Shown in pieces: positions 1 to 64,000 of a DNA stretch of 64,000 bases. Position numbers and translations under genes: made by a program. The stretch is from an uncultured Eudoraea sp. (GTDB lineage Bacteria; Bacteroidota; Bacteroidia; Flavobacteriales; Flavobacteriaceae), in NCBI GenBank assembly GCA_947258405.1, contig CAMYIE010000004.1, positions 1 through 64,000 on the forward strand, in the 5' to 3' direction. Position 1 is the first letter of the stretch. Each line of letters opens with the position of its first letter. The notes beneath the pieces are model-generated. The model was not told the DNA's origin. It did not search any database and worked only from the letters and a program-made list of their open reading frames with translations.

Positions 1-26
1 TATCGGGAAGCTATTTTCGCTTTTTA

Positions 27-187
27 GTCCTGTACTCAACACTAGTTGTAGTATCAGGACATTTTAGCCTGAACTGAACGTTGCTTCTAGTTCAAGGTTT
101 TATTAGATGAGATCCAATTAGTTCAAATCCCCTTTTCATATTCAAAATCCTGTGAACCCTGTAGTGAAACTTGATTCTACTTCAGGG
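27..187. other. Non-coding stretch with three hairpins
   Basis: The first 265 bases hold no gene I can recognise. Three inverted repeats are visible. The first (27-60) has stem segments GTCCTG, TACT and CAAC pairing with GTTG, AGTA and CAGGAC, interrupted only by two bulged bases. The second pairs TGAACT (70-75) with AGTTCA (89-94). The third pairs CCCTGTAGT (157-165) with ACTTCAGGG (179-187) with one mismatch. They lie downstream of mutS, which ends at 266 on the minus strand. They could be 3'-end structures or part of an RNA or gene outside the window. None has a proper U-run. Confidence 0.4.
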
Positions 188-265
188 GAGTAAATTTAAT
201 ACAATTCTTTCAAAAAAAAAGAACTTTTGATTAAAATGAATTACCCCCTGACTACCTGATAAAGA

Positions 266-2887
266 CTATGATGTAGCTTTTTTCTTCCTGCTAAGCATCC
301 GCTTAATCTCATTGAGTTTCATCAGCGCTTCCACCGGGGTAAGGGTATCGATATCAAGATGAAGTATCTCTTCCTTTATTTGCTCCAATAACGGATCATC
401 TAGATTAAAAAAACTGAGTTGAACATCTTCCTTCAGGCCTTGCAATTGGTCGGTGAGTTCCTCGCTGGAGTGAGATTTCTCGAGCTTTCGCATGATCTTG
501 TGAGCCTTATGCACTACCTGTTGTGGCATCCCGGCCATCTTGGCAACATGGATCCCGAAACTGTGCTCACTGCCTCCGGGGGTAAGCTTTCTCATAAAGA
601 GTACAGTATCTTTGAGCTCTTTTACAGATACATTATAGTTCCTGATTCTTTCAAAAGTGGCCTCCATTTCATTCAGTTCATGGTAATGCGTGGCAAAAAG
701 GGTTTTGGCCCTGGCGGGATGTTCGTGCAGGTATTCGCTGATGGCCCATGCAATGCTGATTCCATCATATGTACTTGTTCCCCGTCCAATCTCATCGAGC
801 AATACCAAACTGCGCTCCGAGAGGTTGTTGAGGATAGACGCCGTTTCATTCATTTCCACCATAAAAGTGGATTCCCCCAAAGAAATATTGTCGCTGGCAC
901 CTACCCGTGTAAAGATCTTGTCGACCAGGCCGATCCTTGCCGATTCTGCCGGCACAAAACTTCCCATCTGCGCCATCAGAACAATCAACGCGGTTTGGCG
1001 CAGTAAAGCCGATTTACCGCTCATATTGGGGCCGGTGATCATCATGATCTGCTGGTTCTCCCTGTCCAAATAGACATCGTTGGTGACGTACGATTCGCCT
1101 GGAGGTAATTGCCTTTCTATAACAGGATGTCTTCCTTCCTTAATATCGATATCTTTACCATCATAGACTTCAGGCGTCACATAATGGTTTTCAATAGCCT
1201 GGTGGGCAAATGAACAAAGACAATCTATCTCGGCCACCACCCTTGCGTTTTCCTGTACCAGCGGAATATACTCCAGCATCCAAACCACCAATTGGGCAAA
1301 TAACTGTGACTCCAATTCCAGAATACGCTCCTCTGCACCCAGTATTTTGGATTCATATTCCTTTAGTTCTTCTGTGATATATCGCTCGGCATTTACCAGG
1401 GTTTGCTTCCGGATCCACTCTTCAGGAACCTTATCCTTATGGGTATTTCGAACTTCTATGTAGTATCCAAAGACATTATTGGAAGCAATCTTTAGCGAGC
1501 TGATCCCCGTGCGCTCCGTTTCGCGCTCCAACATGGCGTTTAGGTGGTCCTTGCCCGAAAAGGCCAGCTCCCTTAATTCATCCAATTCCCCGGAATAGTC
1601 ATCGGCGATAACCGCGCCTTTGCCAATCTGTGCCGGGGCTTCCTCCCTGAGTATGCTTTTGATCCTTTGACGAAGGTCTTCAGCCAGGTCTAATCGCTGC
1701 CCAAGTCCTTCCATCGCTTTGTTCCCTGATTTTTCCACTGCTGCTTTCAGGGGAACCAGTTGCTCGAGGGAATTTTTAAGGTGAACAGTCTCCCTGGGGC
1801 TGACCTTCCCGGTTGCTACTTTTGAGATCAATCGTTCCAGGTCCCCGATACCTTTAATCCAGTTTCTGAGCTTGTGAAGTTCTTCATCCTTATTTACCAA
1901 ATAGGCAGTAGCCTCATGCCGCAAGCTTATCTGTTCTAGATCCTTTAGAGGAAGAGCCAACCAACGTCTTAGTGTCCTACCGCCCATGGGTGAGACAGTC
2001 TTGTCTAAGATGTTTAGAAGCGATACCCCTTCAGCCGTATTGGCGCTGAACAGTTCCAGATTGCGTACGGTAAACCGATCCATCCATACAAATTGCTCGT
2101 CAGCAATTCTGAGGATTTTATTGATATGCCCCAGCTGCTGGTGCCTGGTCTCCAAAAGGTAATGAAGCACAGCACCGGAAGCGATGATCCCCTGAATTAA
2201 ATGATCGATGCCAAATCCTTTAAGCGATCTTGTTTTAAAGTGATTCGCTAGAGTCTCCTGCGCATAGTCTTCCTGGTATATCCAGTCTTCAAGATAGAAA
2301 CAGTGATAGCTCGCACCGAATTCGGCTTCAAACTCCGATTTTCTGGCCTTGGAAATAAGGATCTCCGAAGGGGCAAAATTCTGAAGTAATTTATCTATTT
2401 GCTCTACTTTACCCTCTGCCAAAAGGAATTCCCCGGTGGAAATATCGAGGAATGAAATTCCCAGTAAGGGCCTTCCAAAATGAACTGCGCATAAAAAGTT
2501 ATTGCTTTTAGACTGCAGTATGTCATCGTTGAGGGCCACTCCTGGAGTTACCAGCTCGGTTACGCCTCTTTTTACAATAGTCTTGGTTAGTTTCGGGTCT
2601 TCCAGCTGATCACAAATGGCAACCCTTTGGCCTGCCTTGACCAATTTGGGCAAGTATGTATTTAGTGAATGATGTGGAAACCCAGCCAATTCGGTCTTGT
2701 CTCCTCCATTATTTCGATGGGTTAAAATGATGCCCAGTATATGAGCGGCCTTTACGGCGTCTTCACCAAAGGTCTCGTAAAAATCTCCCACCCGGAACAA
2801 GAGCAAAGCATCAGGATATTTCACCTTTATAGTCTGATACTGCTTCATCAGAGGAGTTAGCTTCTTTTTATTTGAGCTCTTGGCCAA
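266..2887 (-). CDS. mutS: DNA mismatch repair ATPase MutS
   Basis: MutS recognises mismatches and small loops in newly replicated DNA and starts methyl-independent mismatch repair with MutL. The 873-residue length is normal for the family. The mismatch-probing Phe-x-Glu motif is at residues 36-38 (in GDFYETF). The ABC-type ATPase has Walker A GPNMSGKS near residue 618 and Walker [15 protein letters not shown] near 695. The reading frame starts with TTG; the next in-frame ATG is 13 codons later, just before the conserved MKQY segment. The longer form is preferred because related proteins carry a short basic N-terminus, but the start is not certain. It is divergent from the TrmH-family gene. 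Confidence 0.97.
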
Positions 2888-2995
2888 TACTTCGGATTTA
2901 GGTTACTTTTGCCAAAATAGGCTGAAAGACGAATTTACCAAATTACCAAGGGAATTTACAGCACTGTTGATATTTATGGATAAAATACCCGCAAT

Positions 2996-3532
2996 ATGCG
3001 CAAACTAAAAAACAGCGAACTAATACGTCTGGATACCCGCCAGTTCAAAAAGGCTAAAAAGACCCCTCTGATCGTTGTTTTAGACAATATCCGAAGCCTG
3101 AATAATATCGGTTCGATTTTCAGGACCGCCGATGCTTTTCTGATCGATAAGATCTTTCTCTGCGGGATCACAGCCTGTCCACCTCATAAGGATATTCACA
3201 AAACAGCCCTTGGCGCTACCGATAGTGTGGAGTGGGAGTACAGGGAAGATGCTCTTGAACTTATCAAAGAGCTTGGGAAAAGTCATCAATGCCTGGCGGT
3301 AGAACAGACCGAACAATCCATCTTATTGCAAAATTTTAAGCCGGAAGCCCGGATAAGCTATGTTGTGGTCTTCGGCAATGAGGTTAAAGGAGTAGGGCAA
3401 GCGATTATAGATGAATGCCAAGGCGTTATAGAAATCCCTCAGTTCGGTACAAAGCATTCGCTAAACGTATCGGTGAGTGCAGGAGTGGTGCTTTGGGACA
3501 TTTGGTCTAAACTTCGGGTAATATCATCTTAG
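2996..3532 (+). CDS. TrmH/SpoU-family RNA 2'-O-methyltransferase
   Basis: This 178-residue protein is a compact SPOUT-fold methyltransferase that would transfer a methyl group from SAM to a ribose 2'-hydroxyl in tRNA or rRNA. The three family motifs are visible: the N-terminal DNIRSLNNIGSIFRTADA with the conserved Asn and Arg, the central VVFGNEVKGV, and the C-terminal IPQFGTKHSLNVSVSAGVV that forms part of the knotted SAM site. It lacks an N-terminal substrate-binding extension, so the target nucleotide cannot be named. It starts with ATG and is divergent from mutS with about 110 bases between them. Confidence 0.9.
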   Translation: MRKLKNSELIRLDTRQFKKAKKTPLIVVLDNIRSLNNIGSIFRTADAFLIDKIFLCGITACPPHKDIHKTALGATDSVEWEYREDALELIKELGKSHQCLAVEQTEQSILLQNFKPEARISYVVVFGNEVKGVGQAIIDECQGVIEIPQFGTKHSLNVSVSAGVVLWDIWSKLRVISS

Positions 3533-3570
3533 AAAATAATATTTGGTCCCTCAAGAAACAGAGGCAAATA

Positions 3571-3599
3571 AAAAACCCTGATGTCTGAATCAGGGTTTT
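3571..3599. terminator. Bidirectional intrinsic terminator
   Basis: A perfect 7-bp stem CCCTGAT/ATCAGGG (3576-3582 with 3589-3595) and a 6-base loop are flanked by five A on the left and four T on the right, which also pair. It lies between the convergent TrmH-family and folK genes and can serve both strands. The bases from 3600 to 3722 would be the 3' untranslated end of the folK transcript; I see nothing else convincing there. Confidence 0.8.
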
Positions 3600-3722
3600 G
3601 AAAATATAGTTTGAGTTAGTTAGTTTCGTAAAGAGGAGTGCAAGAAAATGATTCTATTTCGACTATGCAAGAATTTTGCTAAGAATTTGTTAATGCCCTT
3701 TTGCGATCAAATTGTAAAATCT

Positions 3723-4865
3723 TCAATAATTTTCCAGGATTTGATTTTCGATCTTGCTTATAATAGCCTCATAATCAGAAGGATTTTTAACAAAATCGAG
3801 CTCACTTACATCTAAGATCAAACTGTTTTTATGGGGATATGTTTTAACATAGTGAAGATATCCTTTGTTGATCTTATCGAGGTAATCCGGGGGTATATCC
3901 TGCTCATAATCCCGGCCACGCTGCTTGATATTCTCTAGTAATCTATGGGTGTCCTGATATAGATATACATACAAATCGGGTTTTTTCACCTCCTTATACA
4001 TAAAATTGAAGAGCTGTTTATATAGGCTGAACTCTTCATTCTGGAGAGTGATCTCCGCAAAGATCAGCGATTTAAATACGTCGTAATCGCTTACCATAAA
4101 ATTCTTAAAAAGATCAAACTGGGAAGTGTCGTCCGTAAATTGTTGAAACCGATCGGCCAGAAAAGACATTTCCAGTGGAAAAGCATAACGCGCCTGATCT
4201 TTGTAGAATTTCGGCAAAAAAGGATTGTCGGCAAATCGTTCTAATATAAGCTTAGCCTTAAAATCTTCAGCTATCTTCTGAGCCAAGGTGGTCTTACCTG
4301 CCCCAATATTGCCTTCTATCGCGAGGAAGTGCAGTTGAGTAAACAGATCATGTCTGCTTTTGAACAGAAGGTGTACTGTTTTTTGGACCTCTGAACGATC
4401 CCTGCATTCCTGCAAAAGGTTTCTGGTGTCTTTTTGTAATTGAGGATGATAGAATTGAGCTGCGATATCGGCTAACGGCTTAAGGACAAATCTGCGATTA
4501 TGTAATTGGGGGTGCGGTATGATAAGGTGATCCATATTAACGATCTCCTGCCCATAATATAAAATATCAATATCAATATTGCGCGAAATATAGCCCGACT
4601 CCTCCCTGCGTTCTCTGCCCATTGAGGATTCGATTTCCAACAGTATTTTCAGGATGGTCTCGGGGGGAGCCTGGGTGTCCATGCCAAGGCAAATGTTAAG
4701 AAAATTTTCGCCCTCAAAACCCCACGCCTTTGATTCGTAAACAGAGGAAATCTTGTTCACCGGACCCAGCTGTGAACCCAGCATAAATATCGCACGCTGC
4801 AATTGGGCCAGGCGGTTTCCTAAATTGCTGCCGAGCGAAAGATAAACGGTTTTGGTTGTCGACAT
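3723..4865 (-). CDS. folK: FolK-deoxynucleoside kinase fusion protein
   Basis: One 380-residue chain carries two enzymes. Residues 1 to about 150 are HPPK (FolK), which pyrophosphorylates 6-hydroxymethyl-dihydropterin in folate synthesis. Visible motifs are LGSNLGNR (11-18), the metal-binding aspartates in SRNIDIDILYYG (D98, D100) and IPHPQLHNRRFVLKP. Residues about 178-380 are a deoxynucleoside kinase domain with P-loop GNIGAGKT (185-192) and the lid motif KQRGRDYE. The usual Asp-Arg catalytic motif of these kinases is replaced by a SDYDVFKSLIF segment. The ATG at 4865 is chosen over an upstream in-frame TTG at 4877. Such fusions occur in Bacteroidota. The kinase substrate is unknown. Confidence 0.92.
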   Translation of the reverse strand: MSTTKTVYLSLGSNLGNRLAQLQRAIFMLGSQLGPVNKISSVYESKAWGFEGENFLNICLGMDTQAPPETILKILLEIESSMGRERREESGYISRNIDIDILYYGQEIVNMDHLIIPHPQLHNRRFVLKPLADIAAQFYHPQLQKDTRNLLQECRDRSEVQKTVHLLFKSRHDLFTQLHFLAIEGNIGAGKTTLAQKIAEDFKAKLILERFADNPFLPKFYKDQARYAFPLEMSFLADRFQQFTDDTSQFDLFKNFMVSDYDVFKSLIFAEITLQNEEFSLYKQLFNFMYKEVKKPDLYVYLYQDTHRLLENIKQRGRDYEQDIPPDYLDKINKGYLHYVKTYPHKNSLILDVSELDFVKNPSDYEAIISKIENQILENY

Positions 4866-5036
4866 ATGCTTCGGCAAAGTAAATAAAAGAAAAGAACTTC
4901 GCTAGGTCAATATCCGATAAGTCGGTCTGTAAACCAATCTTTATGGCCTCTGCTAAAATTGTACCCGATTATTGTTAACAATATTGCTATAATCACTACT
5001 AATGATAGTAAAGGGCCAATTGAAACCAACATTAGT

Positions 5037-5044
5037 TATATTTG
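5037..5044 (+). promoter_or_regulatory. -7 promoter box before sppA
   Basis: TATATTTG matches the Bacteroidota -7 consensus TAnnTTTG exactly and lies 22 bases before the chosen sppA ATG. No TTG sits at the expected distance, so only the -7 part is supported. It falls inside the longer possible reading frame from 4959, which argues that the later start is right. Confidence 0.55.
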
Positions 5045-5066
5045 CCCACTACAATTATTATCGCAA

Positions 5067-6824
5067 ATGAATTTTTTACGAAATCTACTGGCTGCTATAC
5101 TTGGGAGTCTTATAGCACTGGGTATTGTGTTCTTTATGTTCATGATATTCATCAGCCTGTTAAATGTTGAGGAGGTCATTACCGTTAAAGACCAATCGGT
5201 TCTCAAATTACAAACACCTTATCCGATAAAAGATTACAGCGGAGTGGACAATTCTGCTCCTTTTGCCGGAGTCTTTAGCAGGGAACAAGGCTTAGACGAT
5301 ATCCTTCACGCTATTGAAGTGGCCAAAAATGACGACAAGATCAAAGGGATCAGCATCAGCAGCAATTTCCTGCTGGCAGGGATCGCGCAAACCCAGGCAT
5401 TAAGGACCGCCCTGGAAGACTTTAAAGAGGGTGGTAAATTCATCTATGCCTATGGTGATTTCTATACTCAGAAAGACTATTATCTGGCAAGTGTGGCCGA
5501 TAGTATTTTCCTGAACCCTGTGGGTATAATGGATTTTAGAGGTCTCTCCGCCGAGGTTTTATATTTTAAGGACTTTCAGGAAAAGACCGGGGTGAAGATG
5601 GAAGTAGTAAGACATGGCAAGTATAAAAGTGCCGTTGAACCTTTCCTTGAAAGTGAGATGAGTGAGGATAACAGAACCCAGATAAAGGAACTCATCGGTT
5701 CTATCTGGAATACCGTAGTAGAGGAAATATCTGAAAGCAGGGATCTGACGACTGCCAACATCAATCAGATTGCGGATACCCTGGGTGCGCGTAATCCGAT
5801 ATTTGCGCAAAAGTCAGGTTTGATCGATGAGGTGCTTTACTTCGACGAATATGAAGTACAGTTAAAGTCGGCTACCGGCATAGAGAAAGATGATGATTTG
5901 AATTATGTCAGCCTTGTCGATTATGCCGATGCCAAGAAAAGCAAGAAGTTGCGAAAAGGGAAAGATAAAGTAGCCGTCATCTTTGCGCAGGGCGATATCA
6001 TGTATGCTGAAGGTGATCAGAATATCATCGGACAGGGAATTATGGTCAAGGCGATCAGAAAAGCCCGTGATAATGAAAATGTAAAAGCCATTGTTTTACG
6101 TATAGACTCCCCTGGTGGCAATGCCCTGGCTGCGGATATCATTTGGCGCGAGCTGATGCTCGCCAAAGCTGAAAAACCTTTGGTGGTATCCATAGGAAAT
6201 GTTGCGGCCTCTGGGGGTTATTATCTGGCGGTGGCTGGCGATAAGATTTTTACTGAACCCAGTTCCATTACCGGATCTATCGGGGTATTTGGAACTATTC
6301 CTAATATTAAAGGCCTTGCAGACAAGGTGGGGATTAATGCAGAACAGGTTGGCACCAATAAAAATGCTGTCGATTATTCGTTGTTCGAACCTATGACCGA
6401 CGAATTCAGGGGTTACCTGGTTGAAGGAATCGAAACTACCTATCAGGTATTTCTCAGTCGGGTAGCAGAGGGCAGGAATATGACGGTTGAAGAAGTAGAC
6501 CAGCTCGCCCAGGGTAGAGTATGGAGTGGGATCGATGCGGTGGAAAGAGGCCTTGTAGATGAATTGGGTGGTTTAGAGGATGCACTCGAAGAGGCAGCTA
6601 AAATGGCCGAACTGGAAGAATACAGTATCAGAAAGTATCCCAGATATAAGTCCGATTTTGAAAAATTTATGGAAGACTTTGGAGGTGTTAGTACAGAAGT
6701 AAAGGAAAATGCCCTGGAGTATGAGCTCGGCTCAGAGATATATGATATCGTAAAGGAACTAAAATCGATCCTGAATCAGAAAGGGATCCAGGCACGTATG
6801 CCCTTTACTATTAAGATCCACTAA
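5067..6824 (+). CDS. sppA: Signal peptide peptidase SppA, 67 kDa type
   Basis: SppA is a membrane-anchored serine protease that degrades cleaved signal peptides. The 585-residue length fits the long form with two tandem peptidase S49 domains. A membrane segment follows the start (FLRNLLAAILGSLIALGIV). The catalytic dyad is visible: Lys187 in GKYKSAVEPF of the first domain and Ser382 in AASGGYY of the second, as in the E. coli enzyme. The frame is open from 4959, but the ATG at 5067 places the membrane anchor at the N-terminus and lies just downstream of a -7 box. The next gene begins 3 bases after the stop, so the two are probably co-transcribed. Confidence 0.95.
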   Translation: MNFLRNLLAAILGSLIALGIVFFMFMIFISLLNVEEVITVKDQSVLKLQTPYPIKDYSGVDNSAPFAGVFSREQGLDDILHAIEVAKNDDKIKGISISSNFLLAGIAQTQALRTALEDFKEGGKFIYAYGDFYTQKDYYLASVADSIFLNPVGIMDFRGLSAEVLYFKDFQEKTGVKMEVVRHGKYKSAVEPFLESEMSEDNRTQIKELIGSIWNTVVEEISESRDLTTANINQIADTLGARNPIFAQKSGLIDEVLYFDEYEVQLKSATGIEKDDDLNYVSLVDYADAKKSKKLRKGKDKVAVIFAQGDIMYAEGDQNIIGQGIMVKAIRKARDNENVKAIVLRIDSPGGNALAADIIWRELMLAKAEKPLVVSIGNVAASGGYYLAVAGDKIFTEPSSITGSIGVFGTIPNIKGLADKVGINAEQVGTNKNAVDYSLFEPMTDEFRGYLVEGIETTYQVFLSRVAEGRNMTVEEVDQLAQGRVWSGIDAVERGLVDELGGLEDALEEAAKMAELEEYSIRKYPRYKSDFEKFMEDFGGVSTEVKENALEYELGSEIYDIVKELKSILNQKGIQARMPFTIKIH

Positions 6825-6827
6825 TCC

Positions 6828-7538
6828 ATGAGTCCGAAGGACAAAAAGCTTGCGTACCGGATCTATCTCTACCTCGGGGCCTTATTTATCACCTCCCTGG
6901 TGGTATCTAACCTGATTTTTCAAAAATTTTTTTATTGGAATCCGTTTGGAGACGTAACAGTTTTTGGAGCCCCATTATTTGAGATTTCGGTGGGGGTATT
7001 GCCCTATCCAATTACATTTTTGATTACCGATCTTATTTCCGAAATTTTTGGGCAGAAGAAAGCGAATCAGATCGTCACGGCCGGAATATTTGCATCGTTC
7101 TTCTCCATGGGTATAGTTTTGATTTCCGATATGGCGCCGGCTATTGAAGGATCACCGGTAGGCGACGAATTGTTCAGCAAGGTTTTTGCACTTTCCCCCG
7201 TAGCCGTATTGGCCTCTATGCTGGCGTATCTTTGTGCCCAGTATGTAGATATCGCCATTTACCATTTCTGGAAGCGGATTACCAACGGCAGATTACTCTG
7301 GCTGCGTAATAATTTTTCAACCTTTTCTTCACAGATCATCGATACCACCACGGTGGTTGGTTTGCTATGCGTTTTTGGCGTGATTCCATGGAGCCTTTTT
7401 AAGGGTTTGGTGATTAGTGGAGTTGTTTTTAAGATATTTATCGCACTGCTCGATACACCGCTTTTATATCTGTTCGTATATTTACTCAGAAAGCGCTTTA
7501 ATTTGAAAGTCGGAGGAGAGATCAAACTCGATATTTAG
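6828..7538 (+). CDS. VUT/YhhQ-family queuosine precursor transporter
   Basis: This 236-residue integral membrane protein has about six hydrophobic helices and the family signature PYPITFLITDLISEIFG, in which acidic residues sit inside membrane segments. Members of this family (PF02592, YhhQ/QueT-like) import queuosine precursors such as preQ0 for tRNA modification. The family call is firm. The substrate is inferred from characterised relatives, and no queuosine gene lies in this window. It follows sppA by 3 bases, probably on the same transcript. Confidence 0.85.
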   Translation: MSPKDKKLAYRIYLYLGALFITSLVVSNLIFQKFFYWNPFGDVTVFGAPLFEISVGVLPYPITFLITDLISEIFGQKKANQIVTAGIFASFFSMGIVLISDMAPAIEGSPVGDELFSKVFALSPVAVLASMLAYLCAQYVDIAIYHFWKRITNGRLLWLRNNFSTFSSQIIDTTTVVGLLCVFGVIPWSLFKGLVISGVVFKIFIALLDTPLLYLFVYLLRKRFNLKVGGEIKLDI

Positions 7539-7636
7539 CCAATTTTCATAAAATCACGGGCATTTCTTCGAATAGGTAATCCTCAAAGTAATATTTATAT
7601 CAATTTTCTGTTACTTCACATAGTGAAACATCGCTT

Positions 7637-10330
7637 ATGAAAAAGAAAATTATCCGTATATCCGCATTGGTCCTGCTGCTGATTGTAATCCTGCTGGCGG
7701 CACTGCCTTCGCTGATGGAGAACAAGGTGGGCGAGTTGCTAAAAGCCAATCTGAATAACAGGATCAACGGGGAGTTCGATTTTACCTCGATGTCGCTTAG
7801 CGTTTACAGGGATTTTCCTTTGCTGGGTGTGAGTATGGACAGCGTAAGTCTAATCAATGCTGAACCATTTATCGGCGATACATTGTTCCAAGCCACAAAC
7901 ATAAAGGTCGCCTTAGGTATCAAGGAGCTCTTTAAGAGCATTGATGATCCCATAGAAATCAGGGAGATAAGCATAGAAAACGCCAATGCCCTGCTCTTGA
8001 TAGATGAAGAAGGTGTGGCCAATTACGATATCTTCCCTGAAACTGGCGAAAAAGACGCTGACAAATCGGAAGCGGCCAGTACCTTTGTTTCCATCCGGTC
8101 TTATGAAATCAGTGATTCCCAAATAATGCTTAAGGACGATTCGTCAGATTACGTGCTAAGGATCGATAATCTCAATCATAAGGGTAGTGGTGACCTTTCG
8201 GAAAAAATTTCGAGTCTGCAGACCAATACGGAGGCGGTAGTTTCATTCAATATGGAGGGAACGAAATATCTCGAAAAGAATTCTCTTCAGCTCGATGCCG
8301 AATTAGAGATCGATCTGGAAGATCAACGCTATACCTTCAAAGAAAACAAGGCCGTAATCAACCGCTTGCCACTTACCTTTGAAGGTTATATCAGGATCAT
8401 TGAAGAGGGACAGGAACTGGACTTGAAATTTAACACGGTTAATTCCGACTTCAGGAATTTCCTTGCCATGATCCCTGAAAAGTATTCTAAAGATATAACC
8501 GACCTGTCAACAAAGGGTAATTTCGACCTTGCCGGTCATTTCCAGGGTGATCTGACCGATGACACTATTCCTGCGTTTAACATCAGGATGGAAGCTCATG
8601 ACGCTTCATTTCAATATCCGCAGTTTTCAAAAAAAGTAGAAAATATAGAGATCGATGCTCTGGTTGAAAACACAACGGGGCAACCGGAAGATACTTCCAT
8701 AGAAATCGAAAATGCAAATTTTCAGATCGATGAGGATGTTTTTGAAATGCAGGCCCTATTAACCGAACTGACTGGTAATACTGGTGTACGTATGCGTGCC
8801 GCAGGCAGTATTGATCTCGATAAGCTTTCTCAGGTATATCCTTTACCATCTTCTATAATATTGGGAGGAAAATTGAAGGGGGATGTTAGTTCCGCTTTTA
8901 CCAGAAATGATATAGAAAACGAAGATTATAAGAATATAACCCTTGAGGGTATTCTCGAACTCAGAGGACTCAATTATAAATTTGATGCCCTCCCTAATCC
9001 GCTCAAAATTCATACTTGCAAAGCCGAATTAGGACCAAAGACCATAGACATTGAAGAACTGGCTGGGATTACAGGTTCAACAGATTTCAGTGCATCAGGA
9101 ACCCTCCGTAACGCTTTGGGTTTTGTGTTTAATGAAGAGGTCCTAAAGGGTAATTTCGAGATGAAATCAAATGCATTCGTGGTGGCTGATGTGGTCGGGG
9201 AGGAACAAGCAGGGAGTTCAGCTACGGCCGAAGAAGATCAATTTGACGTGCCTAAATACCTGGACCTCAACCTCGACGCCCTTGTAGGAAAAGCCGTTTA
9301 TGACAATATTGTGATGTACGACTTGTCCGGGACACTAAGGGTTAAGGACCAAACCATCAGTTTTACAGAGATCTCCTCAAGAATGCTCGATGGCCGATTA
9401 GAACTCGACGGAATGTTAACAACAAAAGGTCAGGAACCGGAATTTGAAATGTCGATCGACCTGTCGAGACTGAATATAGGCAAGACCTTTGAAACCATAG
9501 AACTTGTTCGACTGCTGAGTCCGGCGGCCAAAGTACTCGATGGTCGTTTAAATACCAAGATCAAATTGTCTGGGGGCCTCACCCCTCATCTCGCCCCCAA
9601 TTTTAACTCGCTTTCCGGTGATGTACTGGCTGAAATTTTGACAGCCGAAATTAAATCGGAGAATTCTAAAGTAACCCAGCTACTGGATGATAAACTCAAC
9701 TTTGTTTCGCTCGATGATTTGGATCTGAGCGGTTTAAAGACCGCGATGAAATTTGATAACGGTCAGGTAAAAATTGAACCTTTTAATCTACGCTATAAAG
9801 ATGTTGATCTTATGTTCAGCGGCGGGCATTCGTTCTCTAATGCGCTTGATTATCAGGTGACCATCAATGTGCCAGCCAGCTATATGGGGGAAGACGTCAA
9901 TAAATTGTTGGCGAGTATCGGCGATGATTCTTTAAAGGAACTCACTGTACCTGTTGTTGCTAATCTAAGGGGCTCGGTCGCAGATCCGAAGATCAGCACC
10001 GATCTCAAATCGCAAACAAAAGTGCTTGCAGATCAATTGGTAGAAATTCAGAAAAAGAAATATCTGGACAAGGGTAAAAAAGAGCTAAGCCAAATCATTG
10101 GGGGTGTTCTGGCTGGTTCAGCAGAAAACAGCACTGATAAAAGTACGCCTAAGAGCCAGGATGGAAATGCCGTGGGGCAGTCCGAAGAGGCATCGGCAGA
10201 TCAGACCGATAGTATCGGTAAGCTAACTGAAAAGGGGCCGGAAGATAAGGACATCGAGAAAGCTGCCAAGAGTATCCTCGGCGGACTGCTCAAATCCAAA
10301 TCGGTAACCGTCAAAGACACGGTTAATTAA
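7637..10330 (+). CDS. AsmA-like inner-membrane-anchored envelope protein
   Basis: The 897-residue protein has one N-terminal membrane helix (residues about 4-25) followed by a long, beta-rich periplasmic region and an AsmA-type C-terminal domain. A low-complexity Ser/Asp/Lys-rich tail begins near residue 830. AsmA-clan proteins (AsmA, YhdP, TamB) are thought to form hydrophobic grooves that move lipids between inner and outer membranes. That role is inferred here from the family. The last 8 bases overlap the 3' end of the convergent DUF2797 gene, so no terminator separates the two. Confidence 0.82.
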   Translation: MKKKIIRISALVLLLIVILLAALPSLMENKVGELLKANLNNRINGEFDFTSMSLSVYRDFPLLGVSMDSVSLINAEPFIGDTLFQATNIKVALGIKELFKSIDDPIEIREISIENANALLLIDEEGVANYDIFPETGEKDADKSEAASTFVSIRSYEISDSQIMLKDDSSDYVLRIDNLNHKGSGDLSEKISSLQTNTEAVVSFNMEGTKYLEKNSLQLDAELEIDLEDQRYTFKENKAVINRLPLTFEGYIRIIEEGQELDLKFNTVNSDFRNFLAMIPEKYSKDITDLSTKGNFDLAGHFQGDLTDDTIPAFNIRMEAHDASFQYPQFSKKVENIEIDALVENTTGQPEDTSIEIENANFQIDEDVFEMQALLTELTGNTGVRMRAAGSIDLDKLSQVYPLPSSIILGGKLKGDVSSAFTRNDIENEDYKNITLEGILELRGLNYKFDALPNPLKIHTCKAELGPKTIDIEELAGITGSTDFSASGTLRNALGFVFNEEVLKGNFEMKSNAFVVADVVGEEQAGSSATAEEDQFDVPKYLDLNLDALVGKAVYDNIVMYDLSGTLRVKDQTISFTEISSRMLDGRLELDGMLTTKGQEPEFEMSIDLSRLNIGKTFETIELVRLLSPAAKVLDGRLNTKIKLSGGLTPHLAPNFNSLSGDVLAEILTAEIKSENSKVTQLLDDKLNFVSLDDLDLSGLKTAMKFDNGQVKIEPFNLRYKDVDLMFSGGHSFSNALDYQVTINVPASYMGEDVNKLLASIGDDSLKELTVPVVANLRGSVADPKISTDLKSQTKVLADQLVEIQKKKYLDKGKKELSQIIGGVLAGSAENSTDKSTPKSQDGNAVGQSEEASADQTDSIGKLTEKGPEDKDIEKAAKSILGGLLKSKSVTVKDTVN

Positions 10331-11117
10331 CAGTGAGGCTTACCACATGACCTTCATTAGCCCGTACATTAAAGACCGAGTTATCTGCGAAAATCATGTA
10401 CTGACCCTTAATTCCCTTAAGTACGCCCCCGAATTCTGGATTTTTCTGAAGATTTAAGCTTTTAACCTTTTCTGGATACTGTAAAACAGGAAACTCTATA
10501 GATATCTCCGTTCGGTTATGGAGGTAATATGCTTTAGCTTCCTGGGGAACAAATTCGGCCATTTTATCACGCCAGGCAGCAAGGTCCTGATCCATAACAT
10601 CGTTCGTAAGCATTTTTCTCCAATTGGTTTTGTCGCTCAAATGAGATTTGAGCGCAACTTCTGTAATCCCTGCAAGGTATCGATTCGGAGCTTCCAGTAT
10701 CTCTATCGCCTCGTGAGCCCCCTGATCGATCCACCGGGTGGGAATTTGGGATTTTCGGGTTACTCCTACCTTTATATTGCTGGAGTTGGCCAGGTAGACA
10801 ATATGCGGCTGAAGCTGTACTTTTTTTTCATATTCAAGATCTCTGTCTTCCTTGTCAAGATGCGCCGTGCTAAGTTCGGGCCTCATAATCCAATCACCGG
10901 CAGCCGGTGTCTCAAAAAAACATGAACGGCAGAATCCCTGCCGATAAATTGGCCTGTCTTCACCGCAGTTGAGGCACTGGTGTCTGATAAATCGAATATT
11001 CAATTGGCGGTCGAGAATCTGGTTCAAATTTAGGAAATCACCTTCAAACAACATGTAATATTGTATCGGGCTGGACAGCTCGGTTTGCATTTTCCTCAGT
11101 ACCCCTGAAAATTCCAT
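10323..11117 (-). CDS. DUF2797 zinc-ribbon protein
   Basis: This is a 264-residue member of DUF2797, a family of unknown function. A zinc ribbon is visible: Cys48-x2-Cys51 and Cys63-x2-Cys66. Around residues 105-135 the segment HIVYLANSSNIKVGVTR followed by RWIDQGA resembles the core of GIY-YIG nucleases (a strand with Tyr, then a second strand with Gly, then an Arg on the following helix). I infer a nucleic-acid-related role but cannot name a reaction. The ATG start at 11117 is clear. It is divergent from the GH3 gene across about 200 bases in which I found no firm promoter. Confidence 0.8.
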   Translation of the reverse strand: MEFSGVLRKMQTELSSPIQYYMLFEGDFLNLNQILDRQLNIRFIRHQCLNCGEDRPIYRQGFCRSCFFETPAAGDWIMRPELSTAHLDKEDRDLEYEKKVQLQPHIVYLANSSNIKVGVTRKSQIPTRWIDQGAHEAIEILEAPNRYLAGITEVALKSHLSDKTNWRKMLTNDVMDQDLAAWRDKMAEFVPQEAKAYYLHNRTEISIEFPVLQYPEKVKSLNLQKNPEFGGVLKGIKGQYMIFADNSVFNVRANEGHVVSLTVN

Positions 11118-11316
11118 ACTGTTATTTTTATGAATTCTATTTGAAAAAAATGTCTTAAAGACCTATTTTTAGACGATCTAACCACGGCAAGATCTTCATT
11201 TTGCAGGTGGTAAGCCGCAACTAAAGGGTCAGGAATTCGGTTTTATATAACCCTTAAAATCTCCTGATTCCCATAACAACCAAGTATTTCGTTGTTGGCG
11301 CGTAAAGATACCTAAA

Positions 11317-12831
11317 ATGGCCATACCTCTATTTAATTCTATCGCTTCCTGGCTCTTAAAAAAGAGGTATCATCAAATTGAGCTCTTCATAAAATACCCT
11401 GCCGAGGTACAGCAGGAAGTATTGCAACAATTGTTAGACCTGGCAGAAGATACAGAAATTGGCAAACGCTACGAATTTGCCAGTATGAGTAATTATGAGA
11501 CTTTTGCCGAACGTGTACCTGTTGTGACCTATGAAGAAATCGAACCGACTATTGAGCGAACACGGAGAGGAGAACAAAATATTTTCTGGCCCACATCTAT
11601 AAAATGGTTCGCCAAAAGCAGTGGCACCACAAACTCCAAAAGCAAGTTTATTCCGGTGAGTACGGAAGCGCTGGAAGACTGTCATTATAAGTCAGGGAAA
11701 GACCTATTGTGCCTGTATCTAAACAATAATGAAAACTCCCAACTCTTCAAGGGCAAAGGACTTCGCTTGGGTGGGAGCAAGGAGCTTTATGAGGACAACG
11801 GAACATTTTTCGGGGATCTTTCTGCTATCCTGATCGACAATATGCCTTTTTGGGCCGAATTCAGCAGTACCCCGAGCAACCGGGTATCCCTAATGAGCGA
11901 ATGGGAGACCAAGATGGGAGCTATCATTACAGAGAGTATTCAGGAAAATGTAACCAGTCTTGCCGGCGTGCCGTCCTGGATGTTGGTACTGCTAAACAAC
12001 GTGCTTGAGGTTACCGGCAAGGACAATCTCTTTGAGATTTGGGAGAACTTGGAGGTATATTTTCATGGCGGCGTTAGTTTTAATCCCTATCGCGAACAGT
12101 ACGAGCGACTTCTTCCTAAAAAGAATTTTAAATATTACGAGATCTATAATGCCTCGGAAGGCTTTTTTGCTATTCAGGATCGTAACCATGCCGAAGACCT
12201 GCTTCTTATGTTAGATTATGGCATATTTTACGAATTCATTCCCATGAATTCTTACGGAAAAGAAGAGGAAAAGGTAATTCCACTCTGGGAAGTCGAACTA
12301 GCAGTAAATTATGCCGTTGTGATTACCACCAATGCCGGTTTATGGCGATATAAGATCGGCGACACCGTCCGCTTTACATCAACAAATCCCTACCGTATAA
12401 GGGTTACCGGCCGCACCAAACATTATATCAATGCCTTTGGGGAAGAATTGATCATTGAAAATGCTGAAGAGGCGCTACGAAACAGTTGTCGGAAAACCGG
12501 TGCGGAAATATCGGACTATACCGTAGCACCGATATATATGTCGGGTAAGGAGAAGGGTGCTCATGAATGGATCATTGAATTTCGAAAAGCCCCTGATGAG
12601 ATCGAACATTTTACTGAGGTGCTCGATGATGCACTTAAAAAACTGAACTCGGACTATGAAGCCAAGCGCTACAATAATATGACCCTTACCAAGCCTAAAA
12701 TACATATAGCTCCGGAGAAAACATTTTACAATTGGCTTAAGTCGAAAAATAAACTTGGGGGCCAGCATAAGATACCCAGATTGAGCAATGACAGGAACTA
12801 CGTCGATGAATTGCTTCAGATGAACCAATAA
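11317..12831 (+). CDS. GH3-family acyl-acid adenylating enzyme
   Basis: This 504-residue protein matches the GH3 family, named from plant enzymes that adenylate hormones such as jasmonate or auxin and conjugate them to amino acids. The adenylating signatures are visible: phosphate-binding loop AKSSGTTNSKSKFIP near residues 97-111, YNASEGFF near 276-283, WRYKIGDTVRF near 345-355, and INAFGEELIIENAEEAL, where the C-terminal domain begins. Bacterial members are widespread in Bacteroidota but their substrate is not established. It is followed by a weak terminator and a small hydrolase gene. The acyl substrate and the amine acceptor are unknown. Confidence 0.88.
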   Translation: MAIPLFNSIASWLLKKRYHQIELFIKYPAEVQQEVLQQLLDLAEDTEIGKRYEFASMSNYETFAERVPVVTYEEIEPTIERTRRGEQNIFWPTSIKWFAKSSGTTNSKSKFIPVSTEALEDCHYKSGKDLLCLYLNNNENSQLFKGKGLRLGGSKELYEDNGTFFGDLSAILIDNMPFWAEFSSTPSNRVSLMSEWETKMGAIITESIQENVTSLAGVPSWMLVLLNNVLEVTGKDNLFEIWENLEVYFHGGVSFNPYREQYERLLPKKNFKYYEIYNASEGFFAIQDRNHAEDLLLMLDYGIFYEFIPMNSYGKEEEKVIPLWEVELAVNYAVVITTNAGLWRYKIGDTVRFTSTNPYRIRVTGRTKHYINAFGEELIIENAEEALRNSCRKTGAEISDYTVAPIYMSGKEKGAHEWIIEFRKAPDEIEHFTEVLDDALKKLNSDYEAKRYNNMTLTKPKIHIAPEKTFYNWLKSKNKLGGQHKIPRLSNDRNYVDELLQMNQ

Positions 12832-12833
12832 TT

Positions 12834-12854
12834 AAGGTTTTTTTAACCTTTTTT
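12834..12854 (+). terminator. Short intrinsic terminator after the GH3 gene
   Basis: AAGGTT (12834-12839) pairs with AACCTT (12845-12850) across a loop of five T and is followed by more T residues. The 6-bp stem is weak, so read-through into the hydrolase gene is plausible. Confidence 0.5.
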
Positions 12855-12900
12855 GCCAACTTTAGGCGCTGATTTTCATCCCACTATAACAAAGTTGGCA
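12854..12900 (+). promoter_or_regulatory. 10-bp perfect hairpin abutting the hydrolase start codon
   Basis: TGCCAACTTT (12854-12863) is an exact inverted repeat of AAAGTTGGCA (12891-12900), with a 27-base loop. The 3' arm ends one base before the ATG at 12902. If transcribed from upstream, the hairpin would bury the translation start; as DNA it could be a split operator. Which of these applies cannot be decided from sequence. Confidence 0.5.
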
Positions 12901-12901
12901 T

Positions 12902-13447
12902 ATGGCAGAAAAACTGGTTGTGGTTTCCGATATGTGGGGAACCCAAAAAGGACTGTGGATTACTTCCTATCTGGGATACTTACAGCAGTATTTCGATATT
13001 GAGTTCTACGATAGCAGGGAACTGGCACAGCTAGAAGGTGACTTCGCCAGTGCCGACGAAATCTATGCGGCCTTTATCGACGGCGGGATGGACAGTGCGG
13101 TTTCACAACTACTTCTTAAAGAGCAAACCGAAAGTCATTATCTCACATTTTGTGCAGGAGGCACGATTACATGGCATGCAGCTTTAAAGGGCCTGCCTGT
13201 AAAGTCGCTTTATGCGGTGTCGCCCATTGACCTCGAAGACCAATCGGAAGGTCCCGATTGTCCGGTTAGGGTATTGTTTGGTGAAAACGATTTGAAAGTT
13301 TCCGGTACGGAGTGGATGATACAAACAGGAGCTCAGGTAGAGACCATTCCTAATTTCGGGCACGACATGTACAGCGACGAGAAGATCATTCAGAAAGTAT
13401 GTTTGGATCTGCTCGATCTGGTCCTTAATAAACACTTCGAGGTTTAA
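12902..13447 (+). CDS. Small alpha/beta hydrolase-like protein with Cys at the nucleophile site
   Basis: This 181-residue protein looks like a minimal alpha/beta hydrolase. The nucleophile elbow reads TFCAGGT, placing Cys84 where most families have Ser, as in dienelactone hydrolases (GxCxGG). A candidate acid is Asp130 in FGENDLKV and a candidate base is His154 in NFGHDMY, in the usual order. There is no signal peptide, so it should be cytoplasmic. Substrate is unknown. It follows the GH3 gene and overlaps the convergent clpX by 4 bases. A perfect inverted repeat abuts its start codon. Confidence 0.65.
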
Positions 13448-14679
13448 GATACTGCTTTTAGCTTTTTTATCGTCTCGTAGGAGAGCTTGTCTTCGGCATA
13501 GGGTTTGGTAACCTTAAAATCCTTTACATCCGAACTGGGAAGTTCGAACATCGCATCGGTAAATACCGCTTCGCACAAGGATCGCAATCCGCGTGCACCC
13601 AATTTATATTCCACTGCCTTATCCACAATAAAGTCGAGTGCCTGTTCGGTGATCTTAAAACTGATACCATCCATGGCAAATAGCTTCTCGTACTGTTTGA
13701 TGATCGCGTTTTTTGGTTCGGTAAGGATGGCACGCAAGGTATTTTTATCTAGTGGATTCATATGGGTGAGTACCGGCAGACGACCAATGATCTCGGGGAT
13801 AAGCCCGTATTCTTTTAGGTCTTTTGGAATAATATATTGCAAAACGTTGCTTATATCTAGTGTATCCTCATTTTTGGAGGCACTATAACCAATGGCCTGC
13901 ATGTTGAGTCGTTTTGTTATGATCCGTTCAATCCCGTCGAAAGCTCCACCGGCGATAAACAGGATATTTTCAGTATTGACCTCTATAAACTTCTGATCGG
14001 GGTGTTTTCGGCCACCTTTGGGCGGAACATTAACCATTGTCCCTTCCAGCAGCTTTAGCAATCCCTGCTGCACCCCTTCTCCTGAAACATCACGAGTAAT
14101 CGAAGGGTTGTCACTCTTGCGCGCAATCTTGTCTATCTCATCTATGAAGACAATTCCGCGTTCTGCCTTTTCCAAATTATAGTCGGCCGCCTGTAAAAGC
14201 CTGGTAAGAATACTTTCCACATCTTCGCCTACATAACCGGCTTCAGTAAGTACCGTGGCGTCTACAATTGCAAGAGGTACATTGAGCATTCGTGCAATAG
14301 TCTTGGCCATCAGGGTCTTTCCCGTCCCGGTTTGACCTACCATTACGATATTACTCTTTTGAATCTCTACATCGTCATCTTTTGAGTGAGGCTGTAAAAG
14401 TCTTTTGTAATGATTATATACCGCTACCGATAAAACCTTTTTAGTTCTCTCCTGTCCGATTACAAAGGTATCGAGGAATTCCTTGATCAGTTTGGGCTTT
14501 TTCAGTATCAGCTCAGAGGAGAGGTCATCCGTTTTAGACTGCCTGGATTCCTCCGCAACAATACCATGTGCTTGTTCGATACAGCGATCGCATATATGGG
14601 CATCCAGACCTGCTATAAGCAGGTTGGTTTCAGGTTTTTTCCTTCCACAAAACGAACATTCGAGGTTTTCCTTGGCCAT
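13444..14679 (-). CDS. clpX: ATP-dependent Clp protease ATPase subunit ClpX
   Basis: ClpX unfolds tagged proteins and feeds them to the ClpP barrel. The 411 residues contain the N-terminal zinc-binding domain (Cys8, Cys11, Cys30, Cys33) and an AAA+ ATPase with Walker A GQTGTGKT, Walker [10 protein letters not shown] and the arginine-bearing RLPVLTHM region. The pore motif GYVGEDVE is present. The ATG at 14679 is clear. It lies downstream of tig and clpP on the same strand, 83 bases after clpP, in the classical tig-clpP-clpX order. It overlaps the convergent hydrolase gene by 4 bases. Confidence 0.98.
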
Positions 14680-14762
14680 AATATGCCTTCTCTGATTTTA
14701 TAGTATAACGAAACTATCTGGATTTTGGTTTATGATAATCCATAATAGCCATGTGGTCTGTA

Positions 14763-15443
14763 CTAATCCTGATCTCGTTCCAGAATCTCATCGATCATTC
14801 CATAGTCCAGTGCTTCCTTCGCAGTCATCCAGTAATCCCGGTCGCTGTCCTCGTATACTTTATCGAACTTCTGACCGCTATGGTTCGCTATGATCTGGTA
14901 TAATTCGTCTTTGATTTTTAAGACTTCGTTAGCCGCGATTTCAATATCGCTGGCCTGACCCTGCGCGCCAGACATCGGTTGATGGATCATCACCCTTGAG
15001 TGTTTCAGCCCGCTTCGCTTACCCTTCTCACCCGCACAAAGCAGTACTGCCGCCATAGAGGCCGCCATACCTGTACAAATAGTAGCCACATCGGGCTTTA
15101 TAAATTGCATGGTGTCGTAAATTCCCAGCCCTGCGTATACGCTCCCGCCAGGAGAATTGATGTAGATCTGGATATCTTTGGAAGAATCTGCACTGGCGAG
15201 GAAAAGCAATTGAGCCTGTACTATGTTGGCCACCTGATCGTTTACCCCGGTCCCAAGAAAAATAATCCTGTCCATCATAAGCCTGGAGAAAACATCCATC
15301 GCAATGGCGTTTAGTTGTCGTTCCTCGATAATATTAGGGGTCATATTAACGGGGTACATACTGCTGATGATTTTCTCGTAGTACATACTGTTAATTCCCT
15401 GATCTTTTATAGCAAAATCCTTAAACTCCTTGTCGTAATTCAT
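14763..15443 (-). CDS. clpP: ATP-dependent Clp protease proteolytic subunit ClpP
   Basis: ClpP is the tetradecameric serine protease chamber that works with ClpX. The 226 residues carry the catalytic triad Ser129 (in GMAASMAAV), His154 (in MIHQP) and Asp203 (in DSDRDYW), aligned to S97/H122/D171 of the mature E. coli enzyme. The N-terminus of about 32 extra residues is probably a propeptide. It lies between tig, about 160 bases upstream, and clpX downstream on the same strand. I found no clear separate promoter in the gap after tig. Confidence 0.98.
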
Positions 15444-15602
15444 ACGTAGTGATACTGATTTTAGAATGTTGCCGAAGTGTTATTTCGGCCCGTTAAAGAT
15501 ACTCAATTTTTGGTGTTTGAAAATACCAATATCGTACCTGCAACAGATTACTATTTTGATTATGGCTGCGAAGTAGTGGTTATTAACTGACGGTTTTGGA
15601 GT

Positions 15603-16925
15603 TTAACCATATACCTCTTTGATAAAGTTATCATAAGTAACTTCCTTTACCTTTAAGTTAGCCTCTTCCTTATATAGTTTTAGAAGCTTTTGGCTCATAA
15701 GTTGCTCTGAAAGTCGCTTTACTTCATCCTGATTGCTCATGATCCGCATAGCGATTTGATCCATTTCTTCTTCCGGAGGACTCATTTGACCGTATTGGGC
15801 CATTTGAGATCTGATAAAATCTTTTGCGAATTCTTTCAATTCTTCGAATTGAATTTCAACGCCATGTTGTTTAATGATTTTACCCTCTATGAGCTGATAG
15901 CGAAGACCCTTTTCAGACCTTTCATACTCGTCGTTGGCTTCTTCCTCTGATAGTGCTTTTTCACCGGTAAGCTGAATCCATTTTTTAAGAAAATCTGCTG
16001 GAAGATCAAATTTAATCGTCTCGATTAAACGCTCAGTTATATCATTCAGAAGTTTTTGTTCCGATTGTTGTTCGAATTGTTTTTCAGCGTCTTCCTTCAG
16101 GCGCTCTCTTAATTCGCTTTCAGAGGTGATTTTTCCTTCGCCAAATAGCTTGTCGAATAGCTCTTGGTTCAGTTCAGCAGGAACCCTCTCATTGATTTCT
16201 TCGATCGTGAAGGTTAAATCACAATTCAGCGTATCACCCTTATCGCGTTCTGTTCCCAGTGCAGCGGCCAGTTGAAAATTCTCTTTAAAAAGGCCTTTGC
16301 TTTTTAAAACCACCTGATCACCTGGCTTTTTTCCTAATAAGCTGTTGAGAGCTTTTTTACTTTTTATGTTTTCGAGCTCCAGGATGGTCTTGTTGTTTAT
16401 CTCCTGGGCTTCATTGACGAAAGTACCACCTACTTCATTCCGGGCAGCAACTTCTTTTTGGGAGATAATTTTTCCAAATTGCTTTCTAATACGGTCTACT
16501 TGCTCGTTCACCATCTTTTTATCGGCAACGATCTTATAGTGTGTTATGGCTTTTTTTGTTTTCAATGAGACTTCAAAATCGGGCGCCAGCCCAAGTTCGA
16601 ATTCAAAGGCGAAATTCTCCTCCTCCCAGTTAAAATTATCCCGTTGTTTGGGTAATGGATTACCGAGTACGTCTAATTTCTCTTCTGTAAGATATTTGTT
16701 TAGATTATCCTGAAGCAATTTATTAACCTCGTCCACCAAGACGGCTTTTCCATACTGCTTTTTAATGAGTCCCATGGGAACCTGTCCCTTTCTGAAGCCA
16801 GGAATATTAGCTTGCTTTCTGTAATTTTTTAGGATCTCATCTACTTTTCCACTGTAGTCCTCTTTCGATATTGCAACAGTTACCACGGCATTTAAATCGT
16901 CTATCTGTTCTTTTGTTATCTGCAT
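15603..16925 (-). CDS. tig: Trigger factor, ribosome-associated chaperone
   Basis: Trigger factor binds nascent chains at the ribosome exit tunnel and protects them until folding. The 440-residue length is normal. The ribosome-docking signature GFRKGQVPMGLI is visible near residues 42-53. The middle FKBP-like domain is poorly conserved and I would not assume peptidyl-prolyl isomerase activity. The C-terminal half is rich in Glu, Gln and Lys, as expected for the helical chaperone arms. A good promoter lies upstream (16960-16990), and clpP and clpX follow on the same strand. Confidence 0.95.
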   Translation of the reverse strand: MQITKEQIDDLNAVVTVAISKEDYSGKVDEILKNYRKQANIPGFRKGQVPMGLIKKQYGKAVLVDEVNKLLQDNLNKYLTEEKLDVLGNPLPKQRDNFNWEEENFAFEFELGLAPDFEVSLKTKKAITHYKIVADKKMVNEQVDRIRKQFGKIISQKEVAARNEVGGTFVNEAQEINNKTILELENIKSKKALNSLLGKKPGDQVVLKSKGLFKENFQLAAALGTERDKGDTLNCDLTFTIEEINERVPAELNQELFDKLFGEGKITSESELRERLKEDAEKQFEQQSEQKLLNDITERLIETIKFDLPADFLKKWIQLTGEKALSEEEANDEYERSEKGLRYQLIEGKIIKQHGVEIQFEELKEFAKDFIRSQMAQYGQMSPPEEEMDQIAMRIMSNQDEVKRLSEQLMSQKLLKLYKEEANLKVKEVTYDNFIKEVYG

Positions 16926-16959
16926 TTCTATCTCTTATTTTACTTCAATAAATAGCATG

Positions 16960-16990
16960 CAAAAGTAGAACATTTTCCTTTGTCGGGCAA
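16960..16990 (-). promoter_or_regulatory. tig promoter, -33 TTG and -7 TACTTTTG
   Basis: On the minus strand a TTG (16988-16990) is followed after exactly 20 bases by TACTTTTG (16960-16967), a full match to the Bacteroidota promoter model. The tig ATG lies 35 bases downstream of the -7 box. Confidence 0.75.
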
Positions 16991-17019
16991 GTTTTGTGGA
17001 TCTGCTTACAGGCTTAGAT

Positions 17020-17370
17020 TTATGGGTTTTTTTCTTCTTTTAGAAATGAGTAGAAAATCGACTGGAGAAAGGAGAGTAATAAGCTAAAGAGAAGGGCCCA
17101 CCAGATGCTTTGTACCTGAAAACCATCGATCAGGCTATCGGCCATTAAAATGATCAGTGCATTGATGATCAGGAGAAACAGGCCCAGTGTGAGCACCGTA
17201 ACCGGCAGGGTGAGAATGATCAGCAAGGGCTTAACGATAAAGTTTAACAGACTGAGAACTATGGCTACGATAATAGCAGTGGTATAAGAATCAACCCCTA
17301 TTCCGGGTAAGATCTTGGCGAGGATAACTACTGCAAGGGCACTGAGTAAAATTCTTAGGATTAGTTTCAT
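17020..17370 (-). CDS. Small four-helix membrane protein, holin 4 superfamily name
   Basis: This 116-residue protein consists almost entirely of four hydrophobic helices, with the internal sequence NFIVKPLLIILTLPVTVLTLG typical of PF04020. The family is labelled phage holin 4 but occurs as an ordinary chromosomal gene across Bacteria, and no phage gene is near. Function is unknown; a role in the inner membrane is inferred. The ATG at 17370 is chosen because translation then begins at MKLILRILL; an upstream in-frame start at 17415 would lie inside the terminator hairpin of the preceding gene. Confidence 0.75.
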   Translation of the reverse strand: MKLILRILLSALAVVILAKILPGIGVDSYTTAIIVAIVLSLLNFIVKPLLIILTLPVTVLTLGLFLLIINALIILMADSLIDGFQVQSIWWALLFSLLLSFLQSIFYSFLKEEKNP

Positions 17371-17390
17371 TGAGATAGTATTGATCAAAT

Positions 17391-17421
17391 AAAAAAAGTG
17401 CCGGTTTTCCGACACCTTTAA
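17391..17421 (-). terminator. Intrinsic terminator after the SGNH lipoprotein gene
   Basis: On the minus strand GTGTCGG and CCGGCAC form a 7-bp stem (one G-U pair) with a four-A loop, followed by seven T. It lies 24 bases after the stop of the SGNH gene and should separate it from the small membrane protein gene. Confidence 0.8.
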
Positions 17422-17438
17422 GTTAAAAATATTATTTA

Positions 17439-18938
17439 TTAATTTATATAAAGACCTGTAAAATCAAGTGGTTCTACACCGGGAAGGTTAGAGCCGTATT
17501 TTGCATTGATGACCTCAATAAATAAGTTGGCGATCAAGGCATAGCCTCGTGGCGATGGATGAACACCATCCAGGGAGAAACCACCACCTGTAGCGTAGGT
17601 GTCTGTAACTACACTTCCATCACTTAGCATAATACCATTTGTAGCGACTTCATCGAGAAAGGCTTTGGCATCGACCAGTGCTAGATCGTATTGCGTTGCC
17701 AGAGCGGCTATCGTCTGATTATATGCCGCCTGGGCCGTGGCAACAGCTTCTTGTTCTTCAGGGGTGAGCACCCACTGATCGGCCAGGGGAACCGCTACGC
17801 CATTAATCGATGTAGGGTCGTTGGGGTTGGCCAGTGTACCAATAATCGTCTGGGAAGTAAAAACTAAGAGATCCTCGGCAGTAGCCTGTCTCATATTGAT
17901 CAGTGCTGGGTCTACCCCTGTCAGATTGGTAAGATCTTCATCGATAAGAACAACGGCATTGGTTTCACTTTCCGCAAAAGAGATTTTTCTTCTGTCAGCC
18001 TCTTCCTGTGTAATGAAGATCCCTACCAGCTGATCCAGTGTCCCGTTGTAAGTAGCATAAGCCCCGTTCAGCAAGGCGGCAGTCGCGGCATCAAGCGGTA
18101 CGGGATTATGTGGTACTGTGGTAAAAAATGGAATAGAAGTCACATCCGGTAGATTGGCGATGGCTCCATCGGCCCCATTGGCAGTTAAGGCCTGTAACAA
18201 GCCGTTATAAACACCTGCAAATGCTGTTGGATCGGTTATGTCATTTCCTCCATAGGATGTTGGATCGGGATTACCGGTTTGATCTACACCTGCTCCTCCG
18301 GAGGTGGCATAACCCAAAATATCATTATTGCCGATCCACAGAGTGAAAAATGAAGGATTCTGGGCAAGAACATCACCAATGACTGTAGCATCGGGGGCAC
18401 TGGCAAATCGAACATAATACGGATTGGCTGTACCAAGTTGCACACCCGCTACATTTCCATATCCCGGTGCGCCCAGGTGGTAGCTTTTAGCTCCGGGAAC
18501 TCCCATGTTGTTAAATGAACCCGAAAGTATATTCGTGATTTCTGTACTCCCGGTACCGCTAACGGGTGTGGGGGTAGGATCTCCGGATGAAAAATCCAGA
18601 ATGAGTCGGTTGCCCAGGATGGGCGTGCCTCCAAGTGTCGCACCTCCAAGGTTATCAGCCATGAGAGGAGTGTCGAACCCGCCTCCACCTGCCAAGGCGA
18701 AATTATCCGCCAGCATGTTCGGATAGGAGTTGGTTTGTCCATCTATAAAAAGAGCGGCATCGGAATAACCTGCCGTAAGAGAATTTCCCACGGCTACAAA
18801 ATTTGAAAAGTTGGCCGTACCGCTGGTGTATTCGATAGGCGGCATCGGATCTGGCAATTCTGCTACAAAATCATCATCGTTCTTACAGGAAATAGAAAAA
18901 ATCCCGAAGAAAGCCAATAAGGCTAATAGCTTCTTCAT
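17439..18938 (-). CDS. SGNH/GDSL-family hydrolase lipoprotein
   Basis: This 499-residue protein has a lipoprotein signal peptide with a lipobox ending in Cys18 (FSISC), so it is probably anchored in the outer membrane. SGNH blocks are visible: block I GNSLTAGY with Ser53, block III WIGNNDIL, and block V DGVHPSPRGYALIAN with the catalytic Asp and His. These enzymes hydrolyse esters of lipids or acetylated glycans. The chain is longer than most GDSL esterases because of Gly/Ala/Thr-rich insertions. The substrate cannot be inferred. It ends at a strong terminator. Confidence 0.85.
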   Translation of the reverse strand: MKKLLALLAFFGIFSISCKNDDDFVAELPDPMPPIEYTSGTANFSNFVAVGNSLTAGYSDAALFIDGQTNSYPNMLADNFALAGGGGFDTPLMADNLGGATLGGTPILGNRLILDFSSGDPTPTPVSGTGSTEITNILSGSFNNMGVPGAKSYHLGAPGYGNVAGVQLGTANPYYVRFASAPDATVIGDVLAQNPSFFTLWIGNNDILGYATSGGAGVDQTGNPDPTSYGGNDITDPTAFAGVYNGLLQALTANGADGAIANLPDVTSIPFFTTVPHNPVPLDAATAALLNGAYATYNGTLDQLVGIFITQEEADRRKISFAESETNAVVLIDEDLTNLTGVDPALINMRQATAEDLLVFTSQTIIGTLANPNDPTSINGVAVPLADQWVLTPEEQEAVATAQAAYNQTIAALATQYDLALVDAKAFLDEVATNGIMLSDGSVVTDTYATGGGFSLDGVHPSPRGYALIANLFIEVINAKYGSNLPGVEPLDFTGLYIN

Positions 18939-19069
18939 AAGGGTTGAATTGAGTTAGTTTTAGTTTAGTTTGACCCCAAAAAAGGGATATTCTCAAAATT
19001 AACCAAAATTATGACACTCGCAAGAGACGGCTATAAAAAGCATGCATGCACAATATATTGAATCGTGCA

Positions 19070-19840
19070 CTATGAAGTAATGAATTCCAGGGATTTGCGG
19101 ATAAATTGACCCGGGTTTTCCGAGTGCAGCCAATGGCCTGCTTTTTCGATGGTTTCAAGCCTTACCGCCGTAAAATGACTATGAATCAGTTCAAGATCTT
19201 CTTCGGTGATATAGTCAGACTGCTCACCATGTAAAAACAAACTAGGTTTTTCAAAAACCGAATCGGGGGGCAAAGCTTCTCCGATCGCTTCGAGCTTATA
19301 TTGCAAGACATCGAGGTTAAACCGGAAATCGAGTCGGTCTTTATCTGCCCAATGAAGGCCCTTTAGCAGAAATTGCCTAAGCCCTGGATCTACAATCTTC
19401 CCGGCCATTATTTCATCGGCCTGAACACGGCTTTCCAGTGTGTCCCGTGGAATAGATAGAAGCGCATCGATGATCAGCTGATGATGCGGGGGGTAGTATT
19501 TAGGAGCGATATCGGCTACGAGCAATTTTTCTACATACTGCGGACGGGAACAAGCAAATAACATAGCGGTTTTACCACCCATTGAATGACCTAGCAGAAC
19601 TATATTGTCGAGATTATGATGTTGTAGATATCTCTCGAGGTCGTGGGCCATCAGATGGTAAGAGAAATCGTCGGACCAAAAACTTTTTCCATGATTTCGC
19701 TGGTCTACCAAATGCACCTGGTAGCCATGCTCTGCATAACGGTTTCCGACGCTTTTCCAGTTGTCGGACATGCCTAAAAACCCGTGTAGTATAATAATAG
19801 GTGATCCTTCACCTATTATTCTTGAATGTAGGACCTCCAT
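19070..19840 (-). CDS. Alpha/beta hydrolase, YbfF-like esterase
   Basis: This 256-residue protein has the standard alpha/beta hydrolase layout: oxyanion segment LHGFLGMSDNW, nucleophile elbow GHSMGG with Ser86, a late Asp in HGEQSDY and a final His in KAGHWLHSENP. The length and motifs resemble the YbfF acyl-CoA/ester hydrolase group. Its start codon shares one base with the stop of pdxJ (TAATG), indicating translational coupling, although a link to vitamin B6 synthesis is not evident. A TGCAC/GTGCA inverted repeat (19047-19069) lies just past its stop. Confidence 0.85.
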   Translation of the reverse strand: MEVLHSRIIGEGSPIIILHGFLGMSDNWKSVGNRYAEHGYQVHLVDQRNHGKSFWSDDFSYHLMAHDLERYLQHHNLDNIVLLGHSMGGKTAMLFACSRPQYVEKLLVADIAPKYYPPHHQLIIDALLSIPRDTLESRVQADEIMAGKIVDPGLRQFLLKGLHWADKDRLDFRFNLDVLQYKLEAIGEALPPDSVFEKPSLFLHGEQSDYITEEDLELIHSHFTAVRLETIEKAGHWLHSENPGQFIRKSLEFITS

Positions 19841-20553
19841 TATTGTAGTCGATGTAAATACATGTTTACCACGTTTTCAAGACCCAGGTAGATCGCTTCA
19901 CACACCAGGGCATGACCAATTGAAACTTCCTTGATTTGGGGAATGTTTTCCTTGAGATAACGGATATTATCAAGATTCAGATCATGTCCGGCGTTAATGC
20001 CTAGTCCGAGTTCTTCGGCTATACGTGCGGCTTCTGCATAAGGCTCGATCCCCGATAGTTTATCTGCTTTGAATAACTTGGCATATTCTTCGGTATACAA
20101 TTCGATTCGATCTGCGCCTGTTTCAGCTGCTCCTGCTACCATTTTAACTACAGGGTCCACAAAGAGGGAGGTCCGGATTCCGGCTTTTTTAAAAGTCGAT
20201 ATAACCTCGCGCAAATTGCCTTTATTTTTAAGGGTATCCCAGCCCGCATTAGAGGTGATTGCATCCTCGGCATCGGGTACCAGGGTCACCTGCTGGGGGT
20301 TTACTTCCAGTACCAGCTCGATAAATTTCGGGATTGGGTTGCCTTCAATATTGAGCTCGGTTTTCACCACAGATTTCAGATCTCTGGCATCCTGGTACAT
20401 GATATGCCTTTGGTCGGGTCTTGGATGAATAGTAATACCTTGCGCTCCAAAACTCTCCAGATCCCTGGCCACTTTTAGCAGATCGGGCATATTACCGCCG
20501 CGAGCATTGCGGAGGGTTGCAAACTTATTTATGTTGACGCTTAATTGAGTCAT
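19840..20553 (-). CDS. pdxJ: Pyridoxine 5'-phosphate synthase
   Basis: PdxJ condenses 3-amino-2-oxopropyl phosphate with deoxyxylulose 5-phosphate to give pyridoxine phosphate in the DXP-dependent B6 pathway. The 237 residues match the family in length. Signature segments are visible: the N-terminal NINKFATLRNARGG, the HPRPDQRHI active-site stretch, the glutamate in ELYTEEYA, and GINAGHDLNLDN. A -7 box lies upstream. The esterase gene follows with a one-base overlap. Confidence 0.96.
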   Translation of the reverse strand: MTQLSVNINKFATLRNARGGNMPDLLKVARDLESFGAQGITIHPRPDQRHIMYQDARDLKSVVKTELNIEGNPIPKFIELVLEVNPQQVTLVPDAEDAITSNAGWDTLKNKGNLREVISTFKKAGIRTSLFVDPVVKMVAGAAETGADRIELYTEEYAKLFKADKLSGIEPYAEAARIAEELGLGINAGHDLNLDNIRYLKENIPQIKEVSIGHALVCEAIYLGLENVVNMYLHRLQ

Positions 20554-20580
20554 TGATTTCCATTGTTATTATGATGCGGA

Positions 20581-20604
20581 CAAAAATACAAATTAGGCAT
20601 GCCT
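20581..20604 (-). promoter_or_regulatory. pdxJ -7 box and adjoining 10-bp palindrome
   Basis: On the minus strand TATTTTTG (20581-20588) fits the -7 consensus 28 bases before the pdxJ ATG. Directly upstream of it is the perfect palindrome AGGCATGCCT (20595-20604), placed where a regulator could act on either pdxJ or the divergent CBS-domain gene. The palindrome is short and may be chance. Confidence 0.4.
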
Positions 20605-20645
20605 TTTGATCTCTAAAATTAGTATTTTCGTGAAGAGATAGTGCT

Positions 20646-21302
20646 ATGCAAATTCTAACTCATATTATCAGCACCCTGCCCGTATTTGAAATCCACGATT
20701 CGCTCGAGGAAGTGATCCGGTTTTTCAAATACACAACCTATTCTCATGTTGCCATAACAGAGGATCAAATGTTTGTGGGTTGTCTTGCAGAAAACGATCT
20801 GGAAACCTTTGAATCTCAGAAGCAGATCGATGATTACCGCTATCAAATGGAATCTTTTTTTGCGACAAAGGAAACTTCATGGCTCGATGTTCTTGAATTA
20901 TGCTCCAGAAATGAAGCCAATTTGTTGCCGGTATTAGATAAAGAAAACCGCGTCATCGGCTACTACGATCTCAACGACATTGTTACTGTTTTTATCAACA
21001 CCCCTTTCTTTACCGATCCCGGTGCGATACTTGTGGTCTCAAAGCCGGAAAATGATTATTCTTTCAGTGAGATTGTACAGATCGTTGAAAGCAATAATAC
21101 CAAATTACTAGGGGCATTTATCACTGGTAATCAGGGTGCAGTGGTGGAAGTAACTATCAAGATCGGGTCTGTAAATTTCAATGAAGTTGTTCAGACTTTT
21201 AGACGCTACAATTACAATATTCTTTTTGGCAATAAGCAGGATCAGTTCCTGGAAGACCTTAAAGATCGATCTGACTATCTCGACAAGTATCTAAATGTTT
21301 AA
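20646..21302 (+). CDS. CBS-domain protein upstream of nadK
   Basis: This 218-residue soluble protein has two CBS motifs in about the first 125 residues (VFEIHDSLEEVIRFF and VGCLAENDLETF in the first, NLLPVLDKENRVIGYYDLNDI in the second). The C-terminal region (about 135-218) looks like an ACT-type fold. CBS pairs bind adenosine nucleotides such as AMP, ATP or NAD. The neighbouring NAD kinase makes an adenine nucleotide-sensing role attractive, but this is inference from position only. It starts with ATG and is divergent from pdxJ. Confidence 0.8.
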   Translation: MQILTHIISTLPVFEIHDSLEEVIRFFKYTTYSHVAITEDQMFVGCLAENDLETFESQKQIDDYRYQMESFFATKETSWLDVLELCSRNEANLLPVLDKENRVIGYYDLNDIVTVFINTPFFTDPGAILVVSKPENDYSFSEIVQIVESNNTKLLGAFITGNQGAVVEVTIKIGSVNFNEVVQTFRRYNYNILFGNKQDQFLEDLKDRSDYLDKYLNV

Positions 21303-21386
21303 TTTTACCTACTGTTTGAATTAAGTTCTCACTCCGGTTCGATTATTTATCATTTCCCGGTTTGAAACTTAGGAATTTTAATACTT

Positions 21387-22268
21387 ATGAAAGTAGCCAT
21401 ATACGGCCAGGTACTTCAGGAGAACACTGCTGATTATGTAGACGAGTTACTCGATGAGCTCAAAAAAACAAATGCTGTGGTTTCCATAGAGAAACGTTTT
21501 TATCAGTTGCTGGGGCAGCAGATCGGTGTAGACAAATATGCCACTTTTACAGAAAGTTCCGGTCTTGATGACTCTTTTGATATGTTGGTGAGTTTTGGTG
21601 GAGATGGTACCATTCTCCGTGCCATCACCTTTATCTGGGATCTTGGTATTCCTATCGTAGGGGTAAATACAGGTCGATTAGGTTTTCTATCCACCTTTAA
21701 GAAAGAAGAGGTGCGAAAGGTTGTCCGGGAGTTCCTTGACGGGGCATACGTGATCAGGGAACGGGGTCTAGTAGAGGTCCACTCCGATTATGATATACCT
21801 GAATTCGGAGACATGAGATTTGCCTTAAACGAGGTAACTGTTAGTCGAAAGGATACGACTTCTATGATTACGGTCGAAACTTATCTCAACGATGAATATC
21901 TTACCTCTTATTGGGCAGATGGTCTTATTATCGCCACACCTACAGGCTCAACCGGCTACTCTTTAAGTTGTGGAGGCCCTGTAATTGTACCTGGGGTACA
22001 AGCGTTGGCTATTACTCCAATTGCCCCTCATAACCTCAACGCCCGGCCGTTGGTTATATCAGACCAAACCGTAATACGGTTAAAAGTTTCCGGGCGTGAG
22101 GATCATCACCTGGTATCCCTTGATTCCAGAATAGCGAGATTGGATAACGGACGTGAAATTATTGTAAAAAAAGCCCCCTATCGCATCAAAATGATAGAAT
22201 ATACCTCTGAAAGCTTTTTAAAAACCATCAGAAACAAGCTTCTTTGGGGAGAAGACCGTCGTAATTGA
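21387..22268 (+). CDS. nadK: NAD kinase
   Basis: NadK phosphorylates NAD to NADP. The 293-residue length is typical. The key loop GGDGTILRA is at residues about 71-79 and NTGRLGFLS follows; the second signature ADGLIIATPTGSTGYSLSCGGP is complete. It lies 84 bases after the CBS-domain gene and 111 bases before the DUF6089 gene, in a block of envelope genes whose order is familiar from other flavobacteria. Confidence 0.97.
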   Translation: MKVAIYGQVLQENTADYVDELLDELKKTNAVVSIEKRFYQLLGQQIGVDKYATFTESSGLDDSFDMLVSFGGDGTILRAITFIWDLGIPIVGVNTGRLGFLSTFKKEEVRKVVREFLDGAYVIRERGLVEVHSDYDIPEFGDMRFALNEVTVSRKDTTSMITVETYLNDEYLTSYWADGLIIATPTGSTGYSLSCGGPVIVPGVQALAITPIAPHNLNARPLVISDQTVIRLKVSGREDHHLVSLDSRIARLDNGREIIVKKAPYRIKMIEYTSESFLKTIRNKLLWGEDRRN

Positions 22269-22355
22269 TTGGATTTTCAGGCAATAAATATCTGCAATCA
22301 CTGTTAATCAAAGAGAACATTTATACAATCCATTCTGCCAACAGCGCATAAAAAT

Positions 22356-22363
22356 TATATTTG
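22356..22363 (+). promoter_or_regulatory. -7 promoter box before the DUF6089 gene
   Basis: TATATTTG is an exact TAnnTTTG match 16 bases before the ATG at 22380. No TTG is at the usual upstream distance. It would start the DUF6089-uppS-bamA transcript. Confidence 0.5.
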
Positions 22364-22379
22364 CAATCTTTTTGATGAG

Positions 22380-23066
22380 ATGCGTATCCTGATCGCCGCT
22401 TTGCTAATTCTTCTATTTGGGCAACTACATGCCCAGACCTATGAAGTAGGTATTTTTGCAGGAGGCGCTAATTTCATTGGCGACGTAGGAAGAACCAACT
22501 ATATCTACCCATCTTCCTGGGCCCTCGGCGGTATTGCAAAATGGAACAGAAGCAAGCGTTACGCCTGGAGAGGCTCCTTATATTATGGCCAGATGGTCAT
22601 CGACGACAACAAATCCGACATGGGTAAGCGCCAGCAACGCGGCTTTTCCTTTAAAAACTCTGTTAAAGAAGCTTCATTGGGCCTGGAATTCAATTTCGTG
22701 GAGTATAACCTTCACAAACTGGGCCCCGCATTTACCCCTTATCTCTACACCGGCCTTACCTATTTCAGGTATAACTATCACTACTGGGACGCCGGCCTCC
22801 TGCAGACTTTGGATCAGGAGGAAGGATCATTTGCCATTCCAATGACACTTGGATTTAAGGCCAGAATCACTCAATATCTTATCTTAGGCGGTGAAATCGG
22901 TGCACGCTACACGTTTACCGATAATCTTGATGGCAGCAATCCTGAGGGTTCGAATTTTGAAGAATTCAGGTTTGGCAACATTATAAGTAAAGATTGGTAT
23001 GTTTTCTCTGGAATTACCTTAACTTATACCTTCGGAAGGAAACCTTGTAGAGACTGTTTCGAGTAA
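22380..23066 (+). CDS. DUF6089 outer-membrane beta-barrel-like protein
   Basis: This 228-residue protein begins with a cleavable signal peptide ending near HAQ (residue 19). The rest alternates aromatic and polar residues in strands such as YEVGIFAGGANFIGDVG and WYVFSGITLTYTFG, as in a small outer-membrane beta-barrel. The N-terminal pattern is that of DUF6089, a Bacteroidota-specific family of unknown function. It lies 8 bases upstream of uppS and is probably co-transcribed with uppS and bamA, so a role in envelope assembly is plausible but unproven. Confidence 0.78.
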   Translation: MRILIAALLILLFGQLHAQTYEVGIFAGGANFIGDVGRTNYIYPSSWALGGIAKWNRSKRYAWRGSLYYGQMVIDDNKSDMGKRQQRGFSFKNSVKEASLGLEFNFVEYNLHKLGPAFTPYLYTGLTYFRYNYHYWDAGLLQTLDQEEGSFAIPMTLGFKARITQYLILGGEIGARYTFTDNLDGSNPEGSNFEEFRFGNIISKDWYVFSGITLTYTFGRKPCRDCFE

Positions 23067-23074
23067 AATCGATT

Positions 23075-23815
23075 ATGAATACTATAGAAGATTTGGATGA
23101 CAGGAACCTGCCCAGGCATCTTGCTATCATTATGGATGGCAATGGTCGTTGGGCTAAACAAAGAGGCAAGCTCCGGGTTTTTGGTCATGAACACGGGGTG
23201 AAAGCTGTCCGTGAAACTGTTGAAAATTGCGCGAAGATCGGCATCGAATATCTTACCTTATATGCCTTCTCCACTGAGAACTGGAAAAGACCCAGAATTG
23301 AGATTGAAACTTTAATGCGCTTGTTGGTATCAAGTCTGAAAAAGGAATTAGAAACCCTTCACAAGAACGACATCCGTCTGAATACTATAGGCAATATTGA
23401 ATCCCTTCCAAAAAAGGCTTATAGCGAATTGCAGGAAGTTATATTGAAAACAAAAAATAATTCTAAAATGACCCTGACACTTGCCTTGAGTTACGGGTCG
23501 CGGGAAGAGTTGAATAACGCTGTAAAACAGATCGGAATCAAAGTTAAAAATAATATAATTTCTCCCGAAAAAATTGATGAAACCATTATAAATGATCATC
23601 TTTACACGCGAAATTTGCCAGACGTAGATTTGCTGATCCGCACCAGTGGTGAGCGTAGGATCAGCAATTTTTTGCTTTGGCAGATAGCCTATGCAGAATT
23701 ATATTTTATTGATATATTTTGGCCCGATTTTCGAGGCCAACATTTGGTAGAGGCCATCAGGAATTACCAGAACAGAGAACGACGATTTGGAAAAACTAGC
23801 GAACAACTTAACTAG
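23075..23815 (+). CDS. uppS: Isoprenyl transferase (undecaprenyl diphosphate synthase)
   Basis: UppS makes the C55 lipid carrier needed for peptidoglycan and other surface glycans. The 246-residue length is right for cis-prenyltransferases. The first conserved block IIMDGNGRWAKQRG contains the catalytic Asp21. The later blocks LTLYAFSTENWKRP and DLLIRTSGERRISNFLLWQIAYAE are also complete. The 3' end overlaps the bamA reading frame by 29 bases, which suggests translational coupling. Confidence 0.97.
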   Translation: MNTIEDLDDRNLPRHLAIIMDGNGRWAKQRGKLRVFGHEHGVKAVRETVENCAKIGIEYLTLYAFSTENWKRPRIEIETLMRLLVSSLKKELETLHKNDIRLNTIGNIESLPKKAYSELQEVILKTKNNSKMTLTLALSYGSREELNNAVKQIGIKVKNNIISPEKIDETIINDHLYTRNLPDVDLLIRTSGERRISNFLLWQIAYAELYFIDIFWPDFRGQHLVEAIRNYQNRERRFGKTSEQLN

Positions 23816-26426
23816 GGATATCAATAAGATCATTTTTAGTAAATTCCCAAAACTCCTACTATTACTTCTTTTTACCTTACATCTCCAGGCTCAGGATAAT
23901 TCCTATGAGAATGGGAGGCGCTATATATTAGGTGGCTTGACAGTAACCGGGGTACAGAGCTACAATGAACAGACCGTAAAGACTTTTACCGGTCTTAGGG
24001 AGGGCCAGCCCATTGTCGTACCAGGAGATCAGATCAGCTCTGTCATTAAAAAATTATGGGACCTTGAGTTATTTAGTTCCATCGATTTTTATATTATCAA
24101 TATCGAGGGTGATAGTATATTTTTAGAGCTCAATATTAAGGAAAGGCCTACGCTTTCAAAAGTTACCCTCTATGGCGTTAAAAAAGGCAAGGTTGATGAC
24201 CTGATTCAGGATACCGATCTGAAAAAAGGGAAAAAGATCACCGAAAGTTTTATAGCGAATACCAAGAATTACATTGAGAACAAATACAAAAAGGATGGCT
24301 TCCTGAACACTCAGGTAATGATTGCCACGGCAGAAGATACCACAGACACCAATGCCCAGAGCATGGTGGTCAACATTAAGAAAGGTAGTAAAGTAAAGGT
24401 GCGCAACATTGTTTTTGAAGGAAATGAAAAGCTATCGAGAAGTAAATTGCGGAAGGCGCTCAAGAATACCAAGCAGAAACAGTTTGGAAGAGTCTGGAAA
24501 AAATCTAAATATATTGAGGCCGATTACCAGGAAGACCTGTCTGCACTGATCGACAAATATGCGGAGAATGGATACCGAGATGCAAGGATTTTGTCCGATA
24601 GTATAATCAATGTAAATGAGCGGAATATCGATATCAAAATCAAGCTAGAAGAAGGAAACAAATATTATTTTGGAGATATTGAATTTGTTGGAAATGCGGT
24701 ATATACAGACCGCCAATTAAGCCAGACACTGGGGATCAAGAAAGGAGCCACTTACAACGGTGTCTTGCTGAGAGAGCGGATTGCAGACGATTCCAAACCC
24801 GATGCCAACGACCTCACCAATTTATACCAGAATAATGGTTATCTGTTCTCCCAGATCAACCCGGTTGAAGTTTCAGCACAAAACGACACCATCAATTTTG
24901 AGATCAGGATCATTGAAGGAAAAGAAACCTTTTTGAATCATGTAACGGTGAGCGGAAATGATAAGACCAACGACCATGTGATTTTTAGGGAACTGAGAAC
25001 AAGACCCGGTCAGAAGTACAGCAAGGAAAATATAGTAAGAAGTATTCGAGAATTGGGTCAATTGGGCTTTTTCGATGCCGAACAGATCTCACCTGATATT
25101 CAAAACCCCGATCCCAACGCCGGGACTGTGGATCTGGCCTATAATCTGGTGGAATCGGGCTCAAGTCAGATCGAATTGCAAGGAGGATATGGTGGTGGAG
25201 GATTTATAGGTACTCTGGGTCTTTCTTTTAACAACTTCTCCATTCAGAATATTTTCAACAAAAAGGCATATAAACCCGTACCTATGGGTGATGGGCAGAC
25301 CTTTGCCCTGCGTCTTCAGGCAAGCCGAACTTTTAGGGTATACAGTCTGAGTTTCTCAGAACCATGGCTGGGGGGTAAAAAGCCGGTGCGATTTAGTACA
25401 TCATTGTCGCGTACTCAACAGTTTCTGGCCTCTTTCGACAATAATGGCCGGGTACAGGTAAATAAAGACCAGCAGTTCTCCATTTCAGGAATTTCATTTG
25501 GATTGGCGAAACGTGTACAATGGCCAGATGATTTCTTTACGCTGTCTCATTCATTGAGCTACCAGCTCTATAATTTCAAGAACTATCAGACAGGATTATT
25601 CAATTTTGGAAATGGAAAGTCGAACCAATTGGCCTATACCATTGGTATTTCCAGAAGCTCAGCAGGTCCGGGGCGGATCTTTCCCCTAACAGGATCGGTC
25701 TTTGAAATCACCGGGAAGTTTACTCCACCCTGGTCGCTATTCATCGATAAGGATTATGCCGGACTTAAGGAACGCAGTGAAGAATTGGTGTTTTTAAGAT
25801 CTCAACGACCATTGACACCTGAAGAGACAACAGAACTTGAGTCCGTTGATCAGGAAAGATTTGAATTGCTGGAATTTTATAAAATTAAATTCAAGGGCGA
25901 CTGGTATACCAGGCTGGTAGGCAAACTAGTGCTGCGGACCAATCTGGAGTTTGGATTTTTGGGCAGCTATAACCAGGATGTCGGAAAAGTGCCCTTTGAA
26001 AGGTTTTTCCTTGGGGGTGATGGTTTAGGAAATAACTTTACTCTCGACGGCCGTGAGACAATACAGCTGAGGGGGTACGAAAACAACTCCCTGACGCCTA
26101 TAGACCCTGTAACGGGACAACAGGAAGGAGGAATTGCATATAATAAATACTCGATGGAACTTCGATATCCATTGACTTTGAAGCCATCAGCATCTATTTA
26201 TGCCCTAGGTTTTTTAGAAGCTGGTAACGCTTTTAACAATTTTGAGGACTATAATCCGTTTGAAATAAAAAGATCGGCCGGAGTAGGACTGCGTATTTTT
26301 ATGCCGGCCTTCGGTCTTTTGGGAATTGACTTCGGCTACGGATTTGATGAAGACCGCAGACCGCAATCAGTGGGGCAGGGTCCGAGTGGCTGGCAAACCC
26401 ACTTCATTATCGGGCAGCAGTTTTAG
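23787..26426 (+). CDS. bamA: Outer membrane protein assembly factor BamA
   Basis: BamA folds and inserts beta-barrel proteins into the outer membrane. The 879 residues comprise a signal peptide (cleavage near LQAQ, about residue 36), five POTRA repeats to about residue 450, and a C-terminal Omp85 barrel with a typical PFERFFLGGDGLGNNF segment and a final aromatic residue (GQQF). The frame opens at a TTG inside the end of uppS. No ATG exists before the mature protein, so a TTG start is the best choice. Two ompH/skp chaperone genes follow, fitting the outer-membrane assembly theme. Confidence 0.95.
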   Translation: MEKLANNLTRDINKIIFSKFPKLLLLLLFTLHLQAQDNSYENGRRYILGGLTVTGVQSYNEQTVKTFTGLREGQPIVVPGDQISSVIKKLWDLELFSSIDFYIINIEGDSIFLELNIKERPTLSKVTLYGVKKGKVDDLIQDTDLKKGKKITESFIANTKNYIENKYKKDGFLNTQVMIATAEDTTDTNAQSMVVNIKKGSKVKVRNIVFEGNEKLSRSKLRKALKNTKQKQFGRVWKKSKYIEADYQEDLSALIDKYAENGYRDARILSDSIINVNERNIDIKIKLEEGNKYYFGDIEFVGNAVYTDRQLSQTLGIKKGATYNGVLLRERIADDSKPDANDLTNLYQNNGYLFSQINPVEVSAQNDTINFEIRIIEGKETFLNHVTVSGNDKTNDHVIFRELRTRPGQKYSKENIVRSIRELGQLGFFDAEQISPDIQNPDPNAGTVDLAYNLVESGSSQIELQGGYGGGGFIGTLGLSFNNFSIQNIFNKKAYKPVPMGDGQTFALRLQASRTFRVYSLSFSEPWLGGKKPVRFSTSLSRTQQFLASFDNNGRVQVNKDQQFSISGISFGLAKRVQWPDDFFTLSHSLSYQLYNFKNYQTGLFNFGNGKSNQLAYTIGISRSSAGPGRIFPLTGSVFEITGKFTPPWSLFIDKDYAGLKERSEELVFLRSQRPLTPEETTELESVDQERFELLEFYKIKFKGDWYTRLVGKLVLRTNLEFGFLGSYNQDVGKVPFERFFLGGDGLGNNFTLDGRETIQLRGYENNSLTPIDPVTGQQEGGIAYNKYSMELRYPLTLKPSASIYALGFLEAGNAFNNFEDYNPFEIKRSAGVGLRIFMPAFGLLGIDFGYGFDEDRRPQSVGQGPSGWQTHFIIGQQF

Positions 26427-26485
26427 TATAGAGGGGGCATTTTCCAAATTATCGTAAGGTAATCTACTCATTTTAAAAGTTTTGG

Positions 26486-26493
26486 TATTTTTG
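26486..26493 (+). promoter_or_regulatory. -7-like box before the first ompH gene
   Basis: TATTTTTG fits TAnnTTTG and lies 34 bases before the ATG at 26528. No matching TTG is seen upstream. It could give ompH expression independent of bamA. Confidence 0.4.
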
Positions 26494-26527
26494 GCACGAT
26501 ATTTTCTATGTTAAAATCGGTACAATA

Positions 26528-27349
26528 ATGAAAACAAAAGTTCTTTTAATTTTAGTGACCGTTTTGCTTGTTTCTAAGGCTTTTTCTCAACGAGGTGTGA
26601 GGATTGGTTATGTAGACATGGAGTATATCCTTGAAAATGTGGAAGAGTATAGGGAAGCGAGTGAACAATTGGAAAACAAGGTTCAGAAGTGGAAGATTGA
26701 AATCGAGCAACGACAAGGAGTTGTGGAGCAGATGAAGAAGGACCTTATGGCCGAAAAAGTCTTACTGACTGATGAATTGATCGATGAACGGGAAGAGGAG
26801 ATTCAGATCCTTGAAAAGGAAGTCCTGGAATATCAGCAGAATCGGTTCGGCCCGCAAGGCGACCTGGTGCTTCAGAAAAGAAGGCTGATCCAACCAATAC
26901 AAGACCAGGTTTTCAGTGAAGTACAAAAGATCGGAGCCAATAAAAGATACGATTTTATTTTCGATAAATCGGCAGATGTTGTAATGTTGTACTCCGAAAA
27001 AAGACACGATATCAGTGAACTGGTACTGAGAGGAATAGCCAGAACAAGGAGGGTCAGTAAACCGAAAAAAAAGGAGCAGACCAAACTGGAAGAATTTGAA
27101 GGTGAACCAGAGGAAGAGGAGATCAGCGAAGCGCTGAAAGAACGTCAGGATAAAGCAGCCGAAGCCAAAGAAGCGAGGGAAAAATCGGCGGATGATAAAC
27201 GCGCAGAAGCTTTGAAATTGAGAGAAGAAAGAAAGAAGGCATATGAAGAACGACGGAAAAAATTACTCGAAGAAAGAGAAGCCAAGAAAAACGCAAAATT
27301 GGAAGAAAGAAATAAATTAAAAGAACAAGCCAAAGACACCATAAACTAA
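26528..27349 (+). CDS. OmpH/Skp-family periplasmic chaperone with charged tail
   Basis: Skp-type chaperones hold unfolded outer-membrane proteins in the periplasm before BamA takes them. This 273-residue protein has a signal peptide (cleavage near AFS, residue 20), the conserved start of the mature chain RIGYVDMEYILENV, and long coiled-coil helices. After about residue 180 it has an unusual 90-residue tail made mostly of Glu, Lys, Arg and Ala, suggesting a single long charged helix. A second, shorter paralogue follows 37 bases downstream. Confidence 0.88.
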   Translation: MKTKVLLILVTVLLVSKAFSQRGVRIGYVDMEYILENVEEYREASEQLENKVQKWKIEIEQRQGVVEQMKKDLMAEKVLLTDELIDEREEEIQILEKEVLEYQQNRFGPQGDLVLQKRRLIQPIQDQVFSEVQKIGANKRYDFIFDKSADVVMLYSEKRHDISELVLRGIARTRRVSKPKKKEQTKLEEFEGEPEEEEISEALKERQDKAAEAKEAREKSADDKRAEALKLREERKKAYEERRKKLLEEREAKKNAKLEERNKLKEQAKDTIN

Positions 27350-27386
27350 TTATAGAATTTAACACTCAAAAAGTAAATTGAAAATC

Positions 27387-27896
27387 ATGAAAAAGTTGAA
27401 AAAGGTAATTATAGCCCTGGTATTTATAGTAAGCGCAGTTGGTTTTACGAATGCACAAAGCAAAGTGGCTCATATTAATGTATCGGAGCTATTGGCCGAA
27501 ATGCCAGAGATGATAGCTGCACAAGCTGAACTCAAGAAGCTTTCTGAAACCTACAGGGTAGATATAGAAAGTTCAATGACAGAGCTGAAAAACAAGTATA
27601 CGCAGTATTCGAATGAAGCAACTTCTATGTCAGAGGAAGAAAATCAGAAAAGAGCGTTGGAGTTGCAAGGTTTTGAGAAGAATATCGGGGAAGCCCAGCA
27701 AGCTGCACAGCAGGAATTGCAAAAAAAGCAAGCTGAATTGTTCAAGCCTATATCGGAAAAGGCACAGGCCGCCATTGAAAAAGTAGCTGGTGCCCAGGGA
27801 TACGATTATGTGATTGACGCTACTCAGGGTGGTGGTCTAATCGTATACAAAGGAAAAGACCTATTGCCTGAAGTGAAGCAGGAATTAGGCTTCTAA
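27387..27896 (+). CDS. OmpH/Skp-family periplasmic chaperone, short paralogue
   Basis: This 169-residue protein has a signal peptide (MKKLKKVIIALVFIVSAVG, cleavage near TNAQ), the family start SKVAHINVSELLAEMP and a central coiled coil rich in Gln, Glu and Ala. Length is that of classical Skp. The ATG at 27387 is preferred to an in-frame TTG three codons earlier because the basic signal-peptide start then fits. It is the second of two tandem ompH genes after bamA and ends at a strong terminator. Confidence 0.92.
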   Translation: MKKLKKVIIALVFIVSAVGFTNAQSKVAHINVSELLAEMPEMIAAQAELKKLSETYRVDIESSMTELKNKYTQYSNEATSMSEEENQKRALELQGFEKNIGEAQQAAQQELQKKQAELFKPISEKAQAAIEKVAGAQGYDYVIDATQGGGLIVYKGKDLLPEVKQELGF

Positions 27897-27914
27897 AGAA
27901 TAATACTCAAGTTT

Positions 27915-27948
27915 AAAAAAACCGTCCTTATTCAGGACGGTTTTTTTT
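27915..27948. terminator. Intrinsic terminator after the bamA-ompH block
   Basis: CCGTCCT (27922-27928) pairs with AGGACGG (27934-27940) with a 5-base loop; seven A precede and eight T follow. It ends the + strand ompH transcript and separates it from murI. Confidence 0.92.
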
Positions 27949-27987
27949 ATTTTTGAACGAACCACAGCTTGAGGTAATCTACGTTTT

Positions 27988-28776
27988 ATGAACCAGCATC
28001 CCATAGGTATTTTCGATTCAGGGGTAGGAGGAACCTCAATATGGAGGGAACTTCACAAACTGTTGCCTTCGGAAGATACTATTTATCTTGCCGATAGCAA
28101 AAATGCCCCCTATGGTGAAAAGTCGGGATCGGAAATTATAAACCTTAGTAAGAAAAATGTTGATTGGCTTCTGGAGCGAGATTGTAAAATGATCATTGTT
28201 GCTTGTAATACGGCAACAACCAACGCGATTGCTTATCTGCGGAGTCACTACCCGGTTCCTTTTATCGGTATCGAGCCAGCCATCAAGCCTGCGGCATTAC
28301 ATTCTGCCACCGGAAAAGTTGGTGTTTTGGCTACCAGCGGTACACTTGCTAGTCAGCTTTTCCTTACTACCTCTAAAACACATGCCGAAGATATCCTGAT
28401 CCTTGAACAGGTTGGCGAAGGCCTGGTAAGGCTTATAGAGCAAGGAAAAATAGATTCGTCCGAAATGCGTTTACTTCTACAAAAATATCTCGAGCCTATG
28501 ATAAATGCTGGCATCGATCAGTTGGTATTGGGTTGTACGCATTATCCCTACCTGATTCCTCTCCTGAAAGAACTACTTCCCCATGAAGTGAAGATAGTAG
28601 ACTGCGGGGAGGCTGTGGCCAGGCAGGCTTTTAATGTAATGGATGAGCAAGGCCTGTTAAGCGACAGCAGCCAACAAGGTAAATATTGCTTTTATACTAA
28701 TACGGATACAGCTGTACTTCAGCAATTTCTAAGCGATGGTGATAGGGCTCATCAAATCGAATACAGAGACTTTTAA
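27988..28776 (+). CDS. murI: Glutamate racemase
   Basis: MurI makes D-glutamate for peptidoglycan. The 262-residue protein has the substrate loop GIFDSGVGGTSIW with Asp10, the first catalytic cysteine Cys73 in VACNTATTNA and the second in LGCTHYPYL, each in the standard context. It starts with ATG after the terminator of the ompH genes and ends 3 bases before the convergent folA gene. Confidence 0.97.
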   Translation: MNQHPIGIFDSGVGGTSIWRELHKLLPSEDTIYLADSKNAPYGEKSGSEIINLSKKNVDWLLERDCKMIIVACNTATTNAIAYLRSHYPVPFIGIEPAIKPAALHSATGKVGVLATSGTLASQLFLTTSKTHAEDILILEQVGEGLVRLIEQGKIDSSEMRLLLQKYLEPMINAGIDQLVLGCTHYPYLIPLLKELLPHEVKIVDCGEAVARQAFNVMDEQGLLSDSSQQGKYCFYTNTDTAVLQQFLSDGDRAHQIEYRDF

Positions 28777-28779
28777 ACC

Positions 28780-29274
28780 TTACTTCTTTCGATAAGTTTG
28801 ATAGGTGAAGGCGTGCGCGTGTCTTTCGTCAGCAGGGTGATGTTCTTCAGCAATCAGTTCCCATTTTTCAGGATGTATAGAAGGGAAATACGCATCAGCA
28901 TCAAACGACTCATGTACCCTGGTCAGCTCTAGAATATCGGTGATATCTAGCGCCAGAGCATAGATGTCACCACCACCTATAATAAAAGCATTTTCCTCCG
29001 GTGATAATAGTCGAAGAGCTTCATCCAGTGAGTGCACCACCTCGCAATGTGGATCGGAAACCTTGTAATTAGGATCACGGGTGATAATGATGTGGGTTCG
29101 GTTGGGTAGTGTTTTAGGGAAGCTTTCGAACGTCTTTCGACCCATGATGATCTTATGGCCGGTGGTTATTGCTTTAAATCTTTTAAAATCATCAGGGAGA
29201 TGCCACAGCAGATCATTATCCTTGCCCAGCGCATCATTTTCGGCTGCTGCTGCAATCATTATGATGTTTCCCAT
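28780..29274 (-). CDS. folA: Dihydrofolate reductase
   Basis: DHFR reduces dihydrofolate to tetrahydrofolate with NADPH, which is needed after each thymidylate synthase turnover. The 164-residue length is normal. Visible motifs are IAAAAENDALGKDNDLLWHLPDD (Met20-loop region with the conserved Trp and Asp), GRKTFESFPKTLPNR and FIIGGGDIYALAL. Its start overlaps the end of the 2TM-protein gene by 16 bases. thyA lies about 5 kb away on the same strand, not in the same operon. Confidence 0.97.
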   Translation of the reverse strand: MGNIIMIAAAAENDALGKDNDLLWHLPDDFKRFKAITTGHKIIMGRKTFESFPKTLPNRTHIIITRDPNYKVSDPHCEVVHSLDEALRLLSPEENAFIIGGGDIYALALDITDILELTRVHESFDADAYFPSIHPEKWELIAEEHHPADERHAHAFTYQTYRKK

Positions 29275-29660
29275 GGTTCTTTTTTTTTATTGATTTTTCC
29301 TACGGGGAATTCGGTTTCAATCTCCTTTTGAATCTCAGCAATTTTGGCCCGCTGCCTGGCTACCAGGATTTCTCGTTGTTTTCGTTCCCAGTCGGGACCC
29401 ATGAAATTTTTGGTCACATATATATTAAAAATATGCAGTACCAAGAGGAATCCCCAACCTAACATCACCCATATATACCAGTTCTGTTCCTCACCGTATT
29501 TGAGTACTTTGTTGGCAAGGAACATAAAGGCCGAACTTATTAGAAATACTATAATATGGGTGTACAGAAGCCTTTTTTGTCTGATCCTTTTTTGAGCATA
29601 TTCGAGTTGCATATGCTGTTCTGCGGTCATGCCGGTATCTCTGGTGTTCTTAGAAAACAT
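29259..29660 (-). CDS. 2TM-domain membrane protein
   Basis: This 133-residue protein contains the 2TM domain (PF13239) common in Bacteroidota: an amphipathic start (QLEYAQKRIRQKRLLYTHI), two membrane helices between about residues 36 and 78, then a basic cytoplasmic helix ending in Lys/Glu. Function is unknown; related domains occur as tails of LytTR and histidine-kinase signalling proteins. The ATG at 29660 is chosen over an upstream in-frame TTG at 29684. The gene overlaps folA by 16 bases, so the pair is likely co-translated. Confidence 0.8.
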   Translation of the reverse strand: MFSKNTRDTGMTAEQHMQLEYAQKRIRQKRLLYTHIIVFLISSAFMFLANKVLKYGEEQNWYIWVMLGWGFLLVLHIFNIYVTKNFMGPDWERKQREILVARQRAKIAEIQKEIETEFPVGKINKKKEPWETS

Positions 29661-29720
29661 CCGATTCCTTATCTTTAACCGCAAAGATAATGGATTTAAA
29701 TCCTAAGCAATCAACACACC

Positions 29721-30806
29721 TTGCAACAGTATAGAAAGTCTTTTCCCGGACTGCAGAAATGCATTTATGCCGACACAGCGGCAACCGGACTAATGTATGT
29801 TGAACAGTTAGAATGGCGGCAGCAGCACGATCAGGAGCAGCTCACCAGTGGCAGCTCTAATTGGCCTGATAAAATTGAAATCCTCAACGAAACAAGGAAA
29901 TCGCTCAAAGCTTTTTTTAATACTGGTGAGGCCGAAGTGGCACTTGTACCAAATTTTTCTATTGGTCTTAATATACTGCTCGAAAATCAGCGCCCACAGC
30001 AAAAAGCTCTATTGCTTAAACACGATTATCCATCGGTAAACTGGCCTATTGAGAACCGGGGGTTTATGGTGACTTTTGTTGAGCCCGATGTTAATCTCGA
30101 AAAGAACATAAGCCGAATAGTTGAAACCGAGCAAATCGATGTTCTGGCCTTAAGTCTTGTACAATGGCTTAACGGTGTACGAATACGCCCCGGTTTTTTA
30201 AAAGAGTTAAAGGATCAGTACCCTTCGTTACTGATCATTGCAGATGGTACTCAGTACTGCGGGGCATTTTCATTAGACTTTGATTCCTCCGGTATCGATG
30301 TCCTTGGATCTAGCGGATATAAATGGCTGTTGGGGGGCTATGGAAATGGTTTTATGATAATTAGGAAAACGGCGGTGCCACACTTTATAACACCATCTGC
30401 AGGCTTCAACTCCGCTGACGGTGATCTAAACCAACGACATAGCTATCCTTTTTGGAAACGATTGGAGCCCGGCCATCTCGATAGTTTGAGTTTTGGAAGC
30501 CTGAAGCACTCCCTGGCTTTTCTTCGCGAGATAGGGATGGAACAAATCGATAGCTATAACGAAGATTTGGTGGCATATGCACGAAAAGCTTTCGGCGAAC
30601 TCGGGCTGCTTCAAGATGAGGTTTTGGAACGTAAGGAACATGGAAGCATTTTCAGGCTGGTGGCAGAACGATCCTTATTCGAGCATTTGAAGCGACACGG
30701 CGTGAAGTGTTCATGGCGATCTGGCGGACTAAGGCTTAGTTTTCATTTCTATAACACTGAAAAAGAAATAGATCGAATTGTGGAGATCATCAAAACCAAT
30801 GGATGA
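29721..30806 (+). CDS. Class V aminotransferase-fold PLP enzyme
   Basis: This 361-residue fold-type I PLP enzyme resembles the NifS/kynureninase branch. The PLP-binding lysine is in GSSGYKWLLGGYGNGF, preceded by the Asp-containing IIADGTQYCGAF that holds the pyridine nitrogen. The substrate is not apparent; desulfurase, lyase and transaminase chemistries are all possible in this superfamily. The only usable start in frame is TTG at 29721, because a stop lies seven codons upstream and the next ATG (29793) would remove conserved sequence. It lies 2.9 kb from the ergothioneine genes, which lack an obvious C-S lyase. Confidence 0.82.
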   Translation: MQQYRKSFPGLQKCIYADTAATGLMYVEQLEWRQQHDQEQLTSGSSNWPDKIEILNETRKSLKAFFNTGEAEVALVPNFSIGLNILLENQRPQQKALLLKHDYPSVNWPIENRGFMVTFVEPDVNLEKNISRIVETEQIDVLALSLVQWLNGVRIRPGFLKELKDQYPSLLIIADGTQYCGAFSLDFDSSGIDVLGSSGYKWLLGGYGNGFMIIRKTAVPHFITPSAGFNSADGDLNQRHSYPFWKRLEPGHLDSLSFGSLKHSLAFLREIGMEQIDSYNEDLVAYARKAFGELGLLQDEVLERKEHGSIFRLVAERSLFEHLKRHGVKCSWRSGGLRLSFHFYNTEKEIDRIVEIIKTNG

Positions 30807-30956
30807 TATTTCCTACAATTGAAAATTGGGGTACTTATTTTATCAATGTCTTCAGACTAAGCGGCCAATTTTAATAAATTGATAATTCTACTGTAGTACG
30901 TTGTACGTTAGCGATTTAATAGTTTTTTTTGCAGTATAATTCGTAAATCAAAAAAA

Positions 30957-31253
30957 ATGGCAATCGCTAAACAATATTTAAAGACAAAGCCTGTATGTAA
31001 AGTTACATTTACAGTGCCAGCTGAAGAAGCTAAAAAAGTAGCAGTTGTAGGAGATTTTAATAATTGGAATCCAAAAGGAAATCTCCTTAAAAAACTCAAG
31101 AACGGTACTTTCAAAGGAACATTTGATCTTCCTAAAGAAAACAGTTTCGAATTCAAGTATATCATCGATGGTGAATATGTGATCGAAACCGAAGCAGATC
31201 GTTATCAGTGGAATGATTTCGCTGGTTCTGAAAACGCTGTATTAGAACTCTAA
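30957..31253 (+). CDS. Stand-alone CBM48/isoamylase-early-set domain protein
   Basis: This 98-residue protein is a single immunoglobulin-like domain of the glycogen-binding CBM48 type, with VAVVGDFNNWNP and FEFKYIIDGEYVIE, the two hallmark stretches. Such domains normally accompany branching or debranching enzymes or AMPK; here it stands alone without a signal peptide. A glycan-binding or regulatory role is inferred. It ends at a strong terminator and faces the DUF427 gene. Confidence 0.85.
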   Translation: MAIAKQYLKTKPVCKVTFTVPAEEAKKVAVVGDFNNWNPKGNLLKKLKNGTFKGTFDLPKENSFEFKYIIDGEYVIETEADRYQWNDFAGSENAVLEL

Positions 31254-31261
31254 GAATCGAG

Positions 31262-31288
31262 CCGGGAACTTAGTTCCCGGTTTTTTTT
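31262..31288 (+). terminator. Intrinsic terminator after the CBM48-like gene
   Basis: CCGGGAAC (31262-31269) pairs with GTTCCCGG (31273-31280) across a 3-base loop and is followed by eight T. The T-run reaches the stop codon of the convergent DUF427 gene. Confidence 0.92.
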
Positions 31289-31568
31289 ATTCCACAACTT
31301 CCACGCCTTTCCAAAAGGCGACATAACCTTTTATTTGCCTGGCCAGTTCACTGGTTTCAGGATAATACCAGGCAGCATCCTTGTTCTCCTGATCATCTAC
31401 ATTTATTGTATAGTAGGAGGCCGTTCCCTTCCATGGACACATGCTTTGTGTCTCACTTTTCACAAAATATTCCTTATTGATACTTTCAGGAGGAAAATAA
31501 TGATTGTTTTCAATAACTATAGTCCTGTCGCTTTGTGCGATAACCTTATTATTCCAAATTGCTTTCAC
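31287..31568 (-). CDS. DUF427 protein coupled to egtD
   Basis: This 93-residue protein is a DUF427 member: KAIWNNKVIAQSDRTIVIENNHYFP, then CPWKGTASYYT, then AWYYPETSELARQIKGYVAFW. The family is small, cytoplasmic and of unknown function. The conserved Cys in CPWKG and Trp/Tyr residues suggest a small-molecule site, but no reaction is known. It starts with GTG, and that codon overlaps the egtD stop by 4 bases (GTGA). This marks it as the third gene of the egtB-egtD unit and links it by position to ergothioneine metabolism. Confidence 0.88.
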   Translation of the reverse strand: MKAIWNNKVIAQSDRTIVIENNHYFPPESINKEYFVKSETQSMCPWKGTASYYTINVDDQENKDAAWYYPETSELARQIKGYVAFWKGVEVVE

Positions 31569-32542
31569 TTTATATCCTTTTTAAATATATAATCCTTATA
31601 TCCTTTGTCCTGGTTGCTGAAAATAGCTGATACGATGAGGCCGGCTTTTCCAGCCAACCAATGTACAATTCCATCATCGTATTTTTGAGAGATTTCTGTA
31701 TGTATGGTTTCCCATGGATTGAAGCTTACTTCTAAGTCCAGCGATTCGATCCTTACAGTCTGTAGTTTCCTGGAAACCAAAAAGCTCTTTGCGGTACCAG
31801 TTTCCGGATCATAGACCTCCCAGTGTTTAAAATGGTCTGGATTAAAATTGCCTCCCAGTTCATTGTTAATCCTATGCAGGATATTTTTGTTGAATGCCTC
31901 AGTAATCCCTGTGGCATCGTTATAAGCATCCAGTATACGCTGCGGGTCTTTTTTCTGATCGAATCCAACAAAAAGCAAATCATCGTCAGTCATAACATGC
32001 TGAAGCCTGGAGAGAAAATCAACAGCATCCGGATGTAGTAGATTACCAATATTAGACCCCAGAAATAAGATTACTTTCCTACTGCCATTTAAGGTGCTCA
32101 AATGTTTTAGCACTTCAAAATAAGTACCTTGTCTTGTTGAAACAACTACATCGGGAAGTTCATTTTGTATAGACATCTCCAGGGAGTCGAGCGCATTCCG
32201 ACTGATATCTATAGGGGTATATTTGAAAGAGATTTTCCTCCCGGCCATATGTTCAAGGAGAATTTTTGTCTTTTTTCCATCTCCTGCCCCCAGCTCTATA
32301 ATATTGATTTGATCTGCTCCCTCTACAAACTGGTCAACAATAGTCTCCTTATGGGTTGATAGTATGTCGAATTCGGCGTTGGTGAGATAATACTCTGGCA
32401 TCTCCATGATCTGTTGAAAAAGCCTGTCGCCCCGTTCATCATAAAAATATTTAGAAGACAGATGTTTAGGGTACGTGGTTAGTCCATCGTACACCTCTGT
32501 TGCAAATTGAGTCTTGAAAGTTGTTGCGGTCTTTTCTTGCAT
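31565..32542 (-). CDS. egtD: L-histidine N-alpha-methyltransferase EgtD
   Basis: EgtD adds three methyl groups from SAM to histidine, giving hercynine, the first step of ergothioneine synthesis. The 325-residue length matches. The SAM-binding motif IELGAGDGKKT is at residues 82-92, and the PKHLSSKYFYDERGDRLF start and NIGNLLHPDAVDFL segments are typical. It follows egtB by 16 bases on the same strand and overlaps the DUF427 gene. Confidence 0.94.
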   Translation of the reverse strand: MQEKTATTFKTQFATEVYDGLTTYPKHLSSKYFYDERGDRLFQQIMEMPEYYLTNAEFDILSTHKETIVDQFVEGADQINIIELGAGDGKKTKILLEHMAGRKISFKYTPIDISRNALDSLEMSIQNELPDVVVSTRQGTYFEVLKHLSTLNGSRKVILFLGSNIGNLLHPDAVDFLSRLQHVMTDDDLLFVGFDQKKDPQRILDAYNDATGITEAFNKNILHRINNELGGNFNPDHFKHWEVYDPETGTAKSFLVSRKLQTVRIESLDLEVSFNPWETIHTEISQKYDDGIVHWLAGKAGLIVSAIFSNQDKGYKDYIFKKDIK

Positions 32543-32558
32543 ATTGTTTATGTCGGGA

Positions 32559-33719
32559 TTAACGCGCTAACCTTAATCCGGTAAATTGCCAACGGAGATG
32601 TGGGTGAAAGAAATTGCGATAGGTAGAACGTGTATGGTCTTGAGGGGTAGCCAGTGAACCACCGCGCAGCACTTTCTGGTTTACCATAAATTTACCATTG
32701 TATTCACCCAGGGCACCTTCTGCTTTCTTATATCCAGGGTAGGGCAGATAAGCACTTTCTGTCCATTCCCATCGGGCTCCCCAGCTAAAACGATCCTGTG
32801 AGGTTTCCCATTCAAATTCGGTGGGTAATCGGCAACCTTTCCATTGCGCATAGGCAAATGCCTCATAATATGAAATATGAGTTACTGCGGCTTCCGGCTT
32901 CACTTTTACTAGTCCGCCCATGCTATAATGATGCCATTGCCCATAGATCTGATGCCAGTATAAGGGAGATGTAATTTTATTCTGAACTACCCAGTCCCAT
33001 GCTTCGGCATGCCATAGTTCAAATTTTCCATATCCTCCAGCTTCGATAAATTCCAGGTACTCTCTGTTGGTTACCAAACGGTCAGAAATCTCATAGGCCT
33101 CCAGAAATATACGGTGCCTTCCTAATTCGTTATCGTAACAGAAGTCTGTTGTGCTATGACCGATCTCAAATATACCTTCATCCATGGCGATCCAATACTG
33201 GTTGGGATGAAGTGCTTTATTTTCGGAAAAATGTTCGGAGTAGACAGGTAGTAGTGGGTTGTTCCCCAAAATATATTTGATGTCGGTAAGAAGAAGTTCC
33301 TGGTGCTGTTTTTCGTGATGGATTCCGATTTCGAGTATTTCCAAAAAGGCGTCGCTTTCTTCGCCCTCAAAAAATTCTTTTATAGCCGAGGTAACATAAT
33401 GCCGATAATCGTACACCTGCTGTACCGAGGGCCGGGAAAGATTTCCCCGATCGGCCCGAACTACACGTTTGCCTACAGCCTCGTAATAACTATTAAAAAC
33501 AAAGGCAAAATCATCATCGAATAACTTATAACCGGTCGCATGAGATTTCAGTATAAATTCTTCGTAAAACCAGGTGGTATGGCCAAGGTGCCATTTTGGA
33601 GGAGAAACATCTACCACGGGCTGAACCACATAGTCTTCTATCTCGAGAGGACGACAAATGTTTTCGGTTTGACGTCGGGTTTCCAGAAAAAAATCCAAAA
33701 GGGTTTCTGTAGTTGTCAT
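32559..33719 (-). CDS. egtB: Ergothioneine sulfoxide synthase EgtB
   Basis: EgtB is a non-heme iron enzyme that uses oxygen to join hercynine to a thiol donor. The N-terminal DinB-like domain carries the presumed iron ligands: His47 in KWHLGHTTW and His135 with His139 in the HxxxHxE motif (HEKQHQE). The C-terminal half (about 180-386) is the formylglycine-generating-enzyme-type domain with CRLPTEFEWE and LRGGSLATP. The 386-residue length is near that of the family. No EgtC amidohydrolase is adjacent, which would fit direct use of cysteine rather than gamma-glutamylcysteine; this is inference. Confidence 0.93.
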   Translation of the reverse strand: MTTTETLLDFFLETRRQTENICRPLEIEDYVVQPVVDVSPPKWHLGHTTWFYEEFILKSHATGYKLFDDDFAFVFNSYYEAVGKRVVRADRGNLSRPSVQQVYDYRHYVTSAIKEFFEGEESDAFLEILEIGIHHEKQHQELLLTDIKYILGNNPLLPVYSEHFSENKALHPNQYWIAMDEGIFEIGHSTTDFCYDNELGRHRIFLEAYEISDRLVTNREYLEFIEAGGYGKFELWHAEAWDWVVQNKITSPLYWHQIYGQWHHYSMGGLVKVKPEAAVTHISYYEAFAYAQWKGCRLPTEFEWETSQDRFSWGARWEWTESAYLPYPGYKKAEGALGEYNGKFMVNQKVLRGGSLATPQDHTRSTYRNFFHPHLRWQFTGLRLAR

Positions 33720-33907
33720 AGCCAGATTTTATTTCTAAAGATAAGATATTTTCAATTCGATTAAAACCTGAAAGTAATGGGAATGAAGTAAGGAATGGCA
33801 AAAGGCTTATCGATATCTATTGCAAGTGAACTCTTTAGTAAATCAAAGGTGATTTCACAAGAAAGAACAGATTGACCGCTTAAGGTTATGTGCTTTTTAA
33901 TACTGTA

Positions 33908-34732
33908 TTAAACAGCGACAGCACCTTTAATATGCGGATGCGGGTTGTAATTTAGCAAGCTGAAATCTTCGAATTTAAAGTCGAAAATATCTTTTACTTC
34001 AGGATTCAGTATCATTTTTGGCAAGGGTCGGGGTTCTCTGCTGAGTTGTAACTCTATTTGCTCCAGGTGATTATTGTAGATATGGGCATCCCCGAATGTA
34101 TGCACAAAATCCCCGGCCTCATAGCCGCAAACCTGGGCTACCATCATTGTAAGCAGGGCATAGGATGCAATATTGAAGGGTACCCCTAAAAAGATGTCTG
34201 CGCTACGCTGGTAAAGTTGGCAGGAAAGCTTGCCATCGGAGACATAGAATTGAAAAAAGGCATGGCAGGGTGGGAGTGCAGCTTTTCCATTCGAAACATT
34301 GTCGGCGAAAGATATAGAAGTATCGGGTAAAACACCTGGGTTCCAGGCAGTGATCATAATCCGCCGACTGTCGGGGTTATGCTTAATATTATGGATGGCA
34401 TTTTTGATCTGGTCGATCCCTTCCCCATTCCAATTCCGCCATTGTTCGCCATAAACTGGACCAAGGTTACCATCGGTATCGGCCCAATCGTTCCAAATCC
34501 TAACTCCGTTCTCCTGCAGATACTGCACATTAGTGTCTCCCTGAAGGAACCATAGCAATTCGTATATAATGGATTTCAGGTGGATCTTTTTAGTGGTCAC
34601 CAGCGGAAAGCCTTCCTGCAGGTCGAAGCGCATCTGGTGGCCAAAAATACTGATCGTGCCTGTACCGGTCCGGTCTTCCTTACGACTACCGTTTTTGAGT
34701 ACTTCTTTTAAAAGGTCGTGATACTGTTTCAT
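33908..34732 (-). CDS. thyA: Thymidylate synthase
   Basis: ThyA methylates dUMP to dTMP with methylene-tetrahydrofolate, producing dihydrofolate. The 274-residue chain has the nucleophile Cys156 in [11 protein letters not shown], phosphate-binding Arg in RTGTGT and DSRRIMI, and the C-terminal IKGAVAV. About 10 residues are inserted before the active-site cysteine compared with the 264-residue E. coli enzyme ([14 protein letters not shown]). It lies 95 bases downstream of the nucleoside transporter on the same strand. Confidence 0.97.
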
Positions 34733-34827
34733 ACATCATATACTTTCTCCAGCGAAAATAGCGAAACTGTAAGAGTTGACCTTTTGTGATTTTTCAAAAC
34801 TTATTAACGGGTTACCCGAACAATAGA

Positions 34828-36288
34828 TCATCCAAGGATCATACCGGCCATTGTAGCTGAGAGTAATGAAGCCAGTGTACCCCCAAGCACAGCTCTTAAA
34901 CCAAATTCGGATAAGGTTTTGCGCTGCCCCGGGGCAAGTGATCCAATGCCGCCAATTTGTATTCCGATGGAGGCGAAATTGGCAAACCCACATAGCATAT
35001 AAGTTGCCATGATCACCGATTTGTTAAAACTAAAATGGGTGCCGCTGCTGAAATCTTTCAGTTCTGCCAACTGGATATAACCGATAAATTCACTTGCTGC
35101 AAGCTTGATGCCCAACAATTGTCCCATCAGCATTATATCTGCGGTATTTACGCCTATTAGCCACATTAGCGGGGCGAAGACTACTCCTAGTATGGCTTCC
35201 AGAGAGAGTTGTTCGTAATAGGAGTTTTCTGCGATCCAGGTATTCAGGGTAGAAAAATCGCCCACCCACCCCAATATGCCATTGATCATAGCGATAAATG
35301 CAACAAACACCAAAAGCATAGCACCAACGTTCACCGCCAGTTTCAGACCTTCGGTAGTCCCGTTGGCAATAGCATCGAGCAGGTTGGAACCTATCTTCTC
35401 CTCAGAGATCTTGATCTCTTTATTAACCGGTTCGGTCTGCGGGTACAATATTTTGGACATCACGATTGCTCCCGGGGCCGCCATCACAGAGGCTGCGATG
35501 AGGTGTCTTGCAAATTCGAGTCGTAGCTGTTCGTCATTGCCACCTAAAAATCCAATATAGGCAGCAAGGACACCTCCCGCTACAGTGGCCATACCTCCGA
35601 TCATCACCAGTAGGATCTCGGAACGGTTCATTTTTTCCAGATAGGCTTTTATTAGCAGTGGTGCTTCGGTCTGACCAAGAAAAATATTCCCGGAAACACT
35701 GAGGCTCTCAGCTCCCGAGATTCCCAGGACCCTGGTTAGTAACCAGGCCAGCAGTTTTACAAGCTTTTGAATGATCCCCAGATAGTAAAGTACAGAAGTA
35801 AGCGCCGAGAAAAAGATAATGGTAGGCAATATCTGAAAAGCAAAAATATACCCAATATTGGGATTATCCAGATTTAGAAGTCCGCCGAACAGGAATTCGC
35901 TTCCTGCCAGTGTAAAGTTCAGGATCTCGTTGAAAAATCCACCCAAAACATTAAAGAACCATTGTATGGCAGGAACCTTTAGGATTCCAATCGCCAGGAC
36001 AAGCTGCAGTCCCAGGCCAATTCCTGCAGTTTTCCAATTGATGGCCCTGCGTTTGGCACTAAAGAGAAAAGCGATTACCACAAGAGCAAAAAGGCCCAGT
36101 AAACCTCTAAGAAGCGTATTGATCGAAAATCCTTCATTAGGCAATATGCCAGTCTGCTGATCCAGATCGTTTAAAGTAATGGTCTCTACGGCAGAAATCA
36201 CGCTTTCCCCTGGTGGAGTGTTCTGGGCGACGACGGTTAAGGAAAGCAGCAGTAAAAATGCGAGAAGGATCCGAAGCCGTATATTCAT
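34828..36288 (-). CDS. NupC/CNT-family nucleoside transporter
   Basis: Concentrative nucleoside transporters import nucleosides with Na+ or H+. This 486-residue protein has the expected multi-helix pattern and the substrate-site motif GNIFLGQTEAPLLIKAYL, then the later VGVNTADIMLMGQLLG. It has an additional N-terminal extension of about 60 residues that begins with a signal-like segment (LLAFLLLLSLTVVAQ), common in Bacteroidota members. It is followed by thyA, so nucleoside uptake and dTMP synthesis may be co-expressed. Confidence 0.93.
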   Translation of the reverse strand: MNIRLRILLAFLLLLSLTVVAQNTPPGESVISAVETITLNDLDQQTGILPNEGFSINTLLRGLLGLFALVVIAFLFSAKRRAINWKTAGIGLGLQLVLAIGILKVPAIQWFFNVLGGFFNEILNFTLAGSEFLFGGLLNLDNPNIGYIFAFQILPTIIFFSALTSVLYYLGIIQKLVKLLAWLLTRVLGISGAESLSVSGNIFLGQTEAPLLIKAYLEKMNRSEILLVMIGGMATVAGGVLAAYIGFLGGNDEQLRLEFARHLIAASVMAAPGAIVMSKILYPQTEPVNKEIKISEEKIGSNLLDAIANGTTEGLKLAVNVGAMLLVFVAFIAMINGILGWVGDFSTLNTWIAENSYYEQLSLEAILGVVFAPLMWLIGVNTADIMLMGQLLGIKLAASEFIGYIQLAELKDFSSGTHFSFNKSVIMATYMLCGFANFASIGIQIGGIGSLAPGQRKTLSEFGLRAVLGGTLASLLSATMAGMILG

Positions 36289-36303
36289 AGATTTTGAGCT
36301 ATA

Positions 36304-36936
36304 TTAACGCTTCCTCTTTGAAATTTCGTCCCTGATTTTAGCGGCTTTTTCGTAATCCTCGTTGGTCACAGCTTTTTCCAGTTCCTGTCGGAGTTCATCC
36401 AGACTAAGCTCTTTGTAAGGGGTTCCTGATCCCGGATCGATTTCTACAGTTTCACCTTCCTGAAGGATCTCATCAACAACGATACTATCGTCTCCTTCTT
36501 CTTTTTCTTTTTCCTTGGAGGAAAACTTGAGAAATATACCCGCCTTATCCAGAATGGTTTTATAAGTAAATATAGGGGCGTTAAAACGAAGTGCCAGTGC
36601 AATAGCATCGCTGGTTCTGGCATCGATGATCTCCTCGATCTTATCTCTTTCACAAATAATGCTCGAATAAAAGACCCCATCTACCAGTTTGTGTATAATA
36701 ACCTGTTTTACAACGATGTTGAAACGGTCCGAAAAATTTTTGAATAAATCGTGTGTAAGCGGTCTGGGTGGTTTGATTTCCTTTTCCAAAGCGATCGCAA
36801 TCGACTGGGCCTCAAAGGCACCAATAACAATGGGGAGTTTCCGGTCTCCTTCCACCTCATTCAGAATCAGGGCATACGCGCCATTCTGAGTCTGACTGTA
36901 GGATATACCCTTTATTTTTAACCTTACCAAGCTCAT
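36304..36936 (-). CDS. Bifunctional nuclease family protein (DUF151 plus UVR)
   Basis: Residues 1 to about 140 are a DUF151/bifunctional-nuclease domain (KLPIVIGAFEAQSIAIALE and RTSDAIALALRFNAPIF). Residues about 174-210 form a UVR helical hairpin (LSLDELRQELEKAVTNEDYEKAAKIRDEI), the motif that joins UvrB to UvrC. The plant homologue degrades DNA and RNA and affects defence gene expression; the bacterial role is not settled. The gene lies 15 bases upstream of the nucleoside transporter on the same strand, and a link to nucleic-acid salvage is possible. Confidence 0.88.
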   Translation of the reverse strand: MSLVRLKIKGISYSQTQNGAYALILNEVEGDRKLPIVIGAFEAQSIAIALEKEIKPPRPLTHDLFKNFSDRFNIVVKQVIIHKLVDGVFYSSIICERDKIEEIIDARTSDAIALALRFNAPIFTYKTILDKAGIFLKFSSKEKEKEEGDDSIVVDEILQEGETVEIDPGSGTPYKELSLDELRQELEKAVTNEDYEKAAKIRDEISKRKR

Positions 36937-37011
36937 ACCTCACAAACCATGCAGATCCTTCAGGTACATGCTCTGAAATGGACTGCTCTTAAGGCTACAA
37001 ATTAACAAAAA

Positions 37012-37980
37012 TTAAGCGTTTTGGGCCTTAAATTCCTTTAATTTTTCGGTGAGTTTGGGTACTACCTCAAAGGCGTCTCCTACGATACCATAATCGGCGG
37101 CCTTGAAAAATGGTGCTTCCGGATCGGTATTGATTACCACCTTTACTTTAGAGGCATTGATTCCAGCCAGATGTTGTATCGCACCGGAAATTCCGATAGC
37201 AACATAGAGATTACATGCCACAGGTTTGCCGGTTTGCCCAACATGCTCGCTATGGGGCCTCCACCCCATATCCGAAACCGGTTTTGAACAGGCCGTAGCT
37301 GCGCCTAATACATCGGCTAACTCTTCAACCAGTCCCCAGTTCTCCGGACCTTTAAGCCCACGACCCCCGGAGACTACAATATCTGCATCGGCGATGGTGA
37401 CTTTACCGGTGACCCGCTCAACATTTACAGATCTGGTATTAAAATCCGAATCGCCAACATCTGTACTCAACTCCTCTATGCTTCCATCAACTTTATTTTC
37501 TACCAGGCCAAAGGAATTGTTAGAAACACCAATGATCCTGAAATCGGTATTTATACGGGTATGCGCAAATCCCTTGTTGCTAAATGTCATGCGTTTTACT
37601 ACCAGGGGTTCTATACTGAGAGGCCGGGCCATGACATTCGGAACGAATCCTGCCTTCAACTTGGCTGCCAGGATACCTCCCATATATTTTGCATCTGTGG
37701 TAGCACTTAAGATCAGGGTATGGGCCGATTGTTTTGTGGCTATATCCGCTATAACCTGGGCAAAAACCCTAGCGTTAAACATTTTTAGGTTTTCGTCTTT
37801 TACATGGAGTACTTTATTTACACCGTAGTCGAAAAGGGCATCGCAGCTTTCTGCATTAAAGGCGATTGCTACCAGTGGCTGACCTGTTTTTTCTGCGAGG
37901 TCGTATGCGTAGGACACGGCTTCAAAAGCGTTTTTTTTAAAATTTCCGTTGAGAGTTTCTGTATAAACTAGAACTGCCAT
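37012..37980 (-). CDS. etfA: Electron transfer flavoprotein, alpha subunit
   Basis: EtfA with EtfB carries electrons from acyl-CoA and other dehydrogenases to the quinone pool. The 322 residues contain the FAD-binding C-terminal domain with IVVSGGRGLKGPENW, RPHSEHVGQTGKPVACNLYVAIGISGAIQHLAG and INTDPEAPFF. Length is normal. It lies 40 bases downstream of etfB on the same strand and shares its promoter. Confidence 0.96.
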   Translation of the reverse strand: MAVLVYTETLNGNFKKNAFEAVSYAYDLAEKTGQPLVAIAFNAESCDALFDYGVNKVLHVKDENLKMFNARVFAQVIADIATKQSAHTLILSATTDAKYMGGILAAKLKAGFVPNVMARPLSIEPLVVKRMTFSNKGFAHTRINTDFRIIGVSNNSFGLVENKVDGSIEELSTDVGDSDFNTRSVNVERVTGKVTIADADIVVSGGRGLKGPENWGLVEELADVLGAATACSKPVSDMGWRPHSEHVGQTGKPVACNLYVAIGISGAIQHLAGINASKVKVVINTDPEAPFFKAADYGIVGDAFEVVPKLTEKLKEFKAQNA

Positions 37981-38020
37981 TTTTAATTTAGATTTTCAGA
38001 TAATAATATGAGTTAACGGA

Positions 38021-38767
38021 TCAGATGACCTTGGCCTCCTGGTGAAGCAAGGAAACCAATTCATCTATATTTCCGGCATCTACCAATTTCACATCGCCTT
38101 TTGGGGCAGGCTTTTCAAATTTAATGTCTTCTGTTGCCGGGCTAACATCGGTGGGCTCCACTACCGTCAACTTTTTCTGCCTGGCCATCATTATACCTCT
38201 CATGTTGGGGATTCTTAGATCGGTTTCTTCCACAAGGCCTTTTTGTCCTCCGATAATCAGAGGTAACGTGGTCTCAATGGTTTCTTTCCCGCCATCGATC
38301 TCCCTGGAGGCCGTGGCGTTTTGTCCTTCAATCTCCAGACCGATACAGGTATTTACAAAGCTCATATCGAGAAGTTCTGACATGATGCCGGGCACCATTC
38401 CACCATTGTAGTCGATAGATTCACGGCCAGCGATCACCAGATCATAACCACCCTGTTTTACCACCTCAGCCAGTTGGGAGGCGACAAAAAAGCCATCTGT
38501 AGGTTGAGCATTCACCCTGATGGCCTCGTCAGCTCCAATAGCCAGAGCCTTGCGCATGGTAGGTTCAACCTGTATTTCACCTACGGTAGCAACATGAACC
38601 ACAGCGCCTTGCTTTTCCTTAAACCACATAGCACGGGTGAGACCAAACTCATCATTTGGGTTTATAACAAATTGCACTCCATTACTGTCGAATTTCGTAT
38701 CGCCATCGGTAAAATTGATCTTCGAGGTAGTGTCGGGTACATTACTAATACAGACTAATATTTTCAT
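38021..38767 (-). CDS. etfB: Electron transfer flavoprotein, beta subunit
   Basis: EtfB binds AMP and forms the shallow base of the ETF heterodimer. The 248 residues include VCISNVPDTTSKINF, NPNDEFGLTRAMWFKE, the LVIAGRESIDYNGGMVPG stretch and IPNMRGIMMARQKKL, all family landmarks. It is the first gene of etfBA and is divergent from pdhB. A 13-bp-arm palindrome overlaps its predicted -7 box. Confidence 0.96.
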   Translation of the reverse strand: MKILVCISNVPDTTSKINFTDGDTKFDSNGVQFVINPNDEFGLTRAMWFKEKQGAVVHVATVGEIQVEPTMRKALAIGADEAIRVNAQPTDGFFVASQLAEVVKQGGYDLVIAGRESIDYNGGMVPGIMSELLDMSFVNTCIGLEIEGQNATASREIDGGKETIETTLPLIIGGQKGLVEETDLRIPNMRGIMMARQKKLTVVEPTDVSPATEDIKFEKPAPKGDVKLVDAGNIDELVSLLHQEAKVI

Positions 38768-38826
38768 ACTCTTATACTTTAACTGATCGCCTTTCTTTAA
38801 AGGCTGCTAAGATAGCTAATTATTTT

Positions 38827-38855
38827 CAAATTTACTATGCGTGCATAGTAAATTT
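38827..38855 (-). promoter_or_regulatory. etfB -7 box overlapped by a 13-bp-arm palindromic operator
   Basis: AAATTTACTATGC (38828-38840) and GCATAGTAAATTT (38843-38855) are exact inverted repeats separated by GT. On the minus strand the promoter box TAAATTTG (38827-38834) is formed by one arm of the palindrome, about 60 bases before the etfB ATG. A protein bound here would block the etfBA promoter. The arrangement is typical of TetR- or GntR-type repressors, but no regulator gene is nearby. Confidence 0.72.
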
Positions 38856-38862
38856 ATTAAAA

Positions 38863-38912
38863 TATTTTTGCAGCCGGTAAGCGGAGAATTGATCATTATT
38901 TTTCTATTTTTG
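38863..38912 (+). promoter_or_regulatory. Two candidate -7 boxes before pdhB
   Basis: TATTTTTG occurs at 38863-38870 and again at 38905-38912, 86 and 44 bases before the pdhB ATG. Each fits TAnnTTTG; neither has a TTG at the ideal distance. If the first is used, the etf palindrome would cover its -33 region, so one regulator could act on both divergent genes. Confidence 0.4.
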
Positions 38913-38956
38913 TTGGCATTTTGCATTGAACCGATGCCTTATATTTACAGTATCTT

Positions 38957-39937
38957 ATGAGAACAATTCAGTTTAGAGAGGCCATTGCCGAAGCCATGTC
39001 TGAAGAAATGAGAAGAGACGATTCCATTTATCTGATGGGTGAGGAGGTTGCCGAATACAATGGAGCCTATAAGGCGTCTAAAGGAATGCTGGATGAGTTT
39101 GGCCCTGATCGCGTATTGGATACCCCTATTTCGGAATTAGGATTTTCGGGTATTGGTGTAGGATCGGCTATGATAGGTAACCGTCCGATCATCGAGTTTA
39201 TGACTTTCAATTTCGCTCTGGTTGGAATCGATCAGATTATCAATAACGCAGCCAAGATGCGTCAAATGTCTGGTGGTCAGTTCAACATTCCAATTGTTTT
39301 CAGAGGGCCCACTGCTTCAGCTGGTCAGTTGGCCGCCACACACTCACAGGCTTTGGAGAGCTGGTTTGCTAATTGTCCCGGGTTAAAAGTGGTAGTGCCT
39401 TCTAATCCTGCCGATGCCAAAGGCCTGCTGAAAGCCTCAATTAGGGACGACGATCCTGTGATTTTCATGGAATCTGAGCAAATGTATGGCGATAAAGGTG
39501 AAGTGCCCGAAGGAGAGTTTACCATTCCTTTAGGTATCGCTGAGATCAAGAGGGAAGGTAAGGATGCGACCATAGTTTCCTTCGGTAAAATTATAAAGGA
39601 AGCTTATAAGGCGGCAGATGAACTGGAAAAGGAAGGAATAAGTTGTGAAATCATTGATTTACGAACCGTTCGGCCAATGGATCACGACGCTATTCTCAAT
39701 TCAGTTAAGAAAACCAATCGATTGGTCGTCCTTGAAGAGGCATGGCCATTTGGAAATGTAGCGACTGAGATTACCTATTTGGTCCAGTCGAAGGCTTTTG
39801 ACTATCTGGACGCTCCAATAGTTAAAATAAACACTGCTGATACCCCGGCACCATATTCGCCGGTTTTGCTCCAGGAATGGCTTCCGAATTACCAGGACGT
39901 GATCAAAGCGGTGAAAAAAGTCCTATATCAGGACTAA
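38957..39937 (+). CDS. pdhB: Pyruvate dehydrogenase E1 component, beta subunit
   Basis: This is the beta subunit of the alpha2beta2 E1 of a 2-oxoacid dehydrogenase complex. The 326 residues include the thiamin-diphosphate-contacting region MGEEVAEYNGAYKASKGM, ISELGFSGIGVGSA, GPTASAGQLAATHSQALE and the C-terminal DLRTVRPMD with LQEWLPN. Pyruvate as substrate follows from close similarity to flavobacterial PdhB proteins. The alpha subunit and E2 are not adjacent, so complex genes are dispersed in this genome. Confidence 0.92.
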   Translation: MRTIQFREAIAEAMSEEMRRDDSIYLMGEEVAEYNGAYKASKGMLDEFGPDRVLDTPISELGFSGIGVGSAMIGNRPIIEFMTFNFALVGIDQIINNAAKMRQMSGGQFNIPIVFRGPTASAGQLAATHSQALESWFANCPGLKVVVPSNPADAKGLLKASIRDDDPVIFMESEQMYGDKGEVPEGEFTIPLGIAEIKREGKDATIVSFGKIIKEAYKAADELEKEGISCEIIDLRTVRPMDHDAILNSVKKTNRLVVLEEAWPFGNVATEITYLVQSKAFDYLDAPIVKINTADTPAPYSPVLLQEWLPNYQDVIKAVKKVLYQD

Positions 39938-40094
39938 AAGTATTTTGTAAAGCTATAATCGATATCCCGACAAAGGGAAAAACGTCTAAAAGGACCTTCA
40001 TACGACCTACTTTTACCCATTTATCTTTACCGATCTCAAAATTCCGACAGGAAGCAGACTGAGGTCATCGTCGAAGATTTCATGCACAACATTC

Positions 40095-42587
40095 ATGATC
40101 TATCTTAGGTTTATCCTATTCTTGCTGATTTCTGCGTCGGCCTTTTCTCAAACAAAGGTTGGCGGTAAGGTTATAGATAAGGAAGGAAAACCGGTTGCAT
40201 TTGCCAATGTGGTGTTTAAAAATTCCACGGAGGGCACAGTGACAAACGAGGACGGCCTGTTTTATCTCGAATCCGGGGTCCGTTATACCATTCTAGCGGT
40301 TTCTTTTGTTGGGTATCAGTCACGCGAAATTGAACTGAATTCAAGTAACAACTACGATCTGAGCGTGGTACTTGAACCAGGCGAACAACTCGATGAAGTA
40401 GTGGTCTATGTAGGCAAGCAGCCAAAAAAGAACAATCCGGCGGTGGATATTCTCAAAAAGATATGGGCCCGCAAACGTATTAACGGGCTTAGGATGTTCA
40501 ATCAATACGAATATGACAAGTACGAGAAAGTTCAGTTCGATCTGAATTCTATAGACAGTGCCATGATGAGCAGCAAGCTCTTTAAGGGCCTAGAATTTGC
40601 ATTCGAGGATATTGATACCTCCAGAATCACAGGGAAAACCTACCTACCCATATTTCTCAATGAAACTGCCAGTAAGGTCTACGGAGACAATCAGGCGAAC
40701 TTGGAGAAGGAAGATATCCTGGGGAACAAAAACTCTGGATTTAGCAGTAATCAGGCGATAATTAGTTTTGTAAAGGATCTATATTCAGACTATAATATAT
40801 ATGATAATTACCTGAAATTTTTCGACAAGAGCTTTACCAGTCCGCTATCGAAGACGGGGGTGGATACCTACAACTACATCCTTACAGACAGCGCTTTTAT
40901 CGACAGTAAATGGTGCTATCATATCATATACTACCCCCGAAGAAAAAGTGAACTGACCTTTAAAGGAGATTTCTGGGTGAACGACACTACCTATGCCATC
41001 AAAAAGATCAATCTGGAAGTTACCAAGAGCGCGAATATCAATTGGGTAAAAGAGATCTATATAGAGCAGGAATTTGAGGTCTTAAACGATTCCGTATTCC
41101 TATTGAAACGCGATTATATGCTCAGCGATTTCAGTCTTACAAAGAAAGAAGAATCGAAGGGGGTATATGGCAAACGCACCACCGTTTATGACAATTACAG
41201 CTTCGATATTCTGAAGCCCGGAGGTTTTTACAAACAGAAAGCCAATCCCTATGACCCCAGGGTCTTTCAAAGAGACAGTACATTTTGGAATAATAGTCGT
41301 CTCGAATCGCTGAATAAAGACGAACAGGGAATTTACAAATTGCTCGACACCTTAAAGACTGTTCCTAAATTCAATACCTATTATAACCTGGTGAGTATAT
41401 TGGAATCCGGATATGTGGAGATCGATAAATGGAATATTGATATAGGTGATCTCTACAGCACTTTTGGCTACAATGAAGCAGAAGGAGTACGTGTTCGTGG
41501 TGGTGCCCGAACTTTTTTCGGCCAGAACGATCCCTGGCGTCTTGAGGGCTATCTCGCTTATGGCTTCATGGACAAAAAGTTTAAGCACGGTATCTCGGGC
41601 AAATGGCTTCTCGACAGGGATATCAGGTTGATTCTCTCCGGTGGTAATCGACGGGATATAGAACAGTTGGGTATCAACTTAACCTCCACCACCGACGTAC
41701 TCGGCCGAAGTGTAGCCTCTTCTGCGCTATTTACGGTAGGGAATAACAACCGGCTAACTAATATCGATCTCAGCACATTGCACGCCGAAGTAGAACCCTG
41801 GACCAATCTCAGGATACGTTTTGGTGGTTCTTTTCGGAATTTGAGTTCTGCTCTGCCCGATTCCTTCAGCCTTGATTATCTCGATCCGGATTCTCCGACA
41901 GGCATTTCCTCTGAAATCGATCAGTTCGATATCAATACAACCCTGATTTATACACCAAAAAAAAGAACTATTGGATATGGGGTTGAGCGCCGCACAATTG
42001 ACGATGATTACAGTACATTTATTCTTAACTATACCAAAGGTCTGGAAGGTTTTCTCGAGAGCAATTTTGACTATGAAAAGATTCAATTCTCTTTTTATCA
42101 ACCCTGGAAGATTGGCGGATTTGGCCGGTTGTACAGTACACTTGAAGTGGGTAAGACCTTTGGTGCGGTTCCCCTCGGATTACTCAGTGTAATCCCCGGA
42201 AACCAGACTCTCTGGACCATTTACAATACTTTTCCAAATCTCGATTTTTACGAGTTTGTCACCGACACCTATATCACCTTGCATTTGGAGCATAATTTCA
42301 ACGGAAGACTGTTCTCGAGAATTCCGGGTATTCGGAAATTGAATCTAAGGGAGATCATTGGCCTGAGAGGGGCCTGGGGTGAACTCTCGGACGAGAACAA
42401 GATCTTAAACGCACCGACAAATATTCCTTTGGTGGCGCCCACAGATGAGATCTATTGGGAATACTCCTTTGGTATTGGGAATATTTTCAAAATTTTCAGA
42501 ATCGATTTTAATTTCCGTGGGAACTATCTTGACGATCCCGCGGCACGTGATTTCAGCATTAAAGGCACATTTGGATTCAGCTTCTGA
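40095..42587 (+). CDS. DUF5686 and carboxypeptidase-regulatory-like protein
   Basis: The 830-residue protein has a signal peptide (cleavage near SAFSQ, residue 19), then a CarboxypepD_reg-like beta-sandwich of about 75 residues (VGGKVIDKEGKPVAFANV to EQLDEVVVY), the domain that also precedes TonB-dependent receptors. The remainder matches DUF5686, a Bacteroidota family of unknown function. Its aromatic, alternating strands suggest an outer-membrane barrel. It lies about 160 bases after pdhB with a probable promoter-like TATCTTTA at about 40019, but no confident assignment. Confidence 0.82.
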   Translation: MIYLRFILFLLISASAFSQTKVGGKVIDKEGKPVAFANVVFKNSTEGTVTNEDGLFYLESGVRYTILAVSFVGYQSREIELNSSNNYDLSVVLEPGEQLDEVVVYVGKQPKKNNPAVDILKKIWARKRINGLRMFNQYEYDKYEKVQFDLNSIDSAMMSSKLFKGLEFAFEDIDTSRITGKTYLPIFLNETASKVYGDNQANLEKEDILGNKNSGFSSNQAIISFVKDLYSDYNIYDNYLKFFDKSFTSPLSKTGVDTYNYILTDSAFIDSKWCYHIIYYPRRKSELTFKGDFWVNDTTYAIKKINLEVTKSANINWVKEIYIEQEFEVLNDSVFLLKRDYMLSDFSLTKKEESKGVYGKRTTVYDNYSFDILKPGGFYKQKANPYDPRVFQRDSTFWNNSRLESLNKDEQGIYKLLDTLKTVPKFNTYYNLVSILESGYVEIDKWNIDIGDLYSTFGYNEAEGVRVRGGARTFFGQNDPWRLEGYLAYGFMDKKFKHGISGKWLLDRDIRLILSGGNRRDIEQLGINLTSTTDVLGRSVASSALFTVGNNNRLTNIDLSTLHAEVEPWTNLRIRFGGSFRNLSSALPDSFSLDYLDPDSPTGISSEIDQFDINTTLIYTPKKRTIGYGVERRTIDDDYSTFILNYTKGLEGFLESNFDYEKIQFSFYQPWKIGGFGRLYSTLEVGKTFGAVPLGLLSVIPGNQTLWTIYNTFPNLDFYEFVTDTYITLHLEHNFNGRLFSRIPGIRKLNLREIIGLRGAWGELSDENKILNAPTNIPLVAPTDEIYWEYSFGIGNIFKIFRIDFNFRGNYLDDPAARDFSIKGTFGFSF

Positions 42588-42721
42588 TCGTATCCCGATG
42601 TGAACAGGACTTGTTTTGCCGATATACTTATACCCTGGAATTTCAAGCTGTTTACTCACGATTATTTTTTGCTTGTCCTCATGAGGCTATCAATGTGATG
42701 TGAGGCCGACAAAATACCTTT

Positions 42722-42750
42722 TTGATTCTAAATGCATTTTACTACTTTTG
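42722..42750 (+). promoter_or_regulatory. hppA promoter, -33 TTG and -7 TACTTTTG
   Basis: TTG (42722-42724), then 18 bases, then TACTTTTG (42743-42750) fits the Bacteroidota promoter model. The hppA ATG lies 33 bases after the -7 box. Confidence 0.7.
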
Positions 42751-42783
42751 CAGCCGTTTTAAAAACCTAATTAAACTTTATAT

Positions 42784-45132
42784 ATGGAACTTTTCATAAA
42801 CTTTTTACCTGCATTTGGTGTATTGGCACTATTGTTCGTCTTATTCAAGAACTCTTGGGTAACAAAACAGGATGTAGGAGATGAAAAAATGGCAAGAATA
42901 GCCAAGAATATTTCTGATGGGGCGATGTCGTTCCTCAAGGCTGAATACAAAATTCTATCCATTTTTGTTATTGCCGTAGCCATATTGTTGTATTTCAAGG
43001 GTGCATCTGAAGAAGGTTCCAACGGACTGGTCGCTGTTTCTTTCATCGTTGGGGCGATTTGTTCTGCCCTTGCCGGTTTTATCGGTATGAAAGTTGCGAC
43101 AAAGGCCAATGTACGTACTACCAATGCCGCTAGAACTTCATTGGGAAAGGCACTTGAAGTCGCTTTTGCAGGAGGTTCGGTTATGGGCTTGGGTGTAGTT
43201 GGTCTTGGGGTACTTGGACTTAGCAGCTTATTTTTCATTTACAGTGGTCAGGGCTGGAGTATTGGTGAAGTCCTCAACGTACTTTCAGGATTTTCACTCG
43301 GAGCATCATCTATAGCCTTATTCGCTCGTGTGGGTGGAGGAATTTATACAAAAGCCGCAGATGTTGGGGCCGATTTAGTAGGTAAGGTAGAAGCAGGAAT
43401 CCCTGAAGACCATCCTTTGAATCCGGCTACGATTGCAGATAATGTGGGGGATAATGTTGGAGATGTTGCCGGTATGGGAGCCGATCTGTTTGAATCGTAT
43501 GTAGGTTCTATTATAGGTACAATGGTACTTGGTGCTGCTTTCGTTGCTTTACCAGAATATAGCGCTTCGTTCGACGGTCTGGCAGCGGTATTGTTGCCGC
43601 TGGCACTGGCTGCAGCCGGAATCGTGATGTCGATTATTGGCACGTTTTTCGTTAAGGTTAAAGATGGAGGCTCACCTCACAAAGCCCTTAACGTTGGAGA
43701 ATTCGGATCTGCAATTCTAACCGTTGTTGCTTCCTACTTCATAATTACAGAGATGTTACCAGAAAGCTGGGTCATCGCCGGGAATGAATATTCTTCCATG
43801 GGTGTTTTCTGGGCTACTATTGCCGGACTTGCTGCCGGATTGCTTATAGGGAAGGTCACCGAATACTATACCGGAACAGGTACTAAACCCGTGAACGGGA
43901 TCGTACGACAGTCCGAAACCGGTTCGGCGACGAATATCATAGCCGGTTTGGGTGTGGGTATGATGTCTACAGCTATTCCTATTTTATTAATTGCCGCAGC
44001 TATTCTTATTTCGCACTATTTCGCTGGTCTTTACGGAATAGCTATTGCCGCTGTGGGGATGCTGGCCAATACCGGAATTCAATTGGCGGTAGATGCATAC
44101 GGACCAATCTCTGATAATGCTGGGGGTATTGCCGAAATGGCGGAATTGCCTAAAGAAGTAAGAGAAAGAACTGATAAACTCGATGCTGTTGGGAACACCA
44201 CCGCAGCCATCGGTAAGGGATTTGCCATTGGTTCTGCTGCTTTAACCGCATTAGCACTATTCGCCGCATTTATGCAAACGGCCAACGTAAAAACCATAGA
44301 TGTATCACGACCCGATATTATGGCCGGTCTTCTTGTAGGAGGGATGTTGCCCTTTGTATTCTCAGCACTAGCTATGGGTGCAGTAGGACGAGCAGCAATG
44401 GCCATGATAGAAGAAGTTAGAAGGCAGTTCAGGGATATTCCCGAACTAAAAAATGCATTGGTTGTCATGAAAAAATATGATTCTGACATGACCAAGGCCT
44501 CAGAAGAAGACAGAAAGATTTTTGACGCGGCCGACGGGAAAGCAGAGTATCAGAAATGTGTCGAAATTTCTACCAAGGCATCGATCAGAGAAATGGTCCT
44601 GCCAGGTTTATTGGCCATCGCTGTCCCTGTAGCGGTTGGATTTATCGGAGGGGCAGAAATGCTAGGTGGACTGTTGGCAGGTGTTACTACTGCCGGGGTA
44701 TTGATGGCAATTTTCCAATCGAATGCCGGAGGGGCATGGGACAATGCCAAGAAAATGATAGAAGAACAAGGCCGAAAAGGCACAGATGCCCATAAAGCTG
44801 CAGTAGTAGGTGATACCGTTGGAGACCCTTTTAAGGACACCTCAGGACCATCATTGAATATATTGCTGAAATTGATGTCTGTGGTTGCCCTTGTCATCGC
44901 ACCGAGTATCGCACTTTCTACAGAAACCCTTACGGCTTATAATGAAAGCCGGGTTGAAGAAGAGACCCTAAAAGTTGAGATGGTAGATGCAGAGATCGTA
45001 TCTACAAGCGATGAAACGGCTGTCGAGTATGAGGTGGCAGCATCTGAGGCAATTGATTCTGAAATAGAGGCAGATATAGAAATGTCTGAATCGGAAGTTA
45101 AAACAGCAACAACTGCTTCGGAAAAGAGATAG
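42784..45132 (+). CDS. hppA: Membrane-bound ion-pumping pyrophosphatase
   Basis: HppA hydrolyses pyrophosphate and pumps Na+ or H+ across the membrane. The 782-residue chain has about 16 hydrophobic helices and the catalytic motifs [26 protein letters not shown] and [13 protein letters not shown]. At the position that separates the two classes it reads [11 protein letters not shown]; Ala there, rather than Lys, marks the K+-dependent group that includes the Na+ pumps. A 65-residue acidic tail (from about residue 717) extends beyond the last helix and is not part of the family core. The gene has its own promoter and terminator. Confidence 0.95.
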
Positions 45133-45156
45133 ACCGATCAGATTTAATATATAAGA

Positions 45157-45181
45157 CCCCGCCTAAACGGCGGGGTTTTTT
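45157..45181 (+). terminator. Intrinsic terminator after hppA
   Basis: CCCCGCC (45157-45163) pairs with GGCGGGG (45169-45175) with a 5-base loop, followed by six T. It lies 24 bases after the hppA stop and before the convergent tonB gene. Confidence 0.93.
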
Positions 45182-45184
45182 ATT

Positions 45185-45889
45185 TTAATTCAATTTGAAA
45201 ACAATGGGCATAGTAAATGGCACCCTTACTTCTTTGCCTCTTTGTTTTCCTGGTATCATTGTGGGTAATTTTTCTATGATCCTCACAGCTTCCATTTCCA
45301 GAATTTTGTCTGGCCCCCGCATTTTGATATCACCAATACGTCCGTCTTTTTCTATGGTGAACTGAACAAATACCCTTCCTTGCAGGCCCATTTGAACAGC
45401 GGATTGAGGATAGCGAAAGTTTTTATTTACATGTTTGATCATCATCGCCTGGAAACAACTCCTTTTATCTTGTTGATCTTCACACCCAGGAAAAACAGGA
45501 ACCTCCTCAATTAGAATAAAGTCGATGATCTCATCTTCAATTTCTTCCATTACCGAAATACTGTCGATAGGCACAACCTCCATATTCATATCACTTTCAG
45601 AGGATTCAATTGGCGTTTCATCTATTAAATCCTCATCTTCTTTTATAAGGATAACCGGTGGGGTTTTGATCTTTTTTACAGGAAGTTTCTTGGGTGTTTT
45701 TATAACGACAGGAGCTTCGTCTATGGACGATTCTTGAATCAGGATACCGTGATCCCACTCTGATGCCGAACCATAGCTCTTCCACTCCAGCGCGATATAG
45801 GTCATCAGCAGGACGAGGGTAAGGCCCAGACTAAAATACAGCGATGAATTTCTATTGATATTGTGCTTTGCATACTTTTTCGGCTCCAT
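45185..45889 (-). CDS. TonB-family energy transducer
   Basis: TonB proteins transmit proton-motive energy to outer-membrane receptors. This 234-residue protein has one N-terminal membrane helix (residues about 17-35), a Pro/Lys then very acidic periplasmic linker (about 50-130), and a C-terminal TonB domain (about 155-234) with NFRYPQSAVQMGLQGRVFVQF, KDGRIGDIKM and PFTMPIVFKLN. The receptor partner is unknown. exbB and exbD are not nearby. A symmetric dyad lies 17 bases before its ATG. Confidence 0.9.
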   Translation of the reverse strand: MEPKKYAKHNINRNSSLYFSLGLTLVLLMTYIALEWKSYGSASEWDHGILIQESSIDEAPVVIKTPKKLPVKKIKTPPVILIKEDEDLIDETPIESSESDMNMEVVPIDSISVMEEIEDEIIDFILIEEVPVFPGCEDQQDKRSCFQAMMIKHVNKNFRYPQSAVQMGLQGRVFVQFTIEKDGRIGDIKMRGPDKILEMEAVRIIEKLPTMIPGKQRGKEVRVPFTMPIVFKLN

Positions 45890-45905
45890 AAAACATTGAT
45901 TTAGT

Positions 45906-45935
45906 ATTCCTCCAGTATCCTGATACTTATGGAAT
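45906..45935 (-). promoter_or_regulatory. 30-bp symmetric dyad upstream of tonB
   Basis: Nested arms are exact and evenly spaced: ATTCC, 3 bases, AGTATC, 2 bases, GATACT, 3 bases, GGAAT. The symmetry centre is at 45920-45921. It lies 17 to 46 bases before the tonB start codon, where it could be an operator or a leader-RNA hairpin. No regulator for it is in the window. Confidence 0.6.
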
Positions 45936-46047
45936 TGATTATGACCTAAATCTATGTCCTTATGATATTATTTAAAACCGATAATGAGTGAAGTACAACT
46001 ATGGATGAGTAAGCAGGCCTTGCAATTTAAAACTCTTCTTTAGAGCA

Positions 46048-46662
46048 TCAAAAAAGGCCGTGAATTTCAGCGTCAATTTTGTTAATGACCTCTCCAAGGT
46101 GTTCTGGATTGTCCACAAAATCAAGTTTGTCAACATCTACGATCAGGAGTTTTCCTTTTTCATATCCATGCGCCCAGGCTTCGTAACGTTCGTTTAGTCG
46201 GCTTAGGTAGTCTATCGATATTGAATTTTCGTAATCCCGTCCTCTCTTGTGAATTTGCTGTACCAGGTTAGAGATCGTGCTTCTTAGATAAATCAGAAGG
46301 TCCGGAGGTTGCACTAATTTCTCCATAAGCTCGAACAAGCCTGTATAATTGCTAAAGTCCCTATTAGTCATCAGACCCATGGCGTGAAGGTTAGGAGCAA
46401 ATATATGAGCATCCTCGTATATGGTTCGATCCTGAATGACATTCTTACCGGTTTCCCGTATCTTGAGGATCTGCCGGTAACGACTATTGAGGAAGTAGAT
46501 CTGCAGATTAAAGCTCCAGCGCTCCATCTGATTGTAGAAATCGTCCAGGTACGGGTTATCCACAACATCTTCAAAATGCGCTTCCCATCTATAGTGTTTG
46601 GCAAGCAGCTCTGTTAAGGTGGTTTTACCGGCCCCTATATTCCCTGCAACCGCAATGTGCAT
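46048..46662 (-). CDS. Deoxynucleoside kinase
   Basis: This 204-residue kinase phosphorylates deoxynucleosides for salvage. P-loop GNIGAGKT is at residues 7-14, the catalytic acid Glu31 follows, the Asp-Arg pair is in QDRTIYEDAHIF (D78, R79), and the lid motif HKRGRDYE is near 150. Unlike the kinase half of the FolK fusion earlier in the window, it keeps the DR motif. Preferred base cannot be predicted. The ATG at 46662 is chosen because it puts the P-loop at the usual distance; an in-frame TTG at 46716 would add 18 unrelated residues. Confidence 0.92.
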   Translation of the reverse strand: MHIAVAGNIGAGKTTLTELLAKHYRWEAHFEDVVDNPYLDDFYNQMERWSFNLQIYFLNSRYRQILKIRETGKNVIQDRTIYEDAHIFAPNLHAMGLMTNRDFSNYTGLFELMEKLVQPPDLLIYLRSTISNLVQQIHKRGRDYENSISIDYLSRLNERYEAWAHGYEKGKLLIVDVDKLDFVDNPEHLGEVINKIDAEIHGLF

Positions 46663-46802
46663 ATATTTTGGTCCTTTATGGTTAGTGTAGAAGTTTAAAG
46701 GGTACACAATATACAAAGTATCTTCGCACCGCGAAAAAATAGTTGATGAAATGCAGTATATAATTAAAACGGCGCATAATTTTTATTTCTTTCTTAAATA
46801 TG

Positions 46803-46810
46803 TATTTTTG
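46803..46810 (+). promoter_or_regulatory. -7 box of the metK leader
   Basis: TATTTTTG matches TAnnTTTG and lies 136 bases before the metK ATG, implying a long 5' leader. No SAM-I riboswitch signature occurs in that leader, unlike the other two methionine promoters. No TTG is at the expected distance. Confidence 0.4.
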
Positions 46811-46827
46811 ACCTTCAATTTTAGAGG

Positions 46828-46893
46828 ATGGATTTGACTGATTGCAACCTCTTAAAAAATGCTAAAGCAGCAACTGCTTCCACATTCGAATAG
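46828..46893 (+). CDS. Possible 21-codon leader peptide upstream of metK
   Basis: An ATG at 46828 opens a 21-residue frame ending in TAG at 46893, 53 bases before metK. It encodes [20 protein letters not shown] plus a final Glu. It is preceded by GAGG and by a -7 box 17 bases upstream, so it would be the first frame on the transcript. No methionine run or other clear attenuator feature is present. It may be chance; conservation across relatives would decide. Confidence 0.25.
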
Positions 46894-46946
46894 TTTCCTC
46901 TTTAGCCCGAATTTATCAGTCGACTTTTATTTCAAAAAAATATTTT

Positions 46947-48203
46947 ATGGCGTATCTCTTTACATCAGAATCGGTCAGCGAGGGTCATCCAGACAAGGTT
47001 GCAGATCAGATCAGTGATGCACTACTCGACAATTTTCTGGCTTTCGATCCCGGCAGTAAGGTTGCATGCGAGACCATGGTAACAACCGGTCAGGTTATCC
47101 TTGCCGGTGAGGTAAAGAGTAACACCTATCTCGACTTACAGGCTGTAACCCGTGAGGTGATCAATGAAATAGGCTATACCAAAGCGGAATATCAATTCAG
47201 TGGGGATTCCTGTGGGATCATTTCCCTTATTCATGAACAATCCCAGGAGATCAACCAGGGTGTTGAACGTGCAGCCAAAGAAGATCAGGGAGCCGGCGAC
47301 CAGGGGATGATGTTTGGATACGCTACGGTTGAGAGTGAAAACTATATGCCGGTAGCACTTGATATTTCCCATAAGATTCTTCAGGAACTTGCAATCCTGA
47401 GGAAGGAAGCCATTGAAATGCCATATCTCAGGCCAGATGCGAAAGCCCAGGTTACCCTCGAGTATTCAGAAGATCATATTCCACATCGAATTGATACGAT
47501 CGTAATATCCACCCAACACGATGATTTTGACGAGAATGACAGTAGGATGCTGGAGAAGATTAAGAGTGATATTGTCCAAATCCTGATCCCACGTGTGGTA
47601 AAGAAATTACCGCCAAAAGTTCAACAATTATTTTCCGATGACGTTCAGTATCATATCAACCCTACAGGGAAATTCGTCATTGGCGGCCCTCATGGTGATA
47701 CAGGTCTAACCGGCAGAAAAATAATCGTGGATACCTATGGAGGCAAAGGTGCCCATGGCGGTGGAGCTTTTAGCGGTAAGGACCCAAGTAAGGTCGACAG
47801 GAGTGCAGCTTATGCCGCAAGGCACGCGGCTAAAAACCTTGTAGCAGCCGGTGTAGCCGATGAAATCCTGGTCCAGGTAAGTTACGCTATCGGCGTGGCC
47901 AGGCCCACATCTATATTTGTCGATACCTATGGTACTGCCAAAGTAGAGCTGAGTGATGGTAAGATAGCTGAGCAAGTGGCAGAGTTATTCGATATGAGGC
48001 CCTTTGCTATCGAAAAACGATTGAAATTGCGGAATCCGATATACAGGGAAACTGCGGCTTACGGTCATATGGGAAAAGAATCCAGGGTAGTAAAAAAGAC
48101 TTTCGAATCGCCCTATAATGGTAAGGTAGAAAAGGAAGTAGAGCTTTTTACCTGGGAGAAATTAGACAAGGTTGAAGAGATCAGGGCGGCTTTTGGTTTG
48201 TAA
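46947..48203 (+). CDS. metK: S-adenosylmethionine synthetase
   Basis: MetK makes SAM from methionine and ATP. The 418-residue protein begins [21 protein letters not shown] (P-loop-like ATP site with His15 and Asp17) and contains [10 protein letters not shown] and [21 protein letters not shown]. It is somewhat longer than the 384-residue E. coli enzyme, as is usual in Bacteroidota. Its product is the ligand of the two riboswitches found at 48281 and 59509. Its own leader has no recognisable riboswitch. Confidence 0.98.
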
Positions 48204-48243
48204 TTTTTTGCCAAATAAATAGGATATTAATTAAATCGATACC

Positions 48244-48251
48244 TATATTTG
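48244..48251 (+). promoter_or_regulatory. -7 box before the metY riboswitch
   Basis: TATATTTG is an exact -7 match 30 bases before the riboswitch P1 stem, putting the start site at about 48258. Just upstream is ATAGGATA (48219-48226), identical to one arm of the cysH inverted repeat, followed by CCTAT at 48242-48246 that overlaps this box. Confidence 0.5.
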
Positions 48252-48280
48252 CCGCGTAACGTTCCGTTAAATATTGTTTT

Positions 48281-48389
48281 GTTATCAAGAAAGGTGGAGG
48301 GAATAGACCCTTTGAAACCTTAGCAACCCTTTGGACTCTTTATCAAAGAAGGTGCTAAATTCTATCCTATTAATAATGGGGCAGATAAC
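48281..48389 (+). ncRNA. SAM-I (S-box) riboswitch, metY leader
   Basis: The closing stem is GTTATC (48281-48286) with GATAAC (48384-48389). Between them is the conserved SAM-I core: AAGAAAGGTGGAGGG, then GACCCTTTGAAACC, TTAGCAACC and the P4 element AAGGTGCTAAATTC. The element controls transcription or translation of genes by binding SAM. Downstream, AATTAC/GTAATT (48396-48412) and a T-rich stretch may form a weak terminator, and ATCCG/CGGAT (48439-48467) another hairpin nearer the metY start; the expression platform is not clear. Confidence 0.95.
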
Positions 48390-48501
48390 AGGATAAATTA
48401 CATTTTGTAATTATTCACTCTTTCTTTTTTAACAGTACATCCGTCTAATATCTAGGCCGGAGCGGATTAATTGTATATAAAACAACATTAAAACTAAAAC
48501 A

Positions 48502-49794
48502 ATGAGTGAATTCAAATTTTCTACCGACGCATTGCATGCCGGCCACGACACTACAGTGAACGGAGGGACAAGGGCTGTTCCAATTTATCAAAGCACTGCA
48601 TATGTTTTCAATGATTCTGATCATGCCGCAAATTTGTTTTCCCTGGCCGAATTCGGAAATATTTATACCAGGATTAACAATCCTACCAATGATATTCTGG
48701 AGCAACGACTAGCCGCTCTGGAAGGAGGAATTGCATCAGTGGTTACGGCCTCGGGGACAGGGGCCATAAATACGGCCTTACTGGTACTGCTCAAAGCAGG
48801 CGATCATATTGTTTCATCGAACAGCTTATATGGGGGAACCTATAATTTGTTCAACGTTACCCTTCCAAGGCTTGGGATTACCACAACTTTTGTAGATCCA
48901 TCTGACCCCTCCAATTTCGGGAAGGCGGTACAGGAGAATACACGGGCTATTTTTGTAGAGTCCCTCGGAAATCCAAAACTGGATGTACTGGACCTCAGGG
49001 CTATTGCAACGGAAGCAAAGGCAGCCAAGGTGCCATTCATAGTGGATAATACCGTACCCACCCCTGCGCTACTTAATCCGATTGAACACGGTGCAAATAT
49101 TGTGATTCATTCGCTTACTAAATATATCAACGGGAATGGAACTGCCCTGGGAGGAGCTATCATAGATGCAGGGACTTTCGATTGGGCCAACGGGAAATTT
49201 CCTGAATTTACCGAACCCTCTCCGGGCTATCACGGCTTGGTTTATCACGATGCTCTGGCGGCGGCAGCATTTATCGCTAAGGTCCGAATTGAAGGGCTAA
49301 GGGATCATGGGGCCTGCCTCAGTCCGTTTAATGCCTTCCAGATTATCCAGGGGCTGGAGACCTTAGAAATTCGTATGAAAAAACACAGTGAGAATGCACT
49401 GCAATTAGCACAATGGCTTGAAAAACAGAAAGAGGTATTGTGGGTGAACTACCCCGGACTAAAATCCAGCGACTATCATGCCGAGGCCGAGTTGTACTTG
49501 CCAAAGGGTCAGAGCGGTATTTTAACTTTTGGGGTAAAAGGTGGCTTTGATTCGGCTAAAAAGATTGCCGATGAGACCAAAATATTTTCGCTTCTGGCTA
49601 ATATCGGGGATACAAAATCACTGATTATCCATCCTGCCAGTACCACTCACCAACAACTGGATGAGGCGGCGCAAGAATCAACTGGGGTTTCAAAAGACCT
49701 CATCAGGCTTTCTGTCGGACTGGAGGATCTGGATGACCTTAAATCGGACTTAAAGCAAGCTTTTGAAAAGATCAAAACAGCTGTAACACAATAA
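48502..49794 (+). CDS. metY: O-acetylhomoserine sulfhydrylase
   Basis: MetY makes homocysteine directly from O-acetylhomoserine and sulfide. This 430-residue PLP enzyme has the long-form features of MetY: DALHAGHDTT at the start, YTRINNPTNDILEQRLAALEGG, PLP Lys in IHSLTKYINGNGT and IHPASTTHQQLDEAAQ near the C-terminus. It lies behind a SAM-I riboswitch, so its synthesis should fall when SAM is plentiful. The adjacent MetX-containing fusion would supply its substrate. Confidence 0.95.
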   Translation: MSEFKFSTDALHAGHDTTVNGGTRAVPIYQSTAYVFNDSDHAANLFSLAEFGNIYTRINNPTNDILEQRLAALEGGIASVVTASGTGAINTALLVLLKAGDHIVSSNSLYGGTYNLFNVTLPRLGITTTFVDPSDPSNFGKAVQENTRAIFVESLGNPKLDVLDLRAIATEAKAAKVPFIVDNTVPTPALLNPIEHGANIVIHSLTKYINGNGTALGGAIIDAGTFDWANGKFPEFTEPSPGYHGLVYHDALAAAAFIAKVRIEGLRDHGACLSPFNAFQIIQGLETLEIRMKKHSENALQLAQWLEKQKEVLWVNYPGLKSSDYHAEAELYLPKGQSGILTFGVKGGFDSAKKIADETKIFSLLANIGDTKSLIIHPASTTHQQLDEAAQESTGVSKDLIRLSVGLEDLDDLKSDLKQAFEKIKTAVTQ

Positions 49795-49865
49795 TGTAGT
49801 ATTTGAGTTTCAAACCGTTTGCCCTGCTCGTATAGCAGATAATTTATAAGGTAAAAGAAAGTTCC

Positions 49866-52800
49866 ATGGAAGTCGTTACCACAGCCTTGCAACAACTGGA
49901 TATTCCCGGTTTTACCACATATGGTGGGTGGTCGCAGGATATAATTTTAACGTATCAGCTCTTTGGTCGTGAATTGCATTCAGCACCAGTGGTGGTGGTC
50001 AATCATGCATTGACCGGTAATTCTAACGTAGCAGGTAAAAATGGATGGTGGTCTGAACTCATCGGTAAAGGCAAGTGTATCGACACAGATTCCTATACCG
50101 TTCTCGCCTTTAATATACCGGGTAATGGTTACGATGGCTTTGTTATTGACAATTACAAAGACTATGTCGCGGGAGATATTGCAAGAGTATTTCTCCTGGG
50201 AATAGAGAAGCTGGGTATTTCCAAGGTTTTTGCTACCATAGGAGGTTCGTTAGGAGGAGGTATTGCCTGGGAAATGGCAGCGCTGAAACCAGATCTAATT
50301 AATCATTTAATCCCGATAGCCTCGGATTGGAAGTCGACCGACTGGCTTATCGCCAACTGTCAAATTCAGGAGCAAATCCTTAAGAATTCCAGACAGCCGG
50401 TTCACGATGCGCGTATGCATGCCATGTTGTGCTACAGAACCCCTGAGTCGTTTAAGCAACGCTTCAAACGAAGCACCAATGAAGAATTGCAGGTATTCAA
50501 TGTGGAGAGTTGGTTAACCCATCATGGTAATAAGTTACAGGAAAGGTTTCAACTTTCCGCTTATAAACTGACAAATCAGTTGCTGAAAACCATCGAAATA
50601 ACGAGAGAGGGGAGTCATAAATTCGACGAGCTGAGGGATAGCGAGACCAATATCCATATCATAGGAGTGGATTCCGATCTCTTTTTTACCGCAAGTGAGA
50701 ACAGGGAAACGTTTAAACAATTAGCCCAGTTAAAAACCAATGTAACCTATGGTGAAATTCAATCTGTTCACGGCCATGATGCTTTCCTCATGGAATATGA
50801 ACAATTGGGAAAATTACTAAAAAGCGTTTTTGATGATAACGAGAAAAATACACCTTATAAAATTCTGAAATTTGGAGGTCGTTCTCTTTCAAATGGGGAG
50901 GGTATCGGAAGAGTGCTCGAAATCATTAAAAATAAGGCAGATAAAGCGGAAAATATTGTTGTGGTACTTTCGGCCAGGGAGAAAGCCACAGACCAACTGG
51001 AGGAAATTCTTGAAAAAGCTGCTTCAGGGAGGAGCTACAAAGAAGACTTTGAAGCTTTTGAGGCCTATCAACGCCATACCTTTAAGAATGTAGATCTTTC
51101 TGAAGACTTTGAAGCACTGGTTCGCATATTGGAAGGTGTGGCTATGTTGGGAGATTATAGTCATAAGATAAAAGACCAGGTTCTTGCTTACGGGGAGATT
51201 ATCGCTGGAAAATTGATGACTAAATTGCTTATTGGTCTGGGGCTGAATGCCAGGTTACTCGACTCTAGAAACCTGATTAAAACAGACGATACCTACGGTG
51301 ATGCTAAAGTGCTGGAAGAGCTATCCAGAGAAAAAGTCCTGGAAGAGTTTTCAGGTCTGCAATCTGGAGAGGTTCCTGTAGTTACCGGTTTTATAGCTTC
51401 AACAGCCGAGAATGAGACTACAACCTTGGGCAGGAATGGAAGTAATTATACTGCTTCTTTGCTGGCTAATTTCCTCGATGCCTCAGAATTGCAAAACTAC
51501 ACTCATGTCAATGGGATATATACCGCCAACCCTGAGTTAGTGCGCGATGCCAGGCGGATATCGAACTTATCGTATACCGAGGCTAATGAATTGGCCAATT
51601 TCGGTGCGACAATACTCCATGCGAAAACGATTATTCCTCTTATTGAAAAAAATATCCCTCTAAGGATCCTAAATACATTTAACGAAGATGACAAGGGTAC
51701 TTTGATAAGTTCAAAATCGAGTGTCGAGGGAATCAAATCGCTGTCTGTTATCGAAAATGAGGCCCTTATCAATCTAGAGGGTAGGGGGCTTTTGGGCAAA
51801 GTAGGTATCGATGCGCGAATCTTTAAGACACTTAGCCGGAACAATATTAGTGTTAGTATAATTTCTCAGGGATCCTCAGAAAGAGGTATTGGCCTGGTGG
51901 TAGATTCCGTAAAAGCGAAAAAGGCAAAACTTGCTCTTCAGCAGGAATTTGAGACCGATTTTCGCAGTCGGGATATAAATTCGATCAGTATTGTGGATGA
52001 GGTATCGGTGATCTCCATTGTGGGCCAGGATCTGAGCACCTTCCATAAACCGTACAATGCCCTGATCAAGAATCAAATCATACCCTTGCTTTTCAACAAT
52101 ACCATTACCGGAAAAAATGTTAGCCTGGTGGTAAGAAAGACCGATCTGCATAAAGCCTTGAATGTTATGCACGGCCAGATATTTGGTATTAATAAAAAGG
52201 TGAATCTGGTCATTTTTGGTCATGGAAATGTGGGGAGTACGCTAATAGATCAAATTCTGGTTTCTGCCCAAAAAATCTCAAAAAGGAAAGGAATCGAACT
52301 CAATATTTTCGCCCTGGCGAATTCACGTAAACTGCTAATGAACCCATCAGGAATTGGAACTGATTGGAAAAAGGAGATCGAAAATAACGGTACGCCCTAT
52401 TCGTTAGAGGATCTTTTTCAATTTACCAGGCAGCACCATTTGGAAAACCTTATCGCTGTAGATAACTCGGCCAGTGAAACTCTGGTCGCCAAATACTTTG
52501 ACCTTGTCGAAAATGGCTTCGATCTTGTTTCATCAAACAAAATCGCCAACACATTAGGTTTCGATTATTATCGCTTGCTCAGGGCGGACCTTGCAAAGTT
52601 TCAAAAGCAATATCTGTATGAAACTAATGTTGGTGCGGGACTACCATTGATCGACACTATTAAACTACTGCATCTATCGGGGGAAAATATCACAAAGATA
52701 AAAGGTGTCTTTTCGGGTTCATTGAGCTATATATTTAATTCATATTCAGAACAACAGACTTCCTTTTCCGATATCGTGAAAGAGGCCATGACCAGGGGGT

Positions 52801-53270
52801 ATACCGAGCCGGATCCTCGCGAGGACTTATCAGGTAACGACGTTGGCCGTAAGTTGCTGATTCTCGCACGAGAATTAGATCTGCATAACGAGTTTAACGA
52901 GATCAAAGTTCAAAACCTAATTCCCAAACCATTGCGGGAATTAGAGCAGGAGGAGTTTATGGATCGTCTGGATGAGTTAGACCATCCTTTTCAGGAGATC
53001 CGCAGCAAGCAGGATCCCAACAATGTCTTGCGCTATATTGGCTCACTCCATGGTAACTTGCAGGACGAAAAAGGAATATTGGAGGTAAAGCTGGTTTCGG
53101 TGGCACGGAATAGTTCAATGGGCCAGGTAAAAGGATCCGATTCCATTATTGAGATCTATACAGAGTCTTATGGTGAACATCCGCTGGTGATCCAGGGTGC
53201 TGGCGCTGGTGCGGCGGTAACGGCCCGAGGTGTTTTCGGTGACATTCTGAGGATAGCGGAAAAATTGTAG
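49866..53270 (+). CDS. thrA: MetX-aspartokinase-homoserine dehydrogenase triple-domain protein
   Basis: One 1134-residue frame carries three enzymes. Residues 1 to about 325 are a homoserine acyltransferase-type alpha/beta hydrolase with Ser128 (GGSLGGG), Asp271 (VDSDLFF) and His304 (VHGHDAFL). Residues about 331-775 are an aspartokinase starting KFGGRS, where Arg replaces the usual Thr, followed by regulatory ACT-like sequence. Residues about 778-1134 are homoserine dehydrogenase with the Rossmann motif FGHGNVGS and the GGFSG-like VFSGSLSYIFNSY. Together they catalyse the first and third steps of the aspartate pathway and then acylate homoserine. It lies between two sulfhydrylase genes that would use the product. 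Confidence 0.93.
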   Translation: MEVVTTALQQLDIPGFTTYGGWSQDIILTYQLFGRELHSAPVVVVNHALTGNSNVAGKNGWWSELIGKGKCIDTDSYTVLAFNIPGNGYDGFVIDNYKDYVAGDIARVFLLGIEKLGISKVFATIGGSLGGGIAWEMAALKPDLINHLIPIASDWKSTDWLIANCQIQEQILKNSRQPVHDARMHAMLCYRTPESFKQRFKRSTNEELQVFNVESWLTHHGNKLQERFQLSAYKLTNQLLKTIEITREGSHKFDELRDSETNIHIIGVDSDLFFTASENRETFKQLAQLKTNVTYGEIQSVHGHDAFLMEYEQLGKLLKSVFDDNEKNTPYKILKFGGRSLSNGEGIGRVLEIIKNKADKAENIVVVLSAREKATDQLEEILEKAASGRSYKEDFEAFEAYQRHTFKNVDLSEDFEALVRILEGVAMLGDYSHKIKDQVLAYGEIIAGKLMTKLLIGLGLNARLLDSRNLIKTDDTYGDAKVLEELSREKVLEEFSGLQSGEVPVVTGFIASTAENETTTLGRNGSNYTASLLANFLDASELQNYTHVNGIYTANPELVRDARRISNLSYTEANELANFGATILHAKTIIPLIEKNIPLRILNTFNEDDKGTLISSKSSVEGIKSLSVIENEALINLEGRGLLGKVGIDARIFKTLSRNNISVSIISQGSSERGIGLVVDSVKAKKAKLALQQEFETDFRSRDINSISIVDEVSVISIVGQDLSTFHKPYNALIKNQIIPLLFNNTITGKNVSLVVRKTDLHKALNVMHGQIFGINKKVNLVIFGHGNVGSTLIDQILVSAQKISKRKGIELNIFALANSRKLLMNPSGIGTDWKKEIENNGTPYSLEDLFQFTRQHHLENLIAVDNSASETLVAKYFDLVENGFDLVSSNKIANTLGFDYYRLLRADLAKFQKQYLYETNVGAGLPLIDTIKLLHLSGENITKIKGVFSGSLSYIFNSYSEQQTSFSDIVKEAMTRGYTEPDPREDLSGNDVGRKLLILARELDLHNEFNEIKVQNLIPKPLRELEQEEFMDRLDELDHPFQEIRSKQDPNNVLRYIGSLHGNLQDEKGILEVKLVSVARNSSMGQVKGSDSIIEIYTESYGEHPLVIQGAGAGAAVTARGVFGDILRIAEKL

Positions 53271-53296
53271 ATGACCAAGTATCTAAATGCTGAAGA

Positions 53297-54469
53297 GTGA
53301 AGAAAAAATTTGAAACAGAGGCCGTTAGAACGCAGATAAAAAGAACTGAGTTCCAGGAACATTCCAGTCCTGTATATCTTACTTCGAGTTTTGTTTTTGA
53401 GGATGCAGAGGATATGAGAGCCTCATTCGCAGAAGAAAAGGAGCACAATATTTATAGCCGGTATTCCAATCCGAATTCCGAAGAATTCATTGAAAAGGTA
53501 TGTAAAATGGAAGGAGCAGAGCATGGCTTTGCATTTTCATCGGGTATGGCCGCAGTTTTTTCAACATTCGCAGCACTCCTGGAAAGTGGAGACCATATAG
53601 TTTCTTCCCGAAGTATTTTTGGTTCTACCCATAGCCTGTTCACACAATTTTTTCCCCGATGGAAAATCGATCATAGTTATTTCATGATCAACAGACTCGA
53701 TGAAATTGAGGCACTGATTAGACCTGAGACCAAAATGATATATGCCGAGTCGCCAACAAATCCGGCCGTAGATGTTCTGGACCTGACCGAACTTGGCCGG
53801 ATTGCCCGTAAACATAATATTTTACTGGTGGTCGACAATTGCTTTGCAACTCCTTATTTACAACAACCTATAAGGTTCGGGGCCGATCTCGTGATCCATT
53901 CGGGAACCAAGCTGATGGATGGACAGGGCAGGGTACTGGCCGGGATCACGGTTGGCAATAAAGAGTTAATTGAAAAAATCTATCGTTTTTCCCGAATTAC
54001 CGGCCCGACCTTATCGCCATTTAATGCCTGGCTGCTCTCTAAAAGCTTAGAGACCTTGGCCGTCAGGGTAGACAGGCATTGTGAAAATGCTTTGGCAGTC
54101 GCCCGGTTTCTGGAGGCTCACCCATCCGTTGAGAGGGTGAAGTATCCTTTTCTGAAATCACACCCTCAGTATTCATTAGCCAAAAAGCAAATGAAAGCAG
54201 GAGGCTGTGTGGTTGCTTTCGAAGTAAAAGGAGGCCTTCAAGCAGGCCGGAGGTTTCTCGATTCGATCAGAACATTGTCCCTTTCTGCAAACCTGGGTGA
54301 TACCAGAAGTATTGTAACCCACCCTGCCTCAACAACACATAGTAAATTAAGTTCTACTGAAAGGGCCGAAACCGGAATTACCGATGGCATGGTTCGTATT
54401 TCTGTAGGACTTGAACACGTTGATGATATCATCACGGACCTGAAACAAGCCCTTGAGAACTCCCACTGA
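53297..54469 (+). CDS. metZ: Homoserine sulfhydrylase/cystathionine-synthase-type PLP enzyme
   Basis: This 390-residue enzyme belongs to the Cys/Met metabolism PLP family. Motifs are YSRYSNPNSEEFIEKV, AFSSGMAAVFSTF, PLP Lys in IHSGTKLMDGQGR, and VTHPASTTHSKLS. It resembles O-succinylhomoserine sulfhydrylase (MetZ) more than MetY in length, but whether it prefers acetyl- or succinyl-homoserine, or cysteine as sulfur donor, cannot be settled from sequence. The only usable start is GTG at 53297, because an in-frame stop sits directly upstream. It begins 26 bases after the fusion gene. Confidence 0.85.
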   Translation: MKKKFETEAVRTQIKRTEFQEHSSPVYLTSSFVFEDAEDMRASFAEEKEHNIYSRYSNPNSEEFIEKVCKMEGAEHGFAFSSGMAAVFSTFAALLESGDHIVSSRSIFGSTHSLFTQFFPRWKIDHSYFMINRLDEIEALIRPETKMIYAESPTNPAVDVLDLTELGRIARKHNILLVVDNCFATPYLQQPIRFGADLVIHSGTKLMDGQGRVLAGITVGNKELIEKIYRFSRITGPTLSPFNAWLLSKSLETLAVRVDRHCENALAVARFLEAHPSVERVKYPFLKSHPQYSLAKKQMKAGGCVVAFEVKGGLQAGRRFLDSIRTLSLSANLGDTRSIVTHPASTTHSKLSSTERAETGITDGMVRISVGLEHVDDIITDLKQALENSH

Positions 54470-54504
54470 TGTAGCCATAGGAGTAATTTGATTATCTTCG
54501 TGGG

Positions 54505-54945
54505 ATGCTGTCGAAAAAGACAAAATACGGATTAAAAGCGCTGGCATTCCTGGCGACCAAGGAGCTGCGAGAACCGGTTCAGATCGCTGAAATCGCTTCA
54601 GAGGAAAATATTCCTCAGAAATTCCTGGAAAGTATTTTACTCAGCCTGAGGAAGACTGGTTTTTTAGGATCTAAAAAAGGCAAGGGCGGAGGTTATTACC
54701 TGATAAAAGATCCTTCCGAAATACAGATGACCAGTGTAATACGGGTTCTCGAAGGCCCAATTGCCATGGTGCCCTGTGTTAGTCTGAATTTTTATGAGAA
54801 ATGCGACGACTGTCCGGATGAAAATACATGTGCCGTACATAAACTGATGATCCAGGTGCGCGACAGCGCCTTAAACGTATATCGCAAAAACACACTGGCC
54901 GACATTATTATAGATCCCAAAATCATCAAATCTAAACGCTCTTAG
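54505..54945 (+). CDS. Rrf2-family transcriptional regulator with four cysteines
   Basis: This 146-residue protein has the Rrf2 winged helix (SKKTKYGLKALAFLA, then PVQIAEIASEENIPQKFLESIL and GGGYYLIKDP). The cluster Cys91, Cys100, Cys103, Cys109 with His112 resembles the Fe-S ligand region of IscR and could hold an iron-sulfur cluster or sense cysteine status. It lies between metZ and cysH, and an 8-bp-arm inverted repeat lies at the predicted cysH start site. I infer that it represses the sulfite reductase operon, like CymR-type regulators. Confidence 0.9.
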   Translation: MLSKKTKYGLKALAFLATKELREPVQIAEIASEENIPQKFLESILLSLRKTGFLGSKKGKGGGYYLIKDPSEIQMTSVIRVLEGPIAMVPCVSLNFYEKCDDCPDENTCAVHKLMIQVRDSALNVYRKNTLADIIIDPKIIKSKRS

Positions 54946-55050
54946 TTAGGAATTCTTCAATAATCATAGGGATTTACAATTAATCTAGTAAAACGATAGA
55001 CTAATTAGCATTTTTTATTTCCTTTAACTTCTATCAAAGAAGATTTAATA

Positions 55051-55083
55051 TATATTTGAATATCCTATTAAATCTATAGGATA
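55051..55083 (+). promoter_or_regulatory. cysH -7 box followed by an inverted-repeat operator
   Basis: TATATTTG (55051-55058) is an exact -7 box. Two bases later begins an inverted repeat with perfect 8-bp arms, TATCCTAT (55061-55068) and ATAGGATA (55076-55083), separated by 7 bases. The expected transcription start falls inside the left arm, so a bound protein would block initiation. The Rrf2 protein encoded just upstream is the natural candidate. cysH starts at 55102. Confidence 0.7.
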
Positions 55084-55101
55084 AATAAAATAATATTTAC
55101 T

Positions 55102-55725
55102 ATGCCTTTTACCAGAGAACAAATCGATAGCCTGAATCACCAGTTCAGAGGGATTCAACCCGAGGAAATTATTTCCTGGGCTGTTGAAAATGCCTCTTCT
55201 CCCGTGGTCACCACCAACTTCAGGCCTTATGAGGTCGTAATCCTGTCTGCAGTGTCGGAAGTGAAATCCGATATACCGGTGATATGGTGCGATACAGGTT
55301 ATAATACTCCTAATACATATCAACATGCCGAGGAGCTTATAGAAACACTCGATCTTAATATAAAACTCTTTGTCCCACTTCAAACGGCAGCGCATCGCGA
55401 TGCTGTAATGGGAATACCACAAATTGAGGATCCGCGCCATGAGGAGTTTACCCGCCAGGTAAAACTGGAACCATTCGGCAGGGCCATGGCAGAATTCAAA
55501 CCCGATATTTGGTTCACCAACCTCAGAAAAGGCCAGACAGCACACAGGGATACTTTAAACATATTGAGTCTGAGCAATGAAGGCGTCCTCAAGGTTAGCC
55601 CGTTTTTTCACTGGACAGACAGCCAATTGGATATATACCTTCAGCAAAAAGGCCTCCCTAATGAGCACAATTATTTTGACCCCACCAAGGTGCTTGAAAA
55701 TCGTGAATGCGGTTTACATGTATAA
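55102..55725 (+). CDS. cysH: Phosphoadenylylsulfate reductase
   Basis: CysH reduces activated sulfate (PAPS or APS) to sulfite using thioredoxin. The 207 residues include the PAPS-reductase fold motif VIWCDTGYNTPNTY and the thioredoxin-accepting Cys203 in RECGLH at the C-terminal end. The paired cysteines that hold an Fe-S cluster in APS reductases are absent, so PAPS is the likely substrate. It starts a sulfite-reduction operon with the siroheme genes. Sulfate adenylyltransferase (cysDN) and APS kinase genes are not in this window. Confidence 0.92.
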   Translation: MPFTREQIDSLNHQFRGIQPEEIISWAVENASSPVVTTNFRPYEVVILSAVSEVKSDIPVIWCDTGYNTPNTYQHAEELIETLDLNIKLFVPLQTAAHRDAVMGIPQIEDPRHEEFTRQVKLEPFGRAMAEFKPDIWFTNLRKGQTAHRDTLNILSLSNEGVLKVSPFFHWTDSQLDIYLQQKGLPNEHNYFDPTKVLENRECGLHV

Positions 55726-55846
55726 AAAAAATCATTGCTCATACCCTAATTAAAACATTCAATCCAACCTTACAAACCTCCGATTTCGAATTGAAAGCGC
55801 AGTGTTTATGTATAAGTAATAGTCACTCAACTCCACTATTGTCAAG

Positions 55847-57934
55847 ATGAAAAGTTTTAGAACAGAAATTGAGAATCCAGTAGTTGAAAAGGATATCATA
55901 GAACTGGAAAGAAAGATCAGGCAGTTCAAAGAAGGCGGCCTCGATGAAGAGAAATTCCGCAGTCTTCGCCTGGCAAGAGGCGTTTATGGCCAGCGCCAAC
56001 CTGGAGTTCAGATGATCCGCATTAAACTACCGTATGGTAAAGTGAGTTCGCATCAACTTCGAAGAATTTCAGATGTTGCCGATGAATACTCAACTGGTCG
56101 ATTACATATTACAACACGTCAGGATATCCAGATCCATTACGTAGACCTGGAAAGAACTCCGGAACTCTGGGCACAATTAGAAAAAGACCAGGTTACCCTG
56201 AGGGAGGCTTGCGGGAATACAGTTCGAAATGTCACAGCCAGTGAAACGGCAGGGATCGACCCCGGTGAACCATTCGATGTTTCGCCCTATGCGCAAGGAG
56301 TTTTCGAATACTTCCTTAGAAATCCAATCGGTCAGGAACTGGGAAGAAAATTTAAGGTTTCCTTTTCTGCCACCGATGCCGATTCAGGCCTTTCTTATAT
56401 CCATGACCTGGGATTTATCGCTAAAATCAGGGATAATATACGTGGGTTTAAGGTAATGCTCGGTGGTGGTCTGGGAGCTCAGCCCAGACATGCAGACCTG
56501 CTGTACGAATTTCTTCCTGAAGATAGAATAATACCTCTTATGGAGGCGGTGGTTCGCATATTCGATCGCCACGGAGAGCGAAGGAGCAGGGCGAGAGCAC
56601 GCATGAAATTTCTCATAAGGGATCTTGGACTCGTGCGCTTCAAAGAATTATTACAGGAACACGAATTGGCAATAGAAAATAAAACTCATAAAATCGATGT
56701 AAAGTCCTATCCTCAGGTGAGCATGCTCGGTAACCCTGCCCCGACCGTCGATATTAAGGACCGGGCAAGCTTCGAATATTGGGAATCGACGAATCTAATA
56801 CCTCAAAAGCAACAAGGGTTTAAGGCCATTGGGATCAAGGTTTTATTGGGCGATTTTTATACCGATACGGCCAGGCAGCTTGCAGATCTTGTGGAGCGGT
56901 ATGCGGCCGGTGAAATACGACTGTCCTTACGTCAGAATATACTCATCCCTTACGTAAAAGAAGAGGCCATCCCGTTTTTTTATCAGGAACTAGAAAAACT
57001 GGGATTAGCGGAAGCAGGCTATAACAAAGCACTGGATATTACCGCCTGCCCTGGTACGGATACCTGTAACCTGGGGATCGCCAGTAGTACTGGCATTGCC
57101 AGAGAACTGGAACGGGTAATTAAAACTGAATATCCCGCCTATATAAACAACCCCGATGTGGTGATCAAGATCAGTGGTTGTATGAACGCCTGTGGGCAGC
57201 ATAACATGGCGCATATCGGCTTCCAGGGGATGTCTGTCCGAACTAAAGACAAATTGGTTGCACCAGCACTTCAGGTCCTCCTCGGCGGCGGAAATCTGGG
57301 AAATGGCAAGGGTTTATTTGCCGATAAGGTTATTAAGATACCCAGTAAAAGAGGTCCGCAAGCTCTTCGACAGATCCTCGACGATTATGAACGCAACGGA
57401 CAAGGATCCTATGAAGAATACTATAAGCTGCAAGGTGAAAAATATTTTTACGAATTGCTAAAGCCACTGGCCGGAACCGATAATTTAAACCCTGAAGATT
57501 TTATCGATTGGGGCAATGAAGAACGATATAAAAAAGCTATCGGTGTTGGCGAATGTGCAGGCGTCGTTATCGATTTGGTGGCCACGCTTCTCTTTGAAAG
57601 CGATGAAAAGATCAGCCAGGCAAAAGAAAATCTAGAGGTTGCTAAATGGGCAGCCAGTATTTATTACTCTTATGCGGCAATTGTCAACGGGGCAAAGGCC
57701 TTGTTGACCTCAGAAAATACCAGGACGAATACTCATGCTAGTATAATTAAAGACTTCCAACAGTTTTTTGTGGAAAATAAACGATTGGAGCTCGGGCGTC
57801 CCTTCGATGAACTGGTATTGCAAATCGACAAAAAAGGGCCGTCCGAAAATTTTGCCAGGACCTACCTCGCCGATGCAGTAGATTTTCTTAAAAAAGCCGA
57901 AGCCTACCGGGCAAAAGAACTAAAGGTCGCCTGA
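55847..57934 (+). CDS. Sulfite reductase hemoprotein with C-terminal HEPN domain
   Basis: The 695-residue protein is a siroheme-[4Fe-4S] nitrite/sulfite reductase. Two ferredoxin-like/core repeats precede the cluster ligands Cys401, Cys407, Cys445 and Cys449 (TACPGTDTC and SGCMNACGQH). The region after about residue 565 (GVVIDLVATLLFESDEKI onward) is an all-helical HEPN-type domain not found in CysI. Sulfite is preferred as substrate because of the adjacent cysH. No flavoprotein (CysJ) partner is adjacent, so ferredoxin is a likely donor. It is followed 3 bases later by cobA. Confidence 0.92.
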   Translation: MKSFRTEIENPVVEKDIIELERKIRQFKEGGLDEEKFRSLRLARGVYGQRQPGVQMIRIKLPYGKVSSHQLRRISDVADEYSTGRLHITTRQDIQIHYVDLERTPELWAQLEKDQVTLREACGNTVRNVTASETAGIDPGEPFDVSPYAQGVFEYFLRNPIGQELGRKFKVSFSATDADSGLSYIHDLGFIAKIRDNIRGFKVMLGGGLGAQPRHADLLYEFLPEDRIIPLMEAVVRIFDRHGERRSRARARMKFLIRDLGLVRFKELLQEHELAIENKTHKIDVKSYPQVSMLGNPAPTVDIKDRASFEYWESTNLIPQKQQGFKAIGIKVLLGDFYTDTARQLADLVERYAAGEIRLSLRQNILIPYVKEEAIPFFYQELEKLGLAEAGYNKALDITACPGTDTCNLGIASSTGIARELERVIKTEYPAYINNPDVVIKISGCMNACGQHNMAHIGFQGMSVRTKDKLVAPALQVLLGGGNLGNGKGLFADKVIKIPSKRGPQALRQILDDYERNGQGSYEEYYKLQGEKYFYELLKPLAGTDNLNPEDFIDWGNEERYKKAIGVGECAGVVIDLVATLLFESDEKISQAKENLEVAKWAASIYYSYAAIVNGAKALLTSENTRTNTHASIIKDFQQFFVENKRLELGRPFDELVLQIDKKGPSENFARTYLADAVDFLKKAEAYRAKELKVA

Positions 57935-57937
57935 TAG

Positions 57938-58756
57938 ATGAAGCTCGTAAAAAAACATATCGAAACCGGGACTTCACCTGGCAGGATTAAATCTGCAAAA
58001 AGGGGGAAACTTTCGGTTGTGGGAGCAGGACCCGGGGACCCGGAATTGATAACGCTCAAGGCGGTAAAGGCTCTTCAAAGTGCCGATACGGTCTTGTATG
58101 ACGCTCTTGTAGACACAGAACTGCTAAAATATGCGGCAGGGGCTGAGCTGGTTTTTGTCGGCAAACGGAAGGGTTGCTATGCCTTCCATCAGCAACAGAT
58201 CAACGAGCTGATTGTGCAACGGGCATTGGAAGGTAAATATGTGGTCCGATTAAAAGGCGGAGACCCTTTCGTATTTGGTAGAGGAGCAGAGGAAATAGAG
58301 TACGCCGCCGTCTATGGGGTTACCTCTGATGTAATTCAGGGGATTTCTTCAGCAGTGGCCGTACCAGCCGGTCTGAATATACCAGTTACCAAGCGGGGGG
58401 TTTCAGAAAGTTTCTGGGTGATTACCGGAACAACCCGGGATCACCAATTATCTTCAGATATACATCTTGCTGCAAAATCGAGTGCCACTATAGTGATCCT
58501 CATGGGAATGTCTAAACTTACAGCTATCGTAAACTGTTTTAAAAATGAAGGAAGAGCCAAAATTCCGGTGGCGGTGATCCAAAATGGAACAACAGCCCAT
58601 GAAAATTTTGGGATAGGCACTATAGACAGCATAGAAAATGAAGTAAAGAAACGACAGTTAAGTAATCCGGCTATCATCGTTATTGGCGAGGTGGTTAACC
58701 ACCGTATACAGTTACTGAGGACCCGGGAGCAATTTAAAATGCAAATGATACATTAA
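57938..58756 (+). CDS. cobA: Uroporphyrinogen-III C-methyltransferase
   Basis: CobA methylates uroporphyrinogen III twice with SAM to give precorrin-2, the first step to siroheme. The 272-residue protein has LSVVGAGPGDPELITLKA, VRLKGGDPFVFGRGAEE and GLNIPVTKRGVSESF, all standard. It lies directly between the sulfite reductase and the precorrin-2 dehydrogenase gene with 3- and 2-base gaps, so the operon makes both the enzyme and its cofactor. It begins with about 22 extra residues before the core. Confidence 0.95.
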   Translation: MKLVKKHIETGTSPGRIKSAKRGKLSVVGAGPGDPELITLKAVKALQSADTVLYDALVDTELLKYAAGAELVFVGKRKGCYAFHQQQINELIVQRALEGKYVVRLKGGDPFVFGRGAEEIEYAAVYGVTSDVIQGISSAVAVPAGLNIPVTKRGVSESFWVITGTTRDHQLSSDIHLAAKSSATIVILMGMSKLTAIVNCFKNEGRAKIPVAVIQNGTTAHENFGIGTIDSIENEVKKRQLSNPAIIVIGEVVNHRIQLLRTREQFKMQMIH

Positions 58757-58758
58757 TA

Positions 58759-59343
58759 ATGGACCGCAATACATTATATCCGATTTTCCTAAAAGCATCA
58801 AACCTGAAAATTCTAATCGTGGGTGGAGGTTATGTGGCTGAAGAAAAACTGAGCTTTCTGACTAAATCGAGCCCTGATGCACAAGTAACCATATTGGCAC
58901 CGTTAATCAGAGAAGGAACTTTAAAAGTAGCCATGGGAAATAATGTAAAAATTATCCGGGATGTTTATGATGCAGACCGTATTCGTGGTTTTCATATCGT
59001 TATCGCCACCACCGATCAGCCAGAAGTCAATATGAAAATTTATAAAGATTGCCGCGCTTTGGACAAATTGATCAATGTAGCCGACAATCCTCCTCTTTGC
59101 GACTTTTACATGGGTGGGATTGTTACCAAAGGCCATGTCAAGCTGGCAATATCAACCAACGGAAAATCTCCGACCACCGCGAAGCGACTTCGACAGTTTT
59201 TCGAGGAAGTACTGCCGGAAGATATTAGCTATATGGTAGAAAACCTCAACCAATACCGCCGTAGGATTAAAGGTGGTTTTGAACAGAAAGTTGAGAAAAT
59301 GAATCGGTTAACCGAAATTTTGGTACAAAAAGAAAAGATCTGA
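58759..59343 (+). CDS. Precorrin-2 dehydrogenase/sirohydrochlorin ferrochelatase
   Basis: This 194-residue protein is the CysG N-terminal (Met8-like) type. It has the NAD-binding ILIVGGGYVAEEKLSFL, followed by VADNPPLCDFYMGGIV and STNGKSPTTAKRLRQFF. It would oxidise precorrin-2 to sirohydrochlorin, and Met8-type enzymes can also insert iron. Whether this one does cannot be seen, and no CysG-C or SirB gene follows. It ends the cysH operon at a terminator-like hairpin. Confidence 0.92.
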   Translation: MDRNTLYPIFLKASNLKILIVGGGYVAEEKLSFLTKSSPDAQVTILAPLIREGTLKVAMGNNVKIIRDVYDADRIRGFHIVIATTDQPEVNMKIYKDCRALDKLINVADNPPLCDFYMGGIVTKGHVKLAISTNGKSPTTAKRLRQFFEEVLPEDISYMVENLNQYRRRIKGGFEQKVEKMNRLTEILVQKEKI

Positions 59344-59385
59344 TACAGATCACCAGTGTTATTTAAGTTCATAATTGTTAATAGG

Positions 59386-59420
59386 GCCTTAGGAGTGGAT
59401 ATATCCTGAGGCTTTGCTTT
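59386..59420 (+). terminator. Hairpin ending the sulfite reductase operon
   Basis: GCCTTAGGA (59386-59394) pairs with TCCTGAGGC (59404-59412) with one G-U pair and a 9-base loop, followed by TTTGCTTT. The imperfect T-run makes it moderate. The gap 59344-59686 holds this hairpin, a SAM riboswitch and its downstream hairpins. Confidence 0.6.
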
Positions 59421-59508
59421 AATATAACCGTCTAAAAAAACCTTCAAATTCTTGTTTATAAATCCTAACTGTCTTTTCTTTGCAGGGCGTTCATAATTTC
59501 GCTGAATT

Positions 59509-59610
59509 GTTATCAAGAAAGGTGGAGGGAATAGACCCGATGAGACCTTAGCAACCCTTTATCTTTAAAGAAGGTGCTACGTTCTATCCCTGTTTGTGGG
59601 GGAAGATAAC
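59509..59610 (+). ncRNA. SAM-I (S-box) riboswitch, metH leader
   Basis: P1 is GTTATC (59509-59514) with GATAAC (59605-59610). The core AAGAAAGGTGGAGGG, GACCCGATGAGACC, TTAGCAACC and AAGGTGCTACGTTC are nearly identical to the metY leader element at 48281. It regulates the split methionine synthase genes and perhaps metF. Closest match between the two elements is in the ligand-binding core, and P3 differs in length. Confidence 0.96.
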
Positions 59611-59613
59611 CCT

Positions 59614-59648
59614 AAGAAAGGTAGTTCTGCCTTTCCAAATCCTTTCTT
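59614..59648 (+). promoter_or_regulatory. Candidate alternative-pairing expression platform of the metH riboswitch
   Basis: AAGAAAGG (59614-59621) can pair with CCTTTC at 59630-59635 or with the exact complement CCTTTCTT at 59641-59648. The riboswitch itself also contains AAGAAAGG (59515-59522) in the 5' side of its core, so the downstream repeats could compete for it. This gives mutually exclusive folds, as expected of a switch, but no clear U-run follows, so translational control is possible. Confidence 0.45.
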
Positions 59649-59686
59649 GTCATTTAGCATTTACCCTATCTGTTAAAGGTTGATAT

Positions 59687-60709
59687 ATGCCATTGATTAA
59701 AGATATATTGAAAGAAAGAATACTCGTCCTCGATGGAGCTATGGGTACCATGTTACAGCGACACCGATTCACTGAAAGCGATTTCCGGGGAAATCGATTT
59801 AAAGATTGGTCTGTATCGCTTCAGGGCAATAACGACCTGTTAACCCTTACCCAACCCGACGCCATTGCAGAGGTTCATCGTAAATACTTTGAAGCCGGAG
59901 CAGATATCGTGGAGACAAACACTTTTTCCAGTACCTCGGTAGGAATGTCTGATTACAACATGGAGGAATTGGTGTATGAGATCAACATAGAGGCAGCAAG
60001 GATTGCGAGAAAAGAGGCCAGAATTTTTACAGAACAGCAACCTCACAAACCGCGGTTTGTGGCTGGCAGCATCGGACCTACCAATAAAACAGCAAGTATG
60101 TCACCCGCTGTTGATGATCCCGGATTCCGGGCCATCACTTTCGATGAGTTGAGAATTGCTTACAGAGAACAGGTCGAGGGTTTGATAGATGGTGGTGTGG
60201 ATATTCTACTGGTAGAGACCGTATTCGACACTCTAAATGCCAAAGCTGCTCTTTTTGCGATAGAAGAAGCCATAGAGCAAAAGCAGAAAGATATACCCAT
60301 CATGATAAGTGGCACGATAACAGATGCCTCAGGGCGCACACTTTCGGGCCAGACAGCCGAAGCCTTTATGGTGTCGGTTTCTCATATTCCCCTTATGTCC
60401 ATTGGTTTTAATTGTGCCCTTGGTGCAGATCAGCTGACACCTTATTTAGAAGTATTATCGGCAAAGTCTGAATTTGCGATCTCTGCGCATCCTAATGCAG
60501 GTCTCCCAAATGCCTTTGGCAATTACGAACAGACACCAGAACAGATGGCCGAACAGATTAAGACATATCTCGAAAAAAACTTGGTAAACATCGTAGGGGG
60601 TTGTTGTGGTACCACCCCTGAACATATAAGTGCAATAGCCAAATTGGTAATAGATTACAAGCCCAGGATCATTCCCAGGCTTTCGGCAACCCCTTTGACT
60701 AGGTTCTAA
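59687..60709 (+). CDS. metH: Methionine synthase, homocysteine-binding subunit (split MetH)
   Basis: This 340-residue protein is the N-terminal homocysteine S-methyltransferase module of cobalamin-dependent methionine synthase. Zinc-binding Cys243 (GFNCALG) and Cys306-Cys307 ([10 protein letters not shown]) are present. It begins [12 protein letters not shown] as in E. coli MetH. The chain ends before the folate module, and the rest of MetH is encoded by a separate frame 3 bases downstream. Both probably work as one enzyme. The SAM-I riboswitch lies 76 bases upstream. Confidence 0.94.
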
Positions 60710-60712
60710 AAT

Positions 60713-63457
60713 ATGGATGTATCGGATCAAAATACCGGGAGTAGCAGCGAACCAGAGTTTCTGGATCATTCACGTGAAAAAGATGGTGAAACCAGGGATC
60801 GATATCTGAAATTATCGGGCCTCGAAGCCCTTGTGGTAACTCCTCAGAGTAACTTTATCAATGTAGGAGAGCGCACCAATGTAGCGGGTTCCCGGAAATT
60901 CCTCCGCCTGATAAAGGAAGAAAAGTACGAAGAAGCCCTGGATATTGCGCGTCATCAGGTTGAAGGCGGAGCACAGATCATCGATGTTAATATGGATGAT
61001 GGTATGATCGATGGCAAGGAGGCCATGGTAAAATTCCTCAGCCTTGTAATGGCAGAACCCGATATTGCCAGAGTCCCTATAATGATCGATAGCTCGAAAT
61101 GGGAAATCCTGGAAGCCGGGCTTCAAACTGTTCAAGGCAAATGCGTGGTAAACTCCATCAGTTTAAAGGAAGGCGAGGAGGACTTCATCCGACAGGCAAA
61201 GCTGATCAGACGTTACGGAGCAGCTGTGATTGTTATGGCTTTCGATGAGCTTGGGCAGGCTGATAACTACGAAAGACGAATAGAGATCGCCAGGCGATCC
61301 TACGATTTGCTCGTGGAAAAGGTAGGCTTTCCTCCGGAAGACATCATTTTTGACTTAAATATATTTCCCGTGGCTACCGGAATGGAAGAACACAGGAGAA
61401 ATGCACTCGATTTTATTGAAGCTACCGCCTGGGTGAGAACGCATCTTCTCTTCTGTAGTGTCAGTGGAGGCGTCAGCAATGTATCTTTTAGCTTTAGAGG
61501 CAATAATACCGTAAGGGAGGCCATGCATTCGGTTTTCCTGTATCACGCGATAAAAGCGGGCATGAATATCGGGATTGTAAATCCGGCTATTTTAGAGATT
61601 TATGATGATATTCCAAAGGATCTTCTAGACCATGTAGAAGATGTTATTCTCAACAGAAGGGATGATGCCACGGAGCGCCTGCTCGAATTTGCGCAAACTG
61701 TAGAAGCTACCAAAGAACGAAAAAAAGAAGACCTGGTATGGAGAAAAGCTCCGCTTCAAGATAGAATTACCAGGGCTTTGGTTAAGGGAATCGATCAGTA
61801 TATCGAAGAAGATGTGGAAGAAGCCCGACTGTCGGTAACCAGGCCTTTGGAGGTGATCGAAGGACATTTGATGACCGGGATGAATGTTGTAGGTGATCTC
61901 TTTGGTAGCGGTAAAATGTTTTTACCACAGGTGGTTAAATCCGCCAGGGTTATGAAAAAGGCCGTAGCGCATCTTACACCGTTTATAGAAGAGGCAAAGG
62001 AAGAAAATACGAACTATGCAGGTAAGATTCTGATGGCCACGGTAAAAGGGGATGTACACGATATAGGAAAGAACATTGTGAGCGTAGTGCTGAGTTGTAA
62101 TAACTATGAAATTATTGACCTGGGGGTGATGGTACCCCCTGAAAAGATCATTAAGGCAGCTCGTGAGCACCAGGTTGATATTATCGGTCTGAGCGGACTG
62201 ATCACACCTTCCTTAGACGAAATGGTTTTCCTGGCTAAAGAAATGGAGCGACAGGAATTCCAGGTTCCGCTGCTCATCGGCGGGGCAACCACCAGCAAGG
62301 CACATACAGCAGTGAAGATCGACACCCAATATAGCGCTTCGGTCGTACATGTAAATGATGCCTCCCGTGCGGTTACCGTTGTGGGCGATCTGTTGAATAA
62401 AGAACATTCGAAGGCCTATAAGAATGGTATAAAGCTCGACTATGAGTCTTTTAGGGAAAAGTTCCTTGAACGCCGAAGAAAGAAGGAATACCTGACCATA
62501 GAAGAGGCGAGGCACAACCGATTGAAAATCGATTGGTCTGCCGTGGTCACACCCCCTCCCAAAAAACCGGGAGTGCATATACTGAAAGATCTTGATTTAA
62601 AAAACCTGGTGGACTATATCGACTGGACGCCTTTTTTCAGGAGTTGGGATCTGCATGGCAAGTACCCTCAGATCCTGGAGGACTCAGTTGTAGGAGAACA
62701 GGCCAGGGATTTGTTTCGGGATGCAAAAAAGATGCTGGATGAGGTTATAAAGGATAAAAAACTTCAGGCCCAGGCTGTTTTTGGCATTTTTCCGGCAAAC
62801 AGCCAGGGAGACGATATTGAATTGAATTCGTCAAAAGGAAATTTCAATTTCAGAACATTGCGGCAGCAGTTGAAGAAGAAACAGAGAATTCCCAATCTTG
62901 CACTGGCCGATTTCATCGCAACCAAGCAGAGTGGTACCCAGGACTACGTGGGTTGTTTTTGTGTGACTGCAGGCTTTGGAACCAGGGCTCTGGCTGAGGA
63001 ATACGAAAAGAATATGGACGACTACAGCGCTATTATGATCAAGGCACTTGCAGATCGATTAGCCGAAGCATTTGCCGAGTATCTCCATGAATTGGTGCGG
63101 ACCGAATATTGGGGTTATGATGCAATAGAAGACCTTACTAACGAGGAATTAATAGGTGAGAAATATCGTGGGATCAGGCCGGCTCCGGGATATCCTGCAT
63201 GTCCTGATCACCTTGAGAAATTAACCATTTGGGAAGTGCTGGATGTGGAAGAAAATATAGGGGTGATCCTTACGGAGAATCTGGCCATGTGGCCCGCAGC
63301 AAGTGTAAGCGGATACTATTTTGCACACCCACAGGCTCGATATTTCGGTCTGGGCAAGATTCAAACGGATCAACTAGTTGATTATGCCAAGAGAAAAGGG
63401 ATCGATCTGGAAAAAGCTCGTAAATGGCTTGCGCCTGCTTTAAACGATAATTCATAA
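60713..63457 (+). CDS. metH: Methionine synthase, folate/B12/activation subunit (split MetH)
   Basis: The 914 residues contain the methyltetrahydrofolate-binding barrel (about 45-310, [16 protein letters not shown] and [14 protein letters not shown]), the cobalamin cap and Rossmann domain (about 340-590) with the B12-binding motif Asp447-x-His449-x-x-Gly452 ([10 protein letters not shown]), and the C-terminal SAM-dependent activation domain (about 630-914, [12 protein letters not shown]). It lacks only the homocysteine module, which the preceding gene supplies. The first about 40 residues are a polar linker. No frameshift is implied: a stop, then 3 bases, then ATG separate the two frames. Confidence 0.95.
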
Positions 63458-63473
63458 TTATAGATGATGATTT

Positions 63474-63491
63474 ATACCGCCGTCCCGGTAT
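63474..63491 (+). other. Small hairpin between methionine synthase and metF
   Basis: ATACCG (63474-63479) is an exact inverted repeat of CGGTAT (63486-63491) with a 6-base loop. There is no T-run, so it is not a good terminator. It lies in the 80-base gap and may stabilise the message end. Confidence 0.35.
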
Positions 63492-63537
63492 TGATGCTGT
63501 ATTTGCCATTATCATCAACCAACAGTCAAAAGTAATA

Positions 63538-64000
63538 ATGAAAGTAACTGAACATATTAAACAAGCCAAGGGCCAAACACTGTTCTCTTTTGAGATCATC
63601 CCTCCTATAAAAGGACGAAGCATCACCGAGTTGCACCATAATATTGAGCCCCTGATGGAATTCAAACCGCCTTTTATCGATGTGACCACTTCGAGGGAAG
63701 AATATGTATATATCGATAGGGAAGGTTTACTTGATAAAAAGCTTACCCGTATGCGCCCGGGTACTGTAGGGATTTGCGCTTCAATCAAACACAAATTTGA
63801 TGTAGACACCATACCCCATGTTCTCTGTGGCGGATTTACCAAAGAAGAGACCGAATACCTTCTTGTGGACTGTCACTATCTCGGGATCGATAATATTATG
63901 GCACTCCGTGGAGATGCTATGAGAGAAGAAAAATATTTCGAACCAACAGAAGGGGGGCATTTATTTGCCTCAGATCTGGTACAACAGATAAGGAATCTAA
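63538..64000 (+). CDS. metF: Methylenetetrahydrofolate reductase, 5' part (cut by window end)
   Basis: MetF reduces methylene-tetrahydrofolate to the methyl donor used by methionine synthase. The first 154 codons are present from the ATG at 63538. They show the start of the barrel: FSFEIIPPIKGRSI, IDVTTSREE and the DNIMALRGDAMRE strand typical of the family. The open frame runs off the window at 64000, so the remaining FAD-binding part cannot be checked. It lies 80 bases after the split metH genes, completing the methyl-transfer pathway. Confidence 0.92.
   Translation, partial: MKVTEHIKQAKGQTLFSFEIIPPIKGRSITELHHNIEPLMEFKPPFIDVTTSREEYVYIDREGLLDKKLTRMRPGTVGICASIKHKFDVDTIPHVLCGGFTKEETEYLLVDCHYLGIDNIMALRGDAMREEKYFEPTEGGHLFASDLVQQIRNL

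Follow-up and report, generated by a model that had tools for sequence, protein, structure and literature searches.

This locus raises the question of what is controlled by an Rrf2-family regulator whose gene stands between methionine and cysteine genes, and through which DNA site. In the window (the whole 64,000-nucleotide stretch analyzed here), the regulator is a protein of 146 amino acids encoded on the forward strand at 54505–54945, which was examined by Pfam search (Rrf2, E-value 1.8e-36), an alignment of 107 loci, and an AlphaFold model. The flanking window genes that were submitted to Pfam proved to be methionine and cysteine genes. On the upstream side, a gene resembling O-succinylhomoserine sulfhydrylase (53297–54469, forward strand; 521.4 bits with NCBIfam, just below the cut-off of 522) ends 35 bp before the Rrf2 start, and a methionine operon may have Rrf2 as its final gene. 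A SAM-I riboswitch (48279–48391, forward strand; Rfam RF00162, 82.6 bits) precedes the row of methionine genes at whose end Rrf2 stands. A gap of at most 110 bp between the methionine neighbor and Rrf2 was found in 36 of the 55 loci having such a neighbor in the held-out set described below; if Rrf2 is cotranscribed with the methionine genes, repressor supply would track SAM as well. On the downstream side, 156 bp containing the repeat discussed below separate Rrf2 from a cysH-type PAPS/APS reductase gene (55102–55725; Pfam PAPS_reduct, 1.5e-22), which would head the controlled operon. A NirA/SiR-type sulfite reductase gene (55847–57934; Pfam NIR_SIR, 1.7e-44) probably belongs to the same operon and is followed by genes for the uroporphyrinogen-III C-methyltransferase of siroheme synthesis (57938–58756; over the cut-off of NCBIfam TIGR01469) and for a siroheme synthase N-terminal domain protein (CysG-N, 58759–59343; over the cut-off of NCBIfam TIGR01470), all four being on the forward strand.

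Several other features of this region were recorded. An ORF of 1134 amino acids at 49866–53270 fuses alpha/beta-hydrolase, aspartokinase, and homoserine dehydrogenase parts and so forms a compact methionine-branch fusion; its alpha/beta-hydrolase part was judged by context to be homoserine acyltransferase-like. Three SAM riboswitches of two classes lie inside 13 kb (46818–46875, 48279–48391, and 59507–59612), with SAM-II preceding metK, one SAM-I preceding the sulfhydrylase genes, and another SAM-I preceding the methionine synthase genes (metK and methionine synthase were named by eye). Methionine synthase is seemingly split into adjacent entries of the ORF list (59687–60709, 340 amino acids, and 60713–63457, 914 amino acids). 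The C-terminal part of the sulfite reductase resembles HEPN below threshold (20.3 bits versus a cut-off of 22).

The sequence-only reading of this DNA had placed a perfect inverted repeat over the predicted start of cysH, and this description was borne out. The predicted operator O1 (55061–55083, forward strand) has 8-bp arms, TATCCTAT-N7-ATAGGATA, and its full sequence, TATCCTATTAAATCTATAGGATA, occurs as an exact match once in the 64-kb window and once in the 3.27-Mb genome. When up to 3 mismatches were allowed, the pattern was found at 22 places in the host genome versus 21 for the reversed control; the repeat is thus not rare by itself at this stringency, and its weight rests on conservation. 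The Bacteroidota −7 box has the form TAnnTTTG, and TATATTTG at 55051–55058 (forward strand) is presumably a box of this type. Because it ends 2 bp before O1, the transcription start should fall inside the repeat, so that the predicted start is a reasonable one, and a site in this position fits a repressor.

Conservation was followed in 149 genomes of the family. Rrf2 orthologs (E ≤ 1e-20) were present in 104 of these, and the 108 matches gave 107 loci for study, a match at a contig end in G112 being left out. A locus counted as having a target when cysH or DUF2061 followed on the same strand no more than 800 bp downstream, and expected counts were taken from dinucleotide shuffles. The core YCTA-N9-TAGR was found in the gap behind Rrf2 in 80 of the 82 family loci with such a target (1.42 expected), the strict core being absent in two, and in 6 of the 25 loci lacking such a target (0.24 expected). 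From 97 core matches, four were dropped before modeling (the second hit of L008, an overlap in L036, a far hit in L097, and a reverse hit in L089), and the others yielded 85 distinct sites. These describe a 23-bp palindrome with the core YCTAYTAAAtCkATAGR, in which CTA and TAG are the invariant positions. A position matrix derived from these 85 sites was then run on 80 named loci, mostly of Flavobacteriaceae (Robiginitalea, Maribacter, Cellulophaga, Flagellimonas, and others); removal of 11 that were in the training set left 69 held-out loci, some of them close to training loci. At a score of at least 18, a site preceded DUF2061 wherever this gene came first (53/53) and cysH wherever it came first (13/13), giving 66 of 66 promoters in the 69 loci, and nirA had a site of its own in 19 of 63 cases. 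As a control, cysD in the held-out loci had none at this score (0/51). Absence of the repeat upstream of orthologous cysH genes accompanied by the same regulator had been named beforehand as the outcome that would speak against the pairing; in both sets the repeat was present, and the proposal that protein and repeat belong together was upheld, since the site tracks the regulator. Across 818,730 bases, a set limited to loci surrounding Rrf2, all 120 matrix matches of at least 18 lay no more than 400 bp upstream of DUF2061, cysH, or nirA. Within 250 bp upstream of Rrf2 itself, a site of score 18 was found in none of the 69 held-out loci; autoregulation is not claimed, though the outgroup locus L205 has a site upstream of Rrf2.

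Placement relative to the promoter box was similarly regular. Among 94 family sites (counted without the L008 second, L036, and L097 matches and with L089 kept), TAnnTTTG lay only 5′ of the site in 68 (at 2 bp in 45 and at 5–6 bp in 21), only 3′ in 5 (L084, L093, L096, L104, and L105, 4 bp away in each), and on both sides in one (L089); of the 20 with no box, 16 were copies of the second operator described below. In all 80 named loci, held-out and training together, the box stood at 2 bp in 67 of 74 box-bearing sites, and 60 of the 134 sites were boxless. Both the 5′ and the 3′ arrangement would fit repression by blocking of the polymerase, as the available text on the Myxococcus xanthus repressor RisR proposes (PMC9973013).

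Regulator and pathway are also inherited together. Using E ≤ 1e-30, cysH was detected in 95 of the 149 family genomes, 92 of which also have Rrf2 (Fisher p = 1.5e-22). In the three genomes with cysH and no Rrf2, no site was found in the 6–7.5 kb around cysH, and the cys genes lie a few tens of bases behind methionine genes. Two of these genomes are incomplete (80% and 73%), and the third, G123, is a single contig of 99% completeness. They amount to a natural experiment, in which site and regulator are jointly missing where cys genes directly follow methionine genes. Comparative genomics thus establishes the predicted operator, its main predicted targets, their co-inheritance with the regulator, and the position of the site at the promoter box.

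Outside the family, with the Rrf2 subfamily followed inside Bacteroidota, 9 of 17 Rrf2 loci had DUF2061, cysD, cysN, or nirA close by, and a site of score at least 15 was seen in only 7 of the 17. No site was seen beside nirA in L196, L199, or L209, and in L211 Rrf2, the site, and a 1-Cys peroxiredoxin gene are adjacent. In the distant loci L106 and L107, DUF2061 is divergent from Rrf2, and a similar palindrome, ATTCCTA-N9-TAGGAAT, lies between them, upstream of Rrf2.

The extent of the regulon was approached by a profile scan of the host genome, in which 150 of 2026 candidates were scored. O1 ranked first (E-value 7e-4) and the second operator, O2, ranked second (0.04), followed by the promoter of DUF2061-cysD-cysN (0.4), a weak site on another contig whose matrix score of 15.7 lies under the cut-off of 18. 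This ranking suggests a likely regulon of sulfate activation plus sulfite reduction. In relatives the commonest gene order is Rrf2-DUF2061-cysH-cysD-cysN-nirA-cobA, and where the operon is separate from Rrf2 (L173, L174, L189, and L190) the sites stay with the cys operon. Predicted sites therefore lie upstream of cysH, DUF2061-cysH-cysD-cysN, and nirA, a sulfur/cysteine regulon of the CymR type. The protein had been suggested to be a repressor of sulfite reduction; its predicted targets are indeed sulfate and sulfite assimilation genes, but the scope looks wider, since cysD-cysN for sulfate activation and the siroheme genes are included.

In most relatives, among them 53 of the 69 held-out loci, Rrf2 and the operator are followed first by the gene for DUF2061, a membrane family without assigned function (also recorded at L172:5039–5467); the host version carries two such domains and precedes cysD. 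Shared control ties this membrane family to sulfate assimilation, in which it likely has a role. A near-identical operator was also found before the gene for a 1-Cys peroxiredoxin (Prx6) in three genera (L176, L177, and L178). No site was found at the host's own Prx6 gene, which was not listed as a host target despite the sites in those three loci. A weak host match at C4:126639, beside rps15/pnp-like genes named by eye, was taken as chance. In a scan of 60 genomes, for which 52 matches were listed and part of them annotated, 9 of the 20 regions fetched had matches with no cys gene recognizable by eye (L180, L181, L182, L183, L184, L186, L187, L188, and L191), some of those in L182, L187, and L188 lying inside ORFs; single weak matches are accordingly unreliable.

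For the protein itself, the four cysteines described from the sequence were confirmed as C91, C100, C103, and C109, with the spacing Cx8Cx2Cx5C. In the alignment of 107 loci, C100, C103, and C109 are present in every relative and C91 in 106, and the same pattern occurs in all 80 named loci; position 112 is histidine in only 68 of 107. The Pfam score of 125.6 bits, against a gathering cut-off of 30, places the protein in the Rrf2 superfamily, and its model (mean pLDDT 81.8) has the winged-helix Rrf2 fold, with CymR, RsrR, NsrR, and IscR as the best PDB matches. The nearest solved structure is Bacillus subtilis CymR (Z 16.2, rmsd 1.6 over 126 residues); a Listeria relative (Z 15.2), Staphylococcus aureus CymR (14.9), and Escherichia coli IscR (14.8) follow and are tied. 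Residues 91–98 have pLDDT values under 50, so the cysteine geometry is not predicted. Scores against the curated NCBIfam equivalogs fell short of the cut-off for CymR, which scored best (NF047409, 81 bits versus 195), and for IscR (TIGR02010, 68.7 versus 207.55), RirA (57.9 versus 193), and NsrR (46.7 versus 182), and both CymR and IscR were ruled out as names on this basis. The protein thus resembles CymR in modeled fold and predicted target but carries its own cysteine set. These four conserved cysteines lie in a flexible loop that leads into the last long helix and probably form the sensor.

An IscR-like cysteine/histidine cluster, as suggested by the sequence-only reading, was not supported. 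The IscR ligand motif is defined as Cx5Cx5Cx2H in the part of the survey available, which divides characterized Rrf2 proteins into cluster-bearing and cysteine-pair classes (PMC9218516). The present protein lacks this motif, its histidine is not conserved, and its nearest fold is that of B. subtilis CymR, described as cluster-free in excerpts of PMC9338935. With IscR it shares the Rrf2 family and cysteines in the loop preceding the last long helix. IscR is an Fe–S cluster regulator, and the neighbors examined by Pfam here are methionine and cysteine genes. Its operator appears to us reminiscent of IscR type 1 sites.

The second predicted operator, O2 (TAATCTAGTAAAACGATAGACTA, 54981–55003, forward strand), is a weaker copy that had been overlooked in the sequence-only reading and lies exactly 80 bp upstream of O1. 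Among the 107 family loci, 16 have two sites 26–199 bp apart, and in all 16 the spacing is 79–81 bp; the core search also gave pairs at 9, 202, and 260 bp (L036, L008, and L097, respectively), outside the counted range. Of 35 held-out pairs, 31 are at 79–81 bp, 26 of them at exactly 80, and the other four are at 69, 69, 75, and 78 bp. The standard deviation of this spacing is 2.7 bp, whereas O2 lies anywhere from 48 to 158 bp beyond the Rrf2 stop codon (standard deviation 26.2). The 57-bp stretches that separate the operators, compared among the 26 pairs with a spacing of exactly 80 bp, have a mean identity of 53% and a lowest identity of 32%. Common descent in the absence of insertions and deletions could explain part of the fixed spacing. 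At 10.5 bp/turn, 80 bp corresponds to 7.6 helical turns, which does not make simple looping on one face an obvious explanation, and the pair stands as an unexplained promoter design. Most of the 82 family target loci have a single site. We put forward tentatively, as a reading with a real though lesser chance of being correct, that a distinct Rrf2 subfamily with its own four-cysteine ligand set links sulfate assimilation to the Fe–S or persulfide status of the cell by means of a rigid promoter with two operators, in which O2 and O1 would bracket the promoter boxes and act together, as a wrapped or looped complex or as an activator/repressor pair. The DNA between the two would then be free to change and not to lengthen. 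A block, TTTaaCGTCT (TTTAACTTCT, window 55023–55032), common to close relatives, was seen between both operators and upstream of the −7 box in two-operator loci among L001–L031; it may be a −33 element or the site of another factor.

Whether the repeat is a DNA site for this protein was weighed against two other accounts. It could form an RNA hairpin in the 5′ leader, serving as an attenuator or stability element: O1 has an 8-bp stem, and 78.2% of cells pair in the 85-site alignment, above all 500 shuffles, but DNA palindromes give the same signal. At the five loci with the sole box 3′ of the site, the site would not be transcribed, which excludes a transcribed hairpin there and argues for DNA, not RNA. 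Copies of O2 stand on the 5′ side of the promoter box, outside any transcript that it would give rise to, pair 8–16 is unpaired in 55 of the 85 sites and pair 3–21 in 45, and the site is absent where the DNA-binding protein is absent. The hairpin was rejected as extremely improbable. Scarcely more credible is that the repeat belongs to a different, unlinked transcription factor, Rrf2 being a bystander with targets of its own. Linkage by itself is no proof of binding, and in 12 of the 104 genomes with Rrf2, cysH was not detected at 1e-30; three of these match Rrf2 at only 45–49% identity, but nine do so at 62–81%, and such good orthologs suggest that the protein may have other targets. Against a bystander stand the joint loss of site and regulator (0 of 3 cysH-positive, Rrf2-negative genomes with a site) and the form of the site, a 23-bp palindrome with an ill-conserved center, which is the size of the 23-bp NsrR operator whose central 7 bp are uncontacted according to excerpts of PMC9338935.

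The mode of action and the signal admit further alternatives. An activator or dual switch, with O2 activating at a fixed distance, O1 repressing, and the cluster or thiol state of the protein setting which is filled, would account for the near-constant spacing in both sets across intervening DNA of low identity. Activators commonly sit at a set distance from the promoter, as O2 does here. IscR, moreover, is reported to have two site types for its holo and apo forms (PMC9973013, in the text available). On the other hand, O2 is dispensable, as judged by the single site of most family target loci, O1 and O2 share one motif rather than being of two types, and the position of O1 by itself suits a repressor; we consider an activator or dual switch rather unlikely. 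Similarly doubtful is a cysteine sensor acting as in CymR, through the partner CysK and O-acetylserine, with the cysteines only structural or redox-tuning. CymR is the best equivalog and the best fold, and the available text of PMC3828012 describes control of cysteine genes by B. subtilis CymR-CysK and predicted Clostridium acetobutylicum CymR targets that include cysD and cysN. However, 81 bits is far under the CymR cut-off, and the cluster-free state given for B. subtilis CymR in the portion of PMC9338935 available contrasts with the four conserved cysteines here.

Taken with the conserved sites, it is likely that the Rrf2 protein is a local regulator, most likely a repressor, of sulfate assimilation, acting via O1 and O2 and probably at DUF2061-cysD-cysN too, and released on shortage of reduced sulfur. 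Here we infer that the protein binds these sites directly, that it represses instead of activating, and which signal it answers to. In the proposed mechanism, an Rrf2 dimer on the 23-bp palindrome O1 would cover the start of the cysH operon and block RNA polymerase, and a second dimer would occupy O2, 80 bp upstream. The protein would probably also bind the DUF2061-cysD-cysN promoter, switching sulfate activation and sulfite reduction together. Repression would be lifted when reduced sulfur (cysteine, or Fe–S clusters made from it) is short, a signal suggested by the targets, and the four loop cysteines would probably sense this by holding an Fe–S cluster or reacting as thiols. Very probably, then, marine flavobacteria use a small regulator of the CymR/IscR family to switch sulfate-to-sulfide genes via a conserved 23-letter site at the gene start, frequently accompanied by another copy close to 80 letters farther upstream, as predicted from their genomes.

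An Rrf2 regulator of sulfur assimilation is an already known kind, represented by CymR, the cysteine master repressor of Bacillus and Staphylococcus. Family, closest fold, and control of cysteine and sulfur assimilation genes are shared with CymR (PMC3828012, as far as its available text goes), whereas the present protein comes from another phylum, has DUF2061 and siroheme genes among its likely targets, and has paired operators. RisR is likewise an Rrf2 repressor, and its footprint at the isc promoter extends over the start and the greater part of the −10 box; it controls isc and suf, however, not sulfate assimilation, according to the same partial source (PMC9973013). An Rrf2 regulator for sulfate activation also appears as an idea in a Rhodococcus annotation, but that case is actinobacterial, linked to CymR, and given with no operator in the excerpt available (PMC8557817). 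No Bacteroidota Rrf2 regulator of cys genes or sulfate assimilation was found in our searches of open-access papers, and the clade, the operator, the cysteine pattern, and the 80-bp architecture look to be the new parts. Such a Bacteroidota regulator now has a predicted operator, a target list, and a candidate sensor.

One further Rrf2 protein, the sole other one found by query in the host (L002, C3:219342), has a three-cysteine pattern, and its neighbors are cytochrome c-like and universal-stress-like genes, as named by eye.
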